Shown here piece after piece: positions 1 to 64,000 of a DNA stretch of 64,000 nucleotides. This stretch comes from Thauera sp. GDN1 (lineage in GTDB: Bacteria; Pseudomonadota; Gammaproteobacteria; Burkholderiales; Rhodocyclaceae), in contig NZ_CP097870.1 in the NCBI RefSeq assembly GCF_029223545.1, positions 2,976,001 to 3,040,000 of the forward strand, read 5' to 3'. Under the pieces are notes generated by a model that was not told the DNA's origin, made no database searches, and saw only the letters and a program-made list of their open reading frames with translations. The translations under genes were made by a program, and so were the position numbers. Each line of letters opens with the position of its first letter. Within the stretch, counting starts at the first letter, position 1.

Positions 1-286
1 CCGGCGCCGCCTTGCCGAGCGCGGCGGCGATCGCGTCGATGCTGCGCTCGGCCACCGGCTGGCGGTTGACCATCACCTCGCCCGCCGCGGTCACCGCGAC
101 GTCGATCTCCTGAGCCACCGACTCGCTGCCCTCGGACTCCGCGGTCGGCAGCTGGATCTCCAGCCCCGAGACCTTGGAGAAGGTCGTCGTCAGCATCAGG
201 AAGATGATGATCACCAGCACCACGTCGATGAGCGGGATCAGGTTGATCTCCGGTTCCTCGTTTCGGCTGCCGCGGCGGAAGTTCAT
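1..286 (-). CDS. exbD: ExbD/TolR-family biopolymer transport protein (3' end cut by window)
   Basis: Small inner-membrane protein of a proton-driven energy-transducing complex that works with the ExbB/TolQ protein encoded 12 bp upstream. The visible 95 residues begin MNFRRGSRNEEPEINLIPLIDVVLVIIIFLM. That is a basic cytoplasmic N-terminus, then one transmembrane helix containing the conserved membrane Asp (LIDVV), then a periplasmic domain. The C-terminus lies beyond position 1. ATG at 286-284 is chosen because the TolR/ExbD N-terminal signature begins directly there. In betaproteobacteria an exbB-exbD pair of this kind often precedes lpxK, which would lie outside the window. The energised partner (TonB-like or another) cannot be told from this fragment. 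Confidence 0.9.
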   Translation of the reverse strand, partial: MNFRRGSRNEEPEINLIPLIDVVLVIIIFLMLTTTFSKVSGLEIQLPTAESEGSESVAQEIDVAVTAAGEVMVNRQPVAERSIDAIAAALGKAAP

Positions 287-298
287 CGCTCCGGGTCC

Positions 299-907
299 TC
301 AGGCACGCCGTTCGCCGTGGGCGACCTCGACCAGCTTGATCGCCTGCTGCTCCATGTCGATCACGAAACTGTCGATCAGCGCGCGGAAGTGGCGCCAGAA
401 GATCATTGCCGGAATCGCGATGATCAGGCCGAGGCCGGTGGTGTACAGCGCGATCGAGATGCCCTGCGCCAGTTGCGCCGGGTTTGCGCCGCTGACGCCT
501 TGCGAAGCGAAGATGTCGATCATGCCGATGATGGTGCCGAGCAGGCCCATCAGCGGGCTGATCGCGGCGATCGTGCCGAGCGTGGTGAGGAAGCGCTCCA
601 GTTCATGGACGACGGCACGCCCGGTCTCCTCGATCGCCTCCTTCATGACCTCGCGCGAGCTGCCGACATTGCGCAGGCCGGCGGCGAGCACGCGACCGAG
701 CGGCGAGTGCCCCGCCACGCGCTCGATCATCTGCGCGGACACGCCACCCTGGCGAAGGTCGGCTAGCACCTTGTCGAGCAGCCCGGTCGGAACGATGCGC
801 GAACGACGCAAGCTGATCGAGCGCTCGATGATGAGCGCCACCGCGATGACCGATGCCAGTATCAGGGGCCAGATCGGCCAGCCAACGGCCTGAATGATCG
901 CGAACAC
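299..907 (-). CDS. exbB: MotA/TolQ/ExbB-family proton channel protein
   Basis: Proton-channel subunit of an ExbBD/TolQR-type complex in the inner membrane. I chose the GTG at 907-905 (VFAIIQAVGWPIWPL), giving 202 residues. It has an AGAGG ribosome site just upstream, and the upstream in-frame extension is unlike the family. A first transmembrane helix lies near residues 8-28. The ExbB signature region follows (LERFLTTLGTIAAISPLMGLLGTIIGM, split over residues ~100-130) and a third helix is rich in small residues. It is transcribed with exbD, 12 bp downstream. A weak sigma-70-like promoter (TTGCCG-N18-TAGAGT, positions 965 to 936 on the minus strand) precedes it. Confidence 0.93.
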   Translation of the reverse strand: MFAIIQAVGWPIWPLILASVIAVALIIERSISLRRSRIVPTGLLDKVLADLRQGGVSAQMIERVAGHSPLGRVLAAGLRNVGSSREVMKEAIEETGRAVVHELERFLTTLGTIAAISPLMGLLGTIIGMIDIFASQGVSGANPAQLAQGISIALYTTGLGLIIAIPAMIFWRHFRALIDSFVIDMEQQAIKLVEVAHGERRA

Positions 908-1085
908 GCGCCAACCTCTTGCGAATAAAGGCGAGACTCTAGCGCCGCAGCCGGGGCGCCGGCAAGGCGGATTCACGGTCAGCGTGCCTTGCCCCCCTTG
1001 CGCATCGAGCGGTGCCCGCCCCATCCGCACGACGCCCCGGGCATTCGACACCAGGGCGCCCGGCCGGCGCGGCTTGCGGGCAGGA

Positions 1086-1106
1086 ATCCACAGAACCTGT
1101 GGATAA
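1086..1106. promoter_or_regulatory. DnaA-box-like inverted pair
   Basis: Two converging DnaA-type 9-mers share an 8-bp perfect palindrome with a 3-bp spacer. The 1098-1106 box matches the consensus 9 of 9 on the minus strand and the 1085-1093 box matches 7 of 9. No dnaA, dnaN or gyrB is nearby, so this is not presented as oriC. Confidence 0.5.
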
Positions 1107-1286
1107 GTTTGTGGGCAGTTTTGGGATGTTGCCCCAGAACCCTGTCGCCACGCGCCTCCGCTTGCTCCGATGAAAAATTGTGCAACATTTTAATCCTTTA
1201 AAAATCAGCAACTTAACCATACACCCCTTATCGATCAAGGACTTGCATGAGCGCGCTTGACACGGCGTCGCGGCTGTGGATTGAGC

Positions 1287-1292
1287 TACAAT
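1287..1292 (+). promoter_or_regulatory. -10 element of xseA
   Basis: TACAAT ends 6 bp before the xseA ATG at 1299, so the predicted start of transcription falls on or next to the start codon. TTGACA at 1257-1262 looks like a -35 but sits 24 bp upstream, too far for a standard sigma-70 spacer. The pair is therefore an incomplete match. Confidence 0.4.
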
Positions 1293-1298
1293 CCGCCC

Positions 1299-2684
1299 AT
1301 GCGTTCGCCCCTTTTCCTGCCCGCCACGAACACCGATCGCGGCGCGGAAACGTCCTTTGCTCCGGTACTTAGCGTCTCCGCACTGAACCGCATGGCGCGC
1401 GAGGCGCTCGAGGCGGCGCTGCCCTTGCTGTGGGTCGGCGGCGAGATCTCCAACCTCACCCGCGCCGCGTCCGGCCACGTCTACTTCACCCTCAAGGACG
1501 CCAACGCACAGGTGCGCTGCGCGATGTGGCGCAACCGCGCCCAGCTCCTCGCCTTCCGCCCGGAGAACGGCATGCGCGTGGAGGCGCGGGCACTGGTCAC
1601 GCTATACGAGGCGCGCGGCGACTACCAGCTCAACATCGAGGCCCTCAGGCCCGCCGGCATCGGCGACCTGTTCGAGGCCTTCAACCGCCTGAAGGCGAAG
1701 CTCGCCGCCGAAGGCCTGTTCGACCCCGCCCGCCGCCGGCCGATCCCGCGCTTTCCCCGCGCCCTCGGCATCGTGACCTCGCCGCAGGCGGCCGCGCTGC
1801 GCGACGTGCTGGTCACCCTGCGCCGGCGTGCCCCGCATCTGCCCGTGGTGCTCTATCCCGCGCCCGTGCAGGGCGCGGACGCGGCTGCGCGCCTGGTCGC
1901 TGCGGTCGAGACCGCGGGCCGGCGCGCAGCCGAGGACGGCGTCGACCTGCTGCTGCTGGTCCGCGGCGGGGGCAGCCTCGAGGACCTGTGGTCGTTCAAC
2001 GACGAAGCGCTCGCACGCGCGCTGCGCGCCTGCCCGCTGCCGGTGGTGAGTGGCGTCGGCCACGAGACCGACTTCACCATCGCCGATTTCGCCGCAGACC
2101 TGCGCGCGCCCACGCCCACCGGCGCCGCGGAGCTGGCCAGCGCCGGCTGGCATGCCGCGCACGGCGAAGTGCAGGCGCTGCAGCCTCGCCTGCAGCGCGC
2201 GCTCGGACGCCGGCTCGAAGGCCTCGTCCAACGCCTCGATCGCGCCAGCCTGCGCCTGGTGCATCCGCGCGAACGCCTGCACCGGGAACATGCGACGATC
2301 GAGCGCCAGCGCGAACGCCTGCAGCGTGCGCTCGAGCGCCGGCTCGAACGTGCCGCCGGGCGCTGCGACCAGGCCCGCCTGCGCCTTGCTGCAGCGGTGC
2401 CGAAGCCCCACCTGCAGCTGCCCCGCCTCGACATGCTGGCGCACCGCCTGCACCGCGCCGGCGCCGCCCTGCTCGCCCACCGCCACACCCGCCTGCAGAC
2501 CCTCGCCGCCCATCTCGCGCATCTGGCACCCGACGCGGTCCTCGCGCGCGGCTACGCGATCGCCCGCGACGCCGATGGCAAGGTGCTGCGCAGCGCCGTC
2601 GGCGTCGAGGCGGGCGCCGCGGTGAGCGTGCAGCTCGCCGAAGGCCACCTCGACACGCGCGTGGTCGGGCACGGCACCGGCTGA
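1299..2684 (+). CDS. xseA: Exodeoxyribonuclease VII large subunit
   Basis: Catalytic large subunit of ExoVII, the cytoplasmic single-strand DNA exonuclease formed with XseB. The protein has 461 residues, close to the usual ~455. An N-terminal OB-fold carries the signature [24 protein letters not shown]. The nuclease core contains the family blocks [27 protein letters not shown] and [25 protein letters not shown] long Arg/Leu-rich coiled coil follows. ATG 1299 is preferred over the in-frame TTG at 1257 because homologues start near here and a -10 element lies in between. xseB is not adjacent. Confidence 0.97.
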
Positions 2685-2805
2685 ACACGGCAGCGCGCGC
2701 AATCCCCTGTCGTGCATGGCTCGAGCGGGCGGGATGGCCGCGGCGCGGCGCGGCACCGGTGGTTCCGCAAACGCGCCGGATGGGCTTAACATGCTGAGGG
2801 CAACA

Positions 2806-2841
2806 TTGCCGGGGAGCCTATTCCAGACTAAAATAGTCTGG
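2806..2841 (+). promoter_or_regulatory. sodB promoter with overlapping IscR-type operator
   Basis: TTGCCG (2806-2811), a 17-bp spacer and TAAAAT (2829-2834) form a sigma-70 promoter. The -10 lies inside a perfect palindrome, CCAGACTA-AAA-TAGTCTGG (2823-2841). Its core GACTAAAATAGTC agrees at every position with the central GACTRWWWYAGTC of the IscR type 1 site. This geometry would suit repression. The outer half-sites match only partly. Confidence 0.65.
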
Positions 2842-2892
2842 CTTTACCCCCTCCCCACAGACAGACAAATCGAACGACACAGGAGAAACCGC

Positions 2893-3477
2893 ATGGAACA
2901 CACCCTGCCCGCCCTGCCCTATGCCAAGGACGCCCTCGCCCCGCACATCTCGGCCGAGACGCTGGAGTTCCACTACGGCAAGCATCACCAGGCCTACGTC
3001 ACCAACCTGAACAACCTGATCAAGGGCACCGAGTACGAGAACCTCGACCTCGAAGCCATCGTCAAGAAGGCACCGGCCGGCGGCGTGTACAACAACTCCG
3101 CCCAGGTGTGGAACCACACCTTCTTCTGGAACAGCATGAAGCCGAACGGCGGCGGCGAGCCCAGCGGTGCGCTGGCCGACGCGATCAAGGCCAAGTGGGG
3201 CTCCTTCGACGACTTCAAGAAGGCCTTCCAGGCCTCCGCGGTCGGCAACTTCGGTTCCGGCTGGACCTGGCTGGTGAAGAAGGCCGACGGCTCGGTCGAC
3301 ATCGTCAACATGGGCGCCGCCGGCACCCCGCTGACCACCGGCGACACCGCGCTGCTCTGTATCGACGTGTGGGAACACGCCTACTACATCGACTACCGCA
3401 ACCGTCGCCCGGACTTCGTCGCCACCTTCCTCGACAAGCTGGCCAACTGGGACTTCGCGGCGAAGAACTTCGCCTGA
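2893..3477 (+). CDS. sodB: Superoxide dismutase, iron type
   Basis: Cytoplasmic enzyme that converts superoxide to oxygen and hydrogen peroxide. It has 194 residues, the standard length. Metal ligands are visible as His27 (EFHYGKHH), His75 (QVWNHTFFW), Asp158 and His162 ([13 protein letters not shown]). Gln71 just before the second ligand is the residue position typical of Fe-dependent enzymes, as opposed to the C-terminal Gln of Mn enzymes. ATG 2893 follows AGGAG at 2881-2885. A palindromic IscR-like site covers the promoter, and a strong terminator follows at 3514-3546, so it is a single-gene unit. Iron specificity is inferred from sequence only, and a cambialistic enzyme is possible. Confidence 0.97.
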
Positions 3478-3513
3478 TTCCCGGCGCCGGTCCCGGGCCG
3501 GCCGAGCTGAATG

Positions 3514-3546
3514 CGAAAGCGACCCGAGTGGTCGCTTTCGTTTTTT
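3514..3546 (+). terminator. Intrinsic terminator of sodB
   Basis: An 11-bp perfect stem, CGAAAGCGACC / GGTCGCTTTCG, with a 5-base loop is followed directly by six T residues (3541-3546). Confidence 0.9.
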
Positions 3547-3623
3547 CCGCCGCTGCATTACTGAGGCCCCGGCCCCGACCCGCCCTCCGCCACGGGCTGG
3601 CCATGCCACCCACGAGACGCCCC

Positions 3624-4427
3624 ATGCTCGACATCCTCTACCGCGACGAATGGCTGGTCGCGATCCACAAGCCCTCCGGCCTGCTCGTGCACCGCAGCCC
3701 GATCGCCGCGCACGAGGAGCGCTTCGCGGTGCAGCTGCTGCGCGACCAGATCGGCCGCCGGGTGTATCCCGCCCACCGCCTGGACCGCGGCACCTCGGGG
3801 GTGCTGCTGTTCGCGCTCGAGCGCGAGGTGGCGCGCACGCTCGCACAGCGCTTCGAGTCGCAGTCTGTGGACAAGCGCTATCTGGCGGTGGTGCGCGGCC
3901 ATCCCGCGGAGAGTGGCGTCATCGATCACCCCCTGGTCCGACGACTGGACCCGATCGAGATCCGCCATGGACGCGGTGCCGGCGCACGGGATGCGCTGCC
4001 CGAGGACATGGATGCGTACGAGGCCTCGCACGGCGACGACGCCGGCCGGCAGGAAGCGCTCGCCCAGCCCGCCCGCACCCGCTTCCGCCGCCTCGCCACG
4101 GTCGAACTGCCGCATGCGGTCGACCGCTACCCCACCAGCCGCTATGCGCTGGTCGAGCTCGTCCCCGAAACCGGCCGCCGCCACCAGCTGCGCCGTCACC
4201 TGAAACACATCTCCCACCCGATCATCGGCGACGCCACCTACGGCAAGGGACGCCACAATCGCCTGTTCCAGGAACTCTTCGGCTGCCACCGCCTGCTGCT
4301 CGCCTGTACTCGCCTCGCTCTGGCCCACCCGGTGACGGGAACACCGCTGGAGATTGTGGCGCCGGTGGCGGAGGATTTCGCAACGGTGCTCAAGACGCTG
4401 GGCTGGCAACTCCAGCCACGGACTTGA
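3624..4427 (+). CDS. truC: tRNA pseudouridine(65) synthase TruC
   Basis: RluA-type pseudouridine synthase that isomerises U65 in tRNA. The protein has 267 residues. It resembles E. coli TruC from the first residues (LDILYRDEWLVAIHKPSG) and has the catalytic Asp54 in HRLDRGTSG. The C-terminal family blocks are RYALVELVPETGRRHQLRRHLKHISHPIIGD (in pieces) and RLLLACTRLAL. An insertion near residues 115-150, rich in Asp/Glu/Arg, makes it slightly longer than the E. coli enzyme. ATG 3624 is chosen by homology; an in-frame ATG at 3603 is possible. It stands alone, behind the sodB terminator. Confidence 0.92.
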   Translation: MLDILYRDEWLVAIHKPSGLLVHRSPIAAHEERFAVQLLRDQIGRRVYPAHRLDRGTSGVLLFALEREVARTLAQRFESQSVDKRYLAVVRGHPAESGVIDHPLVRRLDPIEIRHGRGAGARDALPEDMDAYEASHGDDAGRQEALAQPARTRFRRLATVELPHAVDRYPTSRYALVELVPETGRRHQLRRHLKHISHPIIGDATYGKGRHNRLFQELFGCHRLLLACTRLALAHPVTGTPLEIVAPVAEDFATVLKTLGWQLQPRT

Positions 4428-4670
4428 GGCACTTCAACGCACGCGAACAGGGGCTCGAATCCGCCGACGACGAAGGTGAGTTCCGCAGCCACGGAAGGAA
4501 CACCCCGTGCGCGTCCTCGGCGACCAAGCTACGATCAGCGCTGGTTTCACAGCCAATAAATCCCCCTGCCAATGCAAGCCGGCACATCACGGCACTTTCA
4601 GGGCAGAATCCTGGCTTCCCGCAGACAGTCGCCTGTCCGGGCCCGTTTCCACGACTCTCCAGGTAGAACG

Positions 4671-5747
4671 ATGAACCCGCTGCTCCAGGTACGCCAGCAC
4701 GGCCAGCAGATCTGGCTCGACAACCTCTCCCGCACCCTGCTCAACGACGGCCACCTCGCGCGCTTCGTCGCCGACGACGGCGTCGCCGGCGTGACCACCA
4801 ACCCGGCGATCTTTCACAAGGCGATCGCGGGCGGGCGCTACTACGAGGACGACCTGGCGGCCCTGAAGCAGCGCGACATGAGCGCCGAAGCGCGCTACGA
4901 GGCGCTGGTCATCCCCGACGTGCAGCGCGCCTGCGACCTGCTCGCTCCGCTGCACCGCGACAGCGGCGGCAAGGCCGGCTACGTCAGTCTGGAAGTCTCG
5001 CCCGCGCTCGCCCACGATGCCGACGGCACGGTGGCGGCCGGCCTGCGCCTGAAGGCCGCGGTCGCTCGCCCCAACCTGCTGATCAAGGTGCCGGCCACGG
5101 TCGCCGGCCTGGTCGCGATCGAGCGCCTGATCGGCGAAGGCGTCAGCGTCAACGTCACGCTGATGTTCTCGCTCGCGCACGCCGACGCGGTCGCCGACGC
5201 CTATCTGCGAGGCCTCGCCCGCCTGCAGGCCGCGGGCGGCGACGTGTCGAAGGTGATGTCGGTCGCGAGCCTGTTCCTGTCGCGCGTCGACACGCTGGTG
5301 GATGCGCTGCTGGAGGAAAAGGGCGGTGACCTGCTCGCGCTGCGCGGCCAAAGCGCGGTGGCGATGGCGCGCCTGGCCTACCAGGCCTACCTGGAGCGCT
5401 TCCAGGGCCCCGCGTTCGAAGCGCTGCGTGGCGCAGGCGCACGACCGCAGTACATGCTGTGGGCGAGCACCGGCACCAAGAATCCGGCCTACAGCGACCT
5501 GCTCTACGTCGAGCCGCTGATCGGCGCCGAGACCGTCAATACCCTGCCCGACGCCACGCTGGCGGCGCTGCGCGACCACGGCCAGGTCGCGTCCACGCTG
5601 GAGGAGGACGTCGAGCAGGCGGCGCAGCAGTTCGTCGCGCTCGCGGCGGCGGGCATCGACATGGTCGAGGTCGGCGAACGCCTGCAGCGCGAAGGGCTGG
5701 CCCAGTTCGAGCAGGCCTTCGCCGGCCTCCTGGCGCTGACCGCATGA
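4671..5747 (+). CDS. tal: Transaldolase
   Basis: Pentose-phosphate pathway enzyme that moves a dihydroxyacetone unit between sugar phosphates through a Schiff base. The 358-residue length fits the longer bacterial transaldolase subfamily. Signatures are GVAGVTTNPAIFHKA near the N-terminus, the Schiff-base Lys139 in NLLIKVPAT, and MSVASLFLSRVD in the later barrel. ATG 4671 follows AGGTAGAACG. Upstream lie 243 non-coding bases in which I see no gene. The neighbours are unrelated in function. Confidence 0.95.
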   Translation: MNPLLQVRQHGQQIWLDNLSRTLLNDGHLARFVADDGVAGVTTNPAIFHKAIAGGRYYEDDLAALKQRDMSAEARYEALVIPDVQRACDLLAPLHRDSGGKAGYVSLEVSPALAHDADGTVAAGLRLKAAVARPNLLIKVPATVAGLVAIERLIGEGVSVNVTLMFSLAHADAVADAYLRGLARLQAAGGDVSKVMSVASLFLSRVDTLVDALLEEKGGDLLALRGQSAVAMARLAYQAYLERFQGPAFEALRGAGARPQYMLWASTGTKNPAYSDLLYVEPLIGAETVNTLPDATLAALRDHGQVASTLEEDVEQAAQQFVALAAAGIDMVEVGERLQREGLAQFEQAFAGLLALTA

Positions 5748-5810
5748 GCGCGCCCCGGGGCACGCGGGCGAAAGCGGGCTAGAATCGTCGAAAACCTCAT
5801 TCCCGCCATC

Positions 5811-6359
5811 ATGAACTACTGCTCGAGCTGCGGCGCCCCGGTCGCCTTCCGCATCCCGCCCGGGGACACGCTGCCCCGCCACGTGTGCGAACGCTGCGGC
5901 ACCATCCACTACCAGAACCCCAAGGTCGTCGTCGGCGCGCTGCCGGTCTGGGAGGACAAGGTCCTGCTCTGCCGGCGCGCCATCGAGCCGCGCCACGGCA
6001 TGTGGACGCTGCCCGCAGGCTTCATGGAGAACGAGGAGACCACCGCCCAGGCCGCCGCACGCGAGACGCTGGAAGAAGCCTGTGCGCGCATCGAGGTGGG
6101 GGAGCTCTATACGCTGATCGACGTGCCCCACATCAGCCAGGTGCATATGATCTACCGCGCCCGCCTGCTCGACCTCGACTTCCGCCCCGGCGAGGAGTCG
6201 CTCGACGTCGCGCTGTTCGCGGAACACGAGATTCCCTGGGACCGCATCGCCTTCCGCTCGATCGCGATCAGCCTGCGCCATTTCTTCGAGGACCGCCGCA
6301 GCGGCCACTGGGGCATGCACACCGCGAGCCTGGCACCGCCACCGCCCGACTGGCGCTGA
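5811..6359 (+). CDS. Zinc-ribbon Nudix hydrolase
   Basis: Probable nucleoside-diphosphate-X hydrolase of 182 residues. The N-terminal zinc ribbon has CSSC at residues 4-7 and CERC at 27-30. The Nudix box follows: GFMENEETTAQAAARETLEEA, written here in part, with the REXXEE core intact. The ribbon resembles that of NADH pyrophosphatase (NudC), but the protein is much shorter, so the substrate is unknown. A TAGAAT -10-like element at 5780-5785 precedes it. The ATG at 5811 has no strong ribosome site. Confidence 0.85.
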   Translation: MNYCSSCGAPVAFRIPPGDTLPRHVCERCGTIHYQNPKVVVGALPVWEDKVLLCRRAIEPRHGMWTLPAGFMENEETTAQAAARETLEEACARIEVGELYTLIDVPHISQVHMIYRARLLDLDFRPGEESLDVALFAEHEIPWDRIAFRSIAISLRHFFEDRRSGHWGMHTASLAPPPPDWR

Positions 6360-6407
6360 ACGCCCGCCGCGCGATCCGCCCCGTCGGCCCGCGCGACCTG
6401 GCTCAGG

Positions 6408-6427
6408 CACTGATAAACCTATTAGTG
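6408..6427. repeat. Imperfect inverted repeat upstream of the rnf promoter
   Basis: CACTGATA-AACC-TATTAGTG (7 of 8 bases paired) ends 8 bp before the proposed -35 of rnfA. Its position suits an operator, but I do not recognise a regulator for it. Confidence 0.4.
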
Positions 6428-6435
6428 CATCAGGG

Positions 6436-6464
6436 TTGAGCCCCCATTGACGGCGGAGGATAAT
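6436..6464 (+). promoter_or_regulatory. Promoter of the rnf operon
   Basis: TTGAGC (6436-6441), a 17-bp spacer and GATAAT (6459-6464), 29 bp before the rnfA start codon. Confidence 0.6.
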
Positions 6465-6492
6465 CCCGCCCATTCCTTTCCGTGCGCGGATC

Positions 6493-7077
6493 ATGACCAG
6501 CTACATCTTCGTCGTCATCGGCGCCGTTCTGGTGAACAACGTCGTCCTCGTCCGCATCCTCGGGCTGTGCCCGTTCATGGGCGTGTCGAAGAAGCTCGAG
6601 ACCGCCATCGGTATGGGTGCGGCGACGACCTTCGTGCTCACCGTCGGCTCCGGCACCAGTTACCTGATCGATCATTACCTGCTCCAGGCCTTCGATCTGG
6701 GCTACCTGCGCACGCTGTCCTTCATCGTCGTCATCGCGGCGATCGTCCAGCTCACCGAACTCGTCATCCAGAAGACCAGCCCGCTGCTGCACCAGGTGCT
6801 GGGCATCTACCTGCCGCTGATCACCACCAACTGCGCGGTGCTCGGCGTGCCGCTGCTCAACGTGGGCCTGAAGCACAACCTGCTCGAGTCGCTGCTGTTC
6901 GGCTTCGGCTCCTCGCTCGGCTTCACGCTGGCGCTGGTGCTGTTCGCCGGCATCCGCGAGCGCCTCGACGGCGCCGATGTGCCGCTGCCGTTCAAGGGCA
7001 CCGCGATCGCGATGATCACCGCCGGTTTCATGAGCCTCGCCTTCATGGGCTTCGCCGGTCTCGACCGCTTCCACTGA
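6493..7077 (+). CDS. rnfA: Rnf electron transport complex subunit A
   Basis: Integral membrane subunit of the Rnf (RsxABCDGE) complex, which couples ferredoxin/NADH electron transfer to ion movement. In proteobacteria it can feed reduced ferredoxin to nitrogenase or reduce SoxR. It has 194 residues and about six transmembrane helices. The family opening is [51 protein letters not shown] (in part) matches the NqrE/RnfA central motif carrying a membrane cysteine. It is first in a tightly packed operon; rnfB starts 13 bp later. Confidence 0.97.
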
Positions 7078-7090
7078 GGCCGCCGCCAGC

Positions 7091-7642
7091 ATGCTCACCG
7101 CAATCCTCGTGATGACCGGCATCGCCGTCGTGCTCGGCCTCACGCTCGGCTATGCCGCGATCCGCTTCAAGGTCGAGGGCGACCCGCTGGTCGAGAAGAT
7201 CGACGCCATCCTGCCGCAGACCCAGTGCGGCCAGTGCGGCTTCCCCGGCTGCAAGCCCTACGCCCAAGCCATCGCCAACGGCGAAGCCGAGATCAACCAG
7301 TGCCCGCCGGGCGGCGAGGAGGGCATCCGCAAGCTCGCCGACCTGCTCGGCCGCGAGTTCAAGCCGCTGTCCGAAGAACACGGCGTCGAGAAGCCGAAGT
7401 CGGTGGCGGTTATCGACGAGCAGACCTGCATCGGCTGCACGCTGTGCATCCAGGCCTGCCCGGTCGACGCGATCGTCGGCGCCGCCAAGCAGATGCACAC
7501 CGTGGTGTCGCCGCTGTGCACGGGTTGCGAGCTGTGCGTGGCGCCCTGCCCGGTCGACTGCATCAGCATGGTCGCGGTCCCCGAGACGGTGCAGACCTGG
7601 AAATGGAAATACCCGGTGGTCGAAATCAGGAAGGCAGCATGA
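7091..7642 (+). CDS. rnfB: Rnf complex iron-sulfur subunit B
   Basis: Electron-transfer subunit of 183 residues with one N-terminal transmembrane helix (residues 5-25). Next comes the domain binding a [4Fe-4S] cluster through CGQCGFPGC with a later Cys (NQCPPGG). Two ferredoxin-type clusters follow, [12 protein letters not shown] and [12 protein letters not shown]. It probably accepts or donates the low-potential electrons and passes them to RnfC or the membrane subunits. Its stop codon overlaps the rnfC start (ATGA at 7639-7642), indicating translational coupling. Confidence 0.97.
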
Positions 7643-9372
7643 TCGGGCGTCTGTTCAGATTCCACGGCGGCATCAAGCCCGACGCCCACAAGAACGAATC
7701 GGCCGGCCCCGCCATCCAGCGCGCACCGCTGCCGCGCCGCCTGGTCGTACCCCTGCGCCAGAGCCCGCGCGCCACCGCGAGCTGCCTGGTCGAGGTCGGC
7801 CAGGAGGTGCTCAAGGGCGAGCGCATCGGCGAACCCGAGGGCTTCCTCGGCACCGCCGTGCATGCGCCCACCTCGGGCACGGTGGTCGACATCGCCCGCC
7901 ATCCGATGGCCCACCCCTCCGGGCTCGACACCGAATGCGTGGTCATCGAGCCGGACGGCGAGGAGCGCTGGATCGAGCACGCGCCCTTCGACTACCACAC
8001 CGCCAGCCGCGAGCAGGCCCTGGCCTGGCTGCGCGACTGCGGCATCGTCGGCCTCGGCGGCGCCACCTTCCCCAGCCACGTCAAGCTCGGCAAGGGCGCC
8101 GGCATCGAGACCCTGATCCTCAACGGCGCCGAGTGCGAGCCCTGGATCACCTGCGACGACCGCCTGATGCGCGAGCGCGCGGCCGACATCCTGGCGGGCG
8201 CGACCATCCTGCGCGAGCTGATCGGCGCGCGCGAGCTGGTGGTCGGCATCGAGGACAACAAGCCGGAGGCGATCGCGGCGATGAAGGAAGCGGCCGCGGC
8301 CTCGCCCCACGGCGTCAAGGTGGTCGCGGTGCCGGCGCTCTACCCCGCCGGCGGCGAGAAGCAGCTCATCCGCGTGCTCACCGGCATCGAGATCCCCTAC
8401 GGCAAGCTCGGCGGCGACTACGGCGTGCAGTGCTTCAACGTCGGCACCGCGCACGCGGTGTATCGCGCCATCGCCCACGGCGAGCCGCTGATCAGCCGCA
8501 TCGTCACCCTCACCGGCAACGTCGACAACGCCGGCAACTGGGAGGTGCTGATCGGTACCCCGGTGCAGGACCTGCTGCCGCTCGCGCGTCCGCGCCCCGA
8601 CACCGACCGCACATTGCTCGGCGGGCCGATGATGGGCTTCGCGCTGCCACGGCTCGACGTGCCCATCGTCAAGGGCAGCAACTGCCTGATTTCCGCGTCG
8701 CCCAGGCTGTTCCCGCCCGCCCCCCCGGAGCAACCCTGCATCCGCTGCACCGAGTGCGCCAAGGCCTGTCCGGCGGAGCTCCAGCCCTTCGAGCTGTACT
8801 GGTTCGGCCGCTCCAGGAACTTCGGCAAGGCGCAGGAATACCACCTCTTCGACTGCATCGAATGCGGCTGCTGCAGCTACGTCTGCCCGGCGCACATCCC
8901 GCTGGTCGACTACTTCCGCTTCGCCAAGAGCGAGATCTGGGCGCGCGAGCGCGAAAAGGCCGCGGCCGACCAGGCCCGCGACCGCTTCGAGTTCCGCAAC
9001 TTCCGCCAGGAGCGCGAAAAGGCCGAGAAGGCCGCCAAGCTCGCCGCCAAGGCCGCCGAGACGCGCGCCAAGCTGGCCGAGGGCGTCGCCGAGGCCCCCG
9101 CCGCCGAAGCCGCCGCCGCCGAGGACCCGAAGAAGGCCCTGATCGCCGCCGCGCTGGCGCGGGCCAAGGCGCAGAAGGCCGAGGTCCGGCCGCAGAACAC
9201 CGACAACCTGAGCCCGGAAACGCAGGCCGAGATCGCCGGCATCGAGGCGCGGCGCAAGGCGCTGGAAGCCGCCGCGCCGCCCGCCGCCACAGCGACCACC
9301 CCGAATGCGGACGCCCCCGCGGCCGCGAGCGACACCGCAGCCACCGCTCCCGGCGCCGAGCCCCGTTCCTGA
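7639..9372 (+). CDS. rnfC: Rnf complex NADH-binding subunit C
   Basis: Peripheral subunit of 577 residues that binds NADH/FMN. Family features are the opening [13 protein letters not shown], the NADH/FMN-site stretch [13 protein letters not shown], and [13 protein letters not shown]. Two ferredoxin motifs follow, [12 protein letters not shown] and [12 protein letters not shown]. After about residue 435 a charged Ala/Lys/Glu-rich extension of roughly 140 residues runs to the end, probably helical and partly disordered. Extensions of variable length are known in proteobacterial RnfC/RsxC. ATG 7639 overlaps the rnfB stop. Confidence 0.96.
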
Positions 9373-9379
9373 GTCCGCC

Positions 9380-10393
9380 ATGATCCATTCCCCCTACGTC
9401 CGCAAGGCGGTCAGCGTGCAGCGCACCATGGGCCTGGTGCTGATCGCGCTGCTGCCCGGCATCGCCGCCTACGTGTGGCAGGCCGGCCCCGCCATCCTGG
9501 TCAACCTGGCGCTCGCCACCGTGGCCGCGGTCCTCGCCGAGGCCCTGGTGATGTCGCTGCGCAAGCGTCCGATCGGCCTCGCAGTCGCCGACCTGTCGGC
9601 GGTGCTCACCGCCTGGCTGGTGGCGCTCAGCCTGCCGGCGATCGCGCCGTGGTGGCTGACCACCTGTGCGGTGCTGGTCGCCATCCTCGCGGTCAAGCAC
9701 CTCTACGGCGGCCTCGGGCAGAACCCCTTCAACCCGGCGATGGTGGCCTACTGCACGATGATCGTCGCCTTCCCGGCGCTCATGTCGCAGTGGCCCGCGC
9801 TCGACGGCCTCGGCTTCGCCGACCAGCTTGCGCTGATCCTGGGCGGCACTCGCGAGCTCGACGCCATCACCGCCGCCACCGCGCTCGACAGCCTGCGCAC
9901 CGGCCTGCGTGCGGCCGGCGCGACGGTCGAGGCGGTCAGCCAGGGCCCGGCCTTCGGCATGCTCGGCAGCCGCGGCTGGGAATGGGTCGCCGCAGGGTAT
10001 GCGCTGGGCGGCCTGTTCCTGCTCGCCAGGGGCATCATCACCTGGCACATGCCGGTCGCCTTCATCGCTGCGCTCGGCGGCCTGGCCGGCGTGTTCTGGC
10101 TGATCGATCCGGCGCACTACGGCTCGCCCCTGTTCCATCTCGCCAGCGGCGGCGCGATGCTCGCCGCCTTCTTCATCGTCACCGACCCGGTTTCCGGCGC
10201 CACCACCCCTCGCGGCAAGCTGCTGTTCGCCGCCGGCGTCGGCCTCATCGTGTGGCTGATCCGCAACTTCGGCGCCTACCCCGACGGCATCGCCTTCGGC
10301 GTGCTGCTGATGAACATCTGCGTGCCCCTGCTCGACATGAAGACCCAGCCGCGCGTGTTCGGCCATCGCGAAGCGGCGGGAGGCGACAAGTGA
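9380..10393 (+). CDS. rnfD: Rnf complex membrane subunit D
   Basis: NqrB/RnfD-type membrane subunit of 337 residues with about nine or ten helices. It should carry a covalently bound FMN attached by ApbE to a Thr in a Dxx[ST]xAT motif. DAITAATA in the central part fits, with Ala where Gly is usual. A second lookalike, DPVSGATTP, lies later in a conserved RnfD block. Other family signatures are KHLYGGLGQNPFNPAM and a C-terminal LLMNICVPLLD. Its stop overlaps the rnfG GTG start. Confidence 0.96.
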   Translation: MIHSPYVRKAVSVQRTMGLVLIALLPGIAAYVWQAGPAILVNLALATVAAVLAEALVMSLRKRPIGLAVADLSAVLTAWLVALSLPAIAPWWLTTCAVLVAILAVKHLYGGLGQNPFNPAMVAYCTMIVAFPALMSQWPALDGLGFADQLALILGGTRELDAITAATALDSLRTGLRAAGATVEAVSQGPAFGMLGSRGWEWVAAGYALGGLFLLARGIITWHMPVAFIAALGGLAGVFWLIDPAHYGSPLFHLASGGAMLAAFFIVTDPVSGATTPRGKLLFAAGVGLIVWLIRNFGAYPDGIAFGVLLMNICVPLLDMKTQPRVFGHREAAGGDK

Positions 10394-11064
10394 GCGCACG
10401 CTACTCCGCCACCCGCACCTCGCTCCGCACCGGCGCCATCATGGTGGTGTTCACGCTCGTGTTCACCGCGCTGATGGCCTCCACCTACGGCCTCACCCGC
10501 CCGGCGATCGAGGCCTCGAAGCAGGAATCGCAGCAGCGCCTGGTCGACGAGGTGCTGCCGCCCGCCAGCTACGACAACGCCCTGCTCGACGACAGGGTCC
10601 GCGTCGACGCACCGGCCACGCTCGGCATGGACGGAGGCGCCCGTGTCTGGCGTGCGCGCAAGGGCAACGAGCCGGTGGCGCTGGTCATCGAGGGCGCGGC
10701 CACCGACGGCTACGCCGGCCGCATCGAACTGGTGGTGGCGATCGGCAAGGACGGCCGCCTGTCCGGCGTGCGCGTGACCGCGCACAAGGAAACCCCCGGC
10801 CTGGGCGACTACATCGACCCGAAGAAGGACCGCCGCAAGGACCAGCCCTGGATCGGCCAGTTCGCCGGTGCGACCTGGCGCGACGTGAACACCGCCGGGT
10901 GGACCGTGCGCAAGGACGGCGGCAGCTTCGACTATCGCGCCGGCGCCACCATCAGCGCCCGTGCGGTGACGCGCGCCGTCGGCCGCATCACCGCCTTCGC
11001 TGCGGGCCGCCTCGACACGCTGTTCGCAGCACCGGCCGGCAGCGTGCTGGGAGAAGAATCATGA
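10390..11064 (+). CDS. rnfG: Rnf complex FMN-bearing subunit G
   Basis: Single-pass membrane protein of 224 residues with a periplasmic FMN-binding domain. The N-terminal helix lies near residues 15-35. The central ETPGLGDYIDPKKD block is typical. The flavinylation site reads DYRAGATISARAVTRAV, in which the Thr of AGAT is the expected phosphoester-FMN residue. GTG at 10390 is taken as the start because it overlaps the rnfD stop (GTGA) and aligns with the family N-terminus. No apbE flavin transferase is in the window. Confidence 0.94.
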   Translation: MSARYSATRTSLRTGAIMVVFTLVFTALMASTYGLTRPAIEASKQESQQRLVDEVLPPASYDNALLDDRVRVDAPATLGMDGGARVWRARKGNEPVALVIEGAATDGYAGRIELVVAIGKDGRLSGVRVTAHKETPGLGDYIDPKKDRRKDQPWIGQFAGATWRDVNTAGWTVRKDGGSFDYRAGATISARAVTRAVGRITAFAAGRLDTLFAAPAGSVLGEES

Positions 11065-11783
11065 GCCCTCAACAATTTCGCGAGATCGCCTGGAACGGCC
11101 TGTGGAAGCAGAACACCGGCCTCGGCCAGCTGCTCGGCCTGTGCCCGATCCTCGCCATCAGTACCAGCACGGTGAACGCCGTCAGCCTCGGCCTGGCCAC
11201 CATCCTGGTGATGGCGATGTCCAACCTGGCCGTATCCTCGCTGCGCAACTTCATCCCCTACGAGATCCGCATCCCGGTCTTCATCCTGATCATCGCCGCG
11301 CTGACGACGGTGGTGGATCTGTCTTTCAACGCCTTCTTCCACGACCTCTACCTGGTGCTCGGCATCTTCATCCCGCTGATCGTCACCAACTGCATCGTCC
11401 TCGCCCGCGTGGAGGCCTTCGCCGCGAAGAACCATCCGCTGACCTCGACCATCGACGCGGCGATGATGGGCCTGGGGCTGGTGTGGGTGCTCGGCCTGCT
11501 CGGCGCGATGCGCGAGCTGATCGGCGCGGGCACGCTGTTCGCCGGCATCGAGATGATCATCCCCGGTGCGTCGGCGATCAACGTGTTCGGTGACGACTAC
11601 CCCGGCTTCCTGGTCGCCATCCTGCCGCCGGGCGCATTCTTCGCGCTCGGCATGCTGATCGCCGCGTTCAACGCCATCAACGCCCGCCTCGCCGCGCGCG
11701 CGCGCCGCCAGCCGCCACCGGCGCCCAAGGCACCGCAGGCAGCCGAGGGACAGGGCGGCACCGAACCGGTCGCAGCGGGCTGA
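11061..11783 (+). CDS. rnfE: Rnf complex membrane subunit E
   Basis: Membrane subunit of 240 residues, a paralogue of RnfA in inverted topology (NqrD/RnfE family), with about six helices. Signatures are GLWKQNTGLGQLLGLCPILA and FIPLIVTNCIVLARVEAFA, the latter holding the membrane Cys. The C-terminus is a basic, Pro/Ala-rich tail from about residue 210. ATG 11061 overlaps the rnfG stop (ATGA). nth follows 8 bp later, as in the E. coli rsx operon. Confidence 0.96.
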   Translation: MSPQQFREIAWNGLWKQNTGLGQLLGLCPILAISTSTVNAVSLGLATILVMAMSNLAVSSLRNFIPYEIRIPVFILIIAALTTVVDLSFNAFFHDLYLVLGIFIPLIVTNCIVLARVEAFAAKNHPLTSTIDAAMMGLGLVWVLGLLGAMRELIGAGTLFAGIEMIIPGASAINVFGDDYPGFLVAILPPGAFFALGMLIAAFNAINARLAARARRQPPPAPKAPQAAEGQGGTEPVAAG

Positions 11784-11791
11784 AGGCAGCG

Positions 11792-12433
11792 ATGGCAGCG
11801 ATGAAGCGCGAGGCGATCCGCGAGTTCTTCCGCCGCCTGCACGAAGCCGACCCCAACCCGCAGACCGAGCTCGAATACGCCTCGCCCTACCAGTTGCTGG
11901 TGGCGGTGGTGCTGTCCGCGCAGGCCACCGACCGCAGCGTCAACCTCGCCACCCGCAAGCTCTTCGCCGACGCGCCCACGCCCGAGGCCATGGTCTCGCT
12001 CGGCGAGGAAGGCATCGCCGAGCACATCAAGACCATCGGCCTGTTCCGCAACAAGGCGAAGAACACGCTCGCGCTTTCGCGCCTGCTGCTGGAGCGCCAC
12101 GGCGGCGAGGTGCCGGCCGAGCGCGAGGCGCTGGAGGCACTCCCGGGCGTCGGCCGCAAGACCGCCAACGTGGTGCTGAACACGGTGTTCCGCCTGCCGG
12201 TGATGGCCGTCGACACCCACATCTTCCGCCTCGCCAACCGCACCGGACTGGCGCCGGGGAAGGACGTGGTCGAGGTCGAGAAGGCGCTGATGCGGCGTGT
12301 GCCCAAGGACTACCTGCTCGATGCCCACCACTGGTTGATCCTGCACGGCCGCTACGTGTGCACCGCGCGCCGTCCGAAGTGCGGCGGGTGCGGCGTGCGC
12401 GACCTGTGCCTGTTCCGCGACAAGACGGACTGA
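11792..12433 (+). CDS. nth: Endonuclease III
   Basis: Base-excision repair DNA glycosylase/AP lyase for oxidised pyrimidines. It has 213 residues. The helix-hairpin-helix is LEALPGVGRKTANVVLN with the catalytic Lys (GRKTA). The catalytic Asp is in VDTHIFRLANRTG. The C-terminal [4Fe-4S] loop is C-x6-C-x2-C-x5-C (CTARRPKCGGCGVRDLC). An alternative ATG at 11801 would remove three residues and fits homologues equally well. It is the last gene of the rnf operon. This order is conserved between beta- and gammaproteobacteria, although the functions are not obviously linked. Confidence 0.97.
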   Translation: MAAMKREAIREFFRRLHEADPNPQTELEYASPYQLLVAVVLSAQATDRSVNLATRKLFADAPTPEAMVSLGEEGIAEHIKTIGLFRNKAKNTLALSRLLLERHGGEVPAEREALEALPGVGRKTANVVLNTVFRLPVMAVDTHIFRLANRTGLAPGKDVVEVEKALMRRVPKDYLLDAHHWLILHGRYVCTARRPKCGGCGVRDLCLFRDKTD

Positions 12434-12493
12434 ACCCGGCGCACCGTGGGTCCCGCTCCCCCCACCGCGCGCCCAAACGAGAGGAACCCTGCA

Positions 12494-12928
12494 ATGTTCA
12501 ACCCCAGCCGCGACCAGGTGCGCAGCTTCTTCATCGAGACCTGGCGCAAGTACCTGGCCAAGGAAGTGCTGACGCCGATGGAGACGATCGCCGCCGACAT
12601 CATCGCCCTGCACCCGGAGTACCACGCCTTGGTCGAGGACCCGGACGCGATCGACCGCGACTTCCCGCCCGAGGCCGGCCAGGCCAATCCCTTCCTGCAC
12701 CTGTCGCTGCACCTGGCGATCGAGGAGCAGCTCTCGATCGACCAGCCGCCGGGCATCCGCGCCGCCTTCGAGGCGGCCTGCGCGTACCGCGGCGACCGCC
12801 ACGATGCGATGCACGACGCGCTCGAATGTCTCGGCGAAACGCTGTTCAGCGCCCAGCGCAACGGTGCCCCGCCCGACGGCGGCGCCTATGTCGCCGCCCT
12901 GCGCAGGCGCGCCGGCCTGGCGCTGTGA
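12494..12928 (+). CDS. DUF1841 family protein
   Basis: Protein of 144 residues, predicted soluble and mostly helical. It begins MFNPSRDQVRSFFIETWRKY and contains NPFLHLSLHLAIEEQLSIDQPPG (quoted in part) and later HDAMHDALECLGE. These conserved His/Asp-rich blocks mark the DUF1841 family, which is common in beta- and gammaproteobacteria. The function is unknown. ATG 12494 follows GAGAGGAACCC. A 10-bp perfect stem-loop lies just after the stop (12936-12963). Confidence 0.85.
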   Translation: MFNPSRDQVRSFFIETWRKYLAKEVLTPMETIAADIIALHPEYHALVEDPDAIDRDFPPEAGQANPFLHLSLHLAIEEQLSIDQPPGIRAAFEAACAYRGDRHDAMHDALECLGETLFSAQRNGAPPDGGAYVAALRRRAGLAL

Positions 12929-12935
12929 TCGCCCC

Positions 12936-12963
12936 GCGGCTCGTCGGCTCCATGACGAGCCGC
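12936..12963. repeat. Perfect 10-bp inverted repeat between DUF1841 gene and aminotransferase
   Basis: GCGGCTCGTC (12936-12945) pairs with GACGAGCCGC (12954-12963) around an 8-base loop. No T-run follows. A TAGAAT -10-like element starts one base later (12964-12969), so it could be an operator or a U-less terminator. Confidence 0.5.
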
Positions 12964-13060
12964 TAGAATGGACGCTTTCGGACAAATGGTCCGGCACCCT
13001 GCCGCACCGTCCGCACCGCGCCCGCCTCGTGCCGGCGCCCGCTTCTCTCAGGAGGTTCGC

Positions 13061-14188
13061 ATGCCCGGTCTGCTGCCCAACGTCGATCCCGACGGTCTGC
13101 TCGAGTACTCCGTGGTCTATACCGACCGCTCGCTCAACCACATGTCGCAAGCCTTCCAGGGCGTCATGCGCGAACTGTCGGCGACGCTGAAGAAGGTCTA
13201 TCACGCCCACGCGGTCGCCATCGTCCCCGGCAGCGGGACCTTCGGCATGGAGGCGGTCGCGCGCCAGTTCGCCACCGGCCGGAAGACGCTGGTGATCCGC
13301 AACGGCTGGTTCAGCTACCGGTGGACGCAGATCTTCGAGATGGGGAACATCCCCGCCGAATCCGTGGTGCTCAAGGCCCGCCAGGTGCGCGACGAGGCGC
13401 AGGCGCCCTTCATCCCGGCGCCGATCGACGAGGTCGTGGCCGCAATCCGCGAGCACCGCCCCGACGTGGTGTTCGCCCCGCACGTCGAGACCTCGGCCGG
13501 CATGATCCTGCCCGACGACTACCTGCGCGCGGTGGCCGACGCCACCCATGAGGTCGGCGGCCTGTTCGTGCTCGACTGCATCGCCTCGGGCACGATCTGG
13601 GTGGACATGGACGCCACCGGCGTCGACGTGCTGGTGAGCGCGCCGCAGAAGGGCTGGAGCGCCTCGCCGTGCTGCGCGATGGTCATGATGAGCGCTGCCG
13701 CGCGCGCTCGCATCGACGGTACCACCAGCACCAGCTTCGCCTGCGACCTCAAGAAGTGGCTGCAGATCATGGAAGCCTACGAGGGCGGAGCCCACGCCTA
13801 CCACGCCACCATGCCCACCGACGGCCTGGTCACGCTGCGTCAGGTGATGCGCGAGACCGAGGCCTACGGCTTCGACAAGGTCAAGGAAGAGCAGCTCGAG
13901 CTCGGCCGCCGCGTGCGCGCGCTGCTCGAGGCACGCGGCTTCCCCAGCGTGGCCGCGGCAGGCTTCCAGGCCCCGGGCGTGGTGGTCAGCTACACCACCG
14001 ACGACGCCATCAAGACCGGTGCCAAGTTCGCCGCTGCCGGCCTGCAGGTGGCCGCCGGCGTGCCGCTCGCCTGCGACGAGCGCCCCGACTACAAGGCCTT
14101 CCGCATCGGCCTGTTCGGCCTGGACAAGCTGCACCAGGTCGAGCGCAGCGTCGCCACACTGGAAAAGGCGCTCGATCAGGTCGGCTGA
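13061..14188 (+). CDS. Class V aminotransferase (serine/alanine-glyoxylate type)
   Basis: PLP enzyme of 375 residues in fold type I. The Schiff-base Lys197 is in SAPQKGW, and the pyridine-N Asp172 lies in FVLDCIASG. The pyridoxal-phosphate loop is PGSGTFGMEAVARQF. Relatives include serine-glyoxylate, alanine-glyoxylate and phosphoserine-type aminotransferases; the exact substrates cannot be read from sequence. The start is supported by a strong AGGAGG five bases before ATG 13061. It ends before a long hairpin at 14266-14294 and stands as its own unit. Confidence 0.85.
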   Translation: MPGLLPNVDPDGLLEYSVVYTDRSLNHMSQAFQGVMRELSATLKKVYHAHAVAIVPGSGTFGMEAVARQFATGRKTLVIRNGWFSYRWTQIFEMGNIPAESVVLKARQVRDEAQAPFIPAPIDEVVAAIREHRPDVVFAPHVETSAGMILPDDYLRAVADATHEVGGLFVLDCIASGTIWVDMDATGVDVLVSAPQKGWSASPCCAMVMMSAAARARIDGTTSTSFACDLKKWLQIMEAYEGGAHAYHATMPTDGLVTLRQVMRETEAYGFDKVKEEQLELGRRVRALLEARGFPSVAAAGFQAPGVVVSYTTDDAIKTGAKFAAAGLQVAAGVPLACDERPDYKAFRIGLFGLDKLHQVERSVATLEKALDQVG

Positions 14189-14265
14189 TCCGGCGCGACC
14201 CACCGGAAGCACGCGCGCCCGCAGCGGCACTGCACGCGCGTCAACCCGGGCGCATCGCCTCGCGA

Positions 14266-14297
14266 GCAAACGCCACCCTTGCGGTGGCGTTTGCTTG

Positions 14298-14298
<1 letters not shown>
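14266..14298. terminator. Hairpin between convergent aminotransferase and hflX
   Basis: A 12-bp perfect stem, GCAAACGCCACC / GGTGGCGTTTGC, with a 5-base loop. On the plus strand it is followed by TTGT, a short U-tract. It sits between two gene ends and probably terminates the plus-strand gene. Confidence 0.7.
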
Positions 14299-15641
<1,343 letters not shown>

Positions 15642-15741
15642 TCAGGGCGCTTCTATCGAGGGATGGGGGTGGGATGGTAACCCGCCGCGCCACTGCCCCG
15701 CGACGACTGCCCCGCAGACACGTCCCTCCCCCCGCCGCGGG

Positions 15742-16143
15742 TCAGTTCCCGCCGCCCGCGTCGAGGTCGGTGAGAATGGGGCAATCCGGGCGCGCGTCAC
15801 CATGGCAATGCGCGGCGAGCGTGCGCAGCGTGTCCGCCATGCCCTGCAGTTCGGCGATCTTGCGCTCGAGCGCGGCGACATGCGCGAGCGCGATCCCCTT
15901 CACATCCGCGCTCGCCCGCCCCTGGTCGCGCCACAGCGCGAGCAGCTCGCCGATGTCCGCCAGCGAGAAGCCCAGGTCGCGCGCGCGACGGATGAAACGC
16001 AGCACGTGCACGTCCTCGTCGGTGTAGAAACGATAGCCCGCGTCGGTGCGCCGCGCCGCCGCCAGCAGGTCGATCGACTCGTAGTAGCGGATCATCTTCG
16101 CCGACACGCCCGAGGCGGCGGCGGCCTTGCCGATGTTCATCAT
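15742..16143 (-). CDS. cueR: CueR-like copper-responsive MerR-family regulator
   Basis: DNA-binding regulator of 133 residues. A MerR helix-turn-helix at the N-terminus (NIGKAAAASGVSAKMIRYYE) is followed by a dimerisation coiled coil. The metal-binding loop has Cys113 and Cys121 (CHGDARPDC), the C-x7-C spacing of CueR's Cu(I) site. ATG 16143 is chosen because AAGGAGG lies 8 bases upstream; ATG 16161 would put that ribosome site inside the gene. It follows copA by 14 bp on the same strand. The copA promoter has the 19-bp spacer expected for activation by this protein. Confidence 0.9.
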   Translation of the reverse strand: MMNIGKAAAASGVSAKMIRYYESIDLLAAARRTDAGYRFYTDEDVHVLRFIRRARDLGFSLADIGELLALWRDQGRASADVKGIALAHVAALERKIAELQGMADTLRTLAAHCHGDARPDCPILTDLDAGGGN

Positions 16144-16157
16144 GACTGCCGCCTCCT

Positions 16158-18671
16158 TCACGCCGCTGCCGGCAGCGCGTCCGCGCCGAAGCGGCGCAGG
16201 CGCAGCGCGTTGCCGAGCACGAACACGCTCGACATCGACATCGCCGCCGCGGCGAACACCGGCGACAGCAGCGCGCCGAAGGCCGGATAGAACACCCCCG
16301 CGGCGAGCGGGATCAGCGCGCTGTTATAGGCGAAGGCCCAGAACAGGTTCTGGCGGATGTTGCGCATCGTCGCCCGCGACAGCGCGATCGCGCGCGGCAC
16401 GCCCAGCAGGTCGCCCGACATCAGCACCACGTCGGCGCTCTCGATCGCCACGTCGGTGCCGGTGCCGATCGCGATGCCGACGTCGGCCTCGGCCAGCGCC
16501 GGCGCATCGTTGATGCCGTCGCCGACGAAGGCGACGCGGCGCGTGCCGGCGGCGCCCTGCGCCAGCCGCTGCAGCGCCGCCACCTTGCCGTCCGGCAGCA
16601 CCTCCGCGATCACCTCGTCGATGCCGGCCTGGCGCGCGATGGCGCGTGCGGTGCGTTCGTTGTCGCCGGTGATCATCGCCACCTTCAGGCCCATCGCGTG
16701 CAGCGCCTTCACCGCCGCCATCGAGGTCGGCTTGAGCGGATCGGCCACTGCGATGATCGCCGCCAGGCGACCGTCGATCGCGGTGTAGAGCGGCGACTTT
16801 CCCTCGTCGCCGAGGCGCACGGCGGTGTCGGCGAATTCGCCCACGTCCAGGCCGAGGCGGCGCATCAGGCGATCGGCGCCCACCTCGACGCGGCGGCCGG
16901 CCACCATCGCGCGCACGCCATGTCCGGCCTCGGCCTCGAAGCCCTCGGCCCCGGCCAGCGCCAGTCCCTCGGCGCGCGCAGCGGCGACGATGGCCTCGGC
17001 GATCGGATGCTCGGAACGACCCTCGACCGCGGCCACCAGCGCCAGCACCTCGGTGCGCTCGAAGCCTTTCGCCACCTGCAAATCGGTGAGTTCGGGGCGA
17101 CCGACGGTCAGCGTGCCGGTCTTGTCCACCGCCACGACTTCCGCATCGCGCAGCAGCTGCAACGCGTCGCCCTTGCGGAACAGCACACCCATCTGCGCCG
17201 CACGACCGGTGGCGACCATGATCGAGGTCGGGGTCGCCAACCCCATCGCGCACGGGCAGGCGACGATCAGCACCGCCACCGCACACACCAGCGCGAAGCT
17301 CAGCGCCGGCACCTCCGCCGGCAGCGCATCGGCACCGAAGGCCAGCCAGGCGAGGAAGGTCAGCGCCGCCACCCCCATCACCACCGGCACGAACACCATG
17401 GTCACCTTGTCCACCAGGGCCTGGATCGGCAGCTTGGCACCCTGCGCCGCCTCCACCATGCGGATGATCTGCGCCAGCACGGTGTCGGCGCCGACGCGGG
17501 TGGCGCGAAAGGCGAACGCGCCGCGGGTGTTCAGCGTGCCGCCGACGACCGTCGCACCCACGCCCTTCTCCACCGGCACCGGCTCGCCGGTGATCATCGA
17601 CTCGTCGACGAAGGAGGCGCCCTCGACCAACTCGCCATCGACCGCCACCTTCTCCCCCGGGCGCACCTCGACCACGTCGCCAACCGCGACCTCGCCGATC
17701 GGGATCTCCACGGCCTCCGCCCCGCGGCGCACGCGCGCGGTGCGCGGCTGGATGCGCATCAGGCGCCGGATCGCGTCGCTGGTGCGGCCGCGCGCGCGCG
17801 CTTCGAGAAGACGCCCGATCAGGATCAGGGTGATGATCACCGCCGCGGCCTCGAAATACACATTGACCGTGCCCGCGGGCAGCACGCCGGGCGCGAACAG
17901 TGCCACCACCGAGTAGGCCCACGCCGCCGAGGTGCCCACCGCCACCAGCGCGTTCATGTCGGGCGCGCCGCGCAGCAGCGCCGGCACGCCCTTGCGGAAG
18001 AAACGCAGGCCCGGGCCGAACATCACCGCGCTGGTGAGCACGAACTGCAGCAGCCAGCTCTCGCGGTGGCCGATCGTGTCCATGACCCAGTCGTGCATGC
18101 CCGGGATCAGGTGCGCACCCATCTCGAGCACGAACACCGGCAGGGTCAGCGCCACCGCGACCCACACCGCGCGCCGCAGCGCGGCCTCCTCGGCCGCCGC
18201 CTCCGCCTCGCGCGCCCCTTCGGCGACCTCGGCCGCCGGCGTGGCGCCGAAGCCGGCCTTCTTCACCGCCGCGACCAGGGCCGCGGTCGGCACCTCGCCG
18301 GCGATCTCGACATGGGCACGGCGGGCGGCGAGGTTGACATTCGCTGCGACCACACCCGGCACGCGCTGCAGCACCTTCTCGACGCGGCCGACGCACGCGG
18401 CGCAGCTCATGCCCTCGATGTCGAGCTCCAGGCTGTCGCGCCGCACCTCGTAGCCAGCCTTCGCCACCGCCTCGACCAGCGCCGTCAGGGGCACCGAGGC
18501 GGGCGCGGTCACGGTGGCGGTCTCGGTCGCCAGGTTGACGCTCGCCGCCTGCACGCCCTCGACCTTCATCAGGGCGCGCTCGACGTGGGCCACGCACGAG
18601 GCGCAGGTCATGCCGGCGATGTTCAGTGTGCGTAAGGGAATCGCGGGCGCGCTTTTTGTGCTGCTGCTCAT
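16158..18671 (-). CDS. copA: Copper-exporting P1B-type ATPase
   Basis: Cu(I)-exporting inner-membrane ATPase of 837 residues. Two N-terminal heavy-metal domains carry GMTCASC (Cys23, Cys26) and GMSCAAC (Cys90, Cys93). The transmembrane metal site is [10 protein letters not shown]. Phosphorylation occurs at DKTGT, and the hinge motif is [11 protein letters not shown]. About eight helices are expected. It leads a two-gene unit with the CueR-like regulator and has a CueR-type promoter 34-64 bp upstream of the start. The periplasmic DUF411 protein gene lies divergently beyond it. Confidence 0.97.
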
Positions 18672-18704
18672 GATGCTTCCTGCCTTGGAAATCGCTATGT
18701 GCCC

Positions 18705-18735
18705 ACTGTAGACCTTACCAATGTGGGAAGGTCAA
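18705..18735 (-). promoter_or_regulatory. CueR-type copA promoter
   Basis: Read on the minus strand, TTGACC (18735-18730), a 19-bp spacer and TACAGT (18710-18705). The long spacer is diagnostic of MerR-family promoters. It contains a dyad with arms GACCTT-CCC and GG-AAGGTC (18711-18733), the usual copper-regulator palindrome. Transcription would start near 18698, leaving a leader of about 27 bases. Confidence 0.88.
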
Positions 18736-18819
18736 GCGGGCGGCAAGCCAGGATGCAGCAAATGTCGAGCGCCCTCGCGCCCGAGCTGCGCCGAACCCGT
18801 CACCAGGCTGACGCCCGCA

Positions 18820-18833
18820 TTACATTCCTGTCA
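18820..18833. promoter_or_regulatory. Possible CopR/CusR-type box upstream of the DUF411 gene
   Basis: TTACA-TTCC-TGTCA, a near-palindrome (4 of 5 paired) of the kind bound by OmpR-type heavy-metal regulators. It lies about 27 bp upstream of a CACAAT -10-like hexamer (18861-18866). No such two-component system is adjacent. Confidence 0.35.
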
Positions 18834-18899
18834 GCTTCGTTCGCGCGCGGCCTCGCGGGGCACAATTCCGCCATCGAGATCCATCCGGGAGTACGCACC

Positions 18900-19385
18900 A
18901 TGAACCGCCACACAAAATCGCCGCACGGCCCGATGCGCAGCGTGATCGCGAGCGCGCTGCTGGGCCTGGCCGCGCTCGCCACCGTCGGCAGCTTCTCGCC
19001 GGCGATCGCCGCCGGCGACGAGGTCGTCATGTACAAGGATCCCAACTGCGGCTGCTGCGGCAAGTGGGCCGAGCACATGCGCACGCATGGCTTCAAGGTC
19101 AGGGAAGTCGCCACCACCGAGATGGGCGTGGTCAAGCGCGAGGCGCGCGTGCCGCAGGCGCTGGGCTCCTGCCACACCGCCAAGGTCGGCGGCTACGTGG
19201 TCGAAGGCCACGTGCCCGCGGCCGACGTGAAGCGCATGCTCACCGACAAGCCCGCGATCGCGGGCATCTCCGCCCCCGGCATGCCGCAGGGCTCGCCGGG
19301 CATGGAAGGCCCTTACCCGGCCGACCGCTACGACGTGGTCAGCTTCGATGGCGAAGGCAAGACCGCGGTGTACGCGCGCCACTGA
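18900..19385 (+). CDS. DUF411 periplasmic metal-binding protein
   Basis: Exported protein of 161 residues with a signal peptide (residues 1-38, cleavage likely after SPAIAA). The core has a thioredoxin-like fold typical of DUF411, with the metal/thiol motif DPNCGCCGKW (Cys50, Cys52, Cys53) and a conserved GSCHTA followed by VEGHVPA. Members are found with copper resistance genes and are thought to bind copper in the periplasm. Its place beside copA/cueR agrees with that. ATG 18900 follows GGGAGTACGCACC. Confidence 0.87.
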   Translation: MNRHTKSPHGPMRSVIASALLGLAALATVGSFSPAIAAGDEVVMYKDPNCGCCGKWAEHMRTHGFKVREVATTEMGVVKREARVPQALGSCHTAKVGGYVVEGHVPAADVKRMLTDKPAIAGISAPGMPQGSPGMEGPYPADRYDVVSFDGEGKTAVYARH

Positions 19386-19463
19386 GCCTGCACGGGCGGG
19401 TCGGCGGCGAGGGCTGGCCGGCGCCGGCCGGACCGGCCGGGGCCAGGCCTTCCGCGCGGCCCC

Positions 19464-20522
19464 TCAAGCATCCGCAGTGTTCGCCGCGCCGCGCGCCGCG
19501 CGTTTTTCCGCCCGCCGCACGAAGGCGACTTGACTCTCGCGGGCACGCAGCTGGCCGCAGCCCGCATCCACGTCCTGGCCGGCCGATTGCCGCAGCTTGG
19601 TGAGGATGCCGCGACGGTGCAGGCTGCGGGCGATCTCGGCGGCGCGCTCGGCGCTCGGGCGGCGGAAGTCGAGACCATCCACGGCGTTGAAGGGAATCAT
19701 GTTCATCACCGCGTACTTGCCGGCGAGCAGGCCCACGATGCCGTCGAGCTCCTCCTCGCCGTCATTCACGCCCTCGATCAGCGTCCACTGGTACTGGATC
19801 GGGTAGCCGGTCGTGCGCGCCCAGGCTTCGCCGAGCTCGACCAGCTCTGCCGGGTCGATGCGCGGGGCGCGCGGCAGCAGCTGCGTGCGCAGCTCCGCCC
19901 TGGTGGTGTGCAGCGACAGCGCGAGCGCGGGCTTGACGCGCATCTGCGGCAGGCGCTCGAACACGCGCAGATCGCCCACGGTCGACAGCACCAGGTTCTT
20001 GTGCGGGATCGCGCCCTCGGTGCCGAGCAGCTCGATCGCCTCGACCACCGCGTCGAGGTTGTGTGCGGGCTCGCCCATGCCCATGAACACCACCTTGTGC
20101 ACCCGGCGCAGCCGGCGCGCCAGCGCGACCTGGGCGACGATCTCGGCACTGCCGAGCTGGCGCAGCAGGCCGTCCTTGCCGGTCATGCAGAACACGCAGC
20201 CCACCGCGCAGCCGAGCTGGGTGGACACGCACAGGCCGTCGCGCGGCAGCAGCACGCTCTCCACCGTCTGGCCATCGGCGAGTTCGACCAGCAGCCGGGT
20301 GCCGTCCTCCCCCGGGTGCTCCGAGCGCACGCGGGCGAGCCCGTGTAGTTCGGCCTCGAGCTCGGGCAGCGCGGTCTGCAGCGCCTTGGGCAGGCGGTTG
20401 GAGTCGGTGTGCGGGCCGGCGTCGAGCGCCCGGCCCTGCAGCCAGGCGCGCAGCAGGCGGCCCTCGTGGCTGGGGCGGGCGCCGAGCGCACGCAGGCGCT
20501 GGCGGATGTGGTCGATGTCCAT
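19464..20522 (-). CDS. RlmN/Cfr-family radical SAM RNA methyltransferase
   Basis: Protein of 352 residues with the radical SAM motif C-x3-C-x2-C (Cys105, Cys109, Cys112 in CAVGCVFC), GEP-type SAM contact (FMGMGEPAHN) and LSTVGD. The C-terminal methyl-carrying Cys is in GQDVDAGCGQL. RlmN methylates A2503 of 23S rRNA and A37 of some tRNAs. This protein has CMTGKDGLLRQL where RlmN usually has CSTA-type residues, and it sits outside the usual rlmN context (ndk/pilF/ispG). It may therefore be a paralogue with its own target. ATG 20522 matches the family start. Confidence 0.82.
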   Translation of the reverse strand: MDIDHIRQRLRALGARPSHEGRLLRAWLQGRALDAGPHTDSNRLPKALQTALPELEAELHGLARVRSEHPGEDGTRLLVELADGQTVESVLLPRDGLCVSTQLGCAVGCVFCMTGKDGLLRQLGSAEIVAQVALARRLRRVHKVVFMGMGEPAHNLDAVVEAIELLGTEGAIPHKNLVLSTVGDLRVFERLPQMRVKPALALSLHTTRAELRTQLLPRAPRIDPAELVELGEAWARTTGYPIQYQWTLIEGVNDGEEELDGIVGLLAGKYAVMNMIPFNAVDGLDFRRPSAERAAEIARSLHRRGILTKLRQSAGQDVDAGCGQLRARESQVAFVRRAEKRAARGAANTADA

Positions 20523-20650
20523 GGCGCGCGATGCTAGCACTTCGGCCGGGATTGCGAGTCGTCCGCCGTTCCTCGCGGCAGGCGGCCAGGGTTGGGCAGC
20601 GCGCGAGGCACCAGGGAAGTCGTCGGGAAGAAAGATGCCTGTTCGCGCTC

Positions 20651-20656
20651 TATAAT
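20651..20656 (+). promoter_or_regulatory. -10 element of the MoxR gene
   Basis: Perfect TATAAT 28 bp before the start codon. The -35 region is poor. Confidence 0.45.
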
Positions 20657-20684
20657 CGATCGCATTCGTATCGAGGAACATCGC

Positions 20685-21536
<852 letters not shown>

Positions 21537-21594
21537 GCGGCACGCCACCGGCAAGCCAGGCGCTGCCGACCCGGAACCCGCGGAACGAGCCTCC

Positions 21595-22773
21595 ATGCTG
21601 ATCGATTTCTTCCTGCACCTGAAGGCACGCAAGCTGCCGGTGTCGACGCGCGAGTTCCTGACCGTGCTCGAAGGCCTGCGCGATCACGTGTGCGGGCCCT
21701 CGCTCGACGACTTCTACCACTACGCACGGCTGTGCCTGGTGAAGGACGAGTCGCTCTACGACCGTTTCGACCAGGCCTTCGGCGAGTACTTCAAGGGCGT
21801 CACCGCGCTGCCCGGCCTGGACGTCGATCTGCCCGAGGAATGGCTGCGCGCGATGGCGAAGAAGCACCTGTCGCCCGAGGAGCGTGCCCGCCTCGAGAAG
21901 CTCGGCTGGGACAAGCTGATGGACGAGTTCCGCAAGCGCCTGGAAGAGCAGAAGGGGCGCCACCAGGGCGGCAGCAAGTGGATCGGCACCGGCGGCAGCT
22001 CGCCCTTCGGCAACAGCGGCACCCATCCCGAAGGGATCCGCGTCGGCGGTGAATCGGCCGGCAACCGCAGCGCAGTCAAGGTGTGGGACAAGCGCGAGTT
22101 CCGCAACCTCGACGACTCGGTGGAGTTGGGCACGCGCAACATCAAGGTCGCGCTGCGCCGCCTGCGCCGCTTTGCACGCCAGGGCGCGGCCGAGGAGCTC
22201 GACCTCGACGGCACCATCGCCGCCACCGCGCGCAACGCCGGCTGGCTCGACCTGCTGATGCGCCCGGAGCGCCACAACGCGGTCAAGGTGCTGCTCTTCC
22301 TCGACGTCGGCGGCTCGATGGACGATCACATCAAGGTGTGCGAGGAGCTGTTCTCCGCCTGCCGGCTGGAGTTCAAGCATCTCGAGTACTTCTACTTCCA
22401 CAACTGCGTGTATGAGGGCGTGTGGCGCGACAATCGGCGGCGCCACGCGGAACGCACGCCGCTGCTGGATGTGATCCACAAGTACGGTCCGGACTACAAG
22501 CTGATCTTCGTCGGCGACGCCACCATGAGCCCGTACGAGATCCTGCATCCGCACGGCTCGGTCGAGCACATGAACGCCGAGGCCGGCGCCGCCTGGCTGC
22601 GCCGGCTGCTCGATGCCTACCCGGCGGCGGCCTGGCTCAATCCCGAACCGGAACGGCTGTGGCCCTACCGCCAGTCGATCGGCATCATCGGCCAGATCAT
22701 GGGCGAGCGCATGTATCCGCTCACGCTCGAGGGCCTGGCCCGGGCCATGCAGGCGCTGTCGCGGCGGCACTGA
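21595..22773 (+). CDS. VWA-domain (CoxE-like) protein
   Basis: Cytoplasmic protein of 392 residues with a C-terminal von Willebrand factor A domain. The MIDAS-type motif reads DVGGSMDDH (D-x-G-x-S), near residues 238-246. The Asp/Thr-containing later loop is FVGDATMSPYEIL. A charged, Gly-rich linker around residues 115-165 separates it from an N-terminal helical part (IDFFLHLKARKLPVSTREFL). It forms an operon with the MoxR ATPase. The family is presumed to act as the adaptor between the ATPase and its client. Confidence 0.88.
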   Translation: MLIDFFLHLKARKLPVSTREFLTVLEGLRDHVCGPSLDDFYHYARLCLVKDESLYDRFDQAFGEYFKGVTALPGLDVDLPEEWLRAMAKKHLSPEERARLEKLGWDKLMDEFRKRLEEQKGRHQGGSKWIGTGGSSPFGNSGTHPEGIRVGGESAGNRSAVKVWDKREFRNLDDSVELGTRNIKVALRRLRRFARQGAAEELDLDGTIAATARNAGWLDLLMRPERHNAVKVLLFLDVGGSMDDHIKVCEELFSACRLEFKHLEYFYFHNCVYEGVWRDNRRRHAERTPLLDVIHKYGPDYKLIFVGDATMSPYEILHPHGSVEHMNAEAGAAWLRRLLDAYPAAAWLNPEPERLWPYRQSIGIIGQIMGERMYPLTLEGLARAMQALSRRH

Positions 22774-22818
22774 GGCGGCTCAGGGGAAGCGGGCCCCCGG
22801 GTGGCCCGCGCGCGGCGC

Positions 22819-22846
22819 AAAAAAAAGAGCGGCCCGTCGGCCGCTC
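22819..22846 (-). terminator. Intrinsic terminator of the marR gene
   Basis: On the minus strand an 8-bp perfect stem, GAGCGGCC / GGCCGCTC, with a 4-base loop is followed by eight T residues. Confidence 0.88.
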
Positions 22847-22923
22847 AAGCTGCTGTCCACACAAGCGTCAAGACACTGTGTCAAACACATTCGACCCGGC
22901 CCGCCCCAGGGGCCGGCCGCGTG

Positions 22924-23427
22924 TCATTCAGTGAAAGGCAAGGGCTGCATGCCGAAGCCTTCATCGAGATGCTTGATCTGGCGGAGCAGCTTGTCGAGCT
23001 CGCTCTGCAGGCTCGCGAGCCCCTCTTCGTCCATCATGCGCAGCGCTTCGGGCAGCACGCCACGCGCCGGCGAAGGCGCCCGCGCGAGCAGCGCCGCGCC
23101 CTCCTCGGTGAGGTAGAGGCGCACCACGCGCTGGTCGGCGCTGGTCCGTTCCTTGCGCACCAGGCCCGCGCTTTCCAGGCGATCGACCATGTTGGACGTG
23201 GTCGACTGATGCAGGGCCATGCGGTTGGCAAGCTCGCCGACACGCAGGCCATTCGCTTCACGCAACTCCTGCAGGGCCCACAGCTGCGCACCGGTGACAC
23301 CGCTCTGGCGCTCGATCCACTGCGAATGGCGCTGGGCCGTCCGGATCAGGATCCTGAACCGCTGCAGGACCGACAAAGGACTCACCGGAGCTGCCGGTTT
23401 CTTCACTTTCTGTTGCGTTTCCGCCAT
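22924..23427 (-). CDS. MarR-family transcriptional regulator
   Basis: Winged-helix repressor of 167 residues. The MarR core spans roughly 25-150: WALQELREANGLRVGELANRMALHQSTTSNMVDRLESAGLVRK covers the recognition helix, here given in description only, and the wing is ERTSADQRVVRLYLTEEG. ATG 23427 is chosen over the TTG at 23457 because a full sigma-70 promoter lies directly upstream and would otherwise overlap the gene. It is divergent from the ClC gene (186-bp gap), so it may regulate itself or that gene. The ligand is unknown. Confidence 0.88.
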   Translation of the reverse strand: MAETQQKVKKPAAPVSPLSVLQRFRILIRTAQRHSQWIERQSGVTGAQLWALQELREANGLRVGELANRMALHQSTTSNMVDRLESAGLVRKERTSADQRVVRLYLTEEGAALLARAPSPARGVLPEALRMMDEEGLASLQSELDKLLRQIKHLDEGFGMQPLPFTE

Positions 23428-23442
23428 CTGAATCTCGCCGCG

Positions 23443-23471
23443 ACTATATTTGCTCAAAGCATCATTGTCAA
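23443..23471 (-). promoter_or_regulatory. Promoter of the marR gene
   Basis: TTGACA (23471-23466), a 17-bp spacer and TATAGT (23448-23443) on the minus strand. It is nearly consensus and the start of transcription is expected about 9 bases before the ATG. Confidence 0.82.
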
Positions 23472-23612
23472 AAAAACATCACCCCCTGCCGTGGGTCGTA
23501 TGGTAGCGGTATCGTTCACCTTGCGCATGTGCAACATGGCAAAAAAACGAATCGCGAACAGCCCGCCACCGGCACGGCGATTGCGCGATGCCGCACAGCA
23601 GCAGAGACCTCG

Positions 23613-25097
23613 ATGAACAACGATCCCGCCCCGGAAAACACGACCCGGCCACCCGCGCGCCGGAACCTCTCCCGCCTGCTGCGCGGCGGCTGGCGCTACG
23701 CCCTACCCTGGCTGTCGTGGCCGCGCTGGCGGGTGCGCCTGCTGCTGGTCGGTGCCGCCCTGCTCGCCGGGCTGGTCGCGATCGCGTTCGCGATCGGCGC
23801 CGAGCTGGCGATCACCACCCACGCCGGGCTGATCCGCGAACGCCCGTGGCTGAGCCTGCTCATCGCCCCGCTCGGCTTCGCGGCGCTGGCCTGGGTTTCG
23901 CGGAAGATCTTTCCGGGCACCGAGGGCAGCGGCATCCCGCAGGCGATCGCCGCGTCGATGTCCGACGACGGTCGCGTGCGGCGGCAGCTGCTGTCCTTCC
24001 GCATCGCGATCGCCAAGGTCTTCCTGACCCTCGGGGGCTTGCTGGCGGGGGCCTCGATCGGCCGCGAGGGCCCCTCGGTGCAGATCGGCGCCTCGGTGAT
24101 GCACCTGCTGGCCGGGCGCAAGCGCCGGCGCATCGCCTCCAGCCGCGACCTGATCGTGGCGGGTTCGGGTGCAGGCATCGCCGCGGCCTTCAACACCCCG
24201 CTCGGCGGCATCATGTTCGCGATCGAGGAGATGTGCCGCTACCGCGCCTTCCGCGCCAACAGCACGACGCTGACCGCGGTCATCTTCGCCGGCCTGATGT
24301 CGCTGGCGGTGCTGGGCAACTACACCTATTTCGGCCGCACCCCGGCGAGCGTCGGCTGGCCCGAGGGGATCTGGCCGGTACTGGCCTGCGGCGTGGCCGG
24401 CGGGCTGCTCGGCGGCGGCTTCGCGCGCCTGCTGATCGCCTCCGTGCGCGGGCTTCCCGGGCGCGTGGGCGTGTTCGCCATCAGCCGTCCGGTGCTGTTC
24501 GCCGGGCTGTGCGGACTGGCGACCGGAATCATCGGCTGGGCCAGCGGCGGGCTCACCTACGGCACCGGCTACGCGGAATCGAAGGCCGCGCTCGAGGGCA
24601 GCGCCGCGCTGCCGATGGCCTTCATGGTGCTGAAGATGGCGGTGATCTGGCTCGCCTTCGTGGCGCGCATCCCCGGCGGCATCTTCGCGCCGGCGCTGGC
24701 GGTGGGCGCCGGCCTCGGCTCGGACATCGCGCTGCTGCTGCCGGGCGAGCCCGATCCGGCGGTGCTGGTGCTGGGCATGGTGGCCTTCCTCGCCGCGATG
24801 ACGCAGACGCCGATCACCTCCTTCGTGATCGTCATGGAGATGACCGCCAACCACCAGATGCTGATGCCGCTGATGGCCACCGCGGTGGTGGCCCACGGCG
24901 TGTCGCGCTCGGTCGCGCCGGTGCCCCTCTACCACGCGCTGTCCCACGCCTGGCTGCGACGCGCCGAGGGCCGGCTGCATCATGCCGGCCCCGCGGCGCG
25001 CCAGAACACCCCTCCCACGCCTCCCGCCCTGCCCGCCGGCACGGCGCAGGCCGGCTCCGGGTCAGCGGATGCCGGCGCGCTGGATCAGCGCCTGTAG
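23613..25097 (+). CDS. ClC-family chloride/proton antiporter
   Basis: Membrane transporter of 494 residues. Anion-site motifs are GSGIP (Ser106), GREGPSVQIG with gating Glu152, and a later GIFAPALAVGAGLG. Glu206 in FAIEEM corresponds to the internal proton Glu203 of E. coli ClcA, so proton-coupled exchange is more likely than a passive channel. There are no C-terminal CBS domains. ATG 23613 gives a short hydrophilic N-terminus. The last 36 bp overlap the end of the convergent livM gene. The divergent MarR protein is a possible regulator. Confidence 0.9.
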   Translation: MNNDPAPENTTRPPARRNLSRLLRGGWRYALPWLSWPRWRVRLLLVGAALLAGLVAIAFAIGAELAITTHAGLIRERPWLSLLIAPLGFAALAWVSRKIFPGTEGSGIPQAIAASMSDDGRVRRQLLSFRIAIAKVFLTLGGLLAGASIGREGPSVQIGASVMHLLAGRKRRRIASSRDLIVAGSGAGIAAAFNTPLGGIMFAIEEMCRYRAFRANSTTLTAVIFAGLMSLAVLGNYTYFGRTPASVGWPEGIWPVLACGVAGGLLGGGFARLLIASVRGLPGRVGVFAISRPVLFAGLCGLATGIIGWASGGLTYGTGYAESKAALEGSAALPMAFMVLKMAVIWLAFVARIPGGIFAPALAVGAGLGSDIALLLPGEPDPAVLVLGMVAFLAAMTQTPITSFVIVMEMTANHQMLMPLMATAVVAHGVSRSVAPVPLYHALSHAWLRRAEGRLHHAGPAARQNTPPTPPALPAGTAQAGSGSADAGALDQRL

Positions 25098-26015
25098 CTC
25101 GCCGACGATGCCGCGGCGGAACAGCAGCACGCAGACCACGAAGATCACGCCCATGATCACCGTGACCCAGGAGCCGACCGTGTCTGCGAGTTCCGTCTGC
25201 AGCGACACGATGGTGGCGGCGCCGACGAGGGGGCCGAGCACGGTGCCGAGGCCGCCGAGCAGCGTCATCAGCACCACCTCGCCCGACATGTGCCAGTGCA
25301 CGTCGGTCAGCGAGGCGAGCTGGAACACCAGGGTCTTGGTCGCCCCGGCCATTCCGGCGAGCGAAGCCGAGAGCACGAAGGCGAGCAGCTTGAACTTGGC
25401 GACGTCGTAGCCGAGCGACACCGCGCGCGGCTCGTTCTCGCGGATCGCCTTGAGGATCTGGCCGAAGGGCGAATTGATCGCGCGGTAGATGATGAAGAAG
25501 CCGATGCAGAAGATCGCGAACACCAGGTAGTACATCGCGATGTTGTTCGACAGGTCGATGACCCCGAACAGATGGCCGCGCGGCACGCCCTGCAGGCCGT
25601 CCTCGCCGCCGGTCGCCTTCCACTGCAGCACGATGAAATACACCATCTGCGACAGCGCCAGCGTGATCATCGCGAAGTAGATCCCGGTGCGGCGGATCGC
25701 CAGCACGCCGAACACCCAGCCCAGCGCCCCCGCGGCCAGCGTGCCGCCGAGGATGCCGAGCTCGGGCGTCACCCCGAGGTCGCGCACCAGCATGCCGCAC
25801 ACGTAGCCCGCGCTGCCGAGGAAGGCAGCGTGGCCGAAAGACAGCAGGCCGGCGAAGCCGAGCAGCAGGTTGAACGCGCACGCGAACAGCCCGAAGCACA
25901 GGATCTTCATCAGGAAGGTGGGGTACACCGCGAACGGCGCCACCAGCCCGATCAGGAACAGCGCGCCGAACAGGATCGGCATGGCACGCGCGAACATCGA
26001 ATTCGAGTTGTTCAT
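25062..26015 (-). CDS. livM: Branched-chain amino acid-type ABC transporter permease LivM
   Basis: Inner-membrane permease of 317 residues with about nine to ten helices. It pairs with LivH. Family blocks are FNLLLGFAGLLSFGHAAFLGSAGYV (in part), AIRRTGIYFAMITLALSQM (the loop contacting the ATPase) and MTLLGGLGTVLGPLVGA. ATG 26015 begins MNNSNSMFARAMP. It is the last gene of livGFKHM on the minus strand and its end overlaps that of the convergent ClC gene. The transported compound may be a branched-chain amino acid, an amide or an aromatic acid, since this family is broad in betaproteobacteria. Confidence 0.9.
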   Translation of the reverse strand: MNNSNSMFARAMPILFGALFLIGLVAPFAVYPTFLMKILCFGLFACAFNLLLGFAGLLSFGHAAFLGSAGYVCGMLVRDLGVTPELGILGGTLAAGALGWVFGVLAIRRTGIYFAMITLALSQMVYFIVLQWKATGGEDGLQGVPRGHLFGVIDLSNNIAMYYLVFAIFCIGFFIIYRAINSPFGQILKAIRENEPRAVSLGYDVAKFKLLAFVLSASLAGMAGATKTLVFQLASLTDVHWHMSGEVVLMTLLGGLGTVLGPLVGAATIVSLQTELADTVGSWVTVIMGVIFVVCVLLFRRGIVGELQALIQRAGIR

Positions 26016-26038
26016 CGTCTTGATTCCTTTCGCCGCGC

Positions 26039-26920
26039 TCAGGCCCTGCCGAACAGGCCGGCCGGCCGCACCAGCAGCACGATCACCATGATCACGAACA
26101 CCACCACCGCCGAGGCCTCGGGGTAGAACACCCGGGTCAGGCCCTCGATCAGGCCCAGGCCGATGCCGGTGAGGATGGAGCCCATGATCGAGCCCATGCC
26201 GCCGATCACCACCACCGCGAACACGACGATGATCAGGTTGGAGCCCATCAGCGGGCTGACCTGGTAGATCGGCGCAGCGAGCACACCGGCGAAGGCGGCG
26301 AGCGCGACGCCGAAGCCGTAGGTGAAGGTGATCAAGAGCGGCACGTTGATGCCGAGCGCCTGGACGATCTGCGGGTTCTCGGTGCCGGCGCGCAGGTAGG
26401 CGCCGAGCTTGGTCTTCTCGATGATGAACCAGGTCGCGAAGCACACCGTCAGCGCCGCGACCACCACCCAGCCGCGGTAGATCGGCAGGAACATGAAGCC
26501 GAGGTTCACCCCGCCCTGCAGCAGCTCGGGCACCGGGTAGGACTGGCCGGAGATGCCGTACTGGTCGCGGAAGATGCCCTCGAAGATCAGTGCCAGGCCG
26601 AAGGTCAGCAAGAGGCCGTAGAGGTGATCGAGCTTGTACAGCTTGCGCAGCATCGTGCGCTCGATCAGCACGCCGAGCGCGCCGATGACGATCGGTGCGA
26701 ACAGCAGCGCCACCCAGTAATTGATGCCGAGCTTGTTGAGCGCGATCCACGCCACGAAGGCGCCCATCATGTACTGGGCGCCATGGGTGAAGTTGATGAT
26801 GTTGAGCAGGCCGAAGATGATGGCCAGGCCCAGGCTCAGGATCGCGTAGAACGAACCGTTGATGAGGCCGACCAGCAGCTGGCTGCCGAGCAGCGCGCTC
26901 GGAACGCCGAAGATTTCCAT
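26039..26920 (-). CDS. livH: Branched-chain amino acid-type ABC transporter permease LivH
   Basis: Permease of 293 residues with about eight helices. It starts MEIFGVPSALLGSQLLVGLINGSFYAILSLG (in part), followed by FGLLNIINFTHGAQYMMGAF. LGAYLRAGTENPQIVQALGIN is the coupling-helix region, and GGMGSIMGSILTGIGLGL is also conserved. ATG 26920 is preferred over the GTG 15 bases upstream because GGGAG precedes it at good distance. It is 23 bp before livM and 71 bp after livK, in the order livG-livF-livK-livH-livM. Confidence 0.92.
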   Translation of the reverse strand: MEIFGVPSALLGSQLLVGLINGSFYAILSLGLAIIFGLLNIINFTHGAQYMMGAFVAWIALNKLGINYWVALLFAPIVIGALGVLIERTMLRKLYKLDHLYGLLLTFGLALIFEGIFRDQYGISGQSYPVPELLQGGVNLGFMFLPIYRGWVVVAALTVCFATWFIIEKTKLGAYLRAGTENPQIVQALGINVPLLITFTYGFGVALAAFAGVLAAPIYQVSPLMGSNLIIVVFAVVVIGGMGSIMGSILTGIGLGLIEGLTRVFYPEASAVVVFVIMVIVLLVRPAGLFGRA

Positions 26921-26991
26921 GTGCGACTCCCGCACCGGCGCGGTCCCGCCGCCCCGGTGCGTCGTGAAGTGCGGGAGCCCCCGCGATCAGC

Positions 26992-28206
26992 TTACTTCTT
27001 GACCAGCGGGCACTTCGACTGCGCCAGCGGCAGGAAGGCCTCGTCCGCCGGGATGGTCTGGCGGATGTGGTAGTAGTCCCACGGGTACTTGGACTCGTCC
27101 GGCTTCTTGACCTGGGCGAGGTACATGTCGTGGATCATGCGGCCGTCGTCGCGGATGCGGCCGTTCTTGGCGAAGAAGTCGTTGATCGGCGTGGTCTTCA
27201 TCTGCGCCATGACCTTGCCCGAATCGTCGGTGCCGGCGGCCTTCACCGCGCGCAGGTAGTGCATCACCGACGAGTACTGCCCCGCCTGGACCATGGTCGG
27301 CATGCGCTTGTGCTTGTCGAAGAAGCGCTTCGACCAGGCGCGGGTCTCGTCGTTGAGGTCCCAGTAGAAGCCGGTGGTCAGGTACATGCCCTGGGTACTC
27401 TGCAGGCCGAGCGAATGCACGTCGGAGATGAACATCAGCAGGCCGGCGAGCGACTGCTTGGGGGTGACGCCGAACTCGGCCGCCTGCTTGATCGCGTTGG
27501 TGGTGTCGGCGCCGGCGTTGGCCAGGCCGATGATCTTGGCGCCCGAGGCCTGGGCCTGGAGCAGGAAGGACGAGAAGTCCGATGCCGGGAAGGGATGGCG
27601 CACCGAGCCCAGCACCTTGCCGCCGTTGGCCGTGACCACCGCGGAAGAATCCCGCTCCAGCGCCTGGCCGAAGGCGTAGTCGGCGGTCAGGAAGTACCAG
27701 GTGTCGCCGCCCTGCTGGGTCACCGCCTTGGCGGTGCCGTTGGCGAGCGCATAGGTGTCGTAGGTGTAGTGCACCGAGAGGTCGTTGCACTGCTCGTTGG
27801 TGATCGGCGTGGAGCCCGGGCCGCTCATCAGGGTGATGCGGTTCATCTCCTTGGCGACCTTCATGACCGCGAGCGCGGTGGAGGTGGTCACCAGCTCGGT
27901 GGCGACGTCCACGCCCTCGCGCTCGAACCACTCGCGCGCCTTGTTGGAGGCGATGTCGGCCTTGTTCTGGTGGTCGGCGGACACCATCTCGACCTTGAAC
28001 GCGGGCTTGGCCTCGGCGATGAAGTCCTCGATCGCCATCTGGGTGGCGAGCACCGCGCCGGCGCCGGCGAGGTCGGAATAGGTGCCCGACATGTCGGTGA
28101 GCACGCCGACCTTGACCGTGTTGCCCGAGATCTGCGCGCTCGCCGCACCCGACAGCATCGCAAAGGCGGCAGCACAGGCCAGGGTGGTGAGTTTCTTCGT
28201 CTGCAT
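26992..28206 (-). CDS. ABC transporter periplasmic substrate-binding protein (LivK type)
   Basis: Secreted binding protein of 404 residues with a signal peptide (MQTKKLTTLACAAAFAMLSG, cleavage near ASA-Q). The mature part has the type I periplasmic fold opening VKVGVLTDMSGTYSDLAGAGAVLA, given here in part, and a Tyr/Trp-rich centre (HYTYDTYALANG, WYFLTADYAFGQ). The mature protein is larger than classical LivJ/LivK and closer to binding proteins found in aromatic-degrading betaproteobacteria. It lies inside the transporter operon, so it is its cognate receptor. The ligand is unknown. Confidence 0.9.
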   Translation of the reverse strand: MQTKKLTTLACAAAFAMLSGAASAQISGNTVKVGVLTDMSGTYSDLAGAGAVLATQMAIEDFIAEAKPAFKVEMVSADHQNKADIASNKAREWFEREGVDVATELVTTSTALAVMKVAKEMNRITLMSGPGSTPITNEQCNDLSVHYTYDTYALANGTAKAVTQQGGDTWYFLTADYAFGQALERDSSAVVTANGGKVLGSVRHPFPASDFSSFLLQAQASGAKIIGLANAGADTTNAIKQAAEFGVTPKQSLAGLLMFISDVHSLGLQSTQGMYLTTGFYWDLNDETRAWSKRFFDKHKRMPTMVQAGQYSSVMHYLRAVKAAGTDDSGKVMAQMKTTPINDFFAKNGRIRDDGRMIHDMYLAQVKKPDESKYPWDYYHIRQTIPADEAFLPLAQSKCPLVKK

Positions 28207-28259
28207 CGTGTGTCTCCGTTTCTTGTGGTTGGTACGCGGGAACTGCGCGGCGGCGCCGC

Positions 28260-28982
28260 TCAGACCCCCAGCGTCTGGTGCAGCCAGTCCATCTTCCCGG
28301 GCAACTCGTCCGCGTTGATGGTGGCGATGATCTCGCCGTGCTCGAGCACGTAGTGGCGGTCGGCCAGCGGCGCGGCGAAGCGGAAGTTCTGCTCGACCAG
28401 CACGATGGTGAAGCCGCGCGATTTCAGTTCGACGATGACCTCGCCGAGCTTCTTGACGATCACCGGCGCGAGGCCCTCGGTGATCTCGTCGAGCAGCAGC
28501 AGCTTGGCCCCGGTGCGCAGCACACGCGCCATCGCCAGCATCTGCTGCTCGCCGCCCGAGAGCTTGGAGCCCGGGCTGTTGCGGCGCTCGTGGAGGTTGG
28601 GGAACATCTGGTAGATCTCCTCCACCGACATCGCCCCGCTCGCCACCTGCGGCGGCAGCATCAGGTTCTCCTCGGTGGAGAGCGAAGCGAAGATGGCGCG
28701 CTCCTCGGGCACGTAGCCGATGCCGTAGCGCGCCATGCGGTGCGTGGGCTCGGCGATCACCTCGCGGCCATTGACCATGATCGAGCCGGTGCGCTTGCCC
28801 ACCAGGCCGAGCACCGACTTGAGCGTGGTCGAACGCCCCGAGCCGTTGCGCCCGAGCAGGGTGACGCACTCGCCGCGCGCGACCTTGAGGTCGATGCCGT
28901 GCAGGATGTGCGACTCGCCGTAGAAGGCGTGCAGGTCGTGGATCCGGAGCATCTCCGGATGAGGGGTGAAGGCACTGGTCAT
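28260..28982 (-). CDS. livF: ABC transporter ATP-binding protein LivF, variant Walker A
   Basis: ATPase of 240 residues for the transporter. The signature LSGGEQQMLAMARVL and Walker B LLLLDEITEGLAP are intact. The Walker A loop reads GRNGSGRSTT, with Arg50 where nearly all ABC ATPases have Lys. The codon is CGT at about 28835-28833. The partner LivG has a normal GPNGAGKTT, so one of the two sites may hydrolyse ATP weakly or not at all. The start is 18 bp after the livG stop. LivF proteins with Arg here may be a subfamily trait. Confidence 0.9.
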   Translation of the reverse strand: MTSAFTPHPEMLRIHDLHAFYGESHILHGIDLKVARGECVTLLGRNGSGRSTTLKSVLGLVGKRTGSIMVNGREVIAEPTHRMARYGIGYVPEERAIFASLSTEENLMLPPQVASGAMSVEEIYQMFPNLHERRNSPGSKLSGGEQQMLAMARVLRTGAKLLLLDEITEGLAPVIVKKLGEVIVELKSRGFTIVLVEQNFRFAAPLADRHYVLEHGEIIATINADELPGKMDWLHQTLGV

Positions 28983-29000
28983 GGCGGTCCGGGGCGGGGA

Positions 29001-29786
29001 TCAGTGGTGGGCGTCGCTCATGTCGGCGGAGCCGACATAGGCCTCGAGCACCTTGGGGTTCTTCGACACCTCGGCGTAGTTGCCCTCGGCGAGCACGCTG
29101 CCGCGGGTGAGCACGGTGATGCGGTCGCACAGGTTGGCGACCACCGACAGGTTGTGCTCGACCATCAGGATGGTGCGCTTGGCCGACACCTTGCGGATCA
29201 GCTCGACCACGCGTGCGATGTCCTCGTTGCCCATGCCCTGGGTGGGCTCGTCGAGCAGCAGCATGGTCGGCTCGAGCGCCAGCGTGGTGGCGATCTCGAG
29301 CGCGCGCTTGCGGCCGTAGGGCATCTCGGCGGTGATGGTGTCCGCGAACTGGGTCAGGTCGACCGCCTCGAGCAGCGCCATGGCCTCGTCGTTCAAGACC
29401 TCCAGCGACTTCGCCGAGCGCCAGAAATGGAACTCGGTGCCGAGCTTGCGCTGCAGCCCGATGCGCACGTTCTCCATCACCGTCAGGTGCGGGAAGGTCG
29501 CCGAGATCTGGAACGAGCGCACCATGCCGCGGCGCGCGGTCACCGCCGGCGCCTCGCGGGTGACGTCGCGGCCCTCGAACAGGATGGCCCCTGCCGTCGG
29601 CACCAGGAACTTCGTAAGCAGGTTGAATACGGTGGTCTTGCCGGCGCCGTTGGGGCCGATCAGGGCGTGGATGTGCCCCTTCTGCACCTTCAGGTCGACG
29701 TTGGATACGGCGACGAAACCCTTGAACTCCTTCGTGAGTCCGCGGGTCTCGAGGATGTACTCGCTCAAGGGTGTCTCCCCAGCCAT
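29001..29786 (-). CDS. livG: ABC transporter ATP-binding protein LivG
   Basis: ATPase of 261 residues and first gene of the transporter operon. Walker A is GPNGAGKTT. The signature region is the LivG-type MPYGRKRALEIATTLA instead of LSGGQ. Walker B is MLLLDEPTQGMG, with Gly where a catalytic Glu-adjacent residue varies, and the switch His is in LMVEHNLSVV. ATG 29786 is likely, though the ribosome site is weak. It begins 76 bp after the flavocytochrome b gene on the same strand, so read-through from that cluster is possible. Confidence 0.93.
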   Translation of the reverse strand: MAGETPLSEYILETRGLTKEFKGFVAVSNVDLKVQKGHIHALIGPNGAGKTTVFNLLTKFLVPTAGAILFEGRDVTREAPAVTARRGMVRSFQISATFPHLTVMENVRIGLQRKLGTEFHFWRSAKSLEVLNDEAMALLEAVDLTQFADTITAEMPYGRKRALEIATTLALEPTMLLLDEPTQGMGNEDIARVVELIRKVSAKRTILMVEHNLSVVANLCDRITVLTRGSVLAEGNYAEVSKNPKVLEAYVGSADMSDAHH

Positions 29787-29862
29787 TGTTCGTTCTTGTC
29801 GCGAGGGAGTGTTCCGGCTGGGCTGGGGGGCGTCAACCTATGGTTTGCCCCAATGTGCGGCG

Positions 29863-31191
29863 CTAACGCATCTCGAACGCCTCCTGGTGGAAACGAACGC
29901 CACCCATGCCCGTTGCGCGCAGCCCTTCACGCAGGCTGCGGGCCAGGCCACCGGGCCCGCAGAACCAGATCTCGGTCATCGCACCGGCCCGCGAACGGTC
30001 GCGCAGCGTCGCCGCGGTGAGGCGTTCGTTGCGGGCGCCGCTGATGACGTGCAGGCGGACCGCAGGCAGGTTCGCACACAGTGCCTCGAGGCGGGCGACG
30101 AAGGGATCGGTCTCGTGCTCACGCACGCTGTAATAGAAATCGACTTGCGGCGCGCGCGCCGGCGTCGACTGCAGCGCCTCCAGCCAGGCGAGAAAGGGCG
30201 TCACGCCGATCCCGCCTGCGATCCACACCTGATCCCGCCCACCTTGTCCAATCGGCAGCTCGAAGCAGCCGTAGGGCCCCTCGACACTCAAGGGCTGGCC
30301 CGCCTGCAGTCGCTGCGCCAGACCCCGGGTATAGTCGCCCAGGGCCTTGATCTCGAAGCGCACGCGACGGTCGCCACGATCGGCGCTGGCGATCGTGAAC
30401 GGATGCGCGCCCTCGAGACGGTCGAAGGTCGCGAAGGCGAACTGCCCGGGACGATGTCCGCGCCAGCCCTCATCCAGCCGGCAGCTGACCTCGGTGACGC
30501 CTGCGCCCGCTTCGCGCACCGACTCCACCACCCCGCCCACGCGACGACCGTGGCCGACCCGGCCGGCCAGGACCAGCACGCCGGCAATCGAGCCGGCAGC
30601 GATCAGCGTCGCCAGCAGCAGGCCCACCGGCTGCATCCAGTAGTCGAGCGGTGCGAGGAAGGCGGCATGAAAGGCCAGCGCCAGATAAAGCACCGGCATC
30701 ACCTTGTGCGCGTAACGCCAGAGCTTGAACGGAAAGCGCTTCCACAGCGTCAGCACCAGCATCGCCAGCAGCGCGTAGATCGCGAACTCGCCCAGCTCCT
30801 CGGCGACGTCGCGCATGGCCTCCAGGAAACCGCCGCCATGATCCTTGGACAGGCGTCCCTCCCTGCCCCACAGCGCCTTGATGACGTCGTCCGACATCTC
30901 GACCAGCCAGTGCAGCGCGGCGAAACCGACCGCGAGGATGCCGGCCCATTTGTGCACACGGTAGATGCGGTCCATGCCGCCGAAGGGGCGCTCCAGCCAG
31001 GCCGGACGGGTGGCGAGCACCATCGCCAGCGACATCAGCGCGAAGGACCACAGGCCGGTGAGGGTCAGCGCGTGCTCGCGCACCGCCCAGGCAGTGCCGG
31101 CACCGGTGGCGACGGCACCGGGCGCCGACAGCGTTTCCCAGCCCCATGCCAGCGTGACCAGGGCGATGAGGGCAGTGAGAAAGCGCTTCAT
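29863..31191 (-). CDS. Ferric-reductase-like flavocytochrome b (partner of SHP/DHC)
   Basis: Membrane protein of 442 residues. The N-terminal half has about six helices with paired His for heme b (HKWAGILAVGFAALHW and HKVMPVLYLALAFH). The C-terminal half is a ferredoxin-reductase module: FAD block AHPFTIAS, GDYTRGL, the NAD(P) loop GGIGVTPFLAW and the C-terminal FCGPGG. It should carry electrons from NAD(P)H through FAD and heme to the periplasmic side. The dhc and shp genes directly upstream are its likely acceptors, as in the described SHP-DHC-cytochrome b clusters. It is paralogous to 32308-33648. Confidence 0.85.
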   Translation of the reverse strand: MKRFLTALIALVTLAWGWETLSAPGAVATGAGTAWAVREHALTLTGLWSFALMSLAMVLATRPAWLERPFGGMDRIYRVHKWAGILAVGFAALHWLVEMSDDVIKALWGREGRLSKDHGGGFLEAMRDVAEELGEFAIYALLAMLVLTLWKRFPFKLWRYAHKVMPVLYLALAFHAAFLAPLDYWMQPVGLLLATLIAAGSIAGVLVLAGRVGHGRRVGGVVESVREAGAGVTEVSCRLDEGWRGHRPGQFAFATFDRLEGAHPFTIASADRGDRRVRFEIKALGDYTRGLAQRLQAGQPLSVEGPYGCFELPIGQGGRDQVWIAGGIGVTPFLAWLEALQSTPARAPQVDFYYSVREHETDPFVARLEALCANLPAVRLHVISGARNERLTAATLRDRSRAGAMTEIWFCGPGGLARSLREGLRATGMGGVRFHQEAFEMR

Positions 31192-31201
31192 GGTCCCGCC
31201 C

Positions 31202-31693
31202 TCAGTCGTCCTCGAAGTAGCCCTTGTCGGCATCGATGTGGCACGCGGTGCAGTTGGCCTTGCTGCCGACATCCTTGTGCGTCCAGTCGGATTCCGGCAC
31301 CTCGTCGTGCTCGCGCACCCACTTCGGCAACTCGGTGATGCGCAGCGGCGCCTCACCCGGCCGCAGGCCGCGCAGCAGCTTGCTCGCCTGTCGGGGGGCA
31401 TCGCCGGCGTTATCGACCAGATAGCGGGTGATCGCTGCCGCGGTCTCGGCATCGACGCTGGCGTCGTCGCCGAAGTGGTCTTCCAGCTCCCCCATCATGC
31501 GTTTCCACGAAGCGGCCGGAAGCATCGAGGGCGGGAAGGCGATGTGACAGCTGGCGCACTCCTGCAGCGTGAGCTTGTCGGTCACCGGCGGATAGTAATC
31601 GTCGTCGCCGGCCTGGGCACGGCCGAGCAGCATCACGGTCACCGCGAGCGCGGCGACACCGAGGGCGAGCGGGCGAAGGGCAGTCGTTTTCAT
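31202..31693 (-). CDS. Diheme cytochrome c (DHC type)
   Basis: Periplasmic cytochrome of 163 residues with a signal peptide (cleavage near GRAQA-G, residue 28). Heme sites are CASCH (residues 46-50) near the N-terminus and CTACH (148-152) near the C-terminus. This spacing is typical of the diheme cytochrome that donates electrons to SHP. It is 10 bp upstream of the flavocytochrome b gene and 22 bp downstream of the SHP gene, forming one unit. The function of the electron chain is not settled. Confidence 0.87.
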   Translation of the reverse strand: MKTTALRPLALGVAALAVTVMLLGRAQAGDDDYYPPVTDKLTLQECASCHIAFPPSMLPAASWKRMMGELEDHFGDDASVDAETAAAITRYLVDNAGDAPRQASKLLRGLRPGEAPLRITELPKWVREHDEVPESDWTHKDVGSKANCTACHIDADKGYFEDD

Positions 31694-31715
31694 GGTGGAT
31701 CTCCGTGATCGTCGA

Positions 31716-32132
31716 TTACTGGCTCGTCATCCAGGCGAGCCAGTCGCCCTTCTCGCGCGCGCTGCACTCGCGGCCGAGGACCTCGGTGCAGTTGCGCTTG
31801 AACCATTTCTCGACCTTTGCCGGGTCGCCGTAGCGCGTGGCCACCACCGACACCGCCATCGGCTCGATGGCCTTGCCGGTGCGCGTCTTGCCGGGCGCGC
31901 GGGCGTCGTCTCCATGACACGAGGTGCAGGCGGGCGTGTCGGGCTTGCCCAGGCCGAAGGAGGTGCGGTGCAGGGTTTCGCCGCGTGCGGCGGAGAAGCC
32001 GGCAAAGGCGGGATCGGCGAGGCGCGCCTCTGCGGCGTAGCGGTCGACGAGCTCGGCAGGCGGTGCGGCGAGCACCCCGGCACTCGCGCCGAGGCAGCAC
32101 AGCAGCGCAATCGTGTGGAATTTGGCGTTCAT
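31716..32132 (-). CDS. SHP-type oxygen-binding cytochrome c (DUF1924)
   Basis: Secreted mono-heme cytochrome of 138 residues with a signal peptide (cleavage near VLA-A, residue 22). The heme site is CTSCH (69-73). Downstream, KRNCTEVLGREC holds an Asn (114) and two Cys (115, 123). In the Rhodobacter sphaeroides SHP family an Asn is the unusual distal heme ligand and a disulfide lies close by, so this matches. SHP binds O2 and NO and is reduced by DHC; its physiological role is unknown. ATG 32132 follows a plausible ribosome site. A long hairpin lies 31-70 bases upstream. Confidence 0.85.
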   Translation of the reverse strand: MNAKFHTIALLCCLGASAGVLAAPPAELVDRYAAEARLADPAFAGFSAARGETLHRTSFGLGKPDTPACTSCHGDDARAPGKTRTGKAIEPMAVSVVATRYGDPAKVEKWFKRNCTEVLGRECSAREKGDWLAWMTSQ

Positions 32133-32154
32133 GGTTCGTTCCTTGATCCGGGCG

Positions 32155-32199
32155 GAAAACTGTTCCGGACGGGCATCGCGGATGCCATTCGTCCGGAAC
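32155..32199 (-). terminator. Bulged long hairpin ahead of SHP gene (terminator or attenuator)
   Basis: On the minus strand GTTCCGGACG pairs with CGTCCGGAAC, and inside it GGCATC pairs with GATGCC around a 3-base loop, with a 3-base bulge on one side. AGTTTTCC follows. It lies between the upstream flavocytochrome b gene and shp, so it could separate or attenuate the two. Confidence 0.5.
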
Positions 32200-32307
32200 C
32201 TGGTGCCCAGTGTGCAAGTGCGCGAATGAATCGAACCTGAACGCGAGACGAGCGTGCAGCAAGGCGGGCGCGACGGTCGGTGCGCGCCCATGTCGCCTGC
32301 GCGATGT

Positions 32308-33648
32308 TCAGCGCATGGCGAACAGCTCCTGATGGAAGTCGCCCGCTGGCAAGCCCCTGGCGACGAAGCCCTCGCGCAAGGCCTGGCCGAAAGCGCCCGG
32401 TCCGCAGAACCAGACATCCGCCTCGGCCCACCCCGGCACCGTGTCGCAGATGCGTGCCGTGTCGAGGCGACCGTCGCGGGCGCTGACCAGGACATGGAGC
32501 TTCACGCCCGCCGCCTGCGCATCGCGCCGCAGGCGCGCGATGAACTCCTCGTCGGGTTCGGCGGTGCTGTAGAACAGATCCACCGCGCGCCCATCCGATT
32601 CCACCGCGAGCGCCTTCATGCGGGCGATGAAGGGCGTGATGCCGATGCCGCCACCGACCCAGATCTGCCGGCGCTTGCCGCTGGCGCCACCGTTCGCGAA
32701 GTCGAAGCGCCCGTACGGCCCTTCGACCGTCACCAGGTCGCCGACGTGGAGCAGTTCGGGCAGGCGGGCGGTGTAGTCGCCGATGCCCTTGATCAGGAAG
32801 AACAGCCGGCCGTCACCCTGCCAGCCCGAGGAGATCGTGAACGGATGCGCGCCTTCGGCCGTCGAGAAGGTGACGAAGGCGAACTGCCCGGCCTCGTGTC
32901 CGGGCCAGCGGTCCTTGAAACGGATCGCCACCTTGAGCACGCGGTTGTCGGGGAAATTCACCAGCTCCTCGATCTCGCCCACCGCCTTGCGGCGATGGCC
33001 GACGCGGCCGGACAGGGACACCACGGCGGCCACGCTGCCGCCGGTCATCAGCACCGCGAGCACGATGCCCATCGGCTGCGCCCAGTAGGCAAAGGGCGTC
33101 AGCAGCACCGAATGGAAGACCAGCGCCAGGTAGGCGACGGCCAGCAGGCGGTGGGTCTTGAAGAACAGCCGGTAGGGGAAGCGCTTGGCGAGCGCGAGCA
33201 CGATCAGCACCGCCGCCGCATAGAAGGCCCACTCGCCCACCGATTCCGCGAGCCCGCGCTGCTCGCGGAAGAAGAGCTCGACCGGGTCGGTCAGCGTCGG
33301 CTTCGGCCCCCGTTCCGGCTTGACCAGCCAGCCCCAGCCCACCGCCCACTTGGTGCCCTGCGCCCACAGCCAATGGATCACCGAGAACACCAGGCCGGTG
33401 ATCCCCAGCCACTTGTGCAGGCGATAGGTCTTGTCCAGCCCGTCGAGCAGCGGCTCCACCCGCACCGGTCGCAGCGCCAGCATCATGCCCACGCTCATGA
33501 CCCCGATGCCGATCACACCGGTGTAGTTGATCGCCACCGTGCGCAGCGCGAAGTACTCGTAGCCTTGCGGCAGCAGCGGATCGGCCATCCACCACAGCAG
33601 ACTGAGCAGCAGCAGGAGTCCCGCATACGCAAACCGGATGTTCTTCAT
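32308..33648 (-). CDS. Second ferric-reductase-like flavocytochrome b
   Basis: Membrane flavocytochrome of 446 residues, paralogous to 29863-31191. Heme-ligand helices read HKWLGITGLVFSVIHW and HRLLAVAYLALVFH. The FAD block is AHPFTISS, followed by GIGDYTARL. The nucleotide loop is GGGIGITPFIA and the end is WFCGPGAF. It differs in a longer loop between helices (KPERGPKPTLTDPVELFF). ATG 33648 is chosen because GGAG lies 6 bases upstream; earlier ATGs at 33660 and 33693 are possible. It is the first gene of the redox cluster and lies 175 bp before shp with a hairpin between. Confidence 0.83.
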   Translation of the reverse strand: MKNIRFAYAGLLLLLSLLWWMADPLLPQGYEYFALRTVAINYTGVIGIGVMSVGMMLALRPVRVEPLLDGLDKTYRLHKWLGITGLVFSVIHWLWAQGTKWAVGWGWLVKPERGPKPTLTDPVELFFREQRGLAESVGEWAFYAAAVLIVLALAKRFPYRLFFKTHRLLAVAYLALVFHSVLLTPFAYWAQPMGIVLAVLMTGGSVAAVVSLSGRVGHRRKAVGEIEELVNFPDNRVLKVAIRFKDRWPGHEAGQFAFVTFSTAEGAHPFTISSGWQGDGRLFFLIKGIGDYTARLPELLHVGDLVTVEGPYGRFDFANGGASGKRRQIWVGGGIGITPFIARMKALAVESDGRAVDLFYSTAEPDEEFIARLRRDAQAAGVKLHVLVSARDGRLDTARICDTVPGWAEADVWFCGPGAFGQALREGFVARGLPAGDFHQELFAMR

Positions 33649-33872
33649 CGCATGCTCCATTCGCTTGAAGTCCAGCGTCGGATGAAGCGGCATGGGTAGC
33701 CTCGTCATCGGACGGAACAGCTTGATTATGCTACGGATGCTTTCGGCCCCTTTGTCGCAGCGCAAACGAACTCGCCGGCATGCCGGGCGGTCCGGTCCGG
33801 GGTGGTCGGTTCACCTCCGGTTAAGGATTGCGGCGCCATGCTCCGCCCTGTCCCGACCACGGAGTCCTTCCA

Positions 33873-34325
33873 ATGAACACCAAGACCTTGCTCCCGTCCC
33901 TGCTGCTGGCCTTCGCTGCAGGCATCGCCGTTCAGGCGCACGCCGCCGAGGACGAAGCGAAACCCCTGTCGCCGCAGACCTGCCAGTCGGTTCGCCACGA
34001 GCTCGATGCGATGGGCGTGCACGTGCGCGAGGCGCGGACGGATCGCGCCGGAGAAGCGGCGTCGTCCGATCCTTACCAGACGCTGGCACACGAGCTCGAA
34101 ACGCACCTGCAAGCATTGCAGGCCAGCCTGCCGGCACAGGCGACGCCGCGCGCGCAGGCCAGCGTGCTGCTGAGCGACATGCGCGATGCCCTGGTCCTGA
34201 TCCGCGGCGCCACCCATCTCGATGCGCGCCAGCTCGCGGTGCGGCGCCTCGAGGACGATCAACGGCTCTACAATCGCGTGCTGGACACCCTGGGATGCGC
34301 CACGCCCCGACCGACCGCCCTTTGA
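33873..34325 (+). CDS. Hypothetical periplasmic protein
   Basis: Protein of 150 residues with a clear signal peptide (residues 1-25, cleavage near AHA-A). The mature part is helical and charged. It contains two Cys (TCQSVRHELDAMG and LGCATPRP) that could pair, and no domain I recognise. ATG 33873 opens just downstream of a divergent region. It ends 4 bp before the CDF exporter gene, so it is probably the first gene of an operon with the exporter and the two-component system. A role in metal or envelope sensing is conjecture from position only. Confidence 0.7.
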   Translation: MNTKTLLPSLLLAFAAGIAVQAHAAEDEAKPLSPQTCQSVRHELDAMGVHVREARTDRAGEAASSDPYQTLAHELETHLQALQASLPAQATPRAQASVLLSDMRDALVLIRGATHLDARQLAVRRLEDDQRLYNRVLDTLGCATPRPTAL

Positions 34326-34329
34326 ACCG

Positions 34330-35223
34330 ATGACATCCCTCACGCCGCGCCAGGCGCTGCTGCTCTCGCTCGCGGCAGCGCTGACCACCATTGCGATGAA
34401 GACCGGGGCCTGGTGGCTCACCGGCTCGATCGGCTATCTGTCCGACGCGCTCGAATCGGTCGTCAACCTGGCCGGCGCCGGCTTCGCGCTGTGGATGGTG
34501 TCGTATGCCCGGCAGCCCGCCGACGACGACCACCAGTACGGCCACGGCAAGGCGGAGTACTTCTCCGCCGCCTTCGAGGGCGGGCTGATCTTCATCGCCG
34601 CGCTGATCATCCTGCTCACCGCCGGCGAGCGCCTGCTCAATCCGCAGCCGATCGGCGCGCTGGGGCTCGGCACCCTGCTCTCCGTCGGCGCGAGCCTGAT
34701 CAACTTCCTGGTCGCGCGGGTACTGCTGCAGGTCGGCCGCGCGCACCGCTCGCTCGCGCTCGAGGCCGATGCACGCCACCTGATGGCCGACGTATGGACC
34801 ACCGCGGGCGTCGTCTGTGGCGTCGGCCTGGCGGTCGTCACCGGCTGGAGCTGGCTCGACCCCGTCGTCGCCGGCGCAGTCGCGCTCAACATCCTGCGCG
34901 AGGGCTGGGAGCTGATGCGGCGCTCGATCGACGGCCTCATGGACCGCGCGCTGTCCGAGGCCGAGGTCGCCGCGATCGAACGCACCCTCGTCGAGGCCTC
35001 GCCGCCGGGATGCTTCCACGGCAAGCTCACCACCCGCGCCGCGGGCGCGATGCACTTCGCCCACGTCGAACTGTGCGTTCCCGGGGACTGGACCGTAGCC
35101 GAAGCCCATGGGATCGCCGATGCGCTCGAACGCATCGTGCTGGAGCGCACCGGCACCCGCCTCGCGACCCACCTCGAACCGATACCGCCGCCCGTCACGC
35201 CAGACGAAGCGGACCTGCCCTGA
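34330..35223 (+). CDS. Cation diffusion facilitator (FieF-like)
   Basis: Divalent metal/proton antiporter of 297 residues with six helices and a cytoplasmic C-terminal domain. Helix 2 has YLSDALESVVN (Asp39), helix 3 is preceded by HQYGHGKAE, and helix 5 has HLMAD (His150, Asp154). The position matching the second helix-2 Asp of FieF is Ser43, so the metal site is not the standard Asp-Asp/His-Asp. Exported metals (Zn, Fe, Co, Mn) cannot be named. It lies between a periplasmic protein gene and an OmpR-type regulator gene (39-bp gap), probably in one unit. Confidence 0.87.
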   Translation: MTSLTPRQALLLSLAAALTTIAMKTGAWWLTGSIGYLSDALESVVNLAGAGFALWMVSYARQPADDDHQYGHGKAEYFSAAFEGGLIFIAALIILLTAGERLLNPQPIGALGLGTLLSVGASLINFLVARVLLQVGRAHRSLALEADARHLMADVWTTAGVVCGVGLAVVTGWSWLDPVVAGAVALNILREGWELMRRSIDGLMDRALSEAEVAAIERTLVEASPPGCFHGKLTTRAAGAMHFAHVELCVPGDWTVAEAHGIADALERIVLERTGTRLATHLEPIPPPVTPDEADLP

Positions 35224-35262
35224 GCGCCGCCCGCGACGGCAAACACGATCCCACGCGCCCCG

Positions 35263-35934
35263 ATGCACCTGCTCATCGTCGAAGACGACCGCACCATCGC
35301 CGAGAACATCTACGAGTACCTGGAGGCGCGCGGCCACCAGTGCGACTACGCGAACTCGATCGCGGCGGCCTCGGCCCTGCTCGCGCGCACCCCGTTCGAT
35401 GCCATGGTCCTCGACCGCAACCTGCCCGACGGCGACGGGCTCGCGCTCGCACGCCGGCTACGCGCCGAAGGCCGGGCGACCCCGATCCTGGTGCTGACCG
35501 CGCGCGACGCGCTGGAAGACAAGCTGCTCGGCTTCGAGGCCGGCGGCGACGACTATCTGGTCAAGCCCTTCGCGCTGCAGGAGCTCGAGGTGCGCCTGCT
35601 CGCGCTGGCCCGGCGCAGCGCCGCGCGGCCCGCCGCCGAGCCGGTGTTGCGTCACGGCGAGCTGGAGTTCAACGGCGCGACTCAGGAACTGTGCGTGCGC
35701 GGCCAAGCCCTGGCGCTGCCCCCGAAACCGCTGCGCCTGGTCGCCGAGCTGCTCTCCCAGCCCGAGCGCGTGTTCTCCCGGCGCGAGCTGGAGATCGCCA
35801 TATGGGGCCACGAGCAGGACAGCAGCGACAACCTGCGCAGCGTGCTCCACACCCTGCGTCGCGCCCTTGGCGACGATGCGCCCACCCAGGTGGTCAATGT
35901 CCATGGACTCGGCTACAAGCTCGTCAGCCGCTGA
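35263..35934 (+). CDS. OmpR/PhoB-family response regulator (PmrA/QseB-like)
   Basis: Response regulator of 223 residues. The receiver domain has acidic DD at 8-9, phospho-acceptor Asp51 (MVLDRNLPDGDG), Thr in LVLTARD and Lys in YLVKPF. A winged-helix DNA-binding domain occupies about 128-221, with the recognition region DNLRSVLHTLRRALG and the wing VVNVHGLGYKL. Its gene overlaps the sensor kinase gene. Four TCAC boxes at 11-bp spacing ahead of eptA (37236-37272) are the natural candidate target, by analogy with PmrA control of eptA. Confidence 0.92.
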   Translation: MHLLIVEDDRTIAENIYEYLEARGHQCDYANSIAAASALLARTPFDAMVLDRNLPDGDGLALARRLRAEGRATPILVLTARDALEDKLLGFEAGGDDYLVKPFALQELEVRLLALARRSAARPAAEPVLRHGELEFNGATQELCVRGQALALPPKPLRLVAELLSQPERVFSRRELEIAIWGHEQDSSDNLRSVLHTLRRALGDDAPTQVVNVHGLGYKLVSR

Positions 35935-37222
35935 GGGCGGCGCGCACCGCGGCCGGCGACGCCGGCTGCCGGGCGGCCTGCGCCTCCGCATCGCGCTGTC
36001 GGTGACGGCGATGCTGCTGGTGCTCATCGTCGCGCAATCGCTCGCCCTGGTGCGGCTCAACGAGGAGATGGAGGAAGAGTTCATCACCGGCACGCTCGAC
36101 GAGCAGCTGCACTACAGCATCGAGCACAGTCGCCGGCTCGGCACCCTGATCGGGCCGCAGACACCGAACATGACGCTCTACCGCTTCGCCCCGGGCGAGG
36201 CGCTGCCGCAGGGGCTGAGCCCGGCACTGGCCGGCCTGGCCATCGGCAATCACGAGGACTGGTCCGCCGGCCGCGAGCTGCACGTTGCGGTGCGCGAGGC
36301 CGATGGCCAGCGCTATGTGCTCGTCTATGACGAATCCGAGCACCGCGAGCGCGAGTCGGCCGTGGTCACCACGGTCGTGATCGGTGCACTGATGCTGACG
36401 GCCTTGTCCTTCGTCCTCGTGTACGCGATCGCCGCCCGGCTCACACGCGGGCTGGAGACGCTCGCCGAACGCGTCGAGGGCGAGCGCGACGGCACGCCCT
36501 TCGCTCACGACGGGCTCGACGCCGAGCTCCTCGCCGTGGCGCGCGCCCTGGACCGGGCCGAGACACGGCAGGCGGCCGTGCTCGCGCGCGAACGGGACTT
36601 CAACGCCAACCTGTCGCACGAACTGCGCACCCCGCTCGCCGGCATCCGCAGCGACGCCGAGATGCTGCTCACCGACCCCGCGCTGTCCGACAAGGCCCGC
36701 CGGCGTGCGGAACGCATCGTCGCCACCACCGACCGCACCACGACGCTGGCCAACACCTTGCTGATGCTCGCCCGCGAGGCCCGGCCGCAGGCGCTGGAAA
36801 CGGTCGACCTGGGCGCGGCGGTGCGTCGCGCCTGGGAGCGCCTGCATCCTGCCGCGGCCGAGGCACTGACGATCCGCAGCGCCGCCCGGGCCGAGATCGT
36901 GGTCGACGCCAGCCTGCTCGAACTCGTGCTGCGGAACCTGCTGGAGAACGCGCTGCGCCATGGCGAGGGACACGCGATCGAGGTCGTGCTGGAGGGAAGG
37001 TGTCTCGCCATATGCGACCGCGGCCCCGGTTTCGGCGCGGAGGATCCGATGCGCAGCTTCGAGCGCTTCCGGCGCGGCGGCAGCAAGCCGGGGCACGGAC
37101 TCGGCCTGGCGCTGGTCCAGCACATCTGCACGGCCTGCGGGTGGTCCGTGCGCGCCGCGAACCGGCCCGGCGGCGGCGCCTGCCTGACGATCGATTTCGG
37201 GCCCGGCCCAGCATCGGCGTAG
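35903..37222 (+). CDS. Sensor histidine kinase (PmrB/QseC-like)
   Basis: Inner-membrane kinase of 439 residues. The first helix is near residues 30-50. A short periplasmic domain (about 52-152) is rich in acidic residues (NEEMEEEF) that could sense cations. The second helix is near 153-178. HAMP-like linker, then phospho-acceptor His239 in ANLSHELRTPLAG. The ATP-binding blocks are NLLENALRHG, DRGPGFG and HGLGLALVQHI. ATG 35903 overlaps the regulator gene by 32 bp; the in-frame ATG at 35897 is equally possible. The cognate partner is the preceding regulator. Confidence 0.9.
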   Translation: MDSATSSSAAEGGAHRGRRRRLPGGLRLRIALSVTAMLLVLIVAQSLALVRLNEEMEEEFITGTLDEQLHYSIEHSRRLGTLIGPQTPNMTLYRFAPGEALPQGLSPALAGLAIGNHEDWSAGRELHVAVREADGQRYVLVYDESEHRERESAVVTTVVIGALMLTALSFVLVYAIAARLTRGLETLAERVEGERDGTPFAHDGLDAELLAVARALDRAETRQAAVLARERDFNANLSHELRTPLAGIRSDAEMLLTDPALSDKARRRAERIVATTDRTTTLANTLLMLAREARPQALETVDLGAAVRRAWERLHPAAAEALTIRSAARAEIVVDASLLELVLRNLLENALRHGEGHAIEVVLEGRCLAICDRGPGFGAEDPMRSFERFRRGGSKPGHGLGLALVQHICTACGWSVRAANRPGGGACLTIDFGPGPASA

Positions 37223-37235
37223 GGCGGCGCCGCCC

Positions 37236-37272
37236 TCACACTTTCCTCACGGCCGCATCACACTTTCCTCAC
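37236..37272 (+). promoter_or_regulatory. Helically phased TCAC operator upstream of eptA
   Basis: TCAC occurs at 37236, 37247, 37258 and 37269, exactly 11 bp apart. It sits within a 15-bp direct repeat, TCACACTTTCCTCAC (37236-37250 and 37258-37272). Tandem 10-11 bp repeats are the binding mode of OmpR/PhoB regulators. The last box lies 11 bp before a TAGATT -10-like hexamer (37284-37289), covering the -35 region as expected for an activator. Confidence 0.72.
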
Positions 37273-37283
37273 ACCCGGCTTCG

Positions 37284-37289
37284 TAGATT
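37284..37289 (+). promoter_or_regulatory. -10 element of eptA
   Basis: TAGATT lies 29 bp before the eptA ATG. There is no good -35; the phased TCAC boxes occupy that place. Confidence 0.5.
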
Positions 37290-37318
37290 GCGTGGATCCT
37301 CACCGGCTCCGCGCGATC

Positions 37319-39052
37319 ATGCCCGAACAGCGTCTCTCCCTCGTCTCGCCCCCCTCCACGCCCGTTGCCGCCAACCCGGCCGGCGGCACTTCCCCTGGCT
37401 CGTCCATGCTGGCCGCCGCGCGGCGCTGGCGCCCCGAGATGTCGCCAGAGGGCCTGCTGCTCGGGCTCGGCCTCTACTTCACGCTGTCCTGCAACACCCC
37501 CTTCTGGCGCGCGCTGCTCGCCAGCCGCGGCAACGAAGGCGGCGCCCTCGCGTACCTGCTCGCGCTCGGCGTCGCGCTCACCGCGCTGAACTTCCTGCTC
37601 TTCGCGCCGCTGCTCAGCCGGCGGACGACCAAGCCGCTGCTGGGCGGCCTGATCCTCGTCGCTGCGGTCGCGAGCTACTACGCCGGCCACTTCGGCGTGT
37701 ATTTCGACCCGAGCATGCTGCGCAACGTGCTGCGCACCGACGTCGCCGAGGCGCGCGAGCTGCTCACCCCCGGCTTCTTCCTGCAGGTCGCGGCGCTGGC
37801 CCTGCCGCCGCTCTTCGTCCTCCAGCGCGCCCGCCTGCGCCGGCGCCCGCTGAAGCGCGCGCTGGCGATCCGCGGCGCATCGGTCGTGCTCGCGCTGATC
37901 ATTGCCGCCGGATCGCTCGGCAGCGTGTTCAAGGACTTCTCGGGCCAGATGCGCAACCACAAGGAGTTGCGTTACCTGATCACCCCGGCCGCGCCGCTGT
38001 GGTCGATAGCGCGCGTGCTCAGCCGTGACGCGCAGGCGGCCCAACAGCCGCGCCGGCCCGTCGGCACGGACGCCCGCCTGGGGGCGAGCTGGGCCGCGGC
38101 GAAGAAGCCGGCGCTGTTCGTGATCGTGGTCGGTGAGACCGCGCGTGCTGCCGACTGGGGGCTGAACCGCAGCGGCGGGCAGTCGCCCGCCCGCGACACC
38201 ACGCCCGAGCTCGCCCGCCGCGCGGTCATCAACTTCCCCGACGTGACGAGCTGCGGCACCAACACCGAGGTGTCGGTGCCGTGCATGTTCTCGCTGCAGG
38301 GCCGGCGCGACTACGACGAGGACGCCATCCGCGGCAGCGAGTCCCTGCTCGACACCCTGCAGCACGCCGGCCTGCGCGTGGTGTGGAACGACAACCAGTC
38401 GGGCTGCAAGGGCGTGTGCACCGGCGTGGAGCGCATGCGCCCCGACCCGGCCAGCCTCCCCGGACTGTGCGACGGCGAGCACTGCCTCGACGAGGCCCTG
38501 CTCGAGAGCAGCCGCGGGCTGCTGCGCGACGCCAAGGGCAACCTCGTGCTCGTGCTGCATCAGCTCGGCAACCACGGCCCGGCGTATTTCCGCCGTTATC
38601 CCGAAGCCTTCCGCCGCTTCACGCCGACCTGCGACGACGAGGACCTGTCGAAGTGCAGCCGCGAACAGATCGCCAACAGCTACGACAACGCCCTGCTGTA
38701 CACCGACCATGTGCTCGCGCGCGGCATCGACCTGCTGCAGGAACTGGCGCCGCGCTACGACACCGCGCTGCTCTACGTTTCGGACCATGGCGAATCGCTC
38801 GGCGAGAACGGCCTCTACCTGCACGGCCTGCCCTATTCGATCGCCCCCGCGGAGCAGACCCGCGTGCCGATGGTGATGTGGCTATCGAGCGGTTTCGCCG
38901 CGCGCAACAGGCTCGATCCCGCCTGCCTGCGTACCCAGGCCGACAAGCCCGCCGCGCACGACAACCTGTTCCACACCGTGCTCGGCCTGCTCGACGTCAA
39001 CACCGCGGTCCGCGACGACGCGCTGGACCTCACCGCACCCTGCCGGAGCTGA
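37319..39052 (+). CDS. eptA: EptA-type lipid A phosphoethanolamine transferase
   Basis: Inner-membrane enzyme of 577 residues that adds phosphoethanolamine to lipid A. About five helices span residues ~45-205, followed by a periplasmic sulfatase-fold domain. Zn-site and catalytic features are GET at 272-274, nucleophile Thr314 in TSCGTNTEVSVPCMFS, paired Cys, HQLGNHGPAYFRRYPEAF in part, and SDHGESLGENGLYLHG. ATG 37319 is preferred over the GTG at 37292, which lies only 3 bp beyond the -10. Such modification usually raises resistance to cationic peptides. It follows the two-component genes. Confidence 0.92.
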   Translation: MPEQRLSLVSPPSTPVAANPAGGTSPGSSMLAAARRWRPEMSPEGLLLGLGLYFTLSCNTPFWRALLASRGNEGGALAYLLALGVALTALNFLLFAPLLSRRTTKPLLGGLILVAAVASYYAGHFGVYFDPSMLRNVLRTDVAEARELLTPGFFLQVAALALPPLFVLQRARLRRRPLKRALAIRGASVVLALIIAAGSLGSVFKDFSGQMRNHKELRYLITPAAPLWSIARVLSRDAQAAQQPRRPVGTDARLGASWAAAKKPALFVIVVGETARAADWGLNRSGGQSPARDTTPELARRAVINFPDVTSCGTNTEVSVPCMFSLQGRRDYDEDAIRGSESLLDTLQHAGLRVVWNDNQSGCKGVCTGVERMRPDPASLPGLCDGEHCLDEALLESSRGLLRDAKGNLVLVLHQLGNHGPAYFRRYPEAFRRFTPTCDDEDLSKCSREQIANSYDNALLYTDHVLARGIDLLQELAPRYDTALLYVSDHGESLGENGLYLHGLPYSIAPAEQTRVPMVMWLSSGFAARNRLDPACLRTQADKPAAHDNLFHTVLGLLDVNTAVRDDALDLTAPCRS

Positions 39053-39056
39053 ACAC

Positions 39057-39803
39057 ATGCGGCCAGGCGAACTTTCCACCTCCGTTCCCGTGCCCGCGCT
39101 CGATGCGACGCGCCGGTGGCTGCTCGCGCAGTCCGCGCTGCTCGCACTGAGCGCCTTGGTGCTGTACTGGACCTTCGAAGCCACCGATCTCGACCGTCTG
39201 CTGGCGCAGTCACTCTTCGACCCCGAACTCGGCATCTTCCCCCTGCGGCGCAGCTGGCTCCTCGAGGCGGTGATGCACAAGGCGGCCAAGCAGCTCACCT
39301 ACGTGCTGGTGGCGGCCAGCCTTTACGTCTGCTGGCAGGGCTGGAAAGGCCGGCTGAGTTGGCTGCCGCCGCGCAATGCCCTGCTCGCGGCGCTCGGCAT
39401 GCTGGCGATCCCGCTCGCGACCTCGACCGCGAAGCTGCTGACCGCGCGCTACTGCCCCTGGGACCTCGTCGAGTTCGGCGGCTATGCGCCTTATCTCGGC
39501 TTGTTCGACCCCGCGCCGGCGGGCATCAAGGCCGGGCAGTGCTTCCCGGCCGGGCATGCATCGACCGGCTTCCTGTGGATCGTGTGGGCGGTGGCGCTGC
39601 GACCGGCCGGGCTGCGCATGGCACGCCGCGCGCTCCTCGTCGGCCTGCTCGCCGGCGCCACCCTCGGCACCGCGCGCATGCTGCAGGGCGCACATTTCCT
39701 GTCGCACACGCTGTGGACCCTGTGGCTGGCCTGGGGGGTGAGCGTGAGCCTCGCGGTGGCGGTGCGCGCCGACCTCGGTAGCGGAGATCGCCAGGGGTAC
39801 TGA
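39057..39803 (+). CDS. PAP2-family membrane phosphatase
   Basis: Membrane protein of 248 residues with about six helices. The three acid-phosphatase motifs are present in a variant form: KLLTARYCPWDL (instead of K-x6-RP), FPAGHASTGF (PSGH-like, with the catalytic His) and ARMLQGAHFLSHTLWTLW. The gene begins 4 bp after eptA, so the two are co-transcribed. By context it probably removes a phosphate from lipid A or a lipid carrier (LpxE/LpxT/undecaprenyl types), but the substrate is inferred. Confidence 0.85.
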   Translation: MRPGELSTSVPVPALDATRRWLLAQSALLALSALVLYWTFEATDLDRLLAQSLFDPELGIFPLRRSWLLEAVMHKAAKQLTYVLVAASLYVCWQGWKGRLSWLPPRNALLAALGMLAIPLATSTAKLLTARYCPWDLVEFGGYAPYLGLFDPAPAGIKAGQCFPAGHASTGFLWIVWAVALRPAGLRMARRALLVGLLAGATLGTARMLQGAHFLSHTLWTLWLAWGVSVSLAVAVRADLGSGDRQGY

Positions 39804-39835
39804 AAGGGCCGGCGCGTACTGCATGCGCATGACGG

Positions 39836-39871
39836 AAAAAACGGGCGGCCGCCCGGAGGCGCGCCGCCCGT
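39836..39871 (-). terminator. Intrinsic terminator of htpG
   Basis: On the minus strand a 9-bp stem, ACGGGCGGC / GCCGCCCGT, is followed by six T residues. Confidence 0.85.
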
Positions 39872-39900
39872 TCTTGCTGCAGATCCGGCCTGGCGCCGGA

Positions 39901-41829
39901 TCAGTTCCCGCTCATCGCCATCATCAGCTGGTTGATGCGCTTCACGAAGGTCGCCGGGTCGTCGAGCGTGCCACCCTCGGCGAGCAGGGCCTGGTCGAAC
40001 AGCACCGCCGCCCAGTCGTCGAAGTGCTTCTCCTCGTACTTCAGGCGCAGCACCGCGGGGTGGCTCGGGTTGATCTCGAGGATGGGCTTGGACACCGGCG
40101 CGCTCTGCCCGGCGGCCTTGAGGATGCGTGCGAGGTTCATGCCGAGGTCGTGCTCGTCGGCCACCAGGCAGGCGGGCGAATCGGTCAGGCGCAGAGTCAC
40201 CTTCACGTCCTTGACGCGCTCGCCCAGGCTCGCCTTCATCTTGTCGAGCAGCGCCTTGTACTCGTCGGCGGCCTTCTCGGCTTCCTGCTTCTCGGCCTCG
40301 TCCTCCAGCGCACCCAGGTCCAGCCCGCCCTTGGCCACCGACACCAGCGGCTTGCCGTCGAACTCGGTGAGGTTGCCCACCACCCACTCGTCGACGCGGT
40401 CGGTGAGCAGCAGCACCTCGATGCCCTTCTTGCGGAAGACCTCGAGATGCGGGCTGTTCTTGGCGGCGTTGAAGGTCTCGGCGGTGACGTAGTAGATCTT
40501 GTCCTGGCCTTCCTTCATGCGGCCGATGTAGTCGGCGAGCGACACCACCTCGTCCTGATTATCCAGCCTGGTCGAGGCGAAGCGCAGCAGGCCGGCGATC
40601 TTGTCCTTGTTGGCGAAGTCCTCGCCCACGCCTTCCTTCAACACCTTGCCGAAGGCCTTCCAGAACTCGGCGTACTTCTCCTTGTCCGCGGCCTCGTCGC
40701 TGTTGGCCAGGCTCTCGAGCAGGGTCAGCACCTTCTTCGTGCAGCCGGCGCGGATGGTGTCGATGTCCTTGGATTCCTGCAGGATCTCGCGCGACACGTT
40801 GAGCGGCAGGTCGGCCGAATCGACCACGCCGCGCACGAAGCGCAGGTAGGTCGGCATCAGCTTCTCGGCGTCGTCCATGATGAACACGCGCTTCACGTAG
40901 AGCTTGATGCCGTGCCTGGCGTTGCGGTCCCACAGGTCGAAGGGCGCGTTCTTCGGGATGTAGAGCAGATTGGTGTATTCGTGGCGCCCCTCGACGCGCG
41001 AGTGCGTCCACGCCAGCGGATCCTCGAAGTCGTGGGCGACGTGCTTGTAGAAGGCGGTGTACTCGTCTTCCGTGATGTCGTTCTTCGAGCGCGTCCACAG
41101 CGCGTTGGCCTGGTTGACGGTCTCGTCCTCGTCGGTGACGACCTGGGCCTTCTGCTCCTCGTTCCACTCCTCCTTCTTCATCACGATCGGCTGCACGATG
41201 TGATCGGAGTACTTGCGGATCAGGCTCTTCAACTTCCACGACGACAGCAGGTCTTCCTGGCCCTCGCGCAGGTGCAGGGTGATCTCGGTGCCGCGGCCGG
41301 GCTTGTCGACCGGCTCGACGGTGTAGGCGCCGGCCTCATCGCCCGCCATCGAGCACTCCCACTTCACGCCCTCGCCCGCGGCCAGGCCGGCGCGGCGGGT
41401 GAGCACGGTGACGCGGTCGGCGACCAGGAAGGCGGAATAGAAGCCCACGCCGAACTGGCCGATGAGGTTGGCGTCCTTCTTCTGGTCGCCGGTGAGCTTG
41501 CCGAAGAATTCGCGCGTACCCGACTTGGCGATGGTGCCGAGATGGGCGATCGCCTCGTCACGGCTCATGCCGATGCCGTTGTCGGCGATGGTGATGGTCT
41601 TGGCCTCGGCGTCGAAACCGATGCGGATCTTCAGCTCGCTGTCGTTCTCGTACAGGGCGCCATTGTCGAGCGCCTCGAAGCGCAGCTTGTCGCAGGCGTC
41701 GGAGGCGTTGGAGACGAGCTCGCGCAGGAAGATCTCGCGGTTGGAATACAGCGAGTGGATCATCAGGTGAAGCAGCTGCTTCACCTCGGCCTGGAAGTTC
41801 ATCGTCTGGGCGGCTGCGGTTTCGGACAT
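39901..41829 (-). CDS. htpG: Chaperone HtpG (Hsp90)
   Basis: Cytosolic ATP-dependent chaperone of 642 residues (E. coli 624). The N-terminal ATPase has [21 protein letters not shown] (in part), [14 protein letters not shown] and [11 protein letters not shown]. The middle-domain catalytic Arg region is [18 protein letters not shown], shown in part. ATG 41829 ([20 protein letters not shown]) fits the family start. The gene is preceded by a near-perfect sigma-32 promoter (41868-41896) and followed by a strong terminator, so it is a single heat-shock unit. Confidence 0.97.
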
Positions 41830-41867
41830 GGATACGACTCCAGCTTGGTTACGGATCAGTGCGTCCG

Positions 41868-41896
41868 CAGATGGGGACGCACTTCCGGCTTTCAAG
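41868..41896 (-). promoter_or_regulatory. Sigma-32 heat-shock promoter of htpG
   Basis: On the minus strand CTTGAAA (41896-41890), a 13-bp spacer and CCCCATCTG (41876-41868). The sigma-32 consensus is CTTGAAA-N13-15-CCCCATNTA, so only the last base differs. Transcription would start near 41861, 32 bases before the ATG. Confidence 0.88.
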
Positions 41897-41932
41897 CCCC
41901 TGCCACGCGCTCGTCGCTCGCCCGCCCTGCGC

Positions 41933-42490
41933 TCACAGGTACTGCACGTCGGTGATCTCGATCTCGCGCATGCCCGCCGGGCTCTGGAAGCGCACCACGT
42001 CGCCCACTCGCGCCTTGAGCACCGCCCGCGCCAGCGGCGAGATCCAGCTGATCCGCCCCTGCGCGGCGTCGGCCTCGTCCACGCCGACGATCTGCCAGGT
42101 CTGCTCGTCCTCGGTGGCGAGGTCGTAGAAGCTCACCGTGGCGCCGAAGAACACCTGCTCCAGGCCCTGCTGGCGCTCGGGGTCGACCACCTCGGCGCTC
42201 TCGATGCGCTTGATCAGGAAGCGGATGCGGCGGTCGATCTCGCGCAAGCGCTTCTTGCCGTAGATGTAGTCGCCGTTCTCCGAGCGGTCGCCGTTGCCGG
42301 CAGCCCAGGCCACGGTCTCGACCAGCTTGGGGCGCTCGATGCGCACGAGCTGGTCGAGCTCGACGCGCAGTGCGTCGTAGCCGCGCCGGGTCATGTAGTT
42401 CTTGCTGCCCGCGGGCAGGCGCAGCGCGGGGGCGAGCTCCTCGTCGTCGTCCGCGGCGCCGTCGTTTTCCTTGACGAAAGCCTTGTTCAC
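41933..42490 (-). CDS. greB: Transcription elongation factor GreB
   Basis: Factor that rescues backtracked RNA polymerase by stimulating transcript cleavage. The coiled-coil part carries [16 protein letters not shown] and [27 protein letters not shown] (in parts); the acidic tip residues are D and E of GDRSENGDY. The C-terminal FKBP-like part ends IEITDVQYL. It has 185 residues, about 27 more than E. coli GreB. The extra is an acidic N-terminal tail ([17 protein letters not shown]). GTG 42490 is the only plausible start for the tail; an internal ATG before TRRGYD would make a 150-residue protein. Confidence 0.93.
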
Positions 42491-42724
42491 TTGCGCATTT
42501 CCGGTATTGGCGAAAGCCGCATGGTAAGAAATCCATCGCCGGCACGCCAAGCCCGGGCGCGGGCGAACGCGGATGCCGCGAGCACGCGGCTCACCGGCCG
42601 GCGGCAAGCCGGCGGCAAGCAAGTTGTCATCGCCCCCGCCGCCGCATACCATTCCGGGCAGGACACGGCGCACATCCGCGCCCCGCCGACGACGGCGCAA
42701 CGGCAACGCGAGAGGGAAGCAGGC

Positions 42725-42940
42725 ATGATCGACAAGGCATTCGACGAAGTGACCAGCTTGCACCTGCGCCTCGAGGAAATGCGCCTCGAGCATCGCGACC
42801 TCGACGACGCGATCACCCGCCTCACCGACTCGCCGACCGGCGACGAGCTGATGCTGCGCCGCCTCAAGAAACGCAAGCTCGCGCTCAAGGACCGCATCAT
42901 CGCGATCGAGCACATGCTGAGCCCGGACGAACCCGCCTGA
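42725..42940 (+). CDS. YdcH/DUF465 family small protein
   Basis: Protein of 71 residues, predicted as a helical hairpin. The opening IDKAFDEVTSLHLRLEEMRLEHRDLDDAI (described in part) and the later LKKRKLALKDRI are the conserved DUF465 blocks. Function is unknown. ATG 42725 follows GAGAGGGAAGCAGGC. It lies 17 bp before an alpha/beta hydrolase gene on the same strand. The 234-bp space to greB holds no gene that I can support. Confidence 0.82.
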   Translation: MIDKAFDEVTSLHLRLEEMRLEHRDLDDAITRLTDSPTGDELMLRRLKKRKLALKDRIIAIEHMLSPDEPA

Positions 42941-42957
42941 CATAGCCAGACCCTCTC

Positions 42958-43740
42958 ATGAAAGACATCCAGGTACGCGGCCAGGTGGCGGCCGTCGCGG
43001 TGCACGGCGAAGCGGCCGCAGCACCGCTGCTGCTGATCCATGGCGCCGGACACGACCACGGCGTCTGGGACGGAATTGCCCCTGCCCTCGCCGCCGCCGG
43101 CCACCGCGTCGTCGCGCCCGACCTGCCGGCCCACGGCGCCTCGGCCGGCGAAGCGCTGCCGAGCATCGACGCGATGGCCGACTGGGTGCTCGCGGTGGCC
43201 GACGCGCTGGGCGTGGACAGCTTCCGCATCGCCGGCCACAGCATGGGCTCGCTGGTCGCGCTCGCCGTCGCCGCGCGCGCGCCGGCGCGCGTCGGGGCGC
43301 TGTACCTGCTCGGCAGCCTGGCACCGATGCCGGTCGCGCCCTTCGTGCTCGACGCCGCGCGCACCGATCCGCCGCGCGCCTGGGCGCTGATCAACAAGTT
43401 CTCCTTCGCCCCCGCCGAGCTGATCGGCGAGCAGCGCCGCGCCGAGCTTGAAGCCGCCAACCTCGAGCGCATGCAGCGCCAGGGCGCGGACGTGCTCGCC
43501 ACCGACCTGGTCGCCTGCGACAGCTGGCAGGACGGACTGCAGGCCGCCACCCGGGTGCGCTGCCCGGTGCTGCTGCTGAGCGGCGACTGCGACCGCATGA
43601 CCCCGGCCGACGCGGTGCTGCCGCTGCGCGACGCCTTTACCGCCTGCGCGGCGCGCCTGGTCGTGCTGCCCGGCGCGGGCCACGCCCTGATGCAGGAAGC
43701 GCCGCAGGCGCTGGTCGACGCGATGCGGGCGGGGGCCTGA
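42958..43740 (+). CDS. Alpha/beta-fold hydrolase
   Basis: Predicted esterase-like enzyme of 260 residues. The oxyanion region is LLLIHGAGHDHGVW, and the nucleophile Ser95 lies in AGHSMGSLV. The acid is Asp in SGDCDRMTP and the general base is His in GAGHALMQE, so the catalytic triad is complete. The overall pattern fits the broad 3-oxoadipate-lactonase/haloperoxidase-like group. The natural substrate is unknown. There is no signal peptide, so it is cytoplasmic. It is followed 47 bp later by the DUF2189 gene. Confidence 0.82.
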   Translation: MKDIQVRGQVAAVAVHGEAAAAPLLLIHGAGHDHGVWDGIAPALAAAGHRVVAPDLPAHGASAGEALPSIDAMADWVLAVADALGVDSFRIAGHSMGSLVALAVAARAPARVGALYLLGSLAPMPVAPFVLDAARTDPPRAWALINKFSFAPAELIGEQRRAELEAANLERMQRQGADVLATDLVACDSWQDGLQAATRVRCPVLLLSGDCDRMTPADAVLPLRDAFTACAARLVVLPGAGHALMQEAPQALVDAMRAGA

Positions 43741-43787
43741 ACCACCGCCCTGCTCCGCCGTCGTTTCAACACTCACAGGAGATCGAC

Positions 43788-44594
43788 ATGACGGAGCAGG
43801 ACCCCTCGAATCGACAAGCCTCCGCGGACGCGGATCCCGGCCTGCCCTTCCCGACCGTGCGCGAGGTCTCGCTCGGCGCCCCGCTGCGCTGGATCGCCCG
43901 CGGCGCCGCCGACCTGCGCGCCTGCCCGGGACCCAGCCTGTTCTACGGCCTGTGCTTCGCCGCGATGGGCCTGCTGACGGTCGCGATCTTCCTCCATGCC
44001 TACGAGTACATCGCCGCCCTCGCCTCGGGCTTCCTGCTCGTCGGCCCGCTGTTCGCAATGGGCCTGTACGAGATCAGCCGCCGGCGCGAGCGCGGCGAAG
44101 CCTGCGCGCTCGCCCCTACGCTCACCGTGTGGCGCCGCAACCTGGGCAACATCGGCGTGTTCGCGGTCGTGCTCGGCGTGGTGCTGCTGGTCTGGGCGCG
44201 CGCCTCGATGGTGGTGTTCGCGCTCTTCTACACCGACGAGATGCCGAGCCTGGACGGCCTGATCGCGCAGATCCTCGAGCTGCGCAACCTCGAGTTCCTC
44301 GGCGCGTATTTCGGTGTCGGGCTGGTCTTCGCCACGATCGCGTTCGCGGCCAGCGTGGTGTCGGTGCCGCTGATGCTCGACCGCAACCAGGATGCGGTCA
44401 GCGCGATGCTGGCGAGCTTCGCCGCGCTGCTGAACAACCCCGGTCCGATGCTGGTGTGGGCAACGCTGATCGTCATGCTGAGCGCGATCGGCTTCGCCAC
44501 CTTCAACATCGGCCTGGTGGTGCTGATGCCCATCCTCGGCCACGCCACCTGGCACGCCTACCGCGACCTCATCGAACCGCTGCCGCCCGGCTGA
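43788..44594 (+). CDS. DUF2189 family integral membrane protein
   Basis: Protein of 268 residues with about six hydrophobic helices (near 50-70, 75-95, 115-140, 165-190, 215-240 and 240-260). Conserved blocks include PGPSLFYGLCFAAMG, GPLFAMGLYEISRRRERGE and the C-terminal ILGHATWHAYRDLI, typical of DUF2189. Function is unknown. ATG 43788 follows CAGGAGATCGAC, an excellent ribosome site. It ends 27 bp from the end of a convergent gene. Confidence 0.83.
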   Translation: MTEQDPSNRQASADADPGLPFPTVREVSLGAPLRWIARGAADLRACPGPSLFYGLCFAAMGLLTVAIFLHAYEYIAALASGFLLVGPLFAMGLYEISRRRERGEACALAPTLTVWRRNLGNIGVFAVVLGVVLLVWARASMVVFALFYTDEMPSLDGLIAQILELRNLEFLGAYFGVGLVFATIAFAASVVSVPLMLDRNQDAVSAMLASFAALLNNPGPMLVWATLIVMLSAIGFATFNIGLVVLMPILGHATWHAYRDLIEPLPPG

Positions 44595-44621
44595 ACCCCG
44601 CGCGCCGCGCGGCTTCGCGGA

Positions 44622-45473
44622 TCAGTCGTCGAGTTCCAGCACCACCGGCTGATGGTCGGACGCCGCCGTCTCCGCCTCCACCCGCAGCGCGCGCACGCGC
44701 GGCGCCAGATCCTCGGTCACGAAGAAGAAATCGCAGCAGTAGGCCCGATCCGGCCAATCCGCGCCGTGCAGGCCTACGCTCGGCGCATGGGGCGCGCCCG
44801 GCGCGACCACGCCCCAGGCATCGCGCCAGCCCGGCACCCCCGCCCCGATCGGCGCCTGCATCAGTACATGCTCGGCCGAACCCGGCTCGCAGTTGAAGTC
44901 ACCGCACACGATCGCCGACGCCGGTCGCGGCCACGCGGCGAAGGCCGGATTCGATTCCTTGCCGGCCGCCGGCGCCGCCGCCAGCCCCGCCGCCTCGGCC
45001 TGCAGCGCGCGCAGGGCCTCGATCTGGGCGCGGCGCTGGCGCCGCGAGTAGTACTCGAGATGCGTGCTCAGCACGCGCAGGGGGCCGCGCGCGGTCGTCA
45101 CCACCGCCTCCAGACACACCCGCTGCATCGCGGGAAAGTCCGGATCGGCCGGCGCCGGCAGCAGGTGGCGGAACACCTGCCCGAGCGGCAGGCGCGACAG
45201 CAGCAGGTTGCCGAAGCGCGCCCGCCCCCCCGCCCCGTCGGGCACGTCCATGCCGGCGGCGAACACCGCCTCGTGCCCGGGAAAGGCGGCGGCGAAATGC
45301 GCCGGCTCGTCCTCGCACGCGCCGCCGGCCAGGCCCGGGAAGTTGCACGCGACCTCCTGCAGGCAGATCACGTCGAACTCGCCCGCCGCGCGGATCGCGG
45401 CCACCGTGCGCGCCAGATCCACCCGGCCGTCGGCGCCGCGGCCCCACTGGATGTTCCACGTCATCAGTCGCAT
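44622..45473 (-). CDS. Endonuclease/exonuclease/phosphatase-family hydrolase
   Basis: Metal-dependent hydrolase of 283 residues in the EEP superfamily. Motifs run in order: LMTWNIQWG, ICLQEVACNF (metal-binding Glu), STHLEYYSRRQR, CGDFNCEPGS (Asp/Asn) and ASDHQPVVLEL (catalytic Asp-His). It has no signal peptide. Relatives act on DNA, phospholipids or nucleotides, and this one cannot be assigned. ATG 45473 begins MRLMTWNIQW. It is transcribed away from ttrS across a 223-bp gap. Confidence 0.85.
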   Translation of the reverse strand: MRLMTWNIQWGRGADGRVDLARTVAAIRAAGEFDVICLQEVACNFPGLAGGACEDEPAHFAAAFPGHEAVFAAGMDVPDGAGGRARFGNLLLSRLPLGQVFRHLLPAPADPDFPAMQRVCLEAVVTTARGPLRVLSTHLEYYSRRQRRAQIEALRALQAEAAGLAAAPAAGKESNPAFAAWPRPASAIVCGDFNCEPGSAEHVLMQAPIGAGVPGWRDAWGVVAPGAPHAPSVGLHGADWPDRAYCCDFFFVTEDLAPRVRALRVEAETAASDHQPVVLELDD

Positions 45474-45696
45474 GTCGCCCTCGCCTCGTTCATCTCGCCC
45501 AGCCTCCTTGGTGTAGACCCCAGCGAAGATATATCGTCGGATACCGCGCTTTCCATCATCACCGCGGGCGGAGGTCGATCTCCCTGCGAGATTCCGCGCC
45601 CCGGATCCGCGCAGACCTCGGCCCGCCGGGCGCCATCGACCGCGCGCGCGATGGCCCCGGCTTGACGGGCGCAGCGCAAGAAGCGATGTTGCGGCA

Positions 45697-47544
45697 ATGT
45701 CCGCGATCGTCCGCTCCGTCCTCGCCGTCCTTGCGCTCTTCGGTTTCCTGCACGTGCATGCGGCCCCGGCCGGGCAGCCGCTGCGTATCGGCGTGCTCGC
45801 CTTCCTCGGCTCGGACGCCGCGGTCGAGGAATGGTCGCCGGTGGTGCGCCGGCTGCAGGCCGCGCTGCCCGGCCACCTGCCGACCCTGGTCCATCTCGAC
45901 CACGACGGCCTGCGCGACGCGGCGCAGCGCGGCGAGCTCGACTTCATCATCACCAACCCCGGGCACTACATCGAGCTCGAGGCCACGCTCGGCGCCAGCC
46001 GCATCCTGACCCTGGACGCCGACGGCGGCCGCGCGCCGGAGCGCGCGCTCGGCTCGGCGGTGATCGTGCCGCGAGAGAGCCCGCTGCGCGAACTGGCGGA
46101 CCTGCGCGGGCGCCGGCTGGCCATCGTCGGCCGCGGCGGCTTCGGCGGCTTCCAGCTGGTGTGGGGCGAACTCGATGCGCTCGGCATCGACCCGGAAGCG
46201 GACCTGGCCGAGCTGCGCGAGGTCGGCTTCCCGATGCAGGGCGTGGTCGACGCGCTCGACGCCGGACTGGCCGACGCCGGCGTGATCCGCAGCTGCCTGC
46301 TCGAGGAGCGCCCGGAGTGGGCGGCGCGCTTGCGCGTGCTGTCGGCGCGCACCGAGCCCGGCTTTCCCTGCGCCACCTCCACCCCGCTCTACCCCGACTG
46401 GCCGCTGGCCGCGCTGCGCACCACCCCGCCGGAGCTGTCGCGCGCGGTCGCGATCGCGCTGCTCGGCATGCGCCAGGACAGCGACGGCCTGGCGTGGGCC
46501 GTGCCGGCCGACTACCAGCCGGTGCATGAGCTGTTCCGCCGTCTGGAGATCGGCCCCTACGCCTACTTGCGCGCACCTACGCTGATGGTGCTGGCCGAGC
46601 GCTACTGGCCGTGGGTGGCCGGTTTCGCGCTGCTGATCGTGGGCTGGATCGTCTACACCGTGCGCGTCGAGCATCTGGTGCAGACCCGCACCGCCGCGCT
46701 GCGCGAGGCGCTGGCGGCACGCGAGGCGATGGAGGCGCGCATGCGCGGCGCGCAGGAGCAGGCCGAGCACATGTCGCGGCTGTCGGTGCTCGGGGAGCTG
46801 TCGGGCACGCTCGCCCACGAGCTCAACCAGCCGCTGGCGGCGGTCGTCAATTACGCCAACAGCCTGGTGCGCCGCGCCGACAACCAGCGCCTGACCGAGG
46901 CCGCGGTACGCGAGGCCGCCACCGAGATCGCCGGCCAGGCCGAGCGCGCCGCCGGCATCCTCGGCCGCATCCGCGCCTTCGCGCGCAAGCGCACCGCGAG
47001 CCGCGAGACGGTGGCGCCGCGCGAACTGGTCGACGAGGCGGTGACCCTGTTCCGCGGCATGCTGGCGCACGCGCCGGACATCGGCATCGACGACGCCCTG
47101 CCCGCCGGCACGCTGATCGCGGCCGACCGCCTGCAGATCCAGCAGGTGCTGCTGAACCTGCTGAAGAACGCCTGGGACGCCAGCCGCGAGCAGCCGGTCG
47201 AGCGCCAGCGCATCGACATCCGCCTAGACGCCGAGGGCGGCAGCCTGCGCATCGCGGTGCGCGACTACGGCAGCGGCATGAACGAGTCCGCGCGCGCGCG
47301 CCTGTTCGAGTCCTTCTTCACCACCAAGGCCGATGGCCTCGGCCTCGGGCTGTCGATCTGCCGCAGCATCGCCGAGGCCCATGGCGGCCGGCTCGCGGCC
47401 GGCCGGCCCGACCCATCACCCCGGTTCGGCACGGTCGGCGCGCTGTTCATCCTCAGCCTGCCGCTTGACGCCTCGCCGCCGCCCTCTTCCTCGCCTTCCC
47501 CTTCCCCTGAACGCCCGGCACAGACCGATGCGCCCACGGCATGA
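45697..47544 (+). CDS. ttrS: TtrS-type sensor histidine kinase
   Basis: Membrane kinase of 615 residues. A signal peptide/anchor (1-22) is followed by a periplasmic PhnD-like phosphonate/oxyanion-binding domain (about 28-300; LRIGVLAFLGSDAAVEEW, FIITNPGHYIELEA). One helix near 305-325 leads to a coiled coil, then His374 in GTLAHELNQPLAAVVNYANS. ATP-site blocks are NLLKNAWDA and GLGLGLSICRSI. This architecture is that of TtrS, the tetrathionate sensor. A Pro/Ser-rich tail closes the protein. The regulator gene follows 9 bp later, and ttrBCA lies convergently downstream. Confidence 0.87.
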   Translation: MSAIVRSVLAVLALFGFLHVHAAPAGQPLRIGVLAFLGSDAAVEEWSPVVRRLQAALPGHLPTLVHLDHDGLRDAAQRGELDFIITNPGHYIELEATLGASRILTLDADGGRAPERALGSAVIVPRESPLRELADLRGRRLAIVGRGGFGGFQLVWGELDALGIDPEADLAELREVGFPMQGVVDALDAGLADAGVIRSCLLEERPEWAARLRVLSARTEPGFPCATSTPLYPDWPLAALRTTPPELSRAVAIALLGMRQDSDGLAWAVPADYQPVHELFRRLEIGPYAYLRAPTLMVLAERYWPWVAGFALLIVGWIVYTVRVEHLVQTRTAALREALAAREAMEARMRGAQEQAEHMSRLSVLGELSGTLAHELNQPLAAVVNYANSLVRRADNQRLTEAAVREAATEIAGQAERAAGILGRIRAFARKRTASRETVAPRELVDEAVTLFRGMLAHAPDIGIDDALPAGTLIAADRLQIQQVLLNLLKNAWDASREQPVERQRIDIRLDAEGGSLRIAVRDYGSGMNESARARLFESFFTTKADGLGLGLSICRSIAEAHGGRLAAGRPDPSPRFGTVGALFILSLPLDASPPPSSSPSPSPERPAQTDAPTA

Positions 47545-47553
47545 GCACACGCC

Positions 47554-48183
47554 ATGACCCCGACCGAAGACCTGCTGATCCACGTCATCGACGACGACGC
47601 CGCCTTTCGCCGCTCGCTGGTATTCCTGCTCGACTCCATGGGCTGGGCGGTCGCCAGCCACGCGTCGGCCGAGGATTTCCTCGCCGCCGCGCCCGACCCC
47701 GCCACCGCCGCCTGCCTGGTGCTCGACATCCGCATGCCGATGATGAGCGGGCTGGAGCTGCAGCAGGTGCTGCGCCAGCGCGGCTGGAGCGTGCCGATCG
47801 TGTTCATCACCGGTCACGGCGACGTGGAACTGGCGGTGCAGGCGATGAAACACGGCGCCTGCGATTTCCTGGAGAAGCCCTTCAAGGACCAGGCCCTGAT
47901 CGACGCGGTCGGGCGCGCGGTGAAGCTGGGCTGCGAGGCGCGGGCGCGAGATGCGCGCTGCGGCGAGGCAAAGGCCCTGCTCGACCGCCTGTCGCCGCGG
48001 GAGCTGGAAGTGGCGCGCCTGGTGGCGCTGGGCCTGCCCAACAAGCTGGTCGGGCGCGAGCTCGACATCAGCGAGAAGACGGTGCATGTGCACCGCCATC
48101 ACGTCATGGAGAAGACCGGGGTGGGCAGTGCCGCCGAGCTGGCGCGCCTGATGCTGCGCGCCGACCCGGCGGCACTGGACTGA
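47554..48183 (+). CDS. ttrR: TtrR-type response regulator (FixJ/NarL family)
   Basis: Regulator of 209 residues. The receiver has DDD at 13-15, phospho-acceptor Asp58 (LVLDIRMPMMSG), Thr in FITGHGD and Lys in FLEKPFK. The LuxR-type helix-turn-helix lies near 145-200 (LSPRELEVARLVALGLPNK, then SEKTVHVHRHHVMEK). It is co-transcribed with ttrS and would activate the ttr reductase genes when phosphorylated. I did not find its binding site. Confidence 0.88.
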   Translation: MTPTEDLLIHVIDDDAAFRRSLVFLLDSMGWAVASHASAEDFLAAAPDPATAACLVLDIRMPMMSGLELQQVLRQRGWSVPIVFITGHGDVELAVQAMKHGACDFLEKPFKDQALIDAVGRAVKLGCEARARDARCGEAKALLDRLSPRELEVARLVALGLPNKLVGRELDISEKTVHVHRHHVMEKTGVGSAAELARLMLRADPAALD

Positions 48184-48255
48184 AGGCGCAGCGCCGCATC
48201 GAGTGCCATATTCGCGCCTTCCGGCGCTCCCACAGGTGGCCCGGCGCCGACCCTT

Positions 48256-48317
48256 CGCGGCTCCCGCCGCTCCCACACCGGAGCCGGCACGGCCCAGTGG
48301 GAGCGGCGGGAGCCGCG
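48256..48317. repeat. REPIN-like inverted repeat (two REP units)
   Basis: A 21-bp sequence (48256-48276) and its perfect reverse complement (48297-48317) are separated by 20 bp. Each copy contains its own small hairpin, GCGGC-GGGA-GCCGC, next to a GTGGGA head, which is the layout of REP elements such as those of Pseudomonas. A degenerate third copy (CGGCGCTCCCACAGG) lies at about 48223-48237. It fills the gap between convergent ttrR and ttrA and can also act as a two-way terminator. Confidence 0.75.
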
Positions 48318-48346
48318 ATTCGGGCCTCACCGCAAGCGGCGGAGCC

Positions 48347-51300
48347 TCACACCCGCTCGAGCCGCGCCGGGATGCCCTGGCGCACCGCGGTGCCGGACAC
48401 CGCATCCACCCAGATCCCCTTGTCGCCGCGGGTCGGGTCGGACAGGCCGAGGTCGTTGAGGTTGATGCCGGCGCGCAGGTCGGGGCGGTCGGGCTGCACC
48501 TGGTCGCCGATGCGGTGGGCGCGTGCGCCCAGTTCGCGGTGGCCGTAGCCGTGCTCGATCGCCATTACCCCCGGCACCACGCCCTCATGCACGATCACCG
48601 TGCATTGCGCGCTGCCGCCCGGGGTGCGGATGCGCGCAATGTCGCCGCTTTGCAGGCCCAGCCTTTCGGCATCGGCCGGATGCACGACCACCGGGTTGTC
48701 CGGATGCAGGCCGGTGATGCGGGTGGCGATGCTGTACGAGTTCTGCAGCGCCGACTTGTAGCTGATGATCTGCAGCGGCCACTCGGCCTCGGTGTGGATC
48801 TGGCGCACCGGGGTGCCGTCGTAGAAGGCCGGCGGCGTCCATTGCGCACAACCACGGAAGCGGGCGCCGGTCAGCGTGTTGCGCGCGCTGCCGATCATCT
48901 CGTTCCACAGCCACAGCGGCTTGGTGAAACGGTGGGCCTGCCATTCGGGCTGCTCGGCATCCTGCGCCTCGCTAGCGGGCTGGTAGCGCCCGCCGCGGGT
49001 GAACAGGAAGGCGACCTTGCGCCACTCCTCGGGCTTCAGCACGCCCTCGAGCTGCGGGCGCAGGCGGTCGACGCCGGACAACTGCAGGTCCTCGTCGCTC
49101 GCGTCACCCACCGGCGCCTTGCCGGCGAAGGCGATGTTGGCGCCGCCGCGCAGGTACCAGTCCTCGGGGGTGTCGAGCGGGTAGCGCTTGCCGTCCATGT
49201 CGGCGATCGCCTCGGCGCCGAAGCCGGGCAGCTTCATCGCGCGGGCGAGCGCGATGTAGAAGGTCTCCATGCCGATCGCCGCGCCCGCGGGCGTCTTCGC
49301 CGCCCTGGGCTCGACCACCGGCCAGCGTGCGGTCGTGGCCTTGGTCGGCACACCGTTCCACGGCGCGGTCCAGCCCCAGCTCTCGTACATCAGCGAGTCG
49401 GGAACGATGTAGTCGGCGAAGGCGTTGCTTTCGTTGATCAACGGGTCGACCGAGATGATCAGCGGCAGCTTCTTCGGGTCGGCGAGGTCCTTCTCGATCA
49501 GCGGACGCACGCCGGTGATGCCGTACAGCGGGTTGCAGCTCCACAGCACCAGCGCCTTGAGGCCGTAGGGATAGCCACGCAGCGCGCCCGGGAACCATTC
49601 CGTGCCCAGGCCCGGCGCATTGGGGAACCAGGCGTCGGTGGCCGGATAGGGCTTGCCCTCGGCCTGGCGGCGCTTGAACTCGGCCGAGCGCTCGTAGGGT
49701 ACGTTGCGCCCGAGCGGGGTGCCGGCGGGCTTGAGCATGCCGGGGAAGGTCTCGAGGTCGTAGCGCGGACCGGCGCCATTGTCCTTGAAGCCGCCGCCGT
49801 TCATCACGAAGCCGCCCTTGCAGTTCAGGTTGCCGATCAGGGCGTTGAGGGTGACCACCGAGTAGGCGTTGTAGAAGCCGTTGCCGGCCATCATGCCGCC
49901 GTGGGCGATGGCGCTCGCCTTGCGGCCGTGGCGGGTGAACTCGTCGGCCAGGCCGACGATCACTTCCTCCGGGATGCCGCACGCGGCCGAGTAGTCGGCG
50001 ATCGACAGCGCACGCGCCGATTCGCGCAGCAGCTCGAAGGAGGTCTTCACCGTCACCGGCTTGCCGCCGAGTTCGAGCACGCGGGTGGCTTCCAGCACCG
50101 CCGGCCCGGTCGCGGTCTCGGCCGCGACCAGCTCGCCGCCGGCGGTGGCGATGACGTAGGGGTCGGCGTCCTTGTACCTGTCTTCAGCGGAAACGGACAT
50201 GCCGATGTCCGAGCCGCGCAGGAAGCGGCCCTGGCGCGGATGGCCTTGCTCGGCGATCACCAGCCAGCCGGCATTGGTGAAGGACGGCTCGCCGGCGGCC
50301 TGGGCGGCCTTGAGGTTGGGCCAGGCGAGGTAGGCGGTGTTCACCCGCTCGTTGTCGAACATCCAGCGCATCATGCCCATCACCAGCGCACCGTCGGTGC
50401 CCGGGCGGATCGGCACCCAGCGCCCGTGCTCGGCGGCGGCGAGGTTGTGCGAGTTGTTCAGCACCGGATCGACCACCACGTAGTCGAGGCGGCCTTCGGC
50501 GCGGCCCTTGGCGAGCATGCCGCCGGTGCGCTTGAAGGGGTTGCCGGCGTTGCCGGGCGCGGTGCCGATGAAGAGCACGAACTCGGCGTTGGCGAGGTCG
50601 GGCTTTGCGTGCGGCATCTTCTTGACGTCGCCGAACAGCGCGCCCGAGCCGGAGCGGTAGGCGCCGCCGCAGTACGAGCCGTGGCCGACGTGGTTGAGCG
50701 TGCCGTAGGCCTGGTTCCAGAAGCGCCGGCTGAAGTTCTCGCGGCCGTCATTGACGCTGGTCAGCACCGCGACCTGGTTCACCCGCTTGCCCAGCTCGGG
50801 CGCCGCGGGGTCGATCGGCTGCTCGAGGTCGCGCAGCGCGGCCAGGCCCTCGACATGGCCCTCGCCGAAGAGGTCGCCGCCCTCCACCACCTCCTTCACC
50901 AGCTGCTCGAAGGAGATCGGCTGCCACTGGCCGGAGTTGCGCGGGCCGACGCGCTTGAGCGGCGTGAGCACGCGGAAGGGCGAGCTCATCTGGTCCATCG
51001 CCGCGTTGCCGCGACCGCAGGCGGTCGAGCGCCCGGCCAGCCCCTTGTCCTGGAAGCGCGACATCGCCACCAGGCTCTCCTTCACCGACGCCTTCATCGG
51101 CAGGTGAGGCTCGGTCGACAGCGGGCTGTAGGGGTTGCCGACCACGCGGATGACCTGGCCGCTCTGCTTGTCGATGCGCACCCGCACGCCGCACTGGGTG
51201 GTGCAGCCCAGGCACGCCGTGTAGCTGACCTGCTGGTTGGGGTTGGGGGTGAATTCGCCGGTCACCGGATCGACGGTGAACTCCGGCTCGGCCGAGCGGC

Positions 51301-51442
51301 CGTGGATATGGCGGCCTTCGGCGATCTTTTTCTCTTCGGGGCCGGTGAAGTTGGCCACCATGCGGCCCAGGGTCTGCGAGAAGCCGGCGGCAAAGGCGGC
51401 CAGGCCACCGGCGGCGATGATTTCACGACGTTCGATTTTCAT
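48347..51442 (-). CDS. ttrA: Tetrathionate reductase-type molybdopterin subunit TtrA
   Basis: Catalytic molybdopterin-guanine-dinucleotide oxidoreductase of 1031 residues. A twin-arginine leader opens it (MKIERREIIAAGG). The N-terminal [4Fe-4S] site uses CLGCTTQC with a later CGRG. The likely Mo ligand is Cys in HGSYCGGAYRSGSGALFGD. The family-specific C-terminal part includes NPVVVHPADAERLGLQSGDIARI, quoted in part. Membership in the TtrA/ArrA/SrdA branch is clear from length and motifs. Tetrathionate is favoured because ttrSR and ttrBC surround it, but arsenate or selenate cannot be excluded. Confidence 0.82.
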   Translation of the reverse strand: MKIERREIIAAGGLAAFAAGFSQTLGRMVANFTGPEEKKIAEGRHIHGRSAEPEFTVDPVTGEFTPNPNQQVSYTACLGCTTQCGVRVRIDKQSGQVIRVVGNPYSPLSTEPHLPMKASVKESLVAMSRFQDKGLAGRSTACGRGNAAMDQMSSPFRVLTPLKRVGPRNSGQWQPISFEQLVKEVVEGGDLFGEGHVEGLAALRDLEQPIDPAAPELGKRVNQVAVLTSVNDGRENFSRRFWNQAYGTLNHVGHGSYCGGAYRSGSGALFGDVKKMPHAKPDLANAEFVLFIGTAPGNAGNPFKRTGGMLAKGRAEGRLDYVVVDPVLNNSHNLAAAEHGRWVPIRPGTDGALVMGMMRWMFDNERVNTAYLAWPNLKAAQAAGEPSFTNAGWLVIAEQGHPRQGRFLRGSDIGMSVSAEDRYKDADPYVIATAGGELVAAETATGPAVLEATRVLELGGKPVTVKTSFELLRESARALSIADYSAACGIPEEVIVGLADEFTRHGRKASAIAHGGMMAGNGFYNAYSVVTLNALIGNLNCKGGFVMNGGGFKDNGAGPRYDLETFPGMLKPAGTPLGRNVPYERSAEFKRRQAEGKPYPATDAWFPNAPGLGTEWFPGALRGYPYGLKALVLWSCNPLYGITGVRPLIEKDLADPKKLPLIISVDPLINESNAFADYIVPDSLMYESWGWTAPWNGVPTKATTARWPVVEPRAAKTPAGAAIGMETFYIALARAMKLPGFGAEAIADMDGKRYPLDTPEDWYLRGGANIAFAGKAPVGDASDEDLQLSGVDRLRPQLEGVLKPEEWRKVAFLFTRGGRYQPASEAQDAEQPEWQAHRFTKPLWLWNEMIGSARNTLTGARFRGCAQWTPPAFYDGTPVRQIHTEAEWPLQIISYKSALQNSYSIATRITGLHPDNPVVVHPADAERLGLQSGDIARIRTPGGSAQCTVIVHEGVVPGVMAIEHGYGHRELGARAHRIGDQVQPDRPDLRAGINLNDLGLSDPTRGDKGIWVDAVSGTAVRQGIPARLERV

Positions 51443-51467
51443 GATGTTTCTCCTTGGTCGCCCGCGC

Positions 51468-52565
51468 TCAGGCGGCAGCCTTGTCGGTGGAACCGGCCGC
51501 GAGACGATCGAGCGGCAGCAAGGTGGTGATGAGGACGAAGAGGAAGACCCACAGCCCGGCGGTGCCGACGATGCCCATCAGGCCCTCGGGGCCGAGCGGC
51601 AGCGAGTAGGTGTAGTAGCCGGCGCCGGTCTTCGGCACCTCCTGGCCGCCGATGAAGATCGACCAGCGCATCATCCATGCCGAGTGCAGCGCGAGCAGGC
51701 CGATCACCAGGCCGGAGCCGGGCCGCTTCCACGCCAGCACCAGGGTCAGCACGGTGGCGGCCACCGCCCACGCTGCGGAGAGCTGCCAGTTGGCCGAGGG
51801 GCCGACTTCGGCCAGGGCCTGGGCATGGACCGGCGACACCCCGGAGAGCCCCAGCGCCAGCCACAGCGCACCCACCGCCAGCGCCGCCACCTGGGTCGCG
51901 GCCAGCACGCCGGCCATGCGGCGCTTGGCGGCCTCGTCATTGAGACCGAAGCGGTTGAACAGCAGCGCCAGGCCGACCGCGCCGGCAAAGGCGGTGACGA
52001 AGAACTGCAGCGGCAGCAGCGGCGTGTTCCACAGCGGACGCGCCTGCACCACCGCGACCTCGGCCCCGGTATAGAGCGCGACCAGGGCCGCGCCGACGAA
52101 GGCGAGCAGCGCCGCCGCCTTGAGCGCGCCACGGCTCTCGTGGCCGCCGTAGGCGAGCACGCCCGCCAGCTTCGCGAGCTTGCCGCCGCTCTCAGCGTGG
52201 CGCGCCAGCTCGGGGCGGAAGGCCAGCCACGCGTACATCAGCAGCCCGCCCAGATACACCGGGATGAAGAACGCGCCCCAGGACATCCAGGACGTCGGCG
52301 TGAAGTAGGCGTAGAAGTGCCAGAAGCGGCCCGGCTGGTGCAGGTCGGCGAGCAGCGCCACCGGCGCGGCCAGGCCGCACACCAGCGCGCCGAGCAGGGC
52401 CAGGCGGGAGATGCCGGCCCAGCCCGGGCGGCGGAAGACGGTGCCCGGCAGCGACAGCAGGAAGGCACCGTAGGACAGGCCGATCAGGAAGAAGTACTGC
52501 ACGGCCCACGGCAGCCACGCGACTTCGCGCGCGACGTTGATGGTTTCGACGATGTTCGGGTTCAT
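51468..52565 (-). CDS. ttrC: NrfD-family quinol-oxidising membrane subunit TtrC
   Basis: Membrane anchor of 365 residues with about nine helices that should take electrons from quinol and pass them to TtrB. Family features are WAVQYFFLIGLSYGAFLLSLPG near the N-terminus and FTPTSWMSWGAFFIPVYLGGLLMYAWL in the next part, both quoted in pieces. It begins 22 bp after ttrB and ends 25 bp before ttrA. The gene order ttrB-ttrC-ttrA equals that of Salmonella. Confidence 0.87.
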   Translation of the reverse strand: MNPNIVETINVAREVAWLPWAVQYFFLIGLSYGAFLLSLPGTVFRRPGWAGISRLALLGALVCGLAAPVALLADLHQPGRFWHFYAYFTPTSWMSWGAFFIPVYLGGLLMYAWLAFRPELARHAESGGKLAKLAGVLAYGGHESRGALKAAALLAFVGAALVALYTGAEVAVVQARPLWNTPLLPLQFFVTAFAGAVGLALLFNRFGLNDEAAKRRMAGVLAATQVAALAVGALWLALGLSGVSPVHAQALAEVGPSANWQLSAAWAVAATVLTLVLAWKRPGSGLVIGLLALHSAWMMRWSIFIGGQEVPKTGAGYYTYSLPLGPEGLMGIVGTAGLWVFLFVLITTLLPLDRLAAGSTDKAAA

Positions 52566-52587
52566 GCTGGATCTCCTCGCGTGCGGT

Positions 52588-53361
52588 TCAGGCGTGCGGC
52601 AGGTTGCGGGGCTTCCACAGCGTGCCCTGGCCCTCGACCTTGCCGGTGAAGCGTTCGTCGAGGCCGATGTAGAACACCCGCGGCGCGGTCTCGAGCTCGG
52701 GCTTGAGCACCTTGAGCTGCGGCTGCGCTTCCTTCAGGCGGCGGGCGAGTTCGCCCTCGGGGTCGTTGATGTCGCCGAAGATGCGCGCGCCGCCGACGCA
52801 GGTCTCGACGCAGGCGGGCAGCAGACCGGCATCCACGCGGTGGGCGCAGAAGGTGCACTTGTCGGCCTTGTTGGTCTCGTGGTTGATGAAGCGCGCGTCG
52901 TAGGGACAGGCCTGCACGCAGTAGGCGCAGCCCACGCAGCGGTCGCCATCGACCGCGACGATGCCGTCCTCGCGCTTGTAGGTGGCGCTCACCGGGCACA
53001 CCGGAATGCACGGCGGGTTGTCGCAGTGGTTGCACAGGCGTGGCAGCACGTAGGTGCCGGCGGGCTGGGCGCTGTCGACGAGCTTGACGCTGTAGGTCGA
53101 CACCACGGTGCGGAAGCTGCCTTCCGGCACGGCGTTCTCCTGGATGCAGGACACGGTGCAGGCCTGGCAGCCGATGCACTTGCGCACGTCGATCAGCATC
53201 GCCCACTGGCGCTTGCCGGAGCTGGCGATCGCCGGCGTGGGCGCGATCGCCGCGGCGGCGGTCACGACCGGCACCCCGCGCAGGAAGTTGCGCCGCGAGG
53301 GCGATGCCGGCGCCGATGCGGTACGGGCGGCGGGATCGGGAATCTGGAAAGCCTTGTTCAT
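52588..53361 (-). CDS. ttrB: Four-cluster iron-sulfur subunit TtrB
   Basis: Electron-transfer subunit of 257 residues. The N-terminus has a classic twin-arginine signal (SPSRRNFLRG). Four [4Fe-4S] sites follow: CIGCQACTVSC, CNHCDNPPCIPVC, CVGCAYCVQAC and CTFCAHRVDAG...CVETC. It links TtrC to TtrA on the outer face of the membrane. ATG 53361 puts the twin-arginine motif about 23 residues in. It leads the reductase operon. The 196-bp upstream region is shared with the divergent CDF gene; I see no clear FNR site in it. Confidence 0.9.
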   Translation of the reverse strand: MNKAFQIPDPAARTASAPASPSRRNFLRGVPVVTAAAAIAPTPAIASSGKRQWAMLIDVRKCIGCQACTVSCIQENAVPEGSFRTVVSTYSVKLVDSAQPAGTYVLPRLCNHCDNPPCIPVCPVSATYKREDGIVAVDGDRCVGCAYCVQACPYDARFINHETNKADKCTFCAHRVDAGLLPACVETCVGGARIFGDINDPEGELARRLKEAQPQLKVLKPELETAPRVFYIGLDERFTGKVEGQGTLWKPRNLPHA

Positions 53362-53557
53362 TGCGGTACTCCACGGGCCATTGGCGTGGATGCCACTGTA
53401 GGCTTTCGATACCCACACAAGAATTGGGGAGATGAGGCAGCTGACTAGACGGTTTTACCTATTGCGCCCCGGCCCGGGTGCGCGCACGGCGGCGGCGCAC
53501 ACGGTCCGGCTGCGCGCCGGGCATAATCGGCCGTCACCCCATGGAAAGAGCACTGCG

Positions 53558-54577
53558 ATGCACACCCATCACGGTCACGACCACCACGGCCACGATCACC
53601 ACCACGCCCCTCACGACGGACACGACAAGCGGGACGCGCACACGCACGCCCACGGCGGCCATCACCACCACGACCACGCCGCGAGCCGCTTCCTGCCGCT
53701 GGCGCTCGCGCTCACCCTCGGCTTCGCGGCGGTGGAGGCGATCGCCGGCTGGTGGTCGGGCTCGCTGGCGCTGCTCGGCGACGCCGGCCACATGCTCACC
53801 GACGCGATGGCGCTCGGCCTCGCCGCGATCGCCGCGCGCGTCGCGCTGCGCGCGCCCAGCCATCGCCACTCCTACGGTCTGCGCCGGGTCGAGGCGCTGG
53901 CCGCGCTGCTCAATGCGCTGTTCATGCTCGCCGTGGTCGGCGGCCTGGTGTGGCATGCGGTCGAGCGCCTGCTCGCCCCGCGCGCGGTGGCCGGCGAGGC
54001 GGTGATCCTGGTCGCGCTCGGCGGCATGGCGCTCAACATCGCCGTCGCCTGGCTGCTGACCCGCGGCGAGGCCGACCTCAACACCCGCGGCGCGCTGCTG
54101 CACGTGATGGGCGACCTGCTCGGCTCGGTGGCGGCGCTGGCCTCCGGCATCGTGATCCTGTACACCGGATGGACGCCGATCGACCCGCTGCTGACCATGC
54201 TGATCTGCGGCCTGATCCTGTTCTCGACGCTGTCGCTGCTGCGCCAGGTGCTCAACACCCTGCTCGAGGGCGTGCCCGACGGCCTGTCGCTGCCCGAGGT
54301 CGGCCAGGCGATGGCCGAGGTGCGCCAGGTGCGCTCGGTGCACGACCTGCACATCTGGAGCCTGGATTCGCGCCGCACCGCGCTCTCGGCCCACGTCGTG
54401 CTCGACGATGCCGCGCACTGGCCGGCGGCGCTGGCCGCGCTGCGCGGCCTGCTGCGCACCCGTTTCGGCATCGAGCACGTCACCCTGCAGCCGGAACTGC
54501 CGCCTGCGCAACCGCTGGTCTTCATGCCGCGCAGGCAGGCCGAAACCCGCGCAAACACAGGGATCCGGGGCCGATGA
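53558..54577 (+). CDS. CzcD-type cation diffusion facilitator with His-rich tail
   Basis: Zinc-family exporter of 339 residues with six helices. The first 40 residues hold 20 His with Asp and Gly, a probable cytoplasmic metal-collecting tail. Transport-site motifs are HMLTD in helix 2 (His78, Asp82) and HVMGD in helix 5 (His181, Asp185), the His-Asp/His-Asp set of Zn transporters. The C-terminal domain contains VHDLHIWSLDSRRTALSAHV (in part). ATG 53558 is supported by the tail itself. CATAAT upstream (53522-53527) may be its -10. Confidence 0.92.
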   Translation: MHTHHGHDHHGHDHHHAPHDGHDKRDAHTHAHGGHHHHDHAASRFLPLALALTLGFAAVEAIAGWWSGSLALLGDAGHMLTDAMALGLAAIAARVALRAPSHRHSYGLRRVEALAALLNALFMLAVVGGLVWHAVERLLAPRAVAGEAVILVALGGMALNIAVAWLLTRGEADLNTRGALLHVMGDLLGSVAALASGIVILYTGWTPIDPLLTMLICGLILFSTLSLLRQVLNTLLEGVPDGLSLPEVGQAMAEVRQVRSVHDLHIWSLDSRRTALSAHVVLDDAAHWPAALAALRGLLRTRFGIEHVTLQPELPPAQPLVFMPRRQAETRANTGIRGR

Positions 54578-54591
54578 CCCCTGCTCGTGAG

Positions 54592-54639
54592 CTACTACAT
54601 CTAGTGCGCACAAAACATTGAAAACACAAGCAAAATTTT
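54592..54639. promoter_or_regulatory. Possible NrdR box pair upstream of nrdJ
   Basis: CTACTACATCTAGTGC (54592-54607) agrees with ACACWATATWTWGTGT at about 12 of 16 positions. A weaker second copy, ACACAAGCAAAATTTT (54624-54639), matches mainly in its first half. The two are 32 bp apart, three helix turns, as in known NrdR pairs. Confidence 0.4.
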
Positions 54640-54670
54640 TAACTTATTGTTTTTTATAGTTTTTATTTTT

Positions 54671-54699
54671 TTGCACCCGCCGGTTTTCCGCGCTATTCT
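54671..54699 (+). promoter_or_regulatory. nrdJ promoter with AT-rich UP-like tract
   Basis: TTGCAC (54671-54676), a 17-bp spacer and TATTCT (54694-54699). The 60 bases before it (54611-54670) are strikingly AT-rich with long T runs, like an UP element. Confidence 0.55.
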
Positions 54700-54741
54700 T
54701 TCGTCCGTTTTCAGCCCTCAGCCAGGACGAAGAAGAAGACC

Positions 54742-57615
54742 ATGAGCGAGACTTCCAGCACCTCCGCACCGCAGCACACCAAGCCCTCCGCCGCCAACCT
54801 GCCGATGCAGGAGATCTCCGGCGAGGTCCTCGTCGAAAAGTACGCCAAGGGCGACGAGCAGACCGTCGCCGAAGTGCGCCGCCGCGTCGCCCGCGCGCTG
54901 GCCGCGATCGAAGCCGAGGACAAGCGCGCCCACTGGGAAGCCAAGTTCCTCGAGGCCCAGGAGAAGGGCTTCGTGCCCGCCGGCCGCATCAACAGCGCCG
55001 CCGGCACCACGCTCGCCGCCACCCTGATCAACTGCTTCGTGCAGCCGGTCGGCGACTCGGTCACCGAGGCCGTTGACGGCCGTCCCGGCATCTACACCGC
55101 GCTCGCCCAGGCCGCCGAGACCATGCGTCGCGGTGGCGGCGTCGGCTACGACTTCTCGTCCATCCGTCCGAAGGGCGCGCTGGTCAAGGGCACGGCCTCC
55201 AACGCCTCCGGCCCGGTGTCCTACATGCGCGTGTTCGACCGCTCGTGCGAGACGGTGGAATCGGCCGGCGCCCGCCGCGGCGCGCAGATGGGCGTGCTGC
55301 GCTGCGACCATCCGGACATCGAGGAATTCATCCACGCCAAGGACGAAGGCGACCTCACCAACTTCAACATCTCGGTCGGCGTCACCGACCCCTTCATGCA
55401 GGCGGTCGAGGCCGACGGCGACGTCGAGCTGGTGCACAAGGCCGAGCCCACCGACGAGCTCAAGGCTGCCGGCGCCTACCAGCGCGACGACGGCCTGTGG
55501 GTGTATCGCAAGGTGCGCGCGCGTGCGCTGTGGGACCAGGTCATGCGCTCGACCTACGACCACGCCGAGCCGGGCATCCTGTTCCTCGACCGCATGAATC
55601 AGGACAACAACCTGTACTACTGCGAGACCATCGAGGCCACCAACCCCTGCGCCGAACAGCCGCTGCCGCCCTACGGCTGCTGCTGCCTGGGCTCGATCAA
55701 CCTGACCCCGTTCATCAAGAACCCGTTCACCGACAAGGCCGAGTTCGACTATGCCGGCTTCGGCAAGGTGGTCGACGTCTCCATCCGCATGCTCGACAAC
55801 GTGCTCGAGGCCACCCACTGGCCGCTCGCGCAGCAGCACGCCGAAGCGCAGTCCAAGCGCCGCGTAGGCCTCGGCTTCACCGGCCTGGGTGACGCGCTGA
55901 TCATGCTCGGCAAGCGCTACGACACGACCGAAGCACGCGAGGAAGCGCGCAAGATCTCCGAGTTCATGCGCAACCGCGCCTACCTGGCCTCGTCCGACCT
56001 GGCCAAGGAGCGCGGCGCCTTCCCGCTGTTCAACGCCGACCTGTACCTGTCGGGCGGCAACTTCGCCTCGCGCCTGCCCGCCGAAGTGAAGGACAAGATC
56101 CGCAAGCAGGGCATCCGCAACTCGCACCTGCTGTCGATCGCGCCCACCGGCACCATCAGCCTGGCCTTCGCCGACAACGCCTCAAACGGCATCGAGCCGC
56201 CGTTCTCCTACACCTACACCCGCCGCAAGCGCATGGCCGACGGCACCTTCAAGGAGTACGCGGTCGAGGACTACGCCTGGCGCCTGTACAAGCACCTCGG
56301 CGGCAACGTCGACAAGCTGCCGGAATCCTTCGTCACCGCGCTGGAGATCTCCGCGCAGGCGCACAAGGACATGGTCGCCGCGGTCGCGCCCTACATCGAC
56401 ACGTCCATCTCCAAGACGGTGAACGTGCCCGAGGACTACCCCTACGCCGAGTTCGAGGACCTCTACCTCACCGCGTGGAAGGCCGGCTTGAAGGGTCTCG
56501 CCACCTATCGCCCCAACAACGTGCTGGGTTCGGTGCTGTCGGTCACCCCGACCGCCGAGCAGAAGCAGCCGCACGACGTCGAGATTTCCGACGCCAACAA
56601 GCGCCTGTCGATCAAGAACCTGCCCGCCCCGGTGCTCTCCAGCCTGCGCTGGCCCGGCCGTCCCGACCTGCCCGACGGCAACCTGGCGTGGACCTACATG
56701 CTCAACACCCCGACCGGCGGCTTCGCGCTCTTCGTCGGCCAGGTGGGCAACAACGGCGGCAGCTTCCCGTTCGAAGTGTGGGTGAACGGTGCCGACCAGC
56801 CGCGCGGCCTGGGTGCGGTGGCCAAGACCCTGTCGATGGACATGCGCGCCAACGACCGCGGCTGGCTCAAGCTCAAGCTCGACACCCTGGCCCGCACCGT
56901 CGGCGAGCGCTCGTTCGAGATGCCCTTCCCGCCGCATGGCGAGAAGAAGCTGGTGCCCGGCGTGGTCTCGGCCTTCGCCCAGGTGGTGAACTACCGCTGC
57001 GAGAAGCTCGGCGTGTTCGACAAGGAAGACGAGAGCAACTCGGTGCTGGACACGCTGTTCAGCCTGGAAGAGCCCAAGACCGGCACCGACGGCACGCTGT
57101 CGTGGACGGTGGACATCTACAACCCGGCGACTGGCGAAGACTTCGTGCTCGGCCTCAAGGAGATCACCCTGCCGGACGGCGTCACCCGCCCGTACTCGGT
57201 GTGGCTGTCGGGCAACTACCCGCGCGCGCTGGACGGCCTGACCCGCATCCTTTCGCTCGACATGCGCGTCATGGACCCGGCCTGGATCGGCATGAAGCTG
57301 CGCAAGCTGCTCGACTACCCCGAGCCGCTGGGCGACTTCATGGCCTTCGTGCCCGGCACCCGCCGCCAGCAGAACTGGCCCAGCACGGTGGCCTACCTGG
57401 CCCAGCTCATCATCCACCGCTACGCCATGCTCGGCGTGCTCGACGAAAAGGGCTACCCGACGCGCGAGATGGGCATCCTCGAGTCGCCGCGCGACGACAA
57501 CGAGCCCAAGCTGATGCAGGGCGCGCTGTGCAACGAGTGCGGCAACCACACGGTGATCCGCAAGGACGGCTGCGACTTCTGCACCGCATGCGGCGCGGTG
57601 GGGACCTGCGGCTGA
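54742..57615 (+). CDS. nrdJ: Adenosylcobalamin-dependent (class II) ribonucleotide reductase
   Basis: Enzyme of 957 residues that makes deoxyribonucleotides with coenzyme B12, with or without oxygen. Active-site features are [11 protein letters not shown] early on, the thiyl-radical and substrate block [30 protein letters not shown], and [10 protein letters not shown]. The C-terminal third carries a TSCPD-type region and ends in a zinc-ribbon/redox tail, [28 protein letters not shown] (in parts), that should reduce the active-site disulfide. It lies in a single-gene unit with its own promoter and terminator. No nrdAB is in the window. Confidence 0.95.
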
Positions 57616-57664
57616 TCGCGGCCCCATCGCCGGGCAGCTCATCGGCCGGCGCAAGGAAAACCGG

Positions 57665-57694
57665 AAGGCAGGCCTGCGAAGGCCTGCCTTTTTT
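57665..57694 (+). terminator. Intrinsic terminator of nrdJ
   Basis: An 11-bp perfect stem, AAGGCAGGCCT / AGGCCTGCCTT, with a 4-base loop, running into TTTTTT (57689-57694). Confidence 0.92.
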
Positions 57695-57699
57695 GCTCC

Positions 57700-57705
57700 T
57701 ATAAT
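57700..57705 (+). promoter_or_regulatory. -10 element for the zinc-ribbon gene pair
   Basis: Perfect TATAAT six bases after the nrdJ terminator and 65 bp before the next start codon. The -35 region is poor. Confidence 0.4.
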
Positions 57706-57770
57706 TGGGTACAAATTCAGTTCCCACCACGCCAGCCGGCTGCGACGAGCGCCCGCTGCGAGAAGACGCC

Positions 57771-58010
57771 ATGCCCACCTGTCCCCGCTGCGACGGCACC
57801 GACTGTCGTCCATCCCCCTGGCGCTCCGAGGACGAGAAGCGCGAGCACAAGGGTGAGCTCGCCTATCGCTGCATGTCCTGCGTGCATCGCTTCTACGGCC
57901 CGGCGCCGGGGAACGTGCTGTTCGACAATCCGATCGTCGCCGCGGTCGGCGGCAGCACACTGATCCTGACGGTCGCGGTGATCACGATCGTCTGGCTGTG
58001 GAAGAACTGA
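57771..58010 (+). CDS. Small zinc-ribbon membrane protein
   Basis: Protein of 79 residues that I cannot assign to a named family. An N-terminal zinc ribbon has CPRC (4-7) and CMSC (34-37), with WRSEDEKREHKGELAYRC between. A single helix near 57-77 is followed by WKN at the end. It starts at ATG 57771 (MPTCPRCDG); the reading frame is open further upstream without support. The next gene starts 15 bp after its stop and encodes a protein with a related ribbon, so the pair probably arose by duplication and is co-transcribed. Confidence 0.7.
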   Translation: MPTCPRCDGTDCRPSPWRSEDEKREHKGELAYRCMSCVHRFYGPAPGNVLFDNPIVAAVGGSTLILTVAVITIVWLWKN

Positions 58011-58024
58011 AGGGACACGCGCGG

Positions 58025-58852
58025 ATGAGCACGCCGCCCGTGATCGCCTGTACGGCCTGCGGTTCGGGCGAAACGCGGCTGTCGCGCTGGCGCTCGCACG
58101 AGGAGCGCATCGACAACCCCGGCCTGCACCCGTATCGCTGCAACCACTGCGGACACCGCTTCCTGGCGCCCGGCGGCACGCACGGCGGGCGGCGGCGGTG
58201 GCCGATCGCGGTGGCCGCAGCCTCCGTCATGCTGCTGTTCGCGGTCGTTGGCGCGAGCCTGTTCGTGGTGCTGGGCGGCGAGCATGCCCACGACGACCCG
58301 GCGCATCCGCCACTCACGGCGCCGACGCTGGAAGCCGCCCGCCAGGGCGATCCCGACGCGCAGTTCCGCGTCGCGCGCGCGGCGCTGCTCGATCCCGAGC
58401 GCGGCATGGAAGCTACCCGCGAGGCGGTCGACTGGCTGCGGCGCGCGGCCGAGAACGGCCACACCGGCGCCATGATCCATCTGGGCAAGCTGTACAAGAG
58501 CGGCGTCGGCACGCCGCAGAACTACGAGCTCGCCGCGCACTGGCTGGGCGCGGCGGCGCGCGCGGGCGATGCGGAGGGGATGGTGGAGTTCGGCCGCCTG
58601 CACCGCAGCGGCATCGGCGTCGAGCAGGACGCGATGCAGGCCTATGTGTGGTTCAACCGCGCCGCGGCGGCGCTGAACCTGGATGGTGCGCAGGAGCGCG
58701 ACAGCATCTCGCTCAAGCTTGCGCCCGAGGACCTGAAGCGCGCGCAGGCGCTATCGCTGGAGCACGAAACGGACAATGCTGCCGACCGTGCCACCGGAGC
58801 GGCGGCCGAGACCGCGGCCGCGCCGGGCATGTCGACCGGGCCTGGCGAGTGA
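58025..58852 (+). CDS. Zinc-ribbon, single-helix protein with Sel1 repeats
   Basis: Protein of 275 residues. The N-terminal zinc ribbon (CTAC near 9-12, CNHC near 39-42, with WRSHEERIDNPGLHPYRC between) resembles that of the preceding gene. One helix near 60-82 follows. The outer part has three Sel1-like repeats (about 100-215; DPDAQFRVARAAL, AENGHTGAMIHLGKLYKSGVG, AGDAEGMVEFGRLHRSGIG). Sel1 repeats bind proteins and usually scaffold complexes. ATG 58025 follows GCGCGGATG without a strong ribosome site. Its function is unknown. Confidence 0.75.
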   Translation: MSTPPVIACTACGSGETRLSRWRSHEERIDNPGLHPYRCNHCGHRFLAPGGTHGGRRRWPIAVAAASVMLLFAVVGASLFVVLGGEHAHDDPAHPPLTAPTLEAARQGDPDAQFRVARAALLDPERGMEATREAVDWLRRAAENGHTGAMIHLGKLYKSGVGTPQNYELAAHWLGAAARAGDAEGMVEFGRLHRSGIGVEQDAMQAYVWFNRAAAALNLDGAQERDSISLKLAPEDLKRAQALSLEHETDNAADRATGAAAETAAAPGMSTGPGE

Positions 58853-58871
58853 GACGCGAGGGGACGGGAGC

Positions 58872-59255
58872 TCAGCGCGCCGTGTCCAGCTTGCCGGCGA
58901 AGACCCAGCCCTGGTCCACCACGTAGTTGAAGACGAAACCGGTCGGCTCGTCGATGAACAGACTCACCGGCTGGCCGGGATCGGCGACCGTGGCCACGGG
59001 GGCATCGACCTGGCGCCCGGCGAAGGTCCAGCCCTGCTCGGGCAGATAGACGAAGCGGCCGCCGGTGGGCTGGTCGATCATCACCGCCAGCGGGCGTTCG
59101 GCATGGACGCGCTCGGCATGAGCGGCGGGCGAAGCCAGCGCGAGCTGGACGGGCGCATCCGCCGCGGCCTGGGCGGCCGGCATCGCGCCGGCAAAGGAGA
59201 TGGCCGCAAGGGCGGCGAGCGAGAACGAACGGACGGTGGTGGTCGTGGAGGTCAT
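58872..59255 (-). CDS. Hypothetical secreted two-repeat protein
   Basis: Protein of 127 residues with a signal peptide (1-30, ending PAAQA-A). The mature part has two repeats of the pattern I-D-x-P-T-G-x-x-F-x-Y-x-x-x-Q-G-W-x-F-A-G, at about 60-81 and 101-122, 41 residues apart. I do not recognise the family. ATG 59255 is chosen since the signal peptide begins there. The gene is convergent with the Sel1 gene (19-bp gap). TACAAT (59307-59302, minus) may be its -10, and a 6-bp inverted repeat GCATTG/CAATGC (59280-59297) lies in its leader. Confidence 0.65.
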   Translation of the reverse strand: MTSTTTTVRSFSLAALAAISFAGAMPAAQAAADAPVQLALASPAAHAERVHAERPLAVMIDQPTGGRFVYLPEQGWTFAGRQVDAPVATVADPGQPVSLFIDEPTGFVFNYVVDQGWVFAGKLDTAR

Positions 59256-59523
59256 GGTTTCTATCCTTGGAACGATGCTGCATTGCAACATCAATGCGGG
59301 CATTGTATCAGCCAGACCTAGAACGTCCATTCGAACATTTGTTGCCCCTACATAAGCACAGCTAATCCATCACCCCGCGGCGGCGCGGACCGACTGCGGT
59401 TTCTCCGGCTTGCCCGGGCCCGTTGCGGCGCGTATCTTGCGGGCCTGAGTGGCGCTCGCCGCGTGCCCCGGACGCTCGCAGCCACGCACCCGTCTTCCAA
59501 CCGCCGACCCTTCCGCACTCACC

Positions 59524-61120
<1,597 letters not shown>

Positions 61121-61128
<8 letters not shown>

Positions 61129-62185
61129 ACTCGAAGCCCGCGCCGAGCCCTCGCGGCTGATGTCCTTCCTTTCGCCGCTGCTCGCGGTCGTGCTGATGCT
61201 CGCCGGCGGCATGCTGGTGTTCGCCGCCCTCGGCAAGGACCCGGTCGAAGGCTTCCGCATCTTCTTCCTCAACCCGGTCAAGGACCTCTACGGCCTCTCC
61301 GAGCTGCTGTTGAAGGCCACGCCGCTGATGCTGTGCGCGATCGGGCTGGCGATCGGCTTCCGCGCCAACGTGTGGAACATCGGCGCCGAGGGTCAGTTCA
61401 TGCTCGGCGCGGTGGCGGCGACCGGCGTCGCGCTGCATTTCGAGGGTTCGGAGAGCGCCCTGCTGCTGCCGGCGATGATCGTCGCCGGCGCGGCGGGCGG
61501 CGCGGCCTGGGCGAGCATCCCGGCGCTGCTGCGCACACGCTTCAACGCCAACGAGATCCTGGTGTCGCTGATGCTCGTGTATGTGGCGCAGCTCCTCGTG
61601 TCGTGGCTGGTGTTCGGGCCGTGGAAGGACCCGGACGGCTTCAACTTCCCGCAGACGAAGATGTTCGGCGACGCCGCGCTGATGCCGGTGGTGCTGGAGG
61701 ACACCCGCCTGCACCTGGGCTTCCCGATCGCGCTCGCGGTGCTGGTGGCGGGCTACGCCTTCATGAACCGCAGCTACGCCGGCTTTCGCATGCGGGTGGC
61801 GGGCGAGGCGCCGGACGCCGCCCGCTACGCCGGCTTCTCCGCGCACCGCATGATCTGGATCGGCCTGCTGCTGGGCGGCGCCGCGGCGGGGCTGGCGGGC
61901 ATGGGCGAGGTCGCCGGACCGATGGGCCAGCTCACCGACAAGGTCGGCAGCGGCTACGGCTTCGCGGCGATCATCGTCGCCTTCGTCGGCCGGCTGAACG
62001 CCTTCGGCATCCTGCTCGCCAGCCTCTTGATGGCGCTGCTCTACATCGGCGGCGAGCAGGCGCAGCAGTACCTGAACCTGCCCAGCGCGATCTCGATGGT
62101 GTTCCAGGGCATGCTGCTGTTCTTCCTGCTGGGCTCGGACGTGTTCATCAACTACCGCCTGCGGCTGCGCCGCCGCGCGGCCTGA
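61121..62185 (+). CDS. Nucleoside/purine-type ABC transporter permease 1
   Basis: Inner-membrane permease of 354 residues with about nine or ten helices, related to BmpA-linked YufP/NupP proteins. Typical blocks are LLKATPLMLCAIGLAIGFRANVWNIGAEGQFMLG (in part), TRFNANEILVSLMLVYVA and GYGFAAIIVAFVGRLNAFGI. ATG 61121 overlaps the ATPase gene end. The second permease gene follows after 13 bp. Confidence 0.9.
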
Positions 62186-62198
62186 AGAAGGACGAGCG

Positions 62199-63131
62199 AT
62201 GGACGCGAGCCTCTTCACCTCGATGCTGTTCGCCACCGTGGTGGCGGGCACGCCGCTGATCATCGTCGCCCTCGGCCTGCTGGTGAACGAGAAGGCCGGG
62301 GTGCTCAACCTCGGCGCCGAGGGCATGATGGCGATGGGCGCGGTCGCCGCCTTCGCGGTCACCCATCACAGCGGCAACCCCTGGCTGGGCGTGCTCGCAG
62401 GCATGGGCGCGGGCATGGCGATGGCGCTGCTGTTCGGCGTGCTCACGCTCACGCTGATGGCCAACCAGGTCGCCTCCGGACTCGCGCTGGCGATCTTCGG
62501 CGTGGGCCTGGCGGCCTTCGTCGGCAAGCCCTACGAGGCGGTGGCGCTGCAGGCGGTGCCGCCGATCCGCATCCCCTTCATCGCCGACCTGCCGCTGATC
62601 GGGGAGGCGCTCTACAACCAGCAGGCGCTGGTGTATTTCTCCTGGGCGCTGTTCTGGAGCCTGCTCTGGTTCCTGCACCGCAGCCGCGCCGGACTGGTGC
62701 TGCGCGCGGTCGGCGAGGCCCCGTCCTCGGCGCACGCGATCGGCTATCCGGTGATCCGTATCCGCTACCTGGCGGTGCTGTTCGGCGGCGCCATGGCCGG
62801 CATCGGCGGCGCCTTCCTGTCGGTGTTCTACACCCCGATGTGGGCCGAAGGCCTGGTCGCCGGGCGCGGCTGGATCGCGCTCGCGCTGGTGGTGTTCGCC
62901 ACCTGGCGGCCGCTGCGGGTGATGGTCGGCGCCTACCTCTTCGGCGGCGTCATGATCACCCAGCTCTTCATCCAGGGTTCGGGCCTGCAGATCGACTTCC
63001 CCTCGCAGCTGCTGTCCTCCCTGCCCTACTGGGCGACCATCGTCGTGCTGGTGGCGATCTCGCGCAACGCCAACACGATCCGGCTCAACTCGCCGGTGTC
63101 GCTGGGCAAGCCCTACCGGCCGGACGCCTGA
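62199..63131 (+). CDS. Nucleoside/purine-type ABC transporter permease 2
   Basis: Permease of 310 residues, the YufQ/NupQ-like partner. Typical blocks are GTPLIIVALGLLVNEKAGVLNLGAEGMMAMGA in part, LTLMANQVASGLALAIFGVGLAAFVGK and GRGWIALALVVFATWRPLR. It completes the ATPase-permease-permease set. A hairpin terminator follows at 63191-63230. Confidence 0.9.
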   Translation: MDASLFTSMLFATVVAGTPLIIVALGLLVNEKAGVLNLGAEGMMAMGAVAAFAVTHHSGNPWLGVLAGMGAGMAMALLFGVLTLTLMANQVASGLALAIFGVGLAAFVGKPYEAVALQAVPPIRIPFIADLPLIGEALYNQQALVYFSWALFWSLLWFLHRSRAGLVLRAVGEAPSSAHAIGYPVIRIRYLAVLFGGAMAGIGGAFLSVFYTPMWAEGLVAGRGWIALALVVFATWRPLRVMVGAYLFGGVMITQLFIQGSGLQIDFPSQLLSSLPYWATIVVLVAISRNANTIRLNSPVSLGKPYRPDA

Positions 63132-63190
63132 GCCGCATGTCCGCCCCCGGCCGACCCGGGGCTGCGGCCTGCAGCCCGGCCGCTCGTGGG

Positions 63191-63230
63191 GTGCGCCGGA
63201 GGGTCGATCGTGCCGCCGGCGTGCTTTTTT
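63191..63230 (+). terminator. Intrinsic terminator after the ABC transporter genes
   Basis: GTGCGCCGG pairs with CCGGCGTGC (7 Watson-Crick and 2 G-T pairs) around a 16-base loop and is followed by six T residues. Confidence 0.65.
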
Positions 63231-63314
63231 CTACGCTGCGCGCCCACAGGCTGGATTAAGCTGGACGGACAGGCTGCACAGCCTGCACACGCTCAACCCG
63301 GCTCACGCCCGTCG

Positions 63315-64000
63315 ATGATCCTCGAACTGATCCAGACCGCAGCCCTGCTCCTGGCGCTCAGCCTGCTGCAGGGCCTGTGCATCCGTTTTCTCGCACTCAA
63401 GCCGCGGATCGCCGAGATCGCTTCGGGGGTGGTTTTCGGGTCCGTGTGCCTGGTCGGCATGATGATTCCGATCACCCTCGCCCCGGGGGTCATCGTTGAC
63501 GGGCGCTCCGTGCTGCTGTCGATGGCCGGGCTGTTCGGCGGCCCGCTTGCCGGGCTGATCGCCGGCGCGATCGCCGCCGCCTACCGGATCTCGCTCGGCG
63601 GTGACGGCATGCTGGTCGGCACCCTGGTGATCGCCGGCGCGGTTGCGCTCGGCCTGGCCTACCGTGCGGCATGGACGCGCGGCCGGCTGTCGCGGCAGCT
63701 GCTCCCCCTGTTCGTGTTCGGAGTCCTGACCCACGCCCTGTCCATCCTCATGATCGGGCTGGTTCCGTCACAGAGCGTGGCATCGGTGTATGCCGCGCTC
63801 GGCCTGCCCTACCTGCTGATCATGGGCACGGCGACCGCCCTGCTCGGCGCGCTGCTGCACGACCTCGACACCCGCCTGCACAACGAGCGCGCCCTGCGCC
63901 AGCGCGAGGCGCATCTGCGCGCCATCGCCGGTGCCGTGCCCGACATCCTGTTCGTCCTCGACGAGAACGGGCGTTATCTGGAAGCGATGACGCACGACGA
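63315..64000 (+). CDS. 5TM-LYT/PAS sensor protein (3' end cut by window)
   Basis: The first 228 residues of a membrane sensor. Five to six hydrophobic helices span about residues 1-185, with the 5TMR-LYT patterns IRFLALKPRIAEIASGVVFG, DGRSVLLSMAGLFGGPLAGLIAGAIAAAYR (in part) and GLPYLLIMGTATALLGALL. A short coiled coil and the start of a PAS domain follow (LRAIAGAVPDILFVLDENGRYL). The output domain (GGDEF, EAL or kinase) lies beyond the window. ATG 63315 is the first start in frame with the helices. Confidence 0.82.
   Translation, partial: MILELIQTAALLLALSLLQGLCIRFLALKPRIAEIASGVVFGSVCLVGMMIPITLAPGVIVDGRSVLLSMAGLFGGPLAGLIAGAIAAAYRISLGGDGMLVGTLVIAGAVALGLAYRAAWTRGRLSRQLLPLFVFGVLTHALSILMIGLVPSQSVASVYAALGLPYLLIMGTATALLGALLHDLDTRLHNERALRQREAHLRAIAGAVPDILFVLDENGRYLEAMTHD

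Follow-up and report, generated by a model that had tools for sequence, protein, structure and literature searches.

A conserved operator-like array of TCAC boxes ahead of eptA in Thauera, a non-PmrA regulator clade and an exchangeable target gene

In Thauera sp. GDN1, the gene eptA lies downstream of a two-component system, and between the stop codon of the histidine kinase gene (37222) and eptA four copies of the motif TCAC follow one another in a regular register. This raises the question of which protein reads these boxes, and with what consequence for eptA. An initial annotation had proposed a PmrA-like activator of the OmpR/PhoB type, encoded directly upstream. All coordinates refer to the window, the whole 64,000-nt stretch of DNA that was analysed, unless a genome position is given. 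The gene order is CDF-family cation efflux, response regulator, kinase, array, eptA and PAP2, with the following genes:

34327-35223: CDF cation efflux gene (above cut-off with the NCBIfam CDF model; 261.3 bits with the MntE model, short of the 500 that this model requires)
35263..35934, forward strand: OmpR/PhoB-family response regulator (PF00072 and PF00486), the putative binder of the boxes
35867..37222, forward strand: sensor histidine kinase (PF00512, PF02518; the start is a mechanical TTG)
37319..39052, forward strand: eptA, lipid A phosphoethanolamine transferase (NF028537, PF00884, PF08019; proposed ATG start)
39057..39803, forward strand: PAP2-family phosphatase (PF01569)

An OmpR/PhoB-type regulator is indeed present upstream, but not directly so: its gene stops at 35934, and the kinase gene intervenes. 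The eptA product scores 545.8 bits with NF028537 (cut-off 500), 521.8 bits with its nearest MCR model, MCR-5 (below the cut-off of 1250), and 475.1 bits with the narrower EptA equivalog PRK11598 (cut-off 660). The PAP2 gene, whose product reaches 85.8 bits with NF028538 (below the cut-off of 275), begins 4 nt after eptA, and the two probably share an operon. The elements between kinase and eptA are these:

37236..37239, forward strand: TCAC box 1, first half of a predicted distal dimer site
37247..37250, forward strand: TCAC box 2, second half of the predicted distal dimer site
37258..37261, forward strand: TCAC box 3, in a predicted proximal dimer site, overlapping the -35 position
37269..37272, forward strand: TCAC box 4, in the predicted proximal dimer site, starting 15 nt before the -10 element
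37284..37289, forward strand: putative -10 element TAGATT (positions 1, 2 and 6 are T, A and T in 22, 25 and 25 of the 25 distinct promoters described below)

The box starts (37236, 37247, 37258 and 37269) are spaced by 11, 11 and 11 bp, and the exact 15-mer TCACACTTTCCTCAC, found at 37236 and again at 37258, forms a direct repeat with a period of 22 bp that extends to 20 nt at 90% identity. This confirms the coordinates of the initial annotation, which had described four TCAC boxes at exact 11-bp spacing within a 15-bp direct repeat. TAGATT begins 11 nt past the end of box 4, and from it we infer a transcription start (+1) at 37296. Relative to this +1 the array spans -60 to -24, with box 4 placed between -35 and -10; the array thus extends past the -35 region, on which it had been thought to end. 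The hexamers at spacers of 16, 17 and 18 bp from the -10 element (ACTTTC, CACTTT and ACACTT) do not resemble a -35 element, scans for sigma-70 promoters and for terminators returned no match, and neither did Rfam. The mechanical start of the eptA reading frame, GTG at 37292, lies upstream of the +1. Moreover, the stretch from the -10 element to the ATG measures 29 nt in the window and 30 nt in some relatives (e.g., L155). Because the 30-nt stretch breaks the longer frame and the GTG precedes the inferred +1, the GTG frame is disfavoured, and ATG at 37319 is the more likely start of eptA.

Such a run of boxes is not readily produced by base composition. When the 140-nt promoter region was shuffled 20,000 times with its dinucleotides preserved, three boxes in a row came up 3 times and four not once; within the 3.87-Mb genome, the exact three-box pattern is confined to the eptA promoter. 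The pair TCAC-N7-TCAC has three matches in the window, all within the array; pairs alone are weak evidence, since 17 of 100 shuffles of the whole window also reached three.

For comparison with relatives, we fetched 70 eptA-related loci and a further 18 loci from genomes picked by their regulator alone, to which T. terpenica was added. The regulator search (E<=1e-65) matched 19 of 297 genomes of the family, the window included, and 1 of 369 in a class-level sample, namely the window itself. Group A is defined by an orthologous regulator (55-91% identity to the window protein) and/or its kinase, with one locus (L039) admitted on its kinase alone, the regulator being off the contig. T. terpenica (L035), whose regulator is not orthologous, is outside the group-A counts, and loci with a cut-off upstream region (L037, L042, L068, also L016 and L017) were dropped. 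Merging records from the same contig gave 29 loci, including the window, and 25 distinct promoters, some of them closely related, so that the counts that follow are not independent.

At least two TCAC boxes at 11 bp are present in all 29 group-A loci with an intact upstream region, a result that shuffled upstream regions reproduced in a mean of 0.2 and a maximum of 4 of the 29. Four boxes are found in 22 loci, three in 2 and two in 5; the other spacings of TCAC pairs between 5 and 30 bp were 22 bp (24 loci), 20 bp (2) and 28 bp (1). In the 25 distinct promoters, the boxes are conserved above most spacer letters: all four are exact in 18, box 3 reads T25 C24 A25 C25 and box 4 reads T24 C23 A25 C25 (CAAC in T. 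propionica). In 26 of 29 loci, a -10-like hexamer of the form TAnnnT begins 15 nt downstream of the first letter of the last box; the exceptions are CACACT (L161), CAGCAT (L168) and GAGACT (L036), which keep letters 2 and 6 only. The register search gave a bonus for such a hexamer, and the register of L168 was reset manually. Of the five two-box promoters, L040, L166, L168 and L169 retain the -10-proximal pair, and L162 retains the distal pair, with TAAC and TGAC as boxes 3 and 4. At two loci (L032, L069) eptA matches in two separate pieces, which overlap in query range in L032, and the boxes ahead are intact. The initial annotation had suggested a check for its repeat in relatives with the same regulator/eptA order, and its prediction survived: the boxes recur in 14 of 14 loci from the eptA search that have the orthologous regulator and/or kinase and, as at least two boxes, in 18 of 18 regulator-picked loci. 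A chance or structural tandem repeat with no binding role would fit the fact that four-box arrays of other sequence occur elsewhere in the order; given the shuffles, the spacing control, the association with the regulator and the conservation of the boxes above most spacer letters, we hold it to be extremely improbable.

If the boxes are bound, by what? A TCAC pair within 300 nt upstream is found in 14 of 14 group-A eptA loci and in 1 of 53 loci without the regulator or kinase, all from the eptA search (3 dropped for a cut-off upstream region); in many of the 53, the distance from promoter to eptA match may exceed 300 nt. The associated Fisher p=1.5e-13 is a guide only, as the rows are related by descent. 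A three-box array occurs in 13 of the 14, and in none of the 53 when the whole loci are searched (389,509 bases, both strands). This comparison supports the initial proposal that the array serves the neighbouring OmpR/PhoB-type regulator, and the array is very probably the binding site of that two-component system. A different OmpR-family regulator might bind the boxes instead, the neighbouring pair being merely linked to them; indeed, 12 further regulators of the genome match at E<=1e-25, and T. terpenica has boxes with no orthologue of the regulator. Among the relatives found, however, the boxes track the regulator clade even where the target gene has changed, and 52 of the 53 eptA-related loci outside the clade have no boxes within 300 nt, such that a different binder seems improbable.

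T. terpenica does count against a strict tie between box and regulator. Four near-boxes (15 of 16 letters) and a -10 element precede its eptA, a divergent PmrA-type regulator (37%) stands beside the gene, and a search of its genome for the regulator found no orthologue, the best match reaching 41%. Either the operator has persisted after the loss of its regulator or a different protein acts on it. On the downstream side of its PmrA-type regulator and kinase genes, the same locus (L170/L035) also carries CTTAAG-N5-TTTAAG, a sequence that nearly matches a PmrA box. Across the 10 loci whose regulator has a PmrA/QseB-type helix, CTTAAG/CTTCAG pairs at 11 bp occur in 5 (L044, L047, L061, L087, L093; one pair reads CTTCAG/CTTCAT) and a TTAAG pair in L078. 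Neither is found in the other 4, namely L071, L072 and L074, with other sequences, and T. terpenica, with TCAC-type boxes. Judging from these sequences, box type follows helix type in part, with T. terpenica as one clear exception.

The regulator itself carries a receiver domain (PF00072) and a C-terminal winged helix (PF00486), both above cut-off. Its PDB matches include PmrA-DNA of Klebsiella (4s04) and PhoP-DNA (5ed4), and the closest solved structures by sequence are of PmrA (BasR), 4s04 among them. Within NCBIfam, PmrA is still the top model, but the score of 159.7 bits falls far short of its cut-off of 330. An AlphaFold2 model (mean pLDDT 92.7, pTM 0.60) places the recognition helix at residues 189-202 (DNLRSVLHTLRRAL). 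In the crystal of Klebsiella PmrA, bases are contacted by T187, N188, V192, H195, N196 and R210, according to the report on that structure (PMC4660055). The residues aligned to these here are S188, D189, S193, H196, T197 and H214, an identity of 1 in 6 (H195/H196) plus one conservative replacement (T187/S188). An earlier docking study also names K153 and H193 (PMC3973317), and the counterpart of H193 is V194. D189, T197 and H214 are invariant in 14 group-A regulator sequences; residue 193 is S apart from L034, which has G, and L040, where it is N and where residues 188 and 196 are G and Y. A CTTAAG-N5-CTTAAG box is absent from the eptA promoter, and the single genome site with one mismatch lies elsewhere. 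The regulator is of the OmpR/PhoB type and, by its sequence, not a PmrA. The description as PmrA-like thus holds for circuit and fold but not for membership, given the sub-cut-off score and the differences at most base-reading residues. The genome also encodes a second regulator with a PmrA/QseB-type helix (SNALEVHIHHLRKKL; G000:C1:3340170-3340814, L199), and about 4 kb from it, at genome position 3344648 (L208), lies a CTTAACTCGACCTTAAG site near genes that read, by eye, like yceI.

How many promoters might this regulator serve? A search of 29 genomes of the genus for TCACRNTTTCCTCAC gave 28 matches, spread over 14 genomes; 26 lie at the promoter described here, and the reversed control gave 0. 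The two matches elsewhere are single pairs, one of them 20-odd nt before an ORF that reads, by eye, like pyrF. With 26 of 28 matches at this promoter, a single target promoter per genome seems to be the rule for the regulator, though weaker sites could be missed. The window holds no further TCAC pair on either strand that would point to autoregulation through the same box. A search of the genome revealed no wider regulon: it gave one further site for the 15-mer with <=2 mismatches and, for three boxes with one mismatch, four further sites versus four in the reversed control. At the level of the order, the bare four-box pattern is not specific: it matches 42 times, in 37 of the 399 genomes, where the reversed control matches 14 times, and 4 of the 42 (G000, G314, G147, G399) belong to the same regulator type; 6 others, briefly inspected, had no clear target. 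Two kinds of array were noted among these matches. A+T-rich TTCAC arrays of four copies at 11 bp occur in five genomes (L123-L127; genera g24 and g164 of family f16), with two arrays in three of the five, and may serve another regulator as operator. Genomes of four families (L114-L116, L131, G124) have 11-bp arrays of GTCAC whose spacers resemble one another, with no clear target gene.

Where the regulator is retained, the gene after the boxes is not always eptA. An eptA match was absent after the boxes in 7 of the 18 regulator-picked loci (L153, L162, L163, L164, L165, L166, L169), and regulator, kinase and boxes are retained at the loci with an exchanged target. A sulfatase-fold gene (PF00884) follows the boxes in G011 (L153), G507 (L163), G399 (L165) and G630 (L166). 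Their best NCBIfam matches, all below cut-off, are lipoteichoic acid synthase for L153, phosphoglycerol transferase I for L165 and L166, and choline sulfatase for L163, with phosphoglycerol transferase I a close second. The locus of G147 (L164) is nearly identical to L165, and that of G343 (L169) reads alike; in G032 (L162), the contig ends within the gene that follows the boxes, and this gene matched no family. The promoter and eptA start of G011 align to those of G025 over 115 columns, after which the gene is a different one, and in G011 promoter and eptA leader codons run in one open frame into the LtaS-like gene. In at least four relatives, a sulfatase-fold, LtaS-like gene has taken the place of eptA, with regulator and boxes retained.

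We think it highly likely that the adjacent regulator binds as two dimers in tandem and so activates eptA-PAP2, whose promoter lacks a -35 element. The phosphorylated regulator, encoded two genes upstream, would take the TCAC array as its operator, with one head-to-tail dimer on boxes 1 and 2 and another on boxes 3 and 4. The proximal dimer would substitute for the missing -35 beside the -10 element and recruit RNA polymerase, and the distal dimer would contribute cooperativity. Switching on the operon would lead to lipid A modification and tolerance of cationic peptides. The signal may involve a metal, at which the CDF neighbour hints; here the CDF gene immediately precedes the regulator gene, and 5 of the 18 regulator-picked group-A relatives also have one upstream of the regulator. 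We propose two activating dimers because members of this family dimerise on tandem half-sites (PMC3973317, PMC4660055), because M. tuberculosis PhoP binds four TCAC repeats at 11 bp more tightly (PMC4832192), and because of the constant distance to the -10 element and the missing -35. Boxes 2 and 3 as a dimer site are slightly disfavoured, in that four of five two-box promoters keep the -10-adjacent pair and A+T content is lowest in the middle spacer (0.36 vs 0.60 and 0.45 in 18 four-box promoters).

The overlap of the array with the core promoter would also suit a repressor that occupies -60 to -24 and blocks RNA polymerase until a signal lifts the block. A promoter with no -35-like hexamer at 16-18 bp and no sigma-70 match by scan, however, looks weak on its own. 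A constant distance to the -10 element is typical of contact activation, and this distance is constant here; repression is accordingly a reading that we consider unlikely by a wide measure.

Taken further, the comparisons lead us to favour, with some reserve, a view in which a non-PmrA clade and its TCAC operator form a portable cassette with exchangeable output, and a second, independently evolved control of eptA. If so, regulator, kinase, tandem 11-bp boxes and a -35-less promoter would travel together, mostly within one betaproteobacterial family, and the output would be a lipid A phosphoethanolamine transferase in some genomes and an LtaS/phosphoglycerol-transferase-like enzyme in others, under a constant operator and regulator. 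For a chromosomal MCR-related gene of environmental bacteria, the locus provides what is probably a dedicated pair of regulator and operator, and it suggests that control of eptA need not use PmrA. The target exchange of the G011 type, the orphan operator of T. terpenica and the two-box versus four-box promoters are natural experiments on the evolution of a regulator and its sites. Literature searches, with most subscription journals outside their scope, listed no title that describes this motif or the control of eptA in Thauera, nor was a prior description of the box sequence, the regulator clade or the target exchange found.

The architecture of the array is known in the OmpR/PhoB family, where direct-repeat half-sites stand in a 10-11 bp register near the promoter. 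In the pho box, bound by PhoB, tandem 11-bp half-sites substitute for the -35 element, with roughly 10-11 nt between their end and the -10. The Thauera array is alike in its tandem 11-bp half-sites in place of a -35 and in its similar distance to the -10, and unlike in that the pho box half-site is TGTCA and the target the phosphate regulon. The PmrA box consists of two 6-bp half-sites 5 bp apart, and hence of an 11-bp register, with head-to-tail binding, as given in two reports (PMC3973317, PMC4660055). Enterobacterial PmrA (BasR) shares with the present system the OmpR/PhoB-type regulator, the 11-bp register and lipid A modification genes as targets, but its half-sites are CTTAAG, whereas Thauera has TCAC and four half-sites; the expectation of a motif unlike the CTTAA type is borne out, at a spacing equal to that of the PmrA box. 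Closest in letters is PhoP of Mycobacterium tuberculosis, for which the literature reports direct repeats of TCACAGC with a strict 4-bp spacer, which sets TCAC at 11 bp, and tighter binding of three and four tandem repeats, at 4.6 and 2.2 nM versus 19.2 nM for two (PMC4832192). The likeness lies in TCAC at 11 bp in tandem repeats; PhoP is another protein with another regulon, and the AGC after TCAC is missing in Thauera. The betaproteobacterial PmrA-type loci (L044, L047, L061, L087, L093) have a related eptA, an adjacent OmpR-type regulator and 11-bp boxes, and differ in their divergent gene order, SNAxEVHx-type helix and CTTAAG or CTTCAG boxes. Set against these systems, the Thauera locus presents a strongly conserved operator-like array of ordinary architecture and unusual box sequence, apparently tied to a non-PmrA regulator clade and to an exchangeable target.
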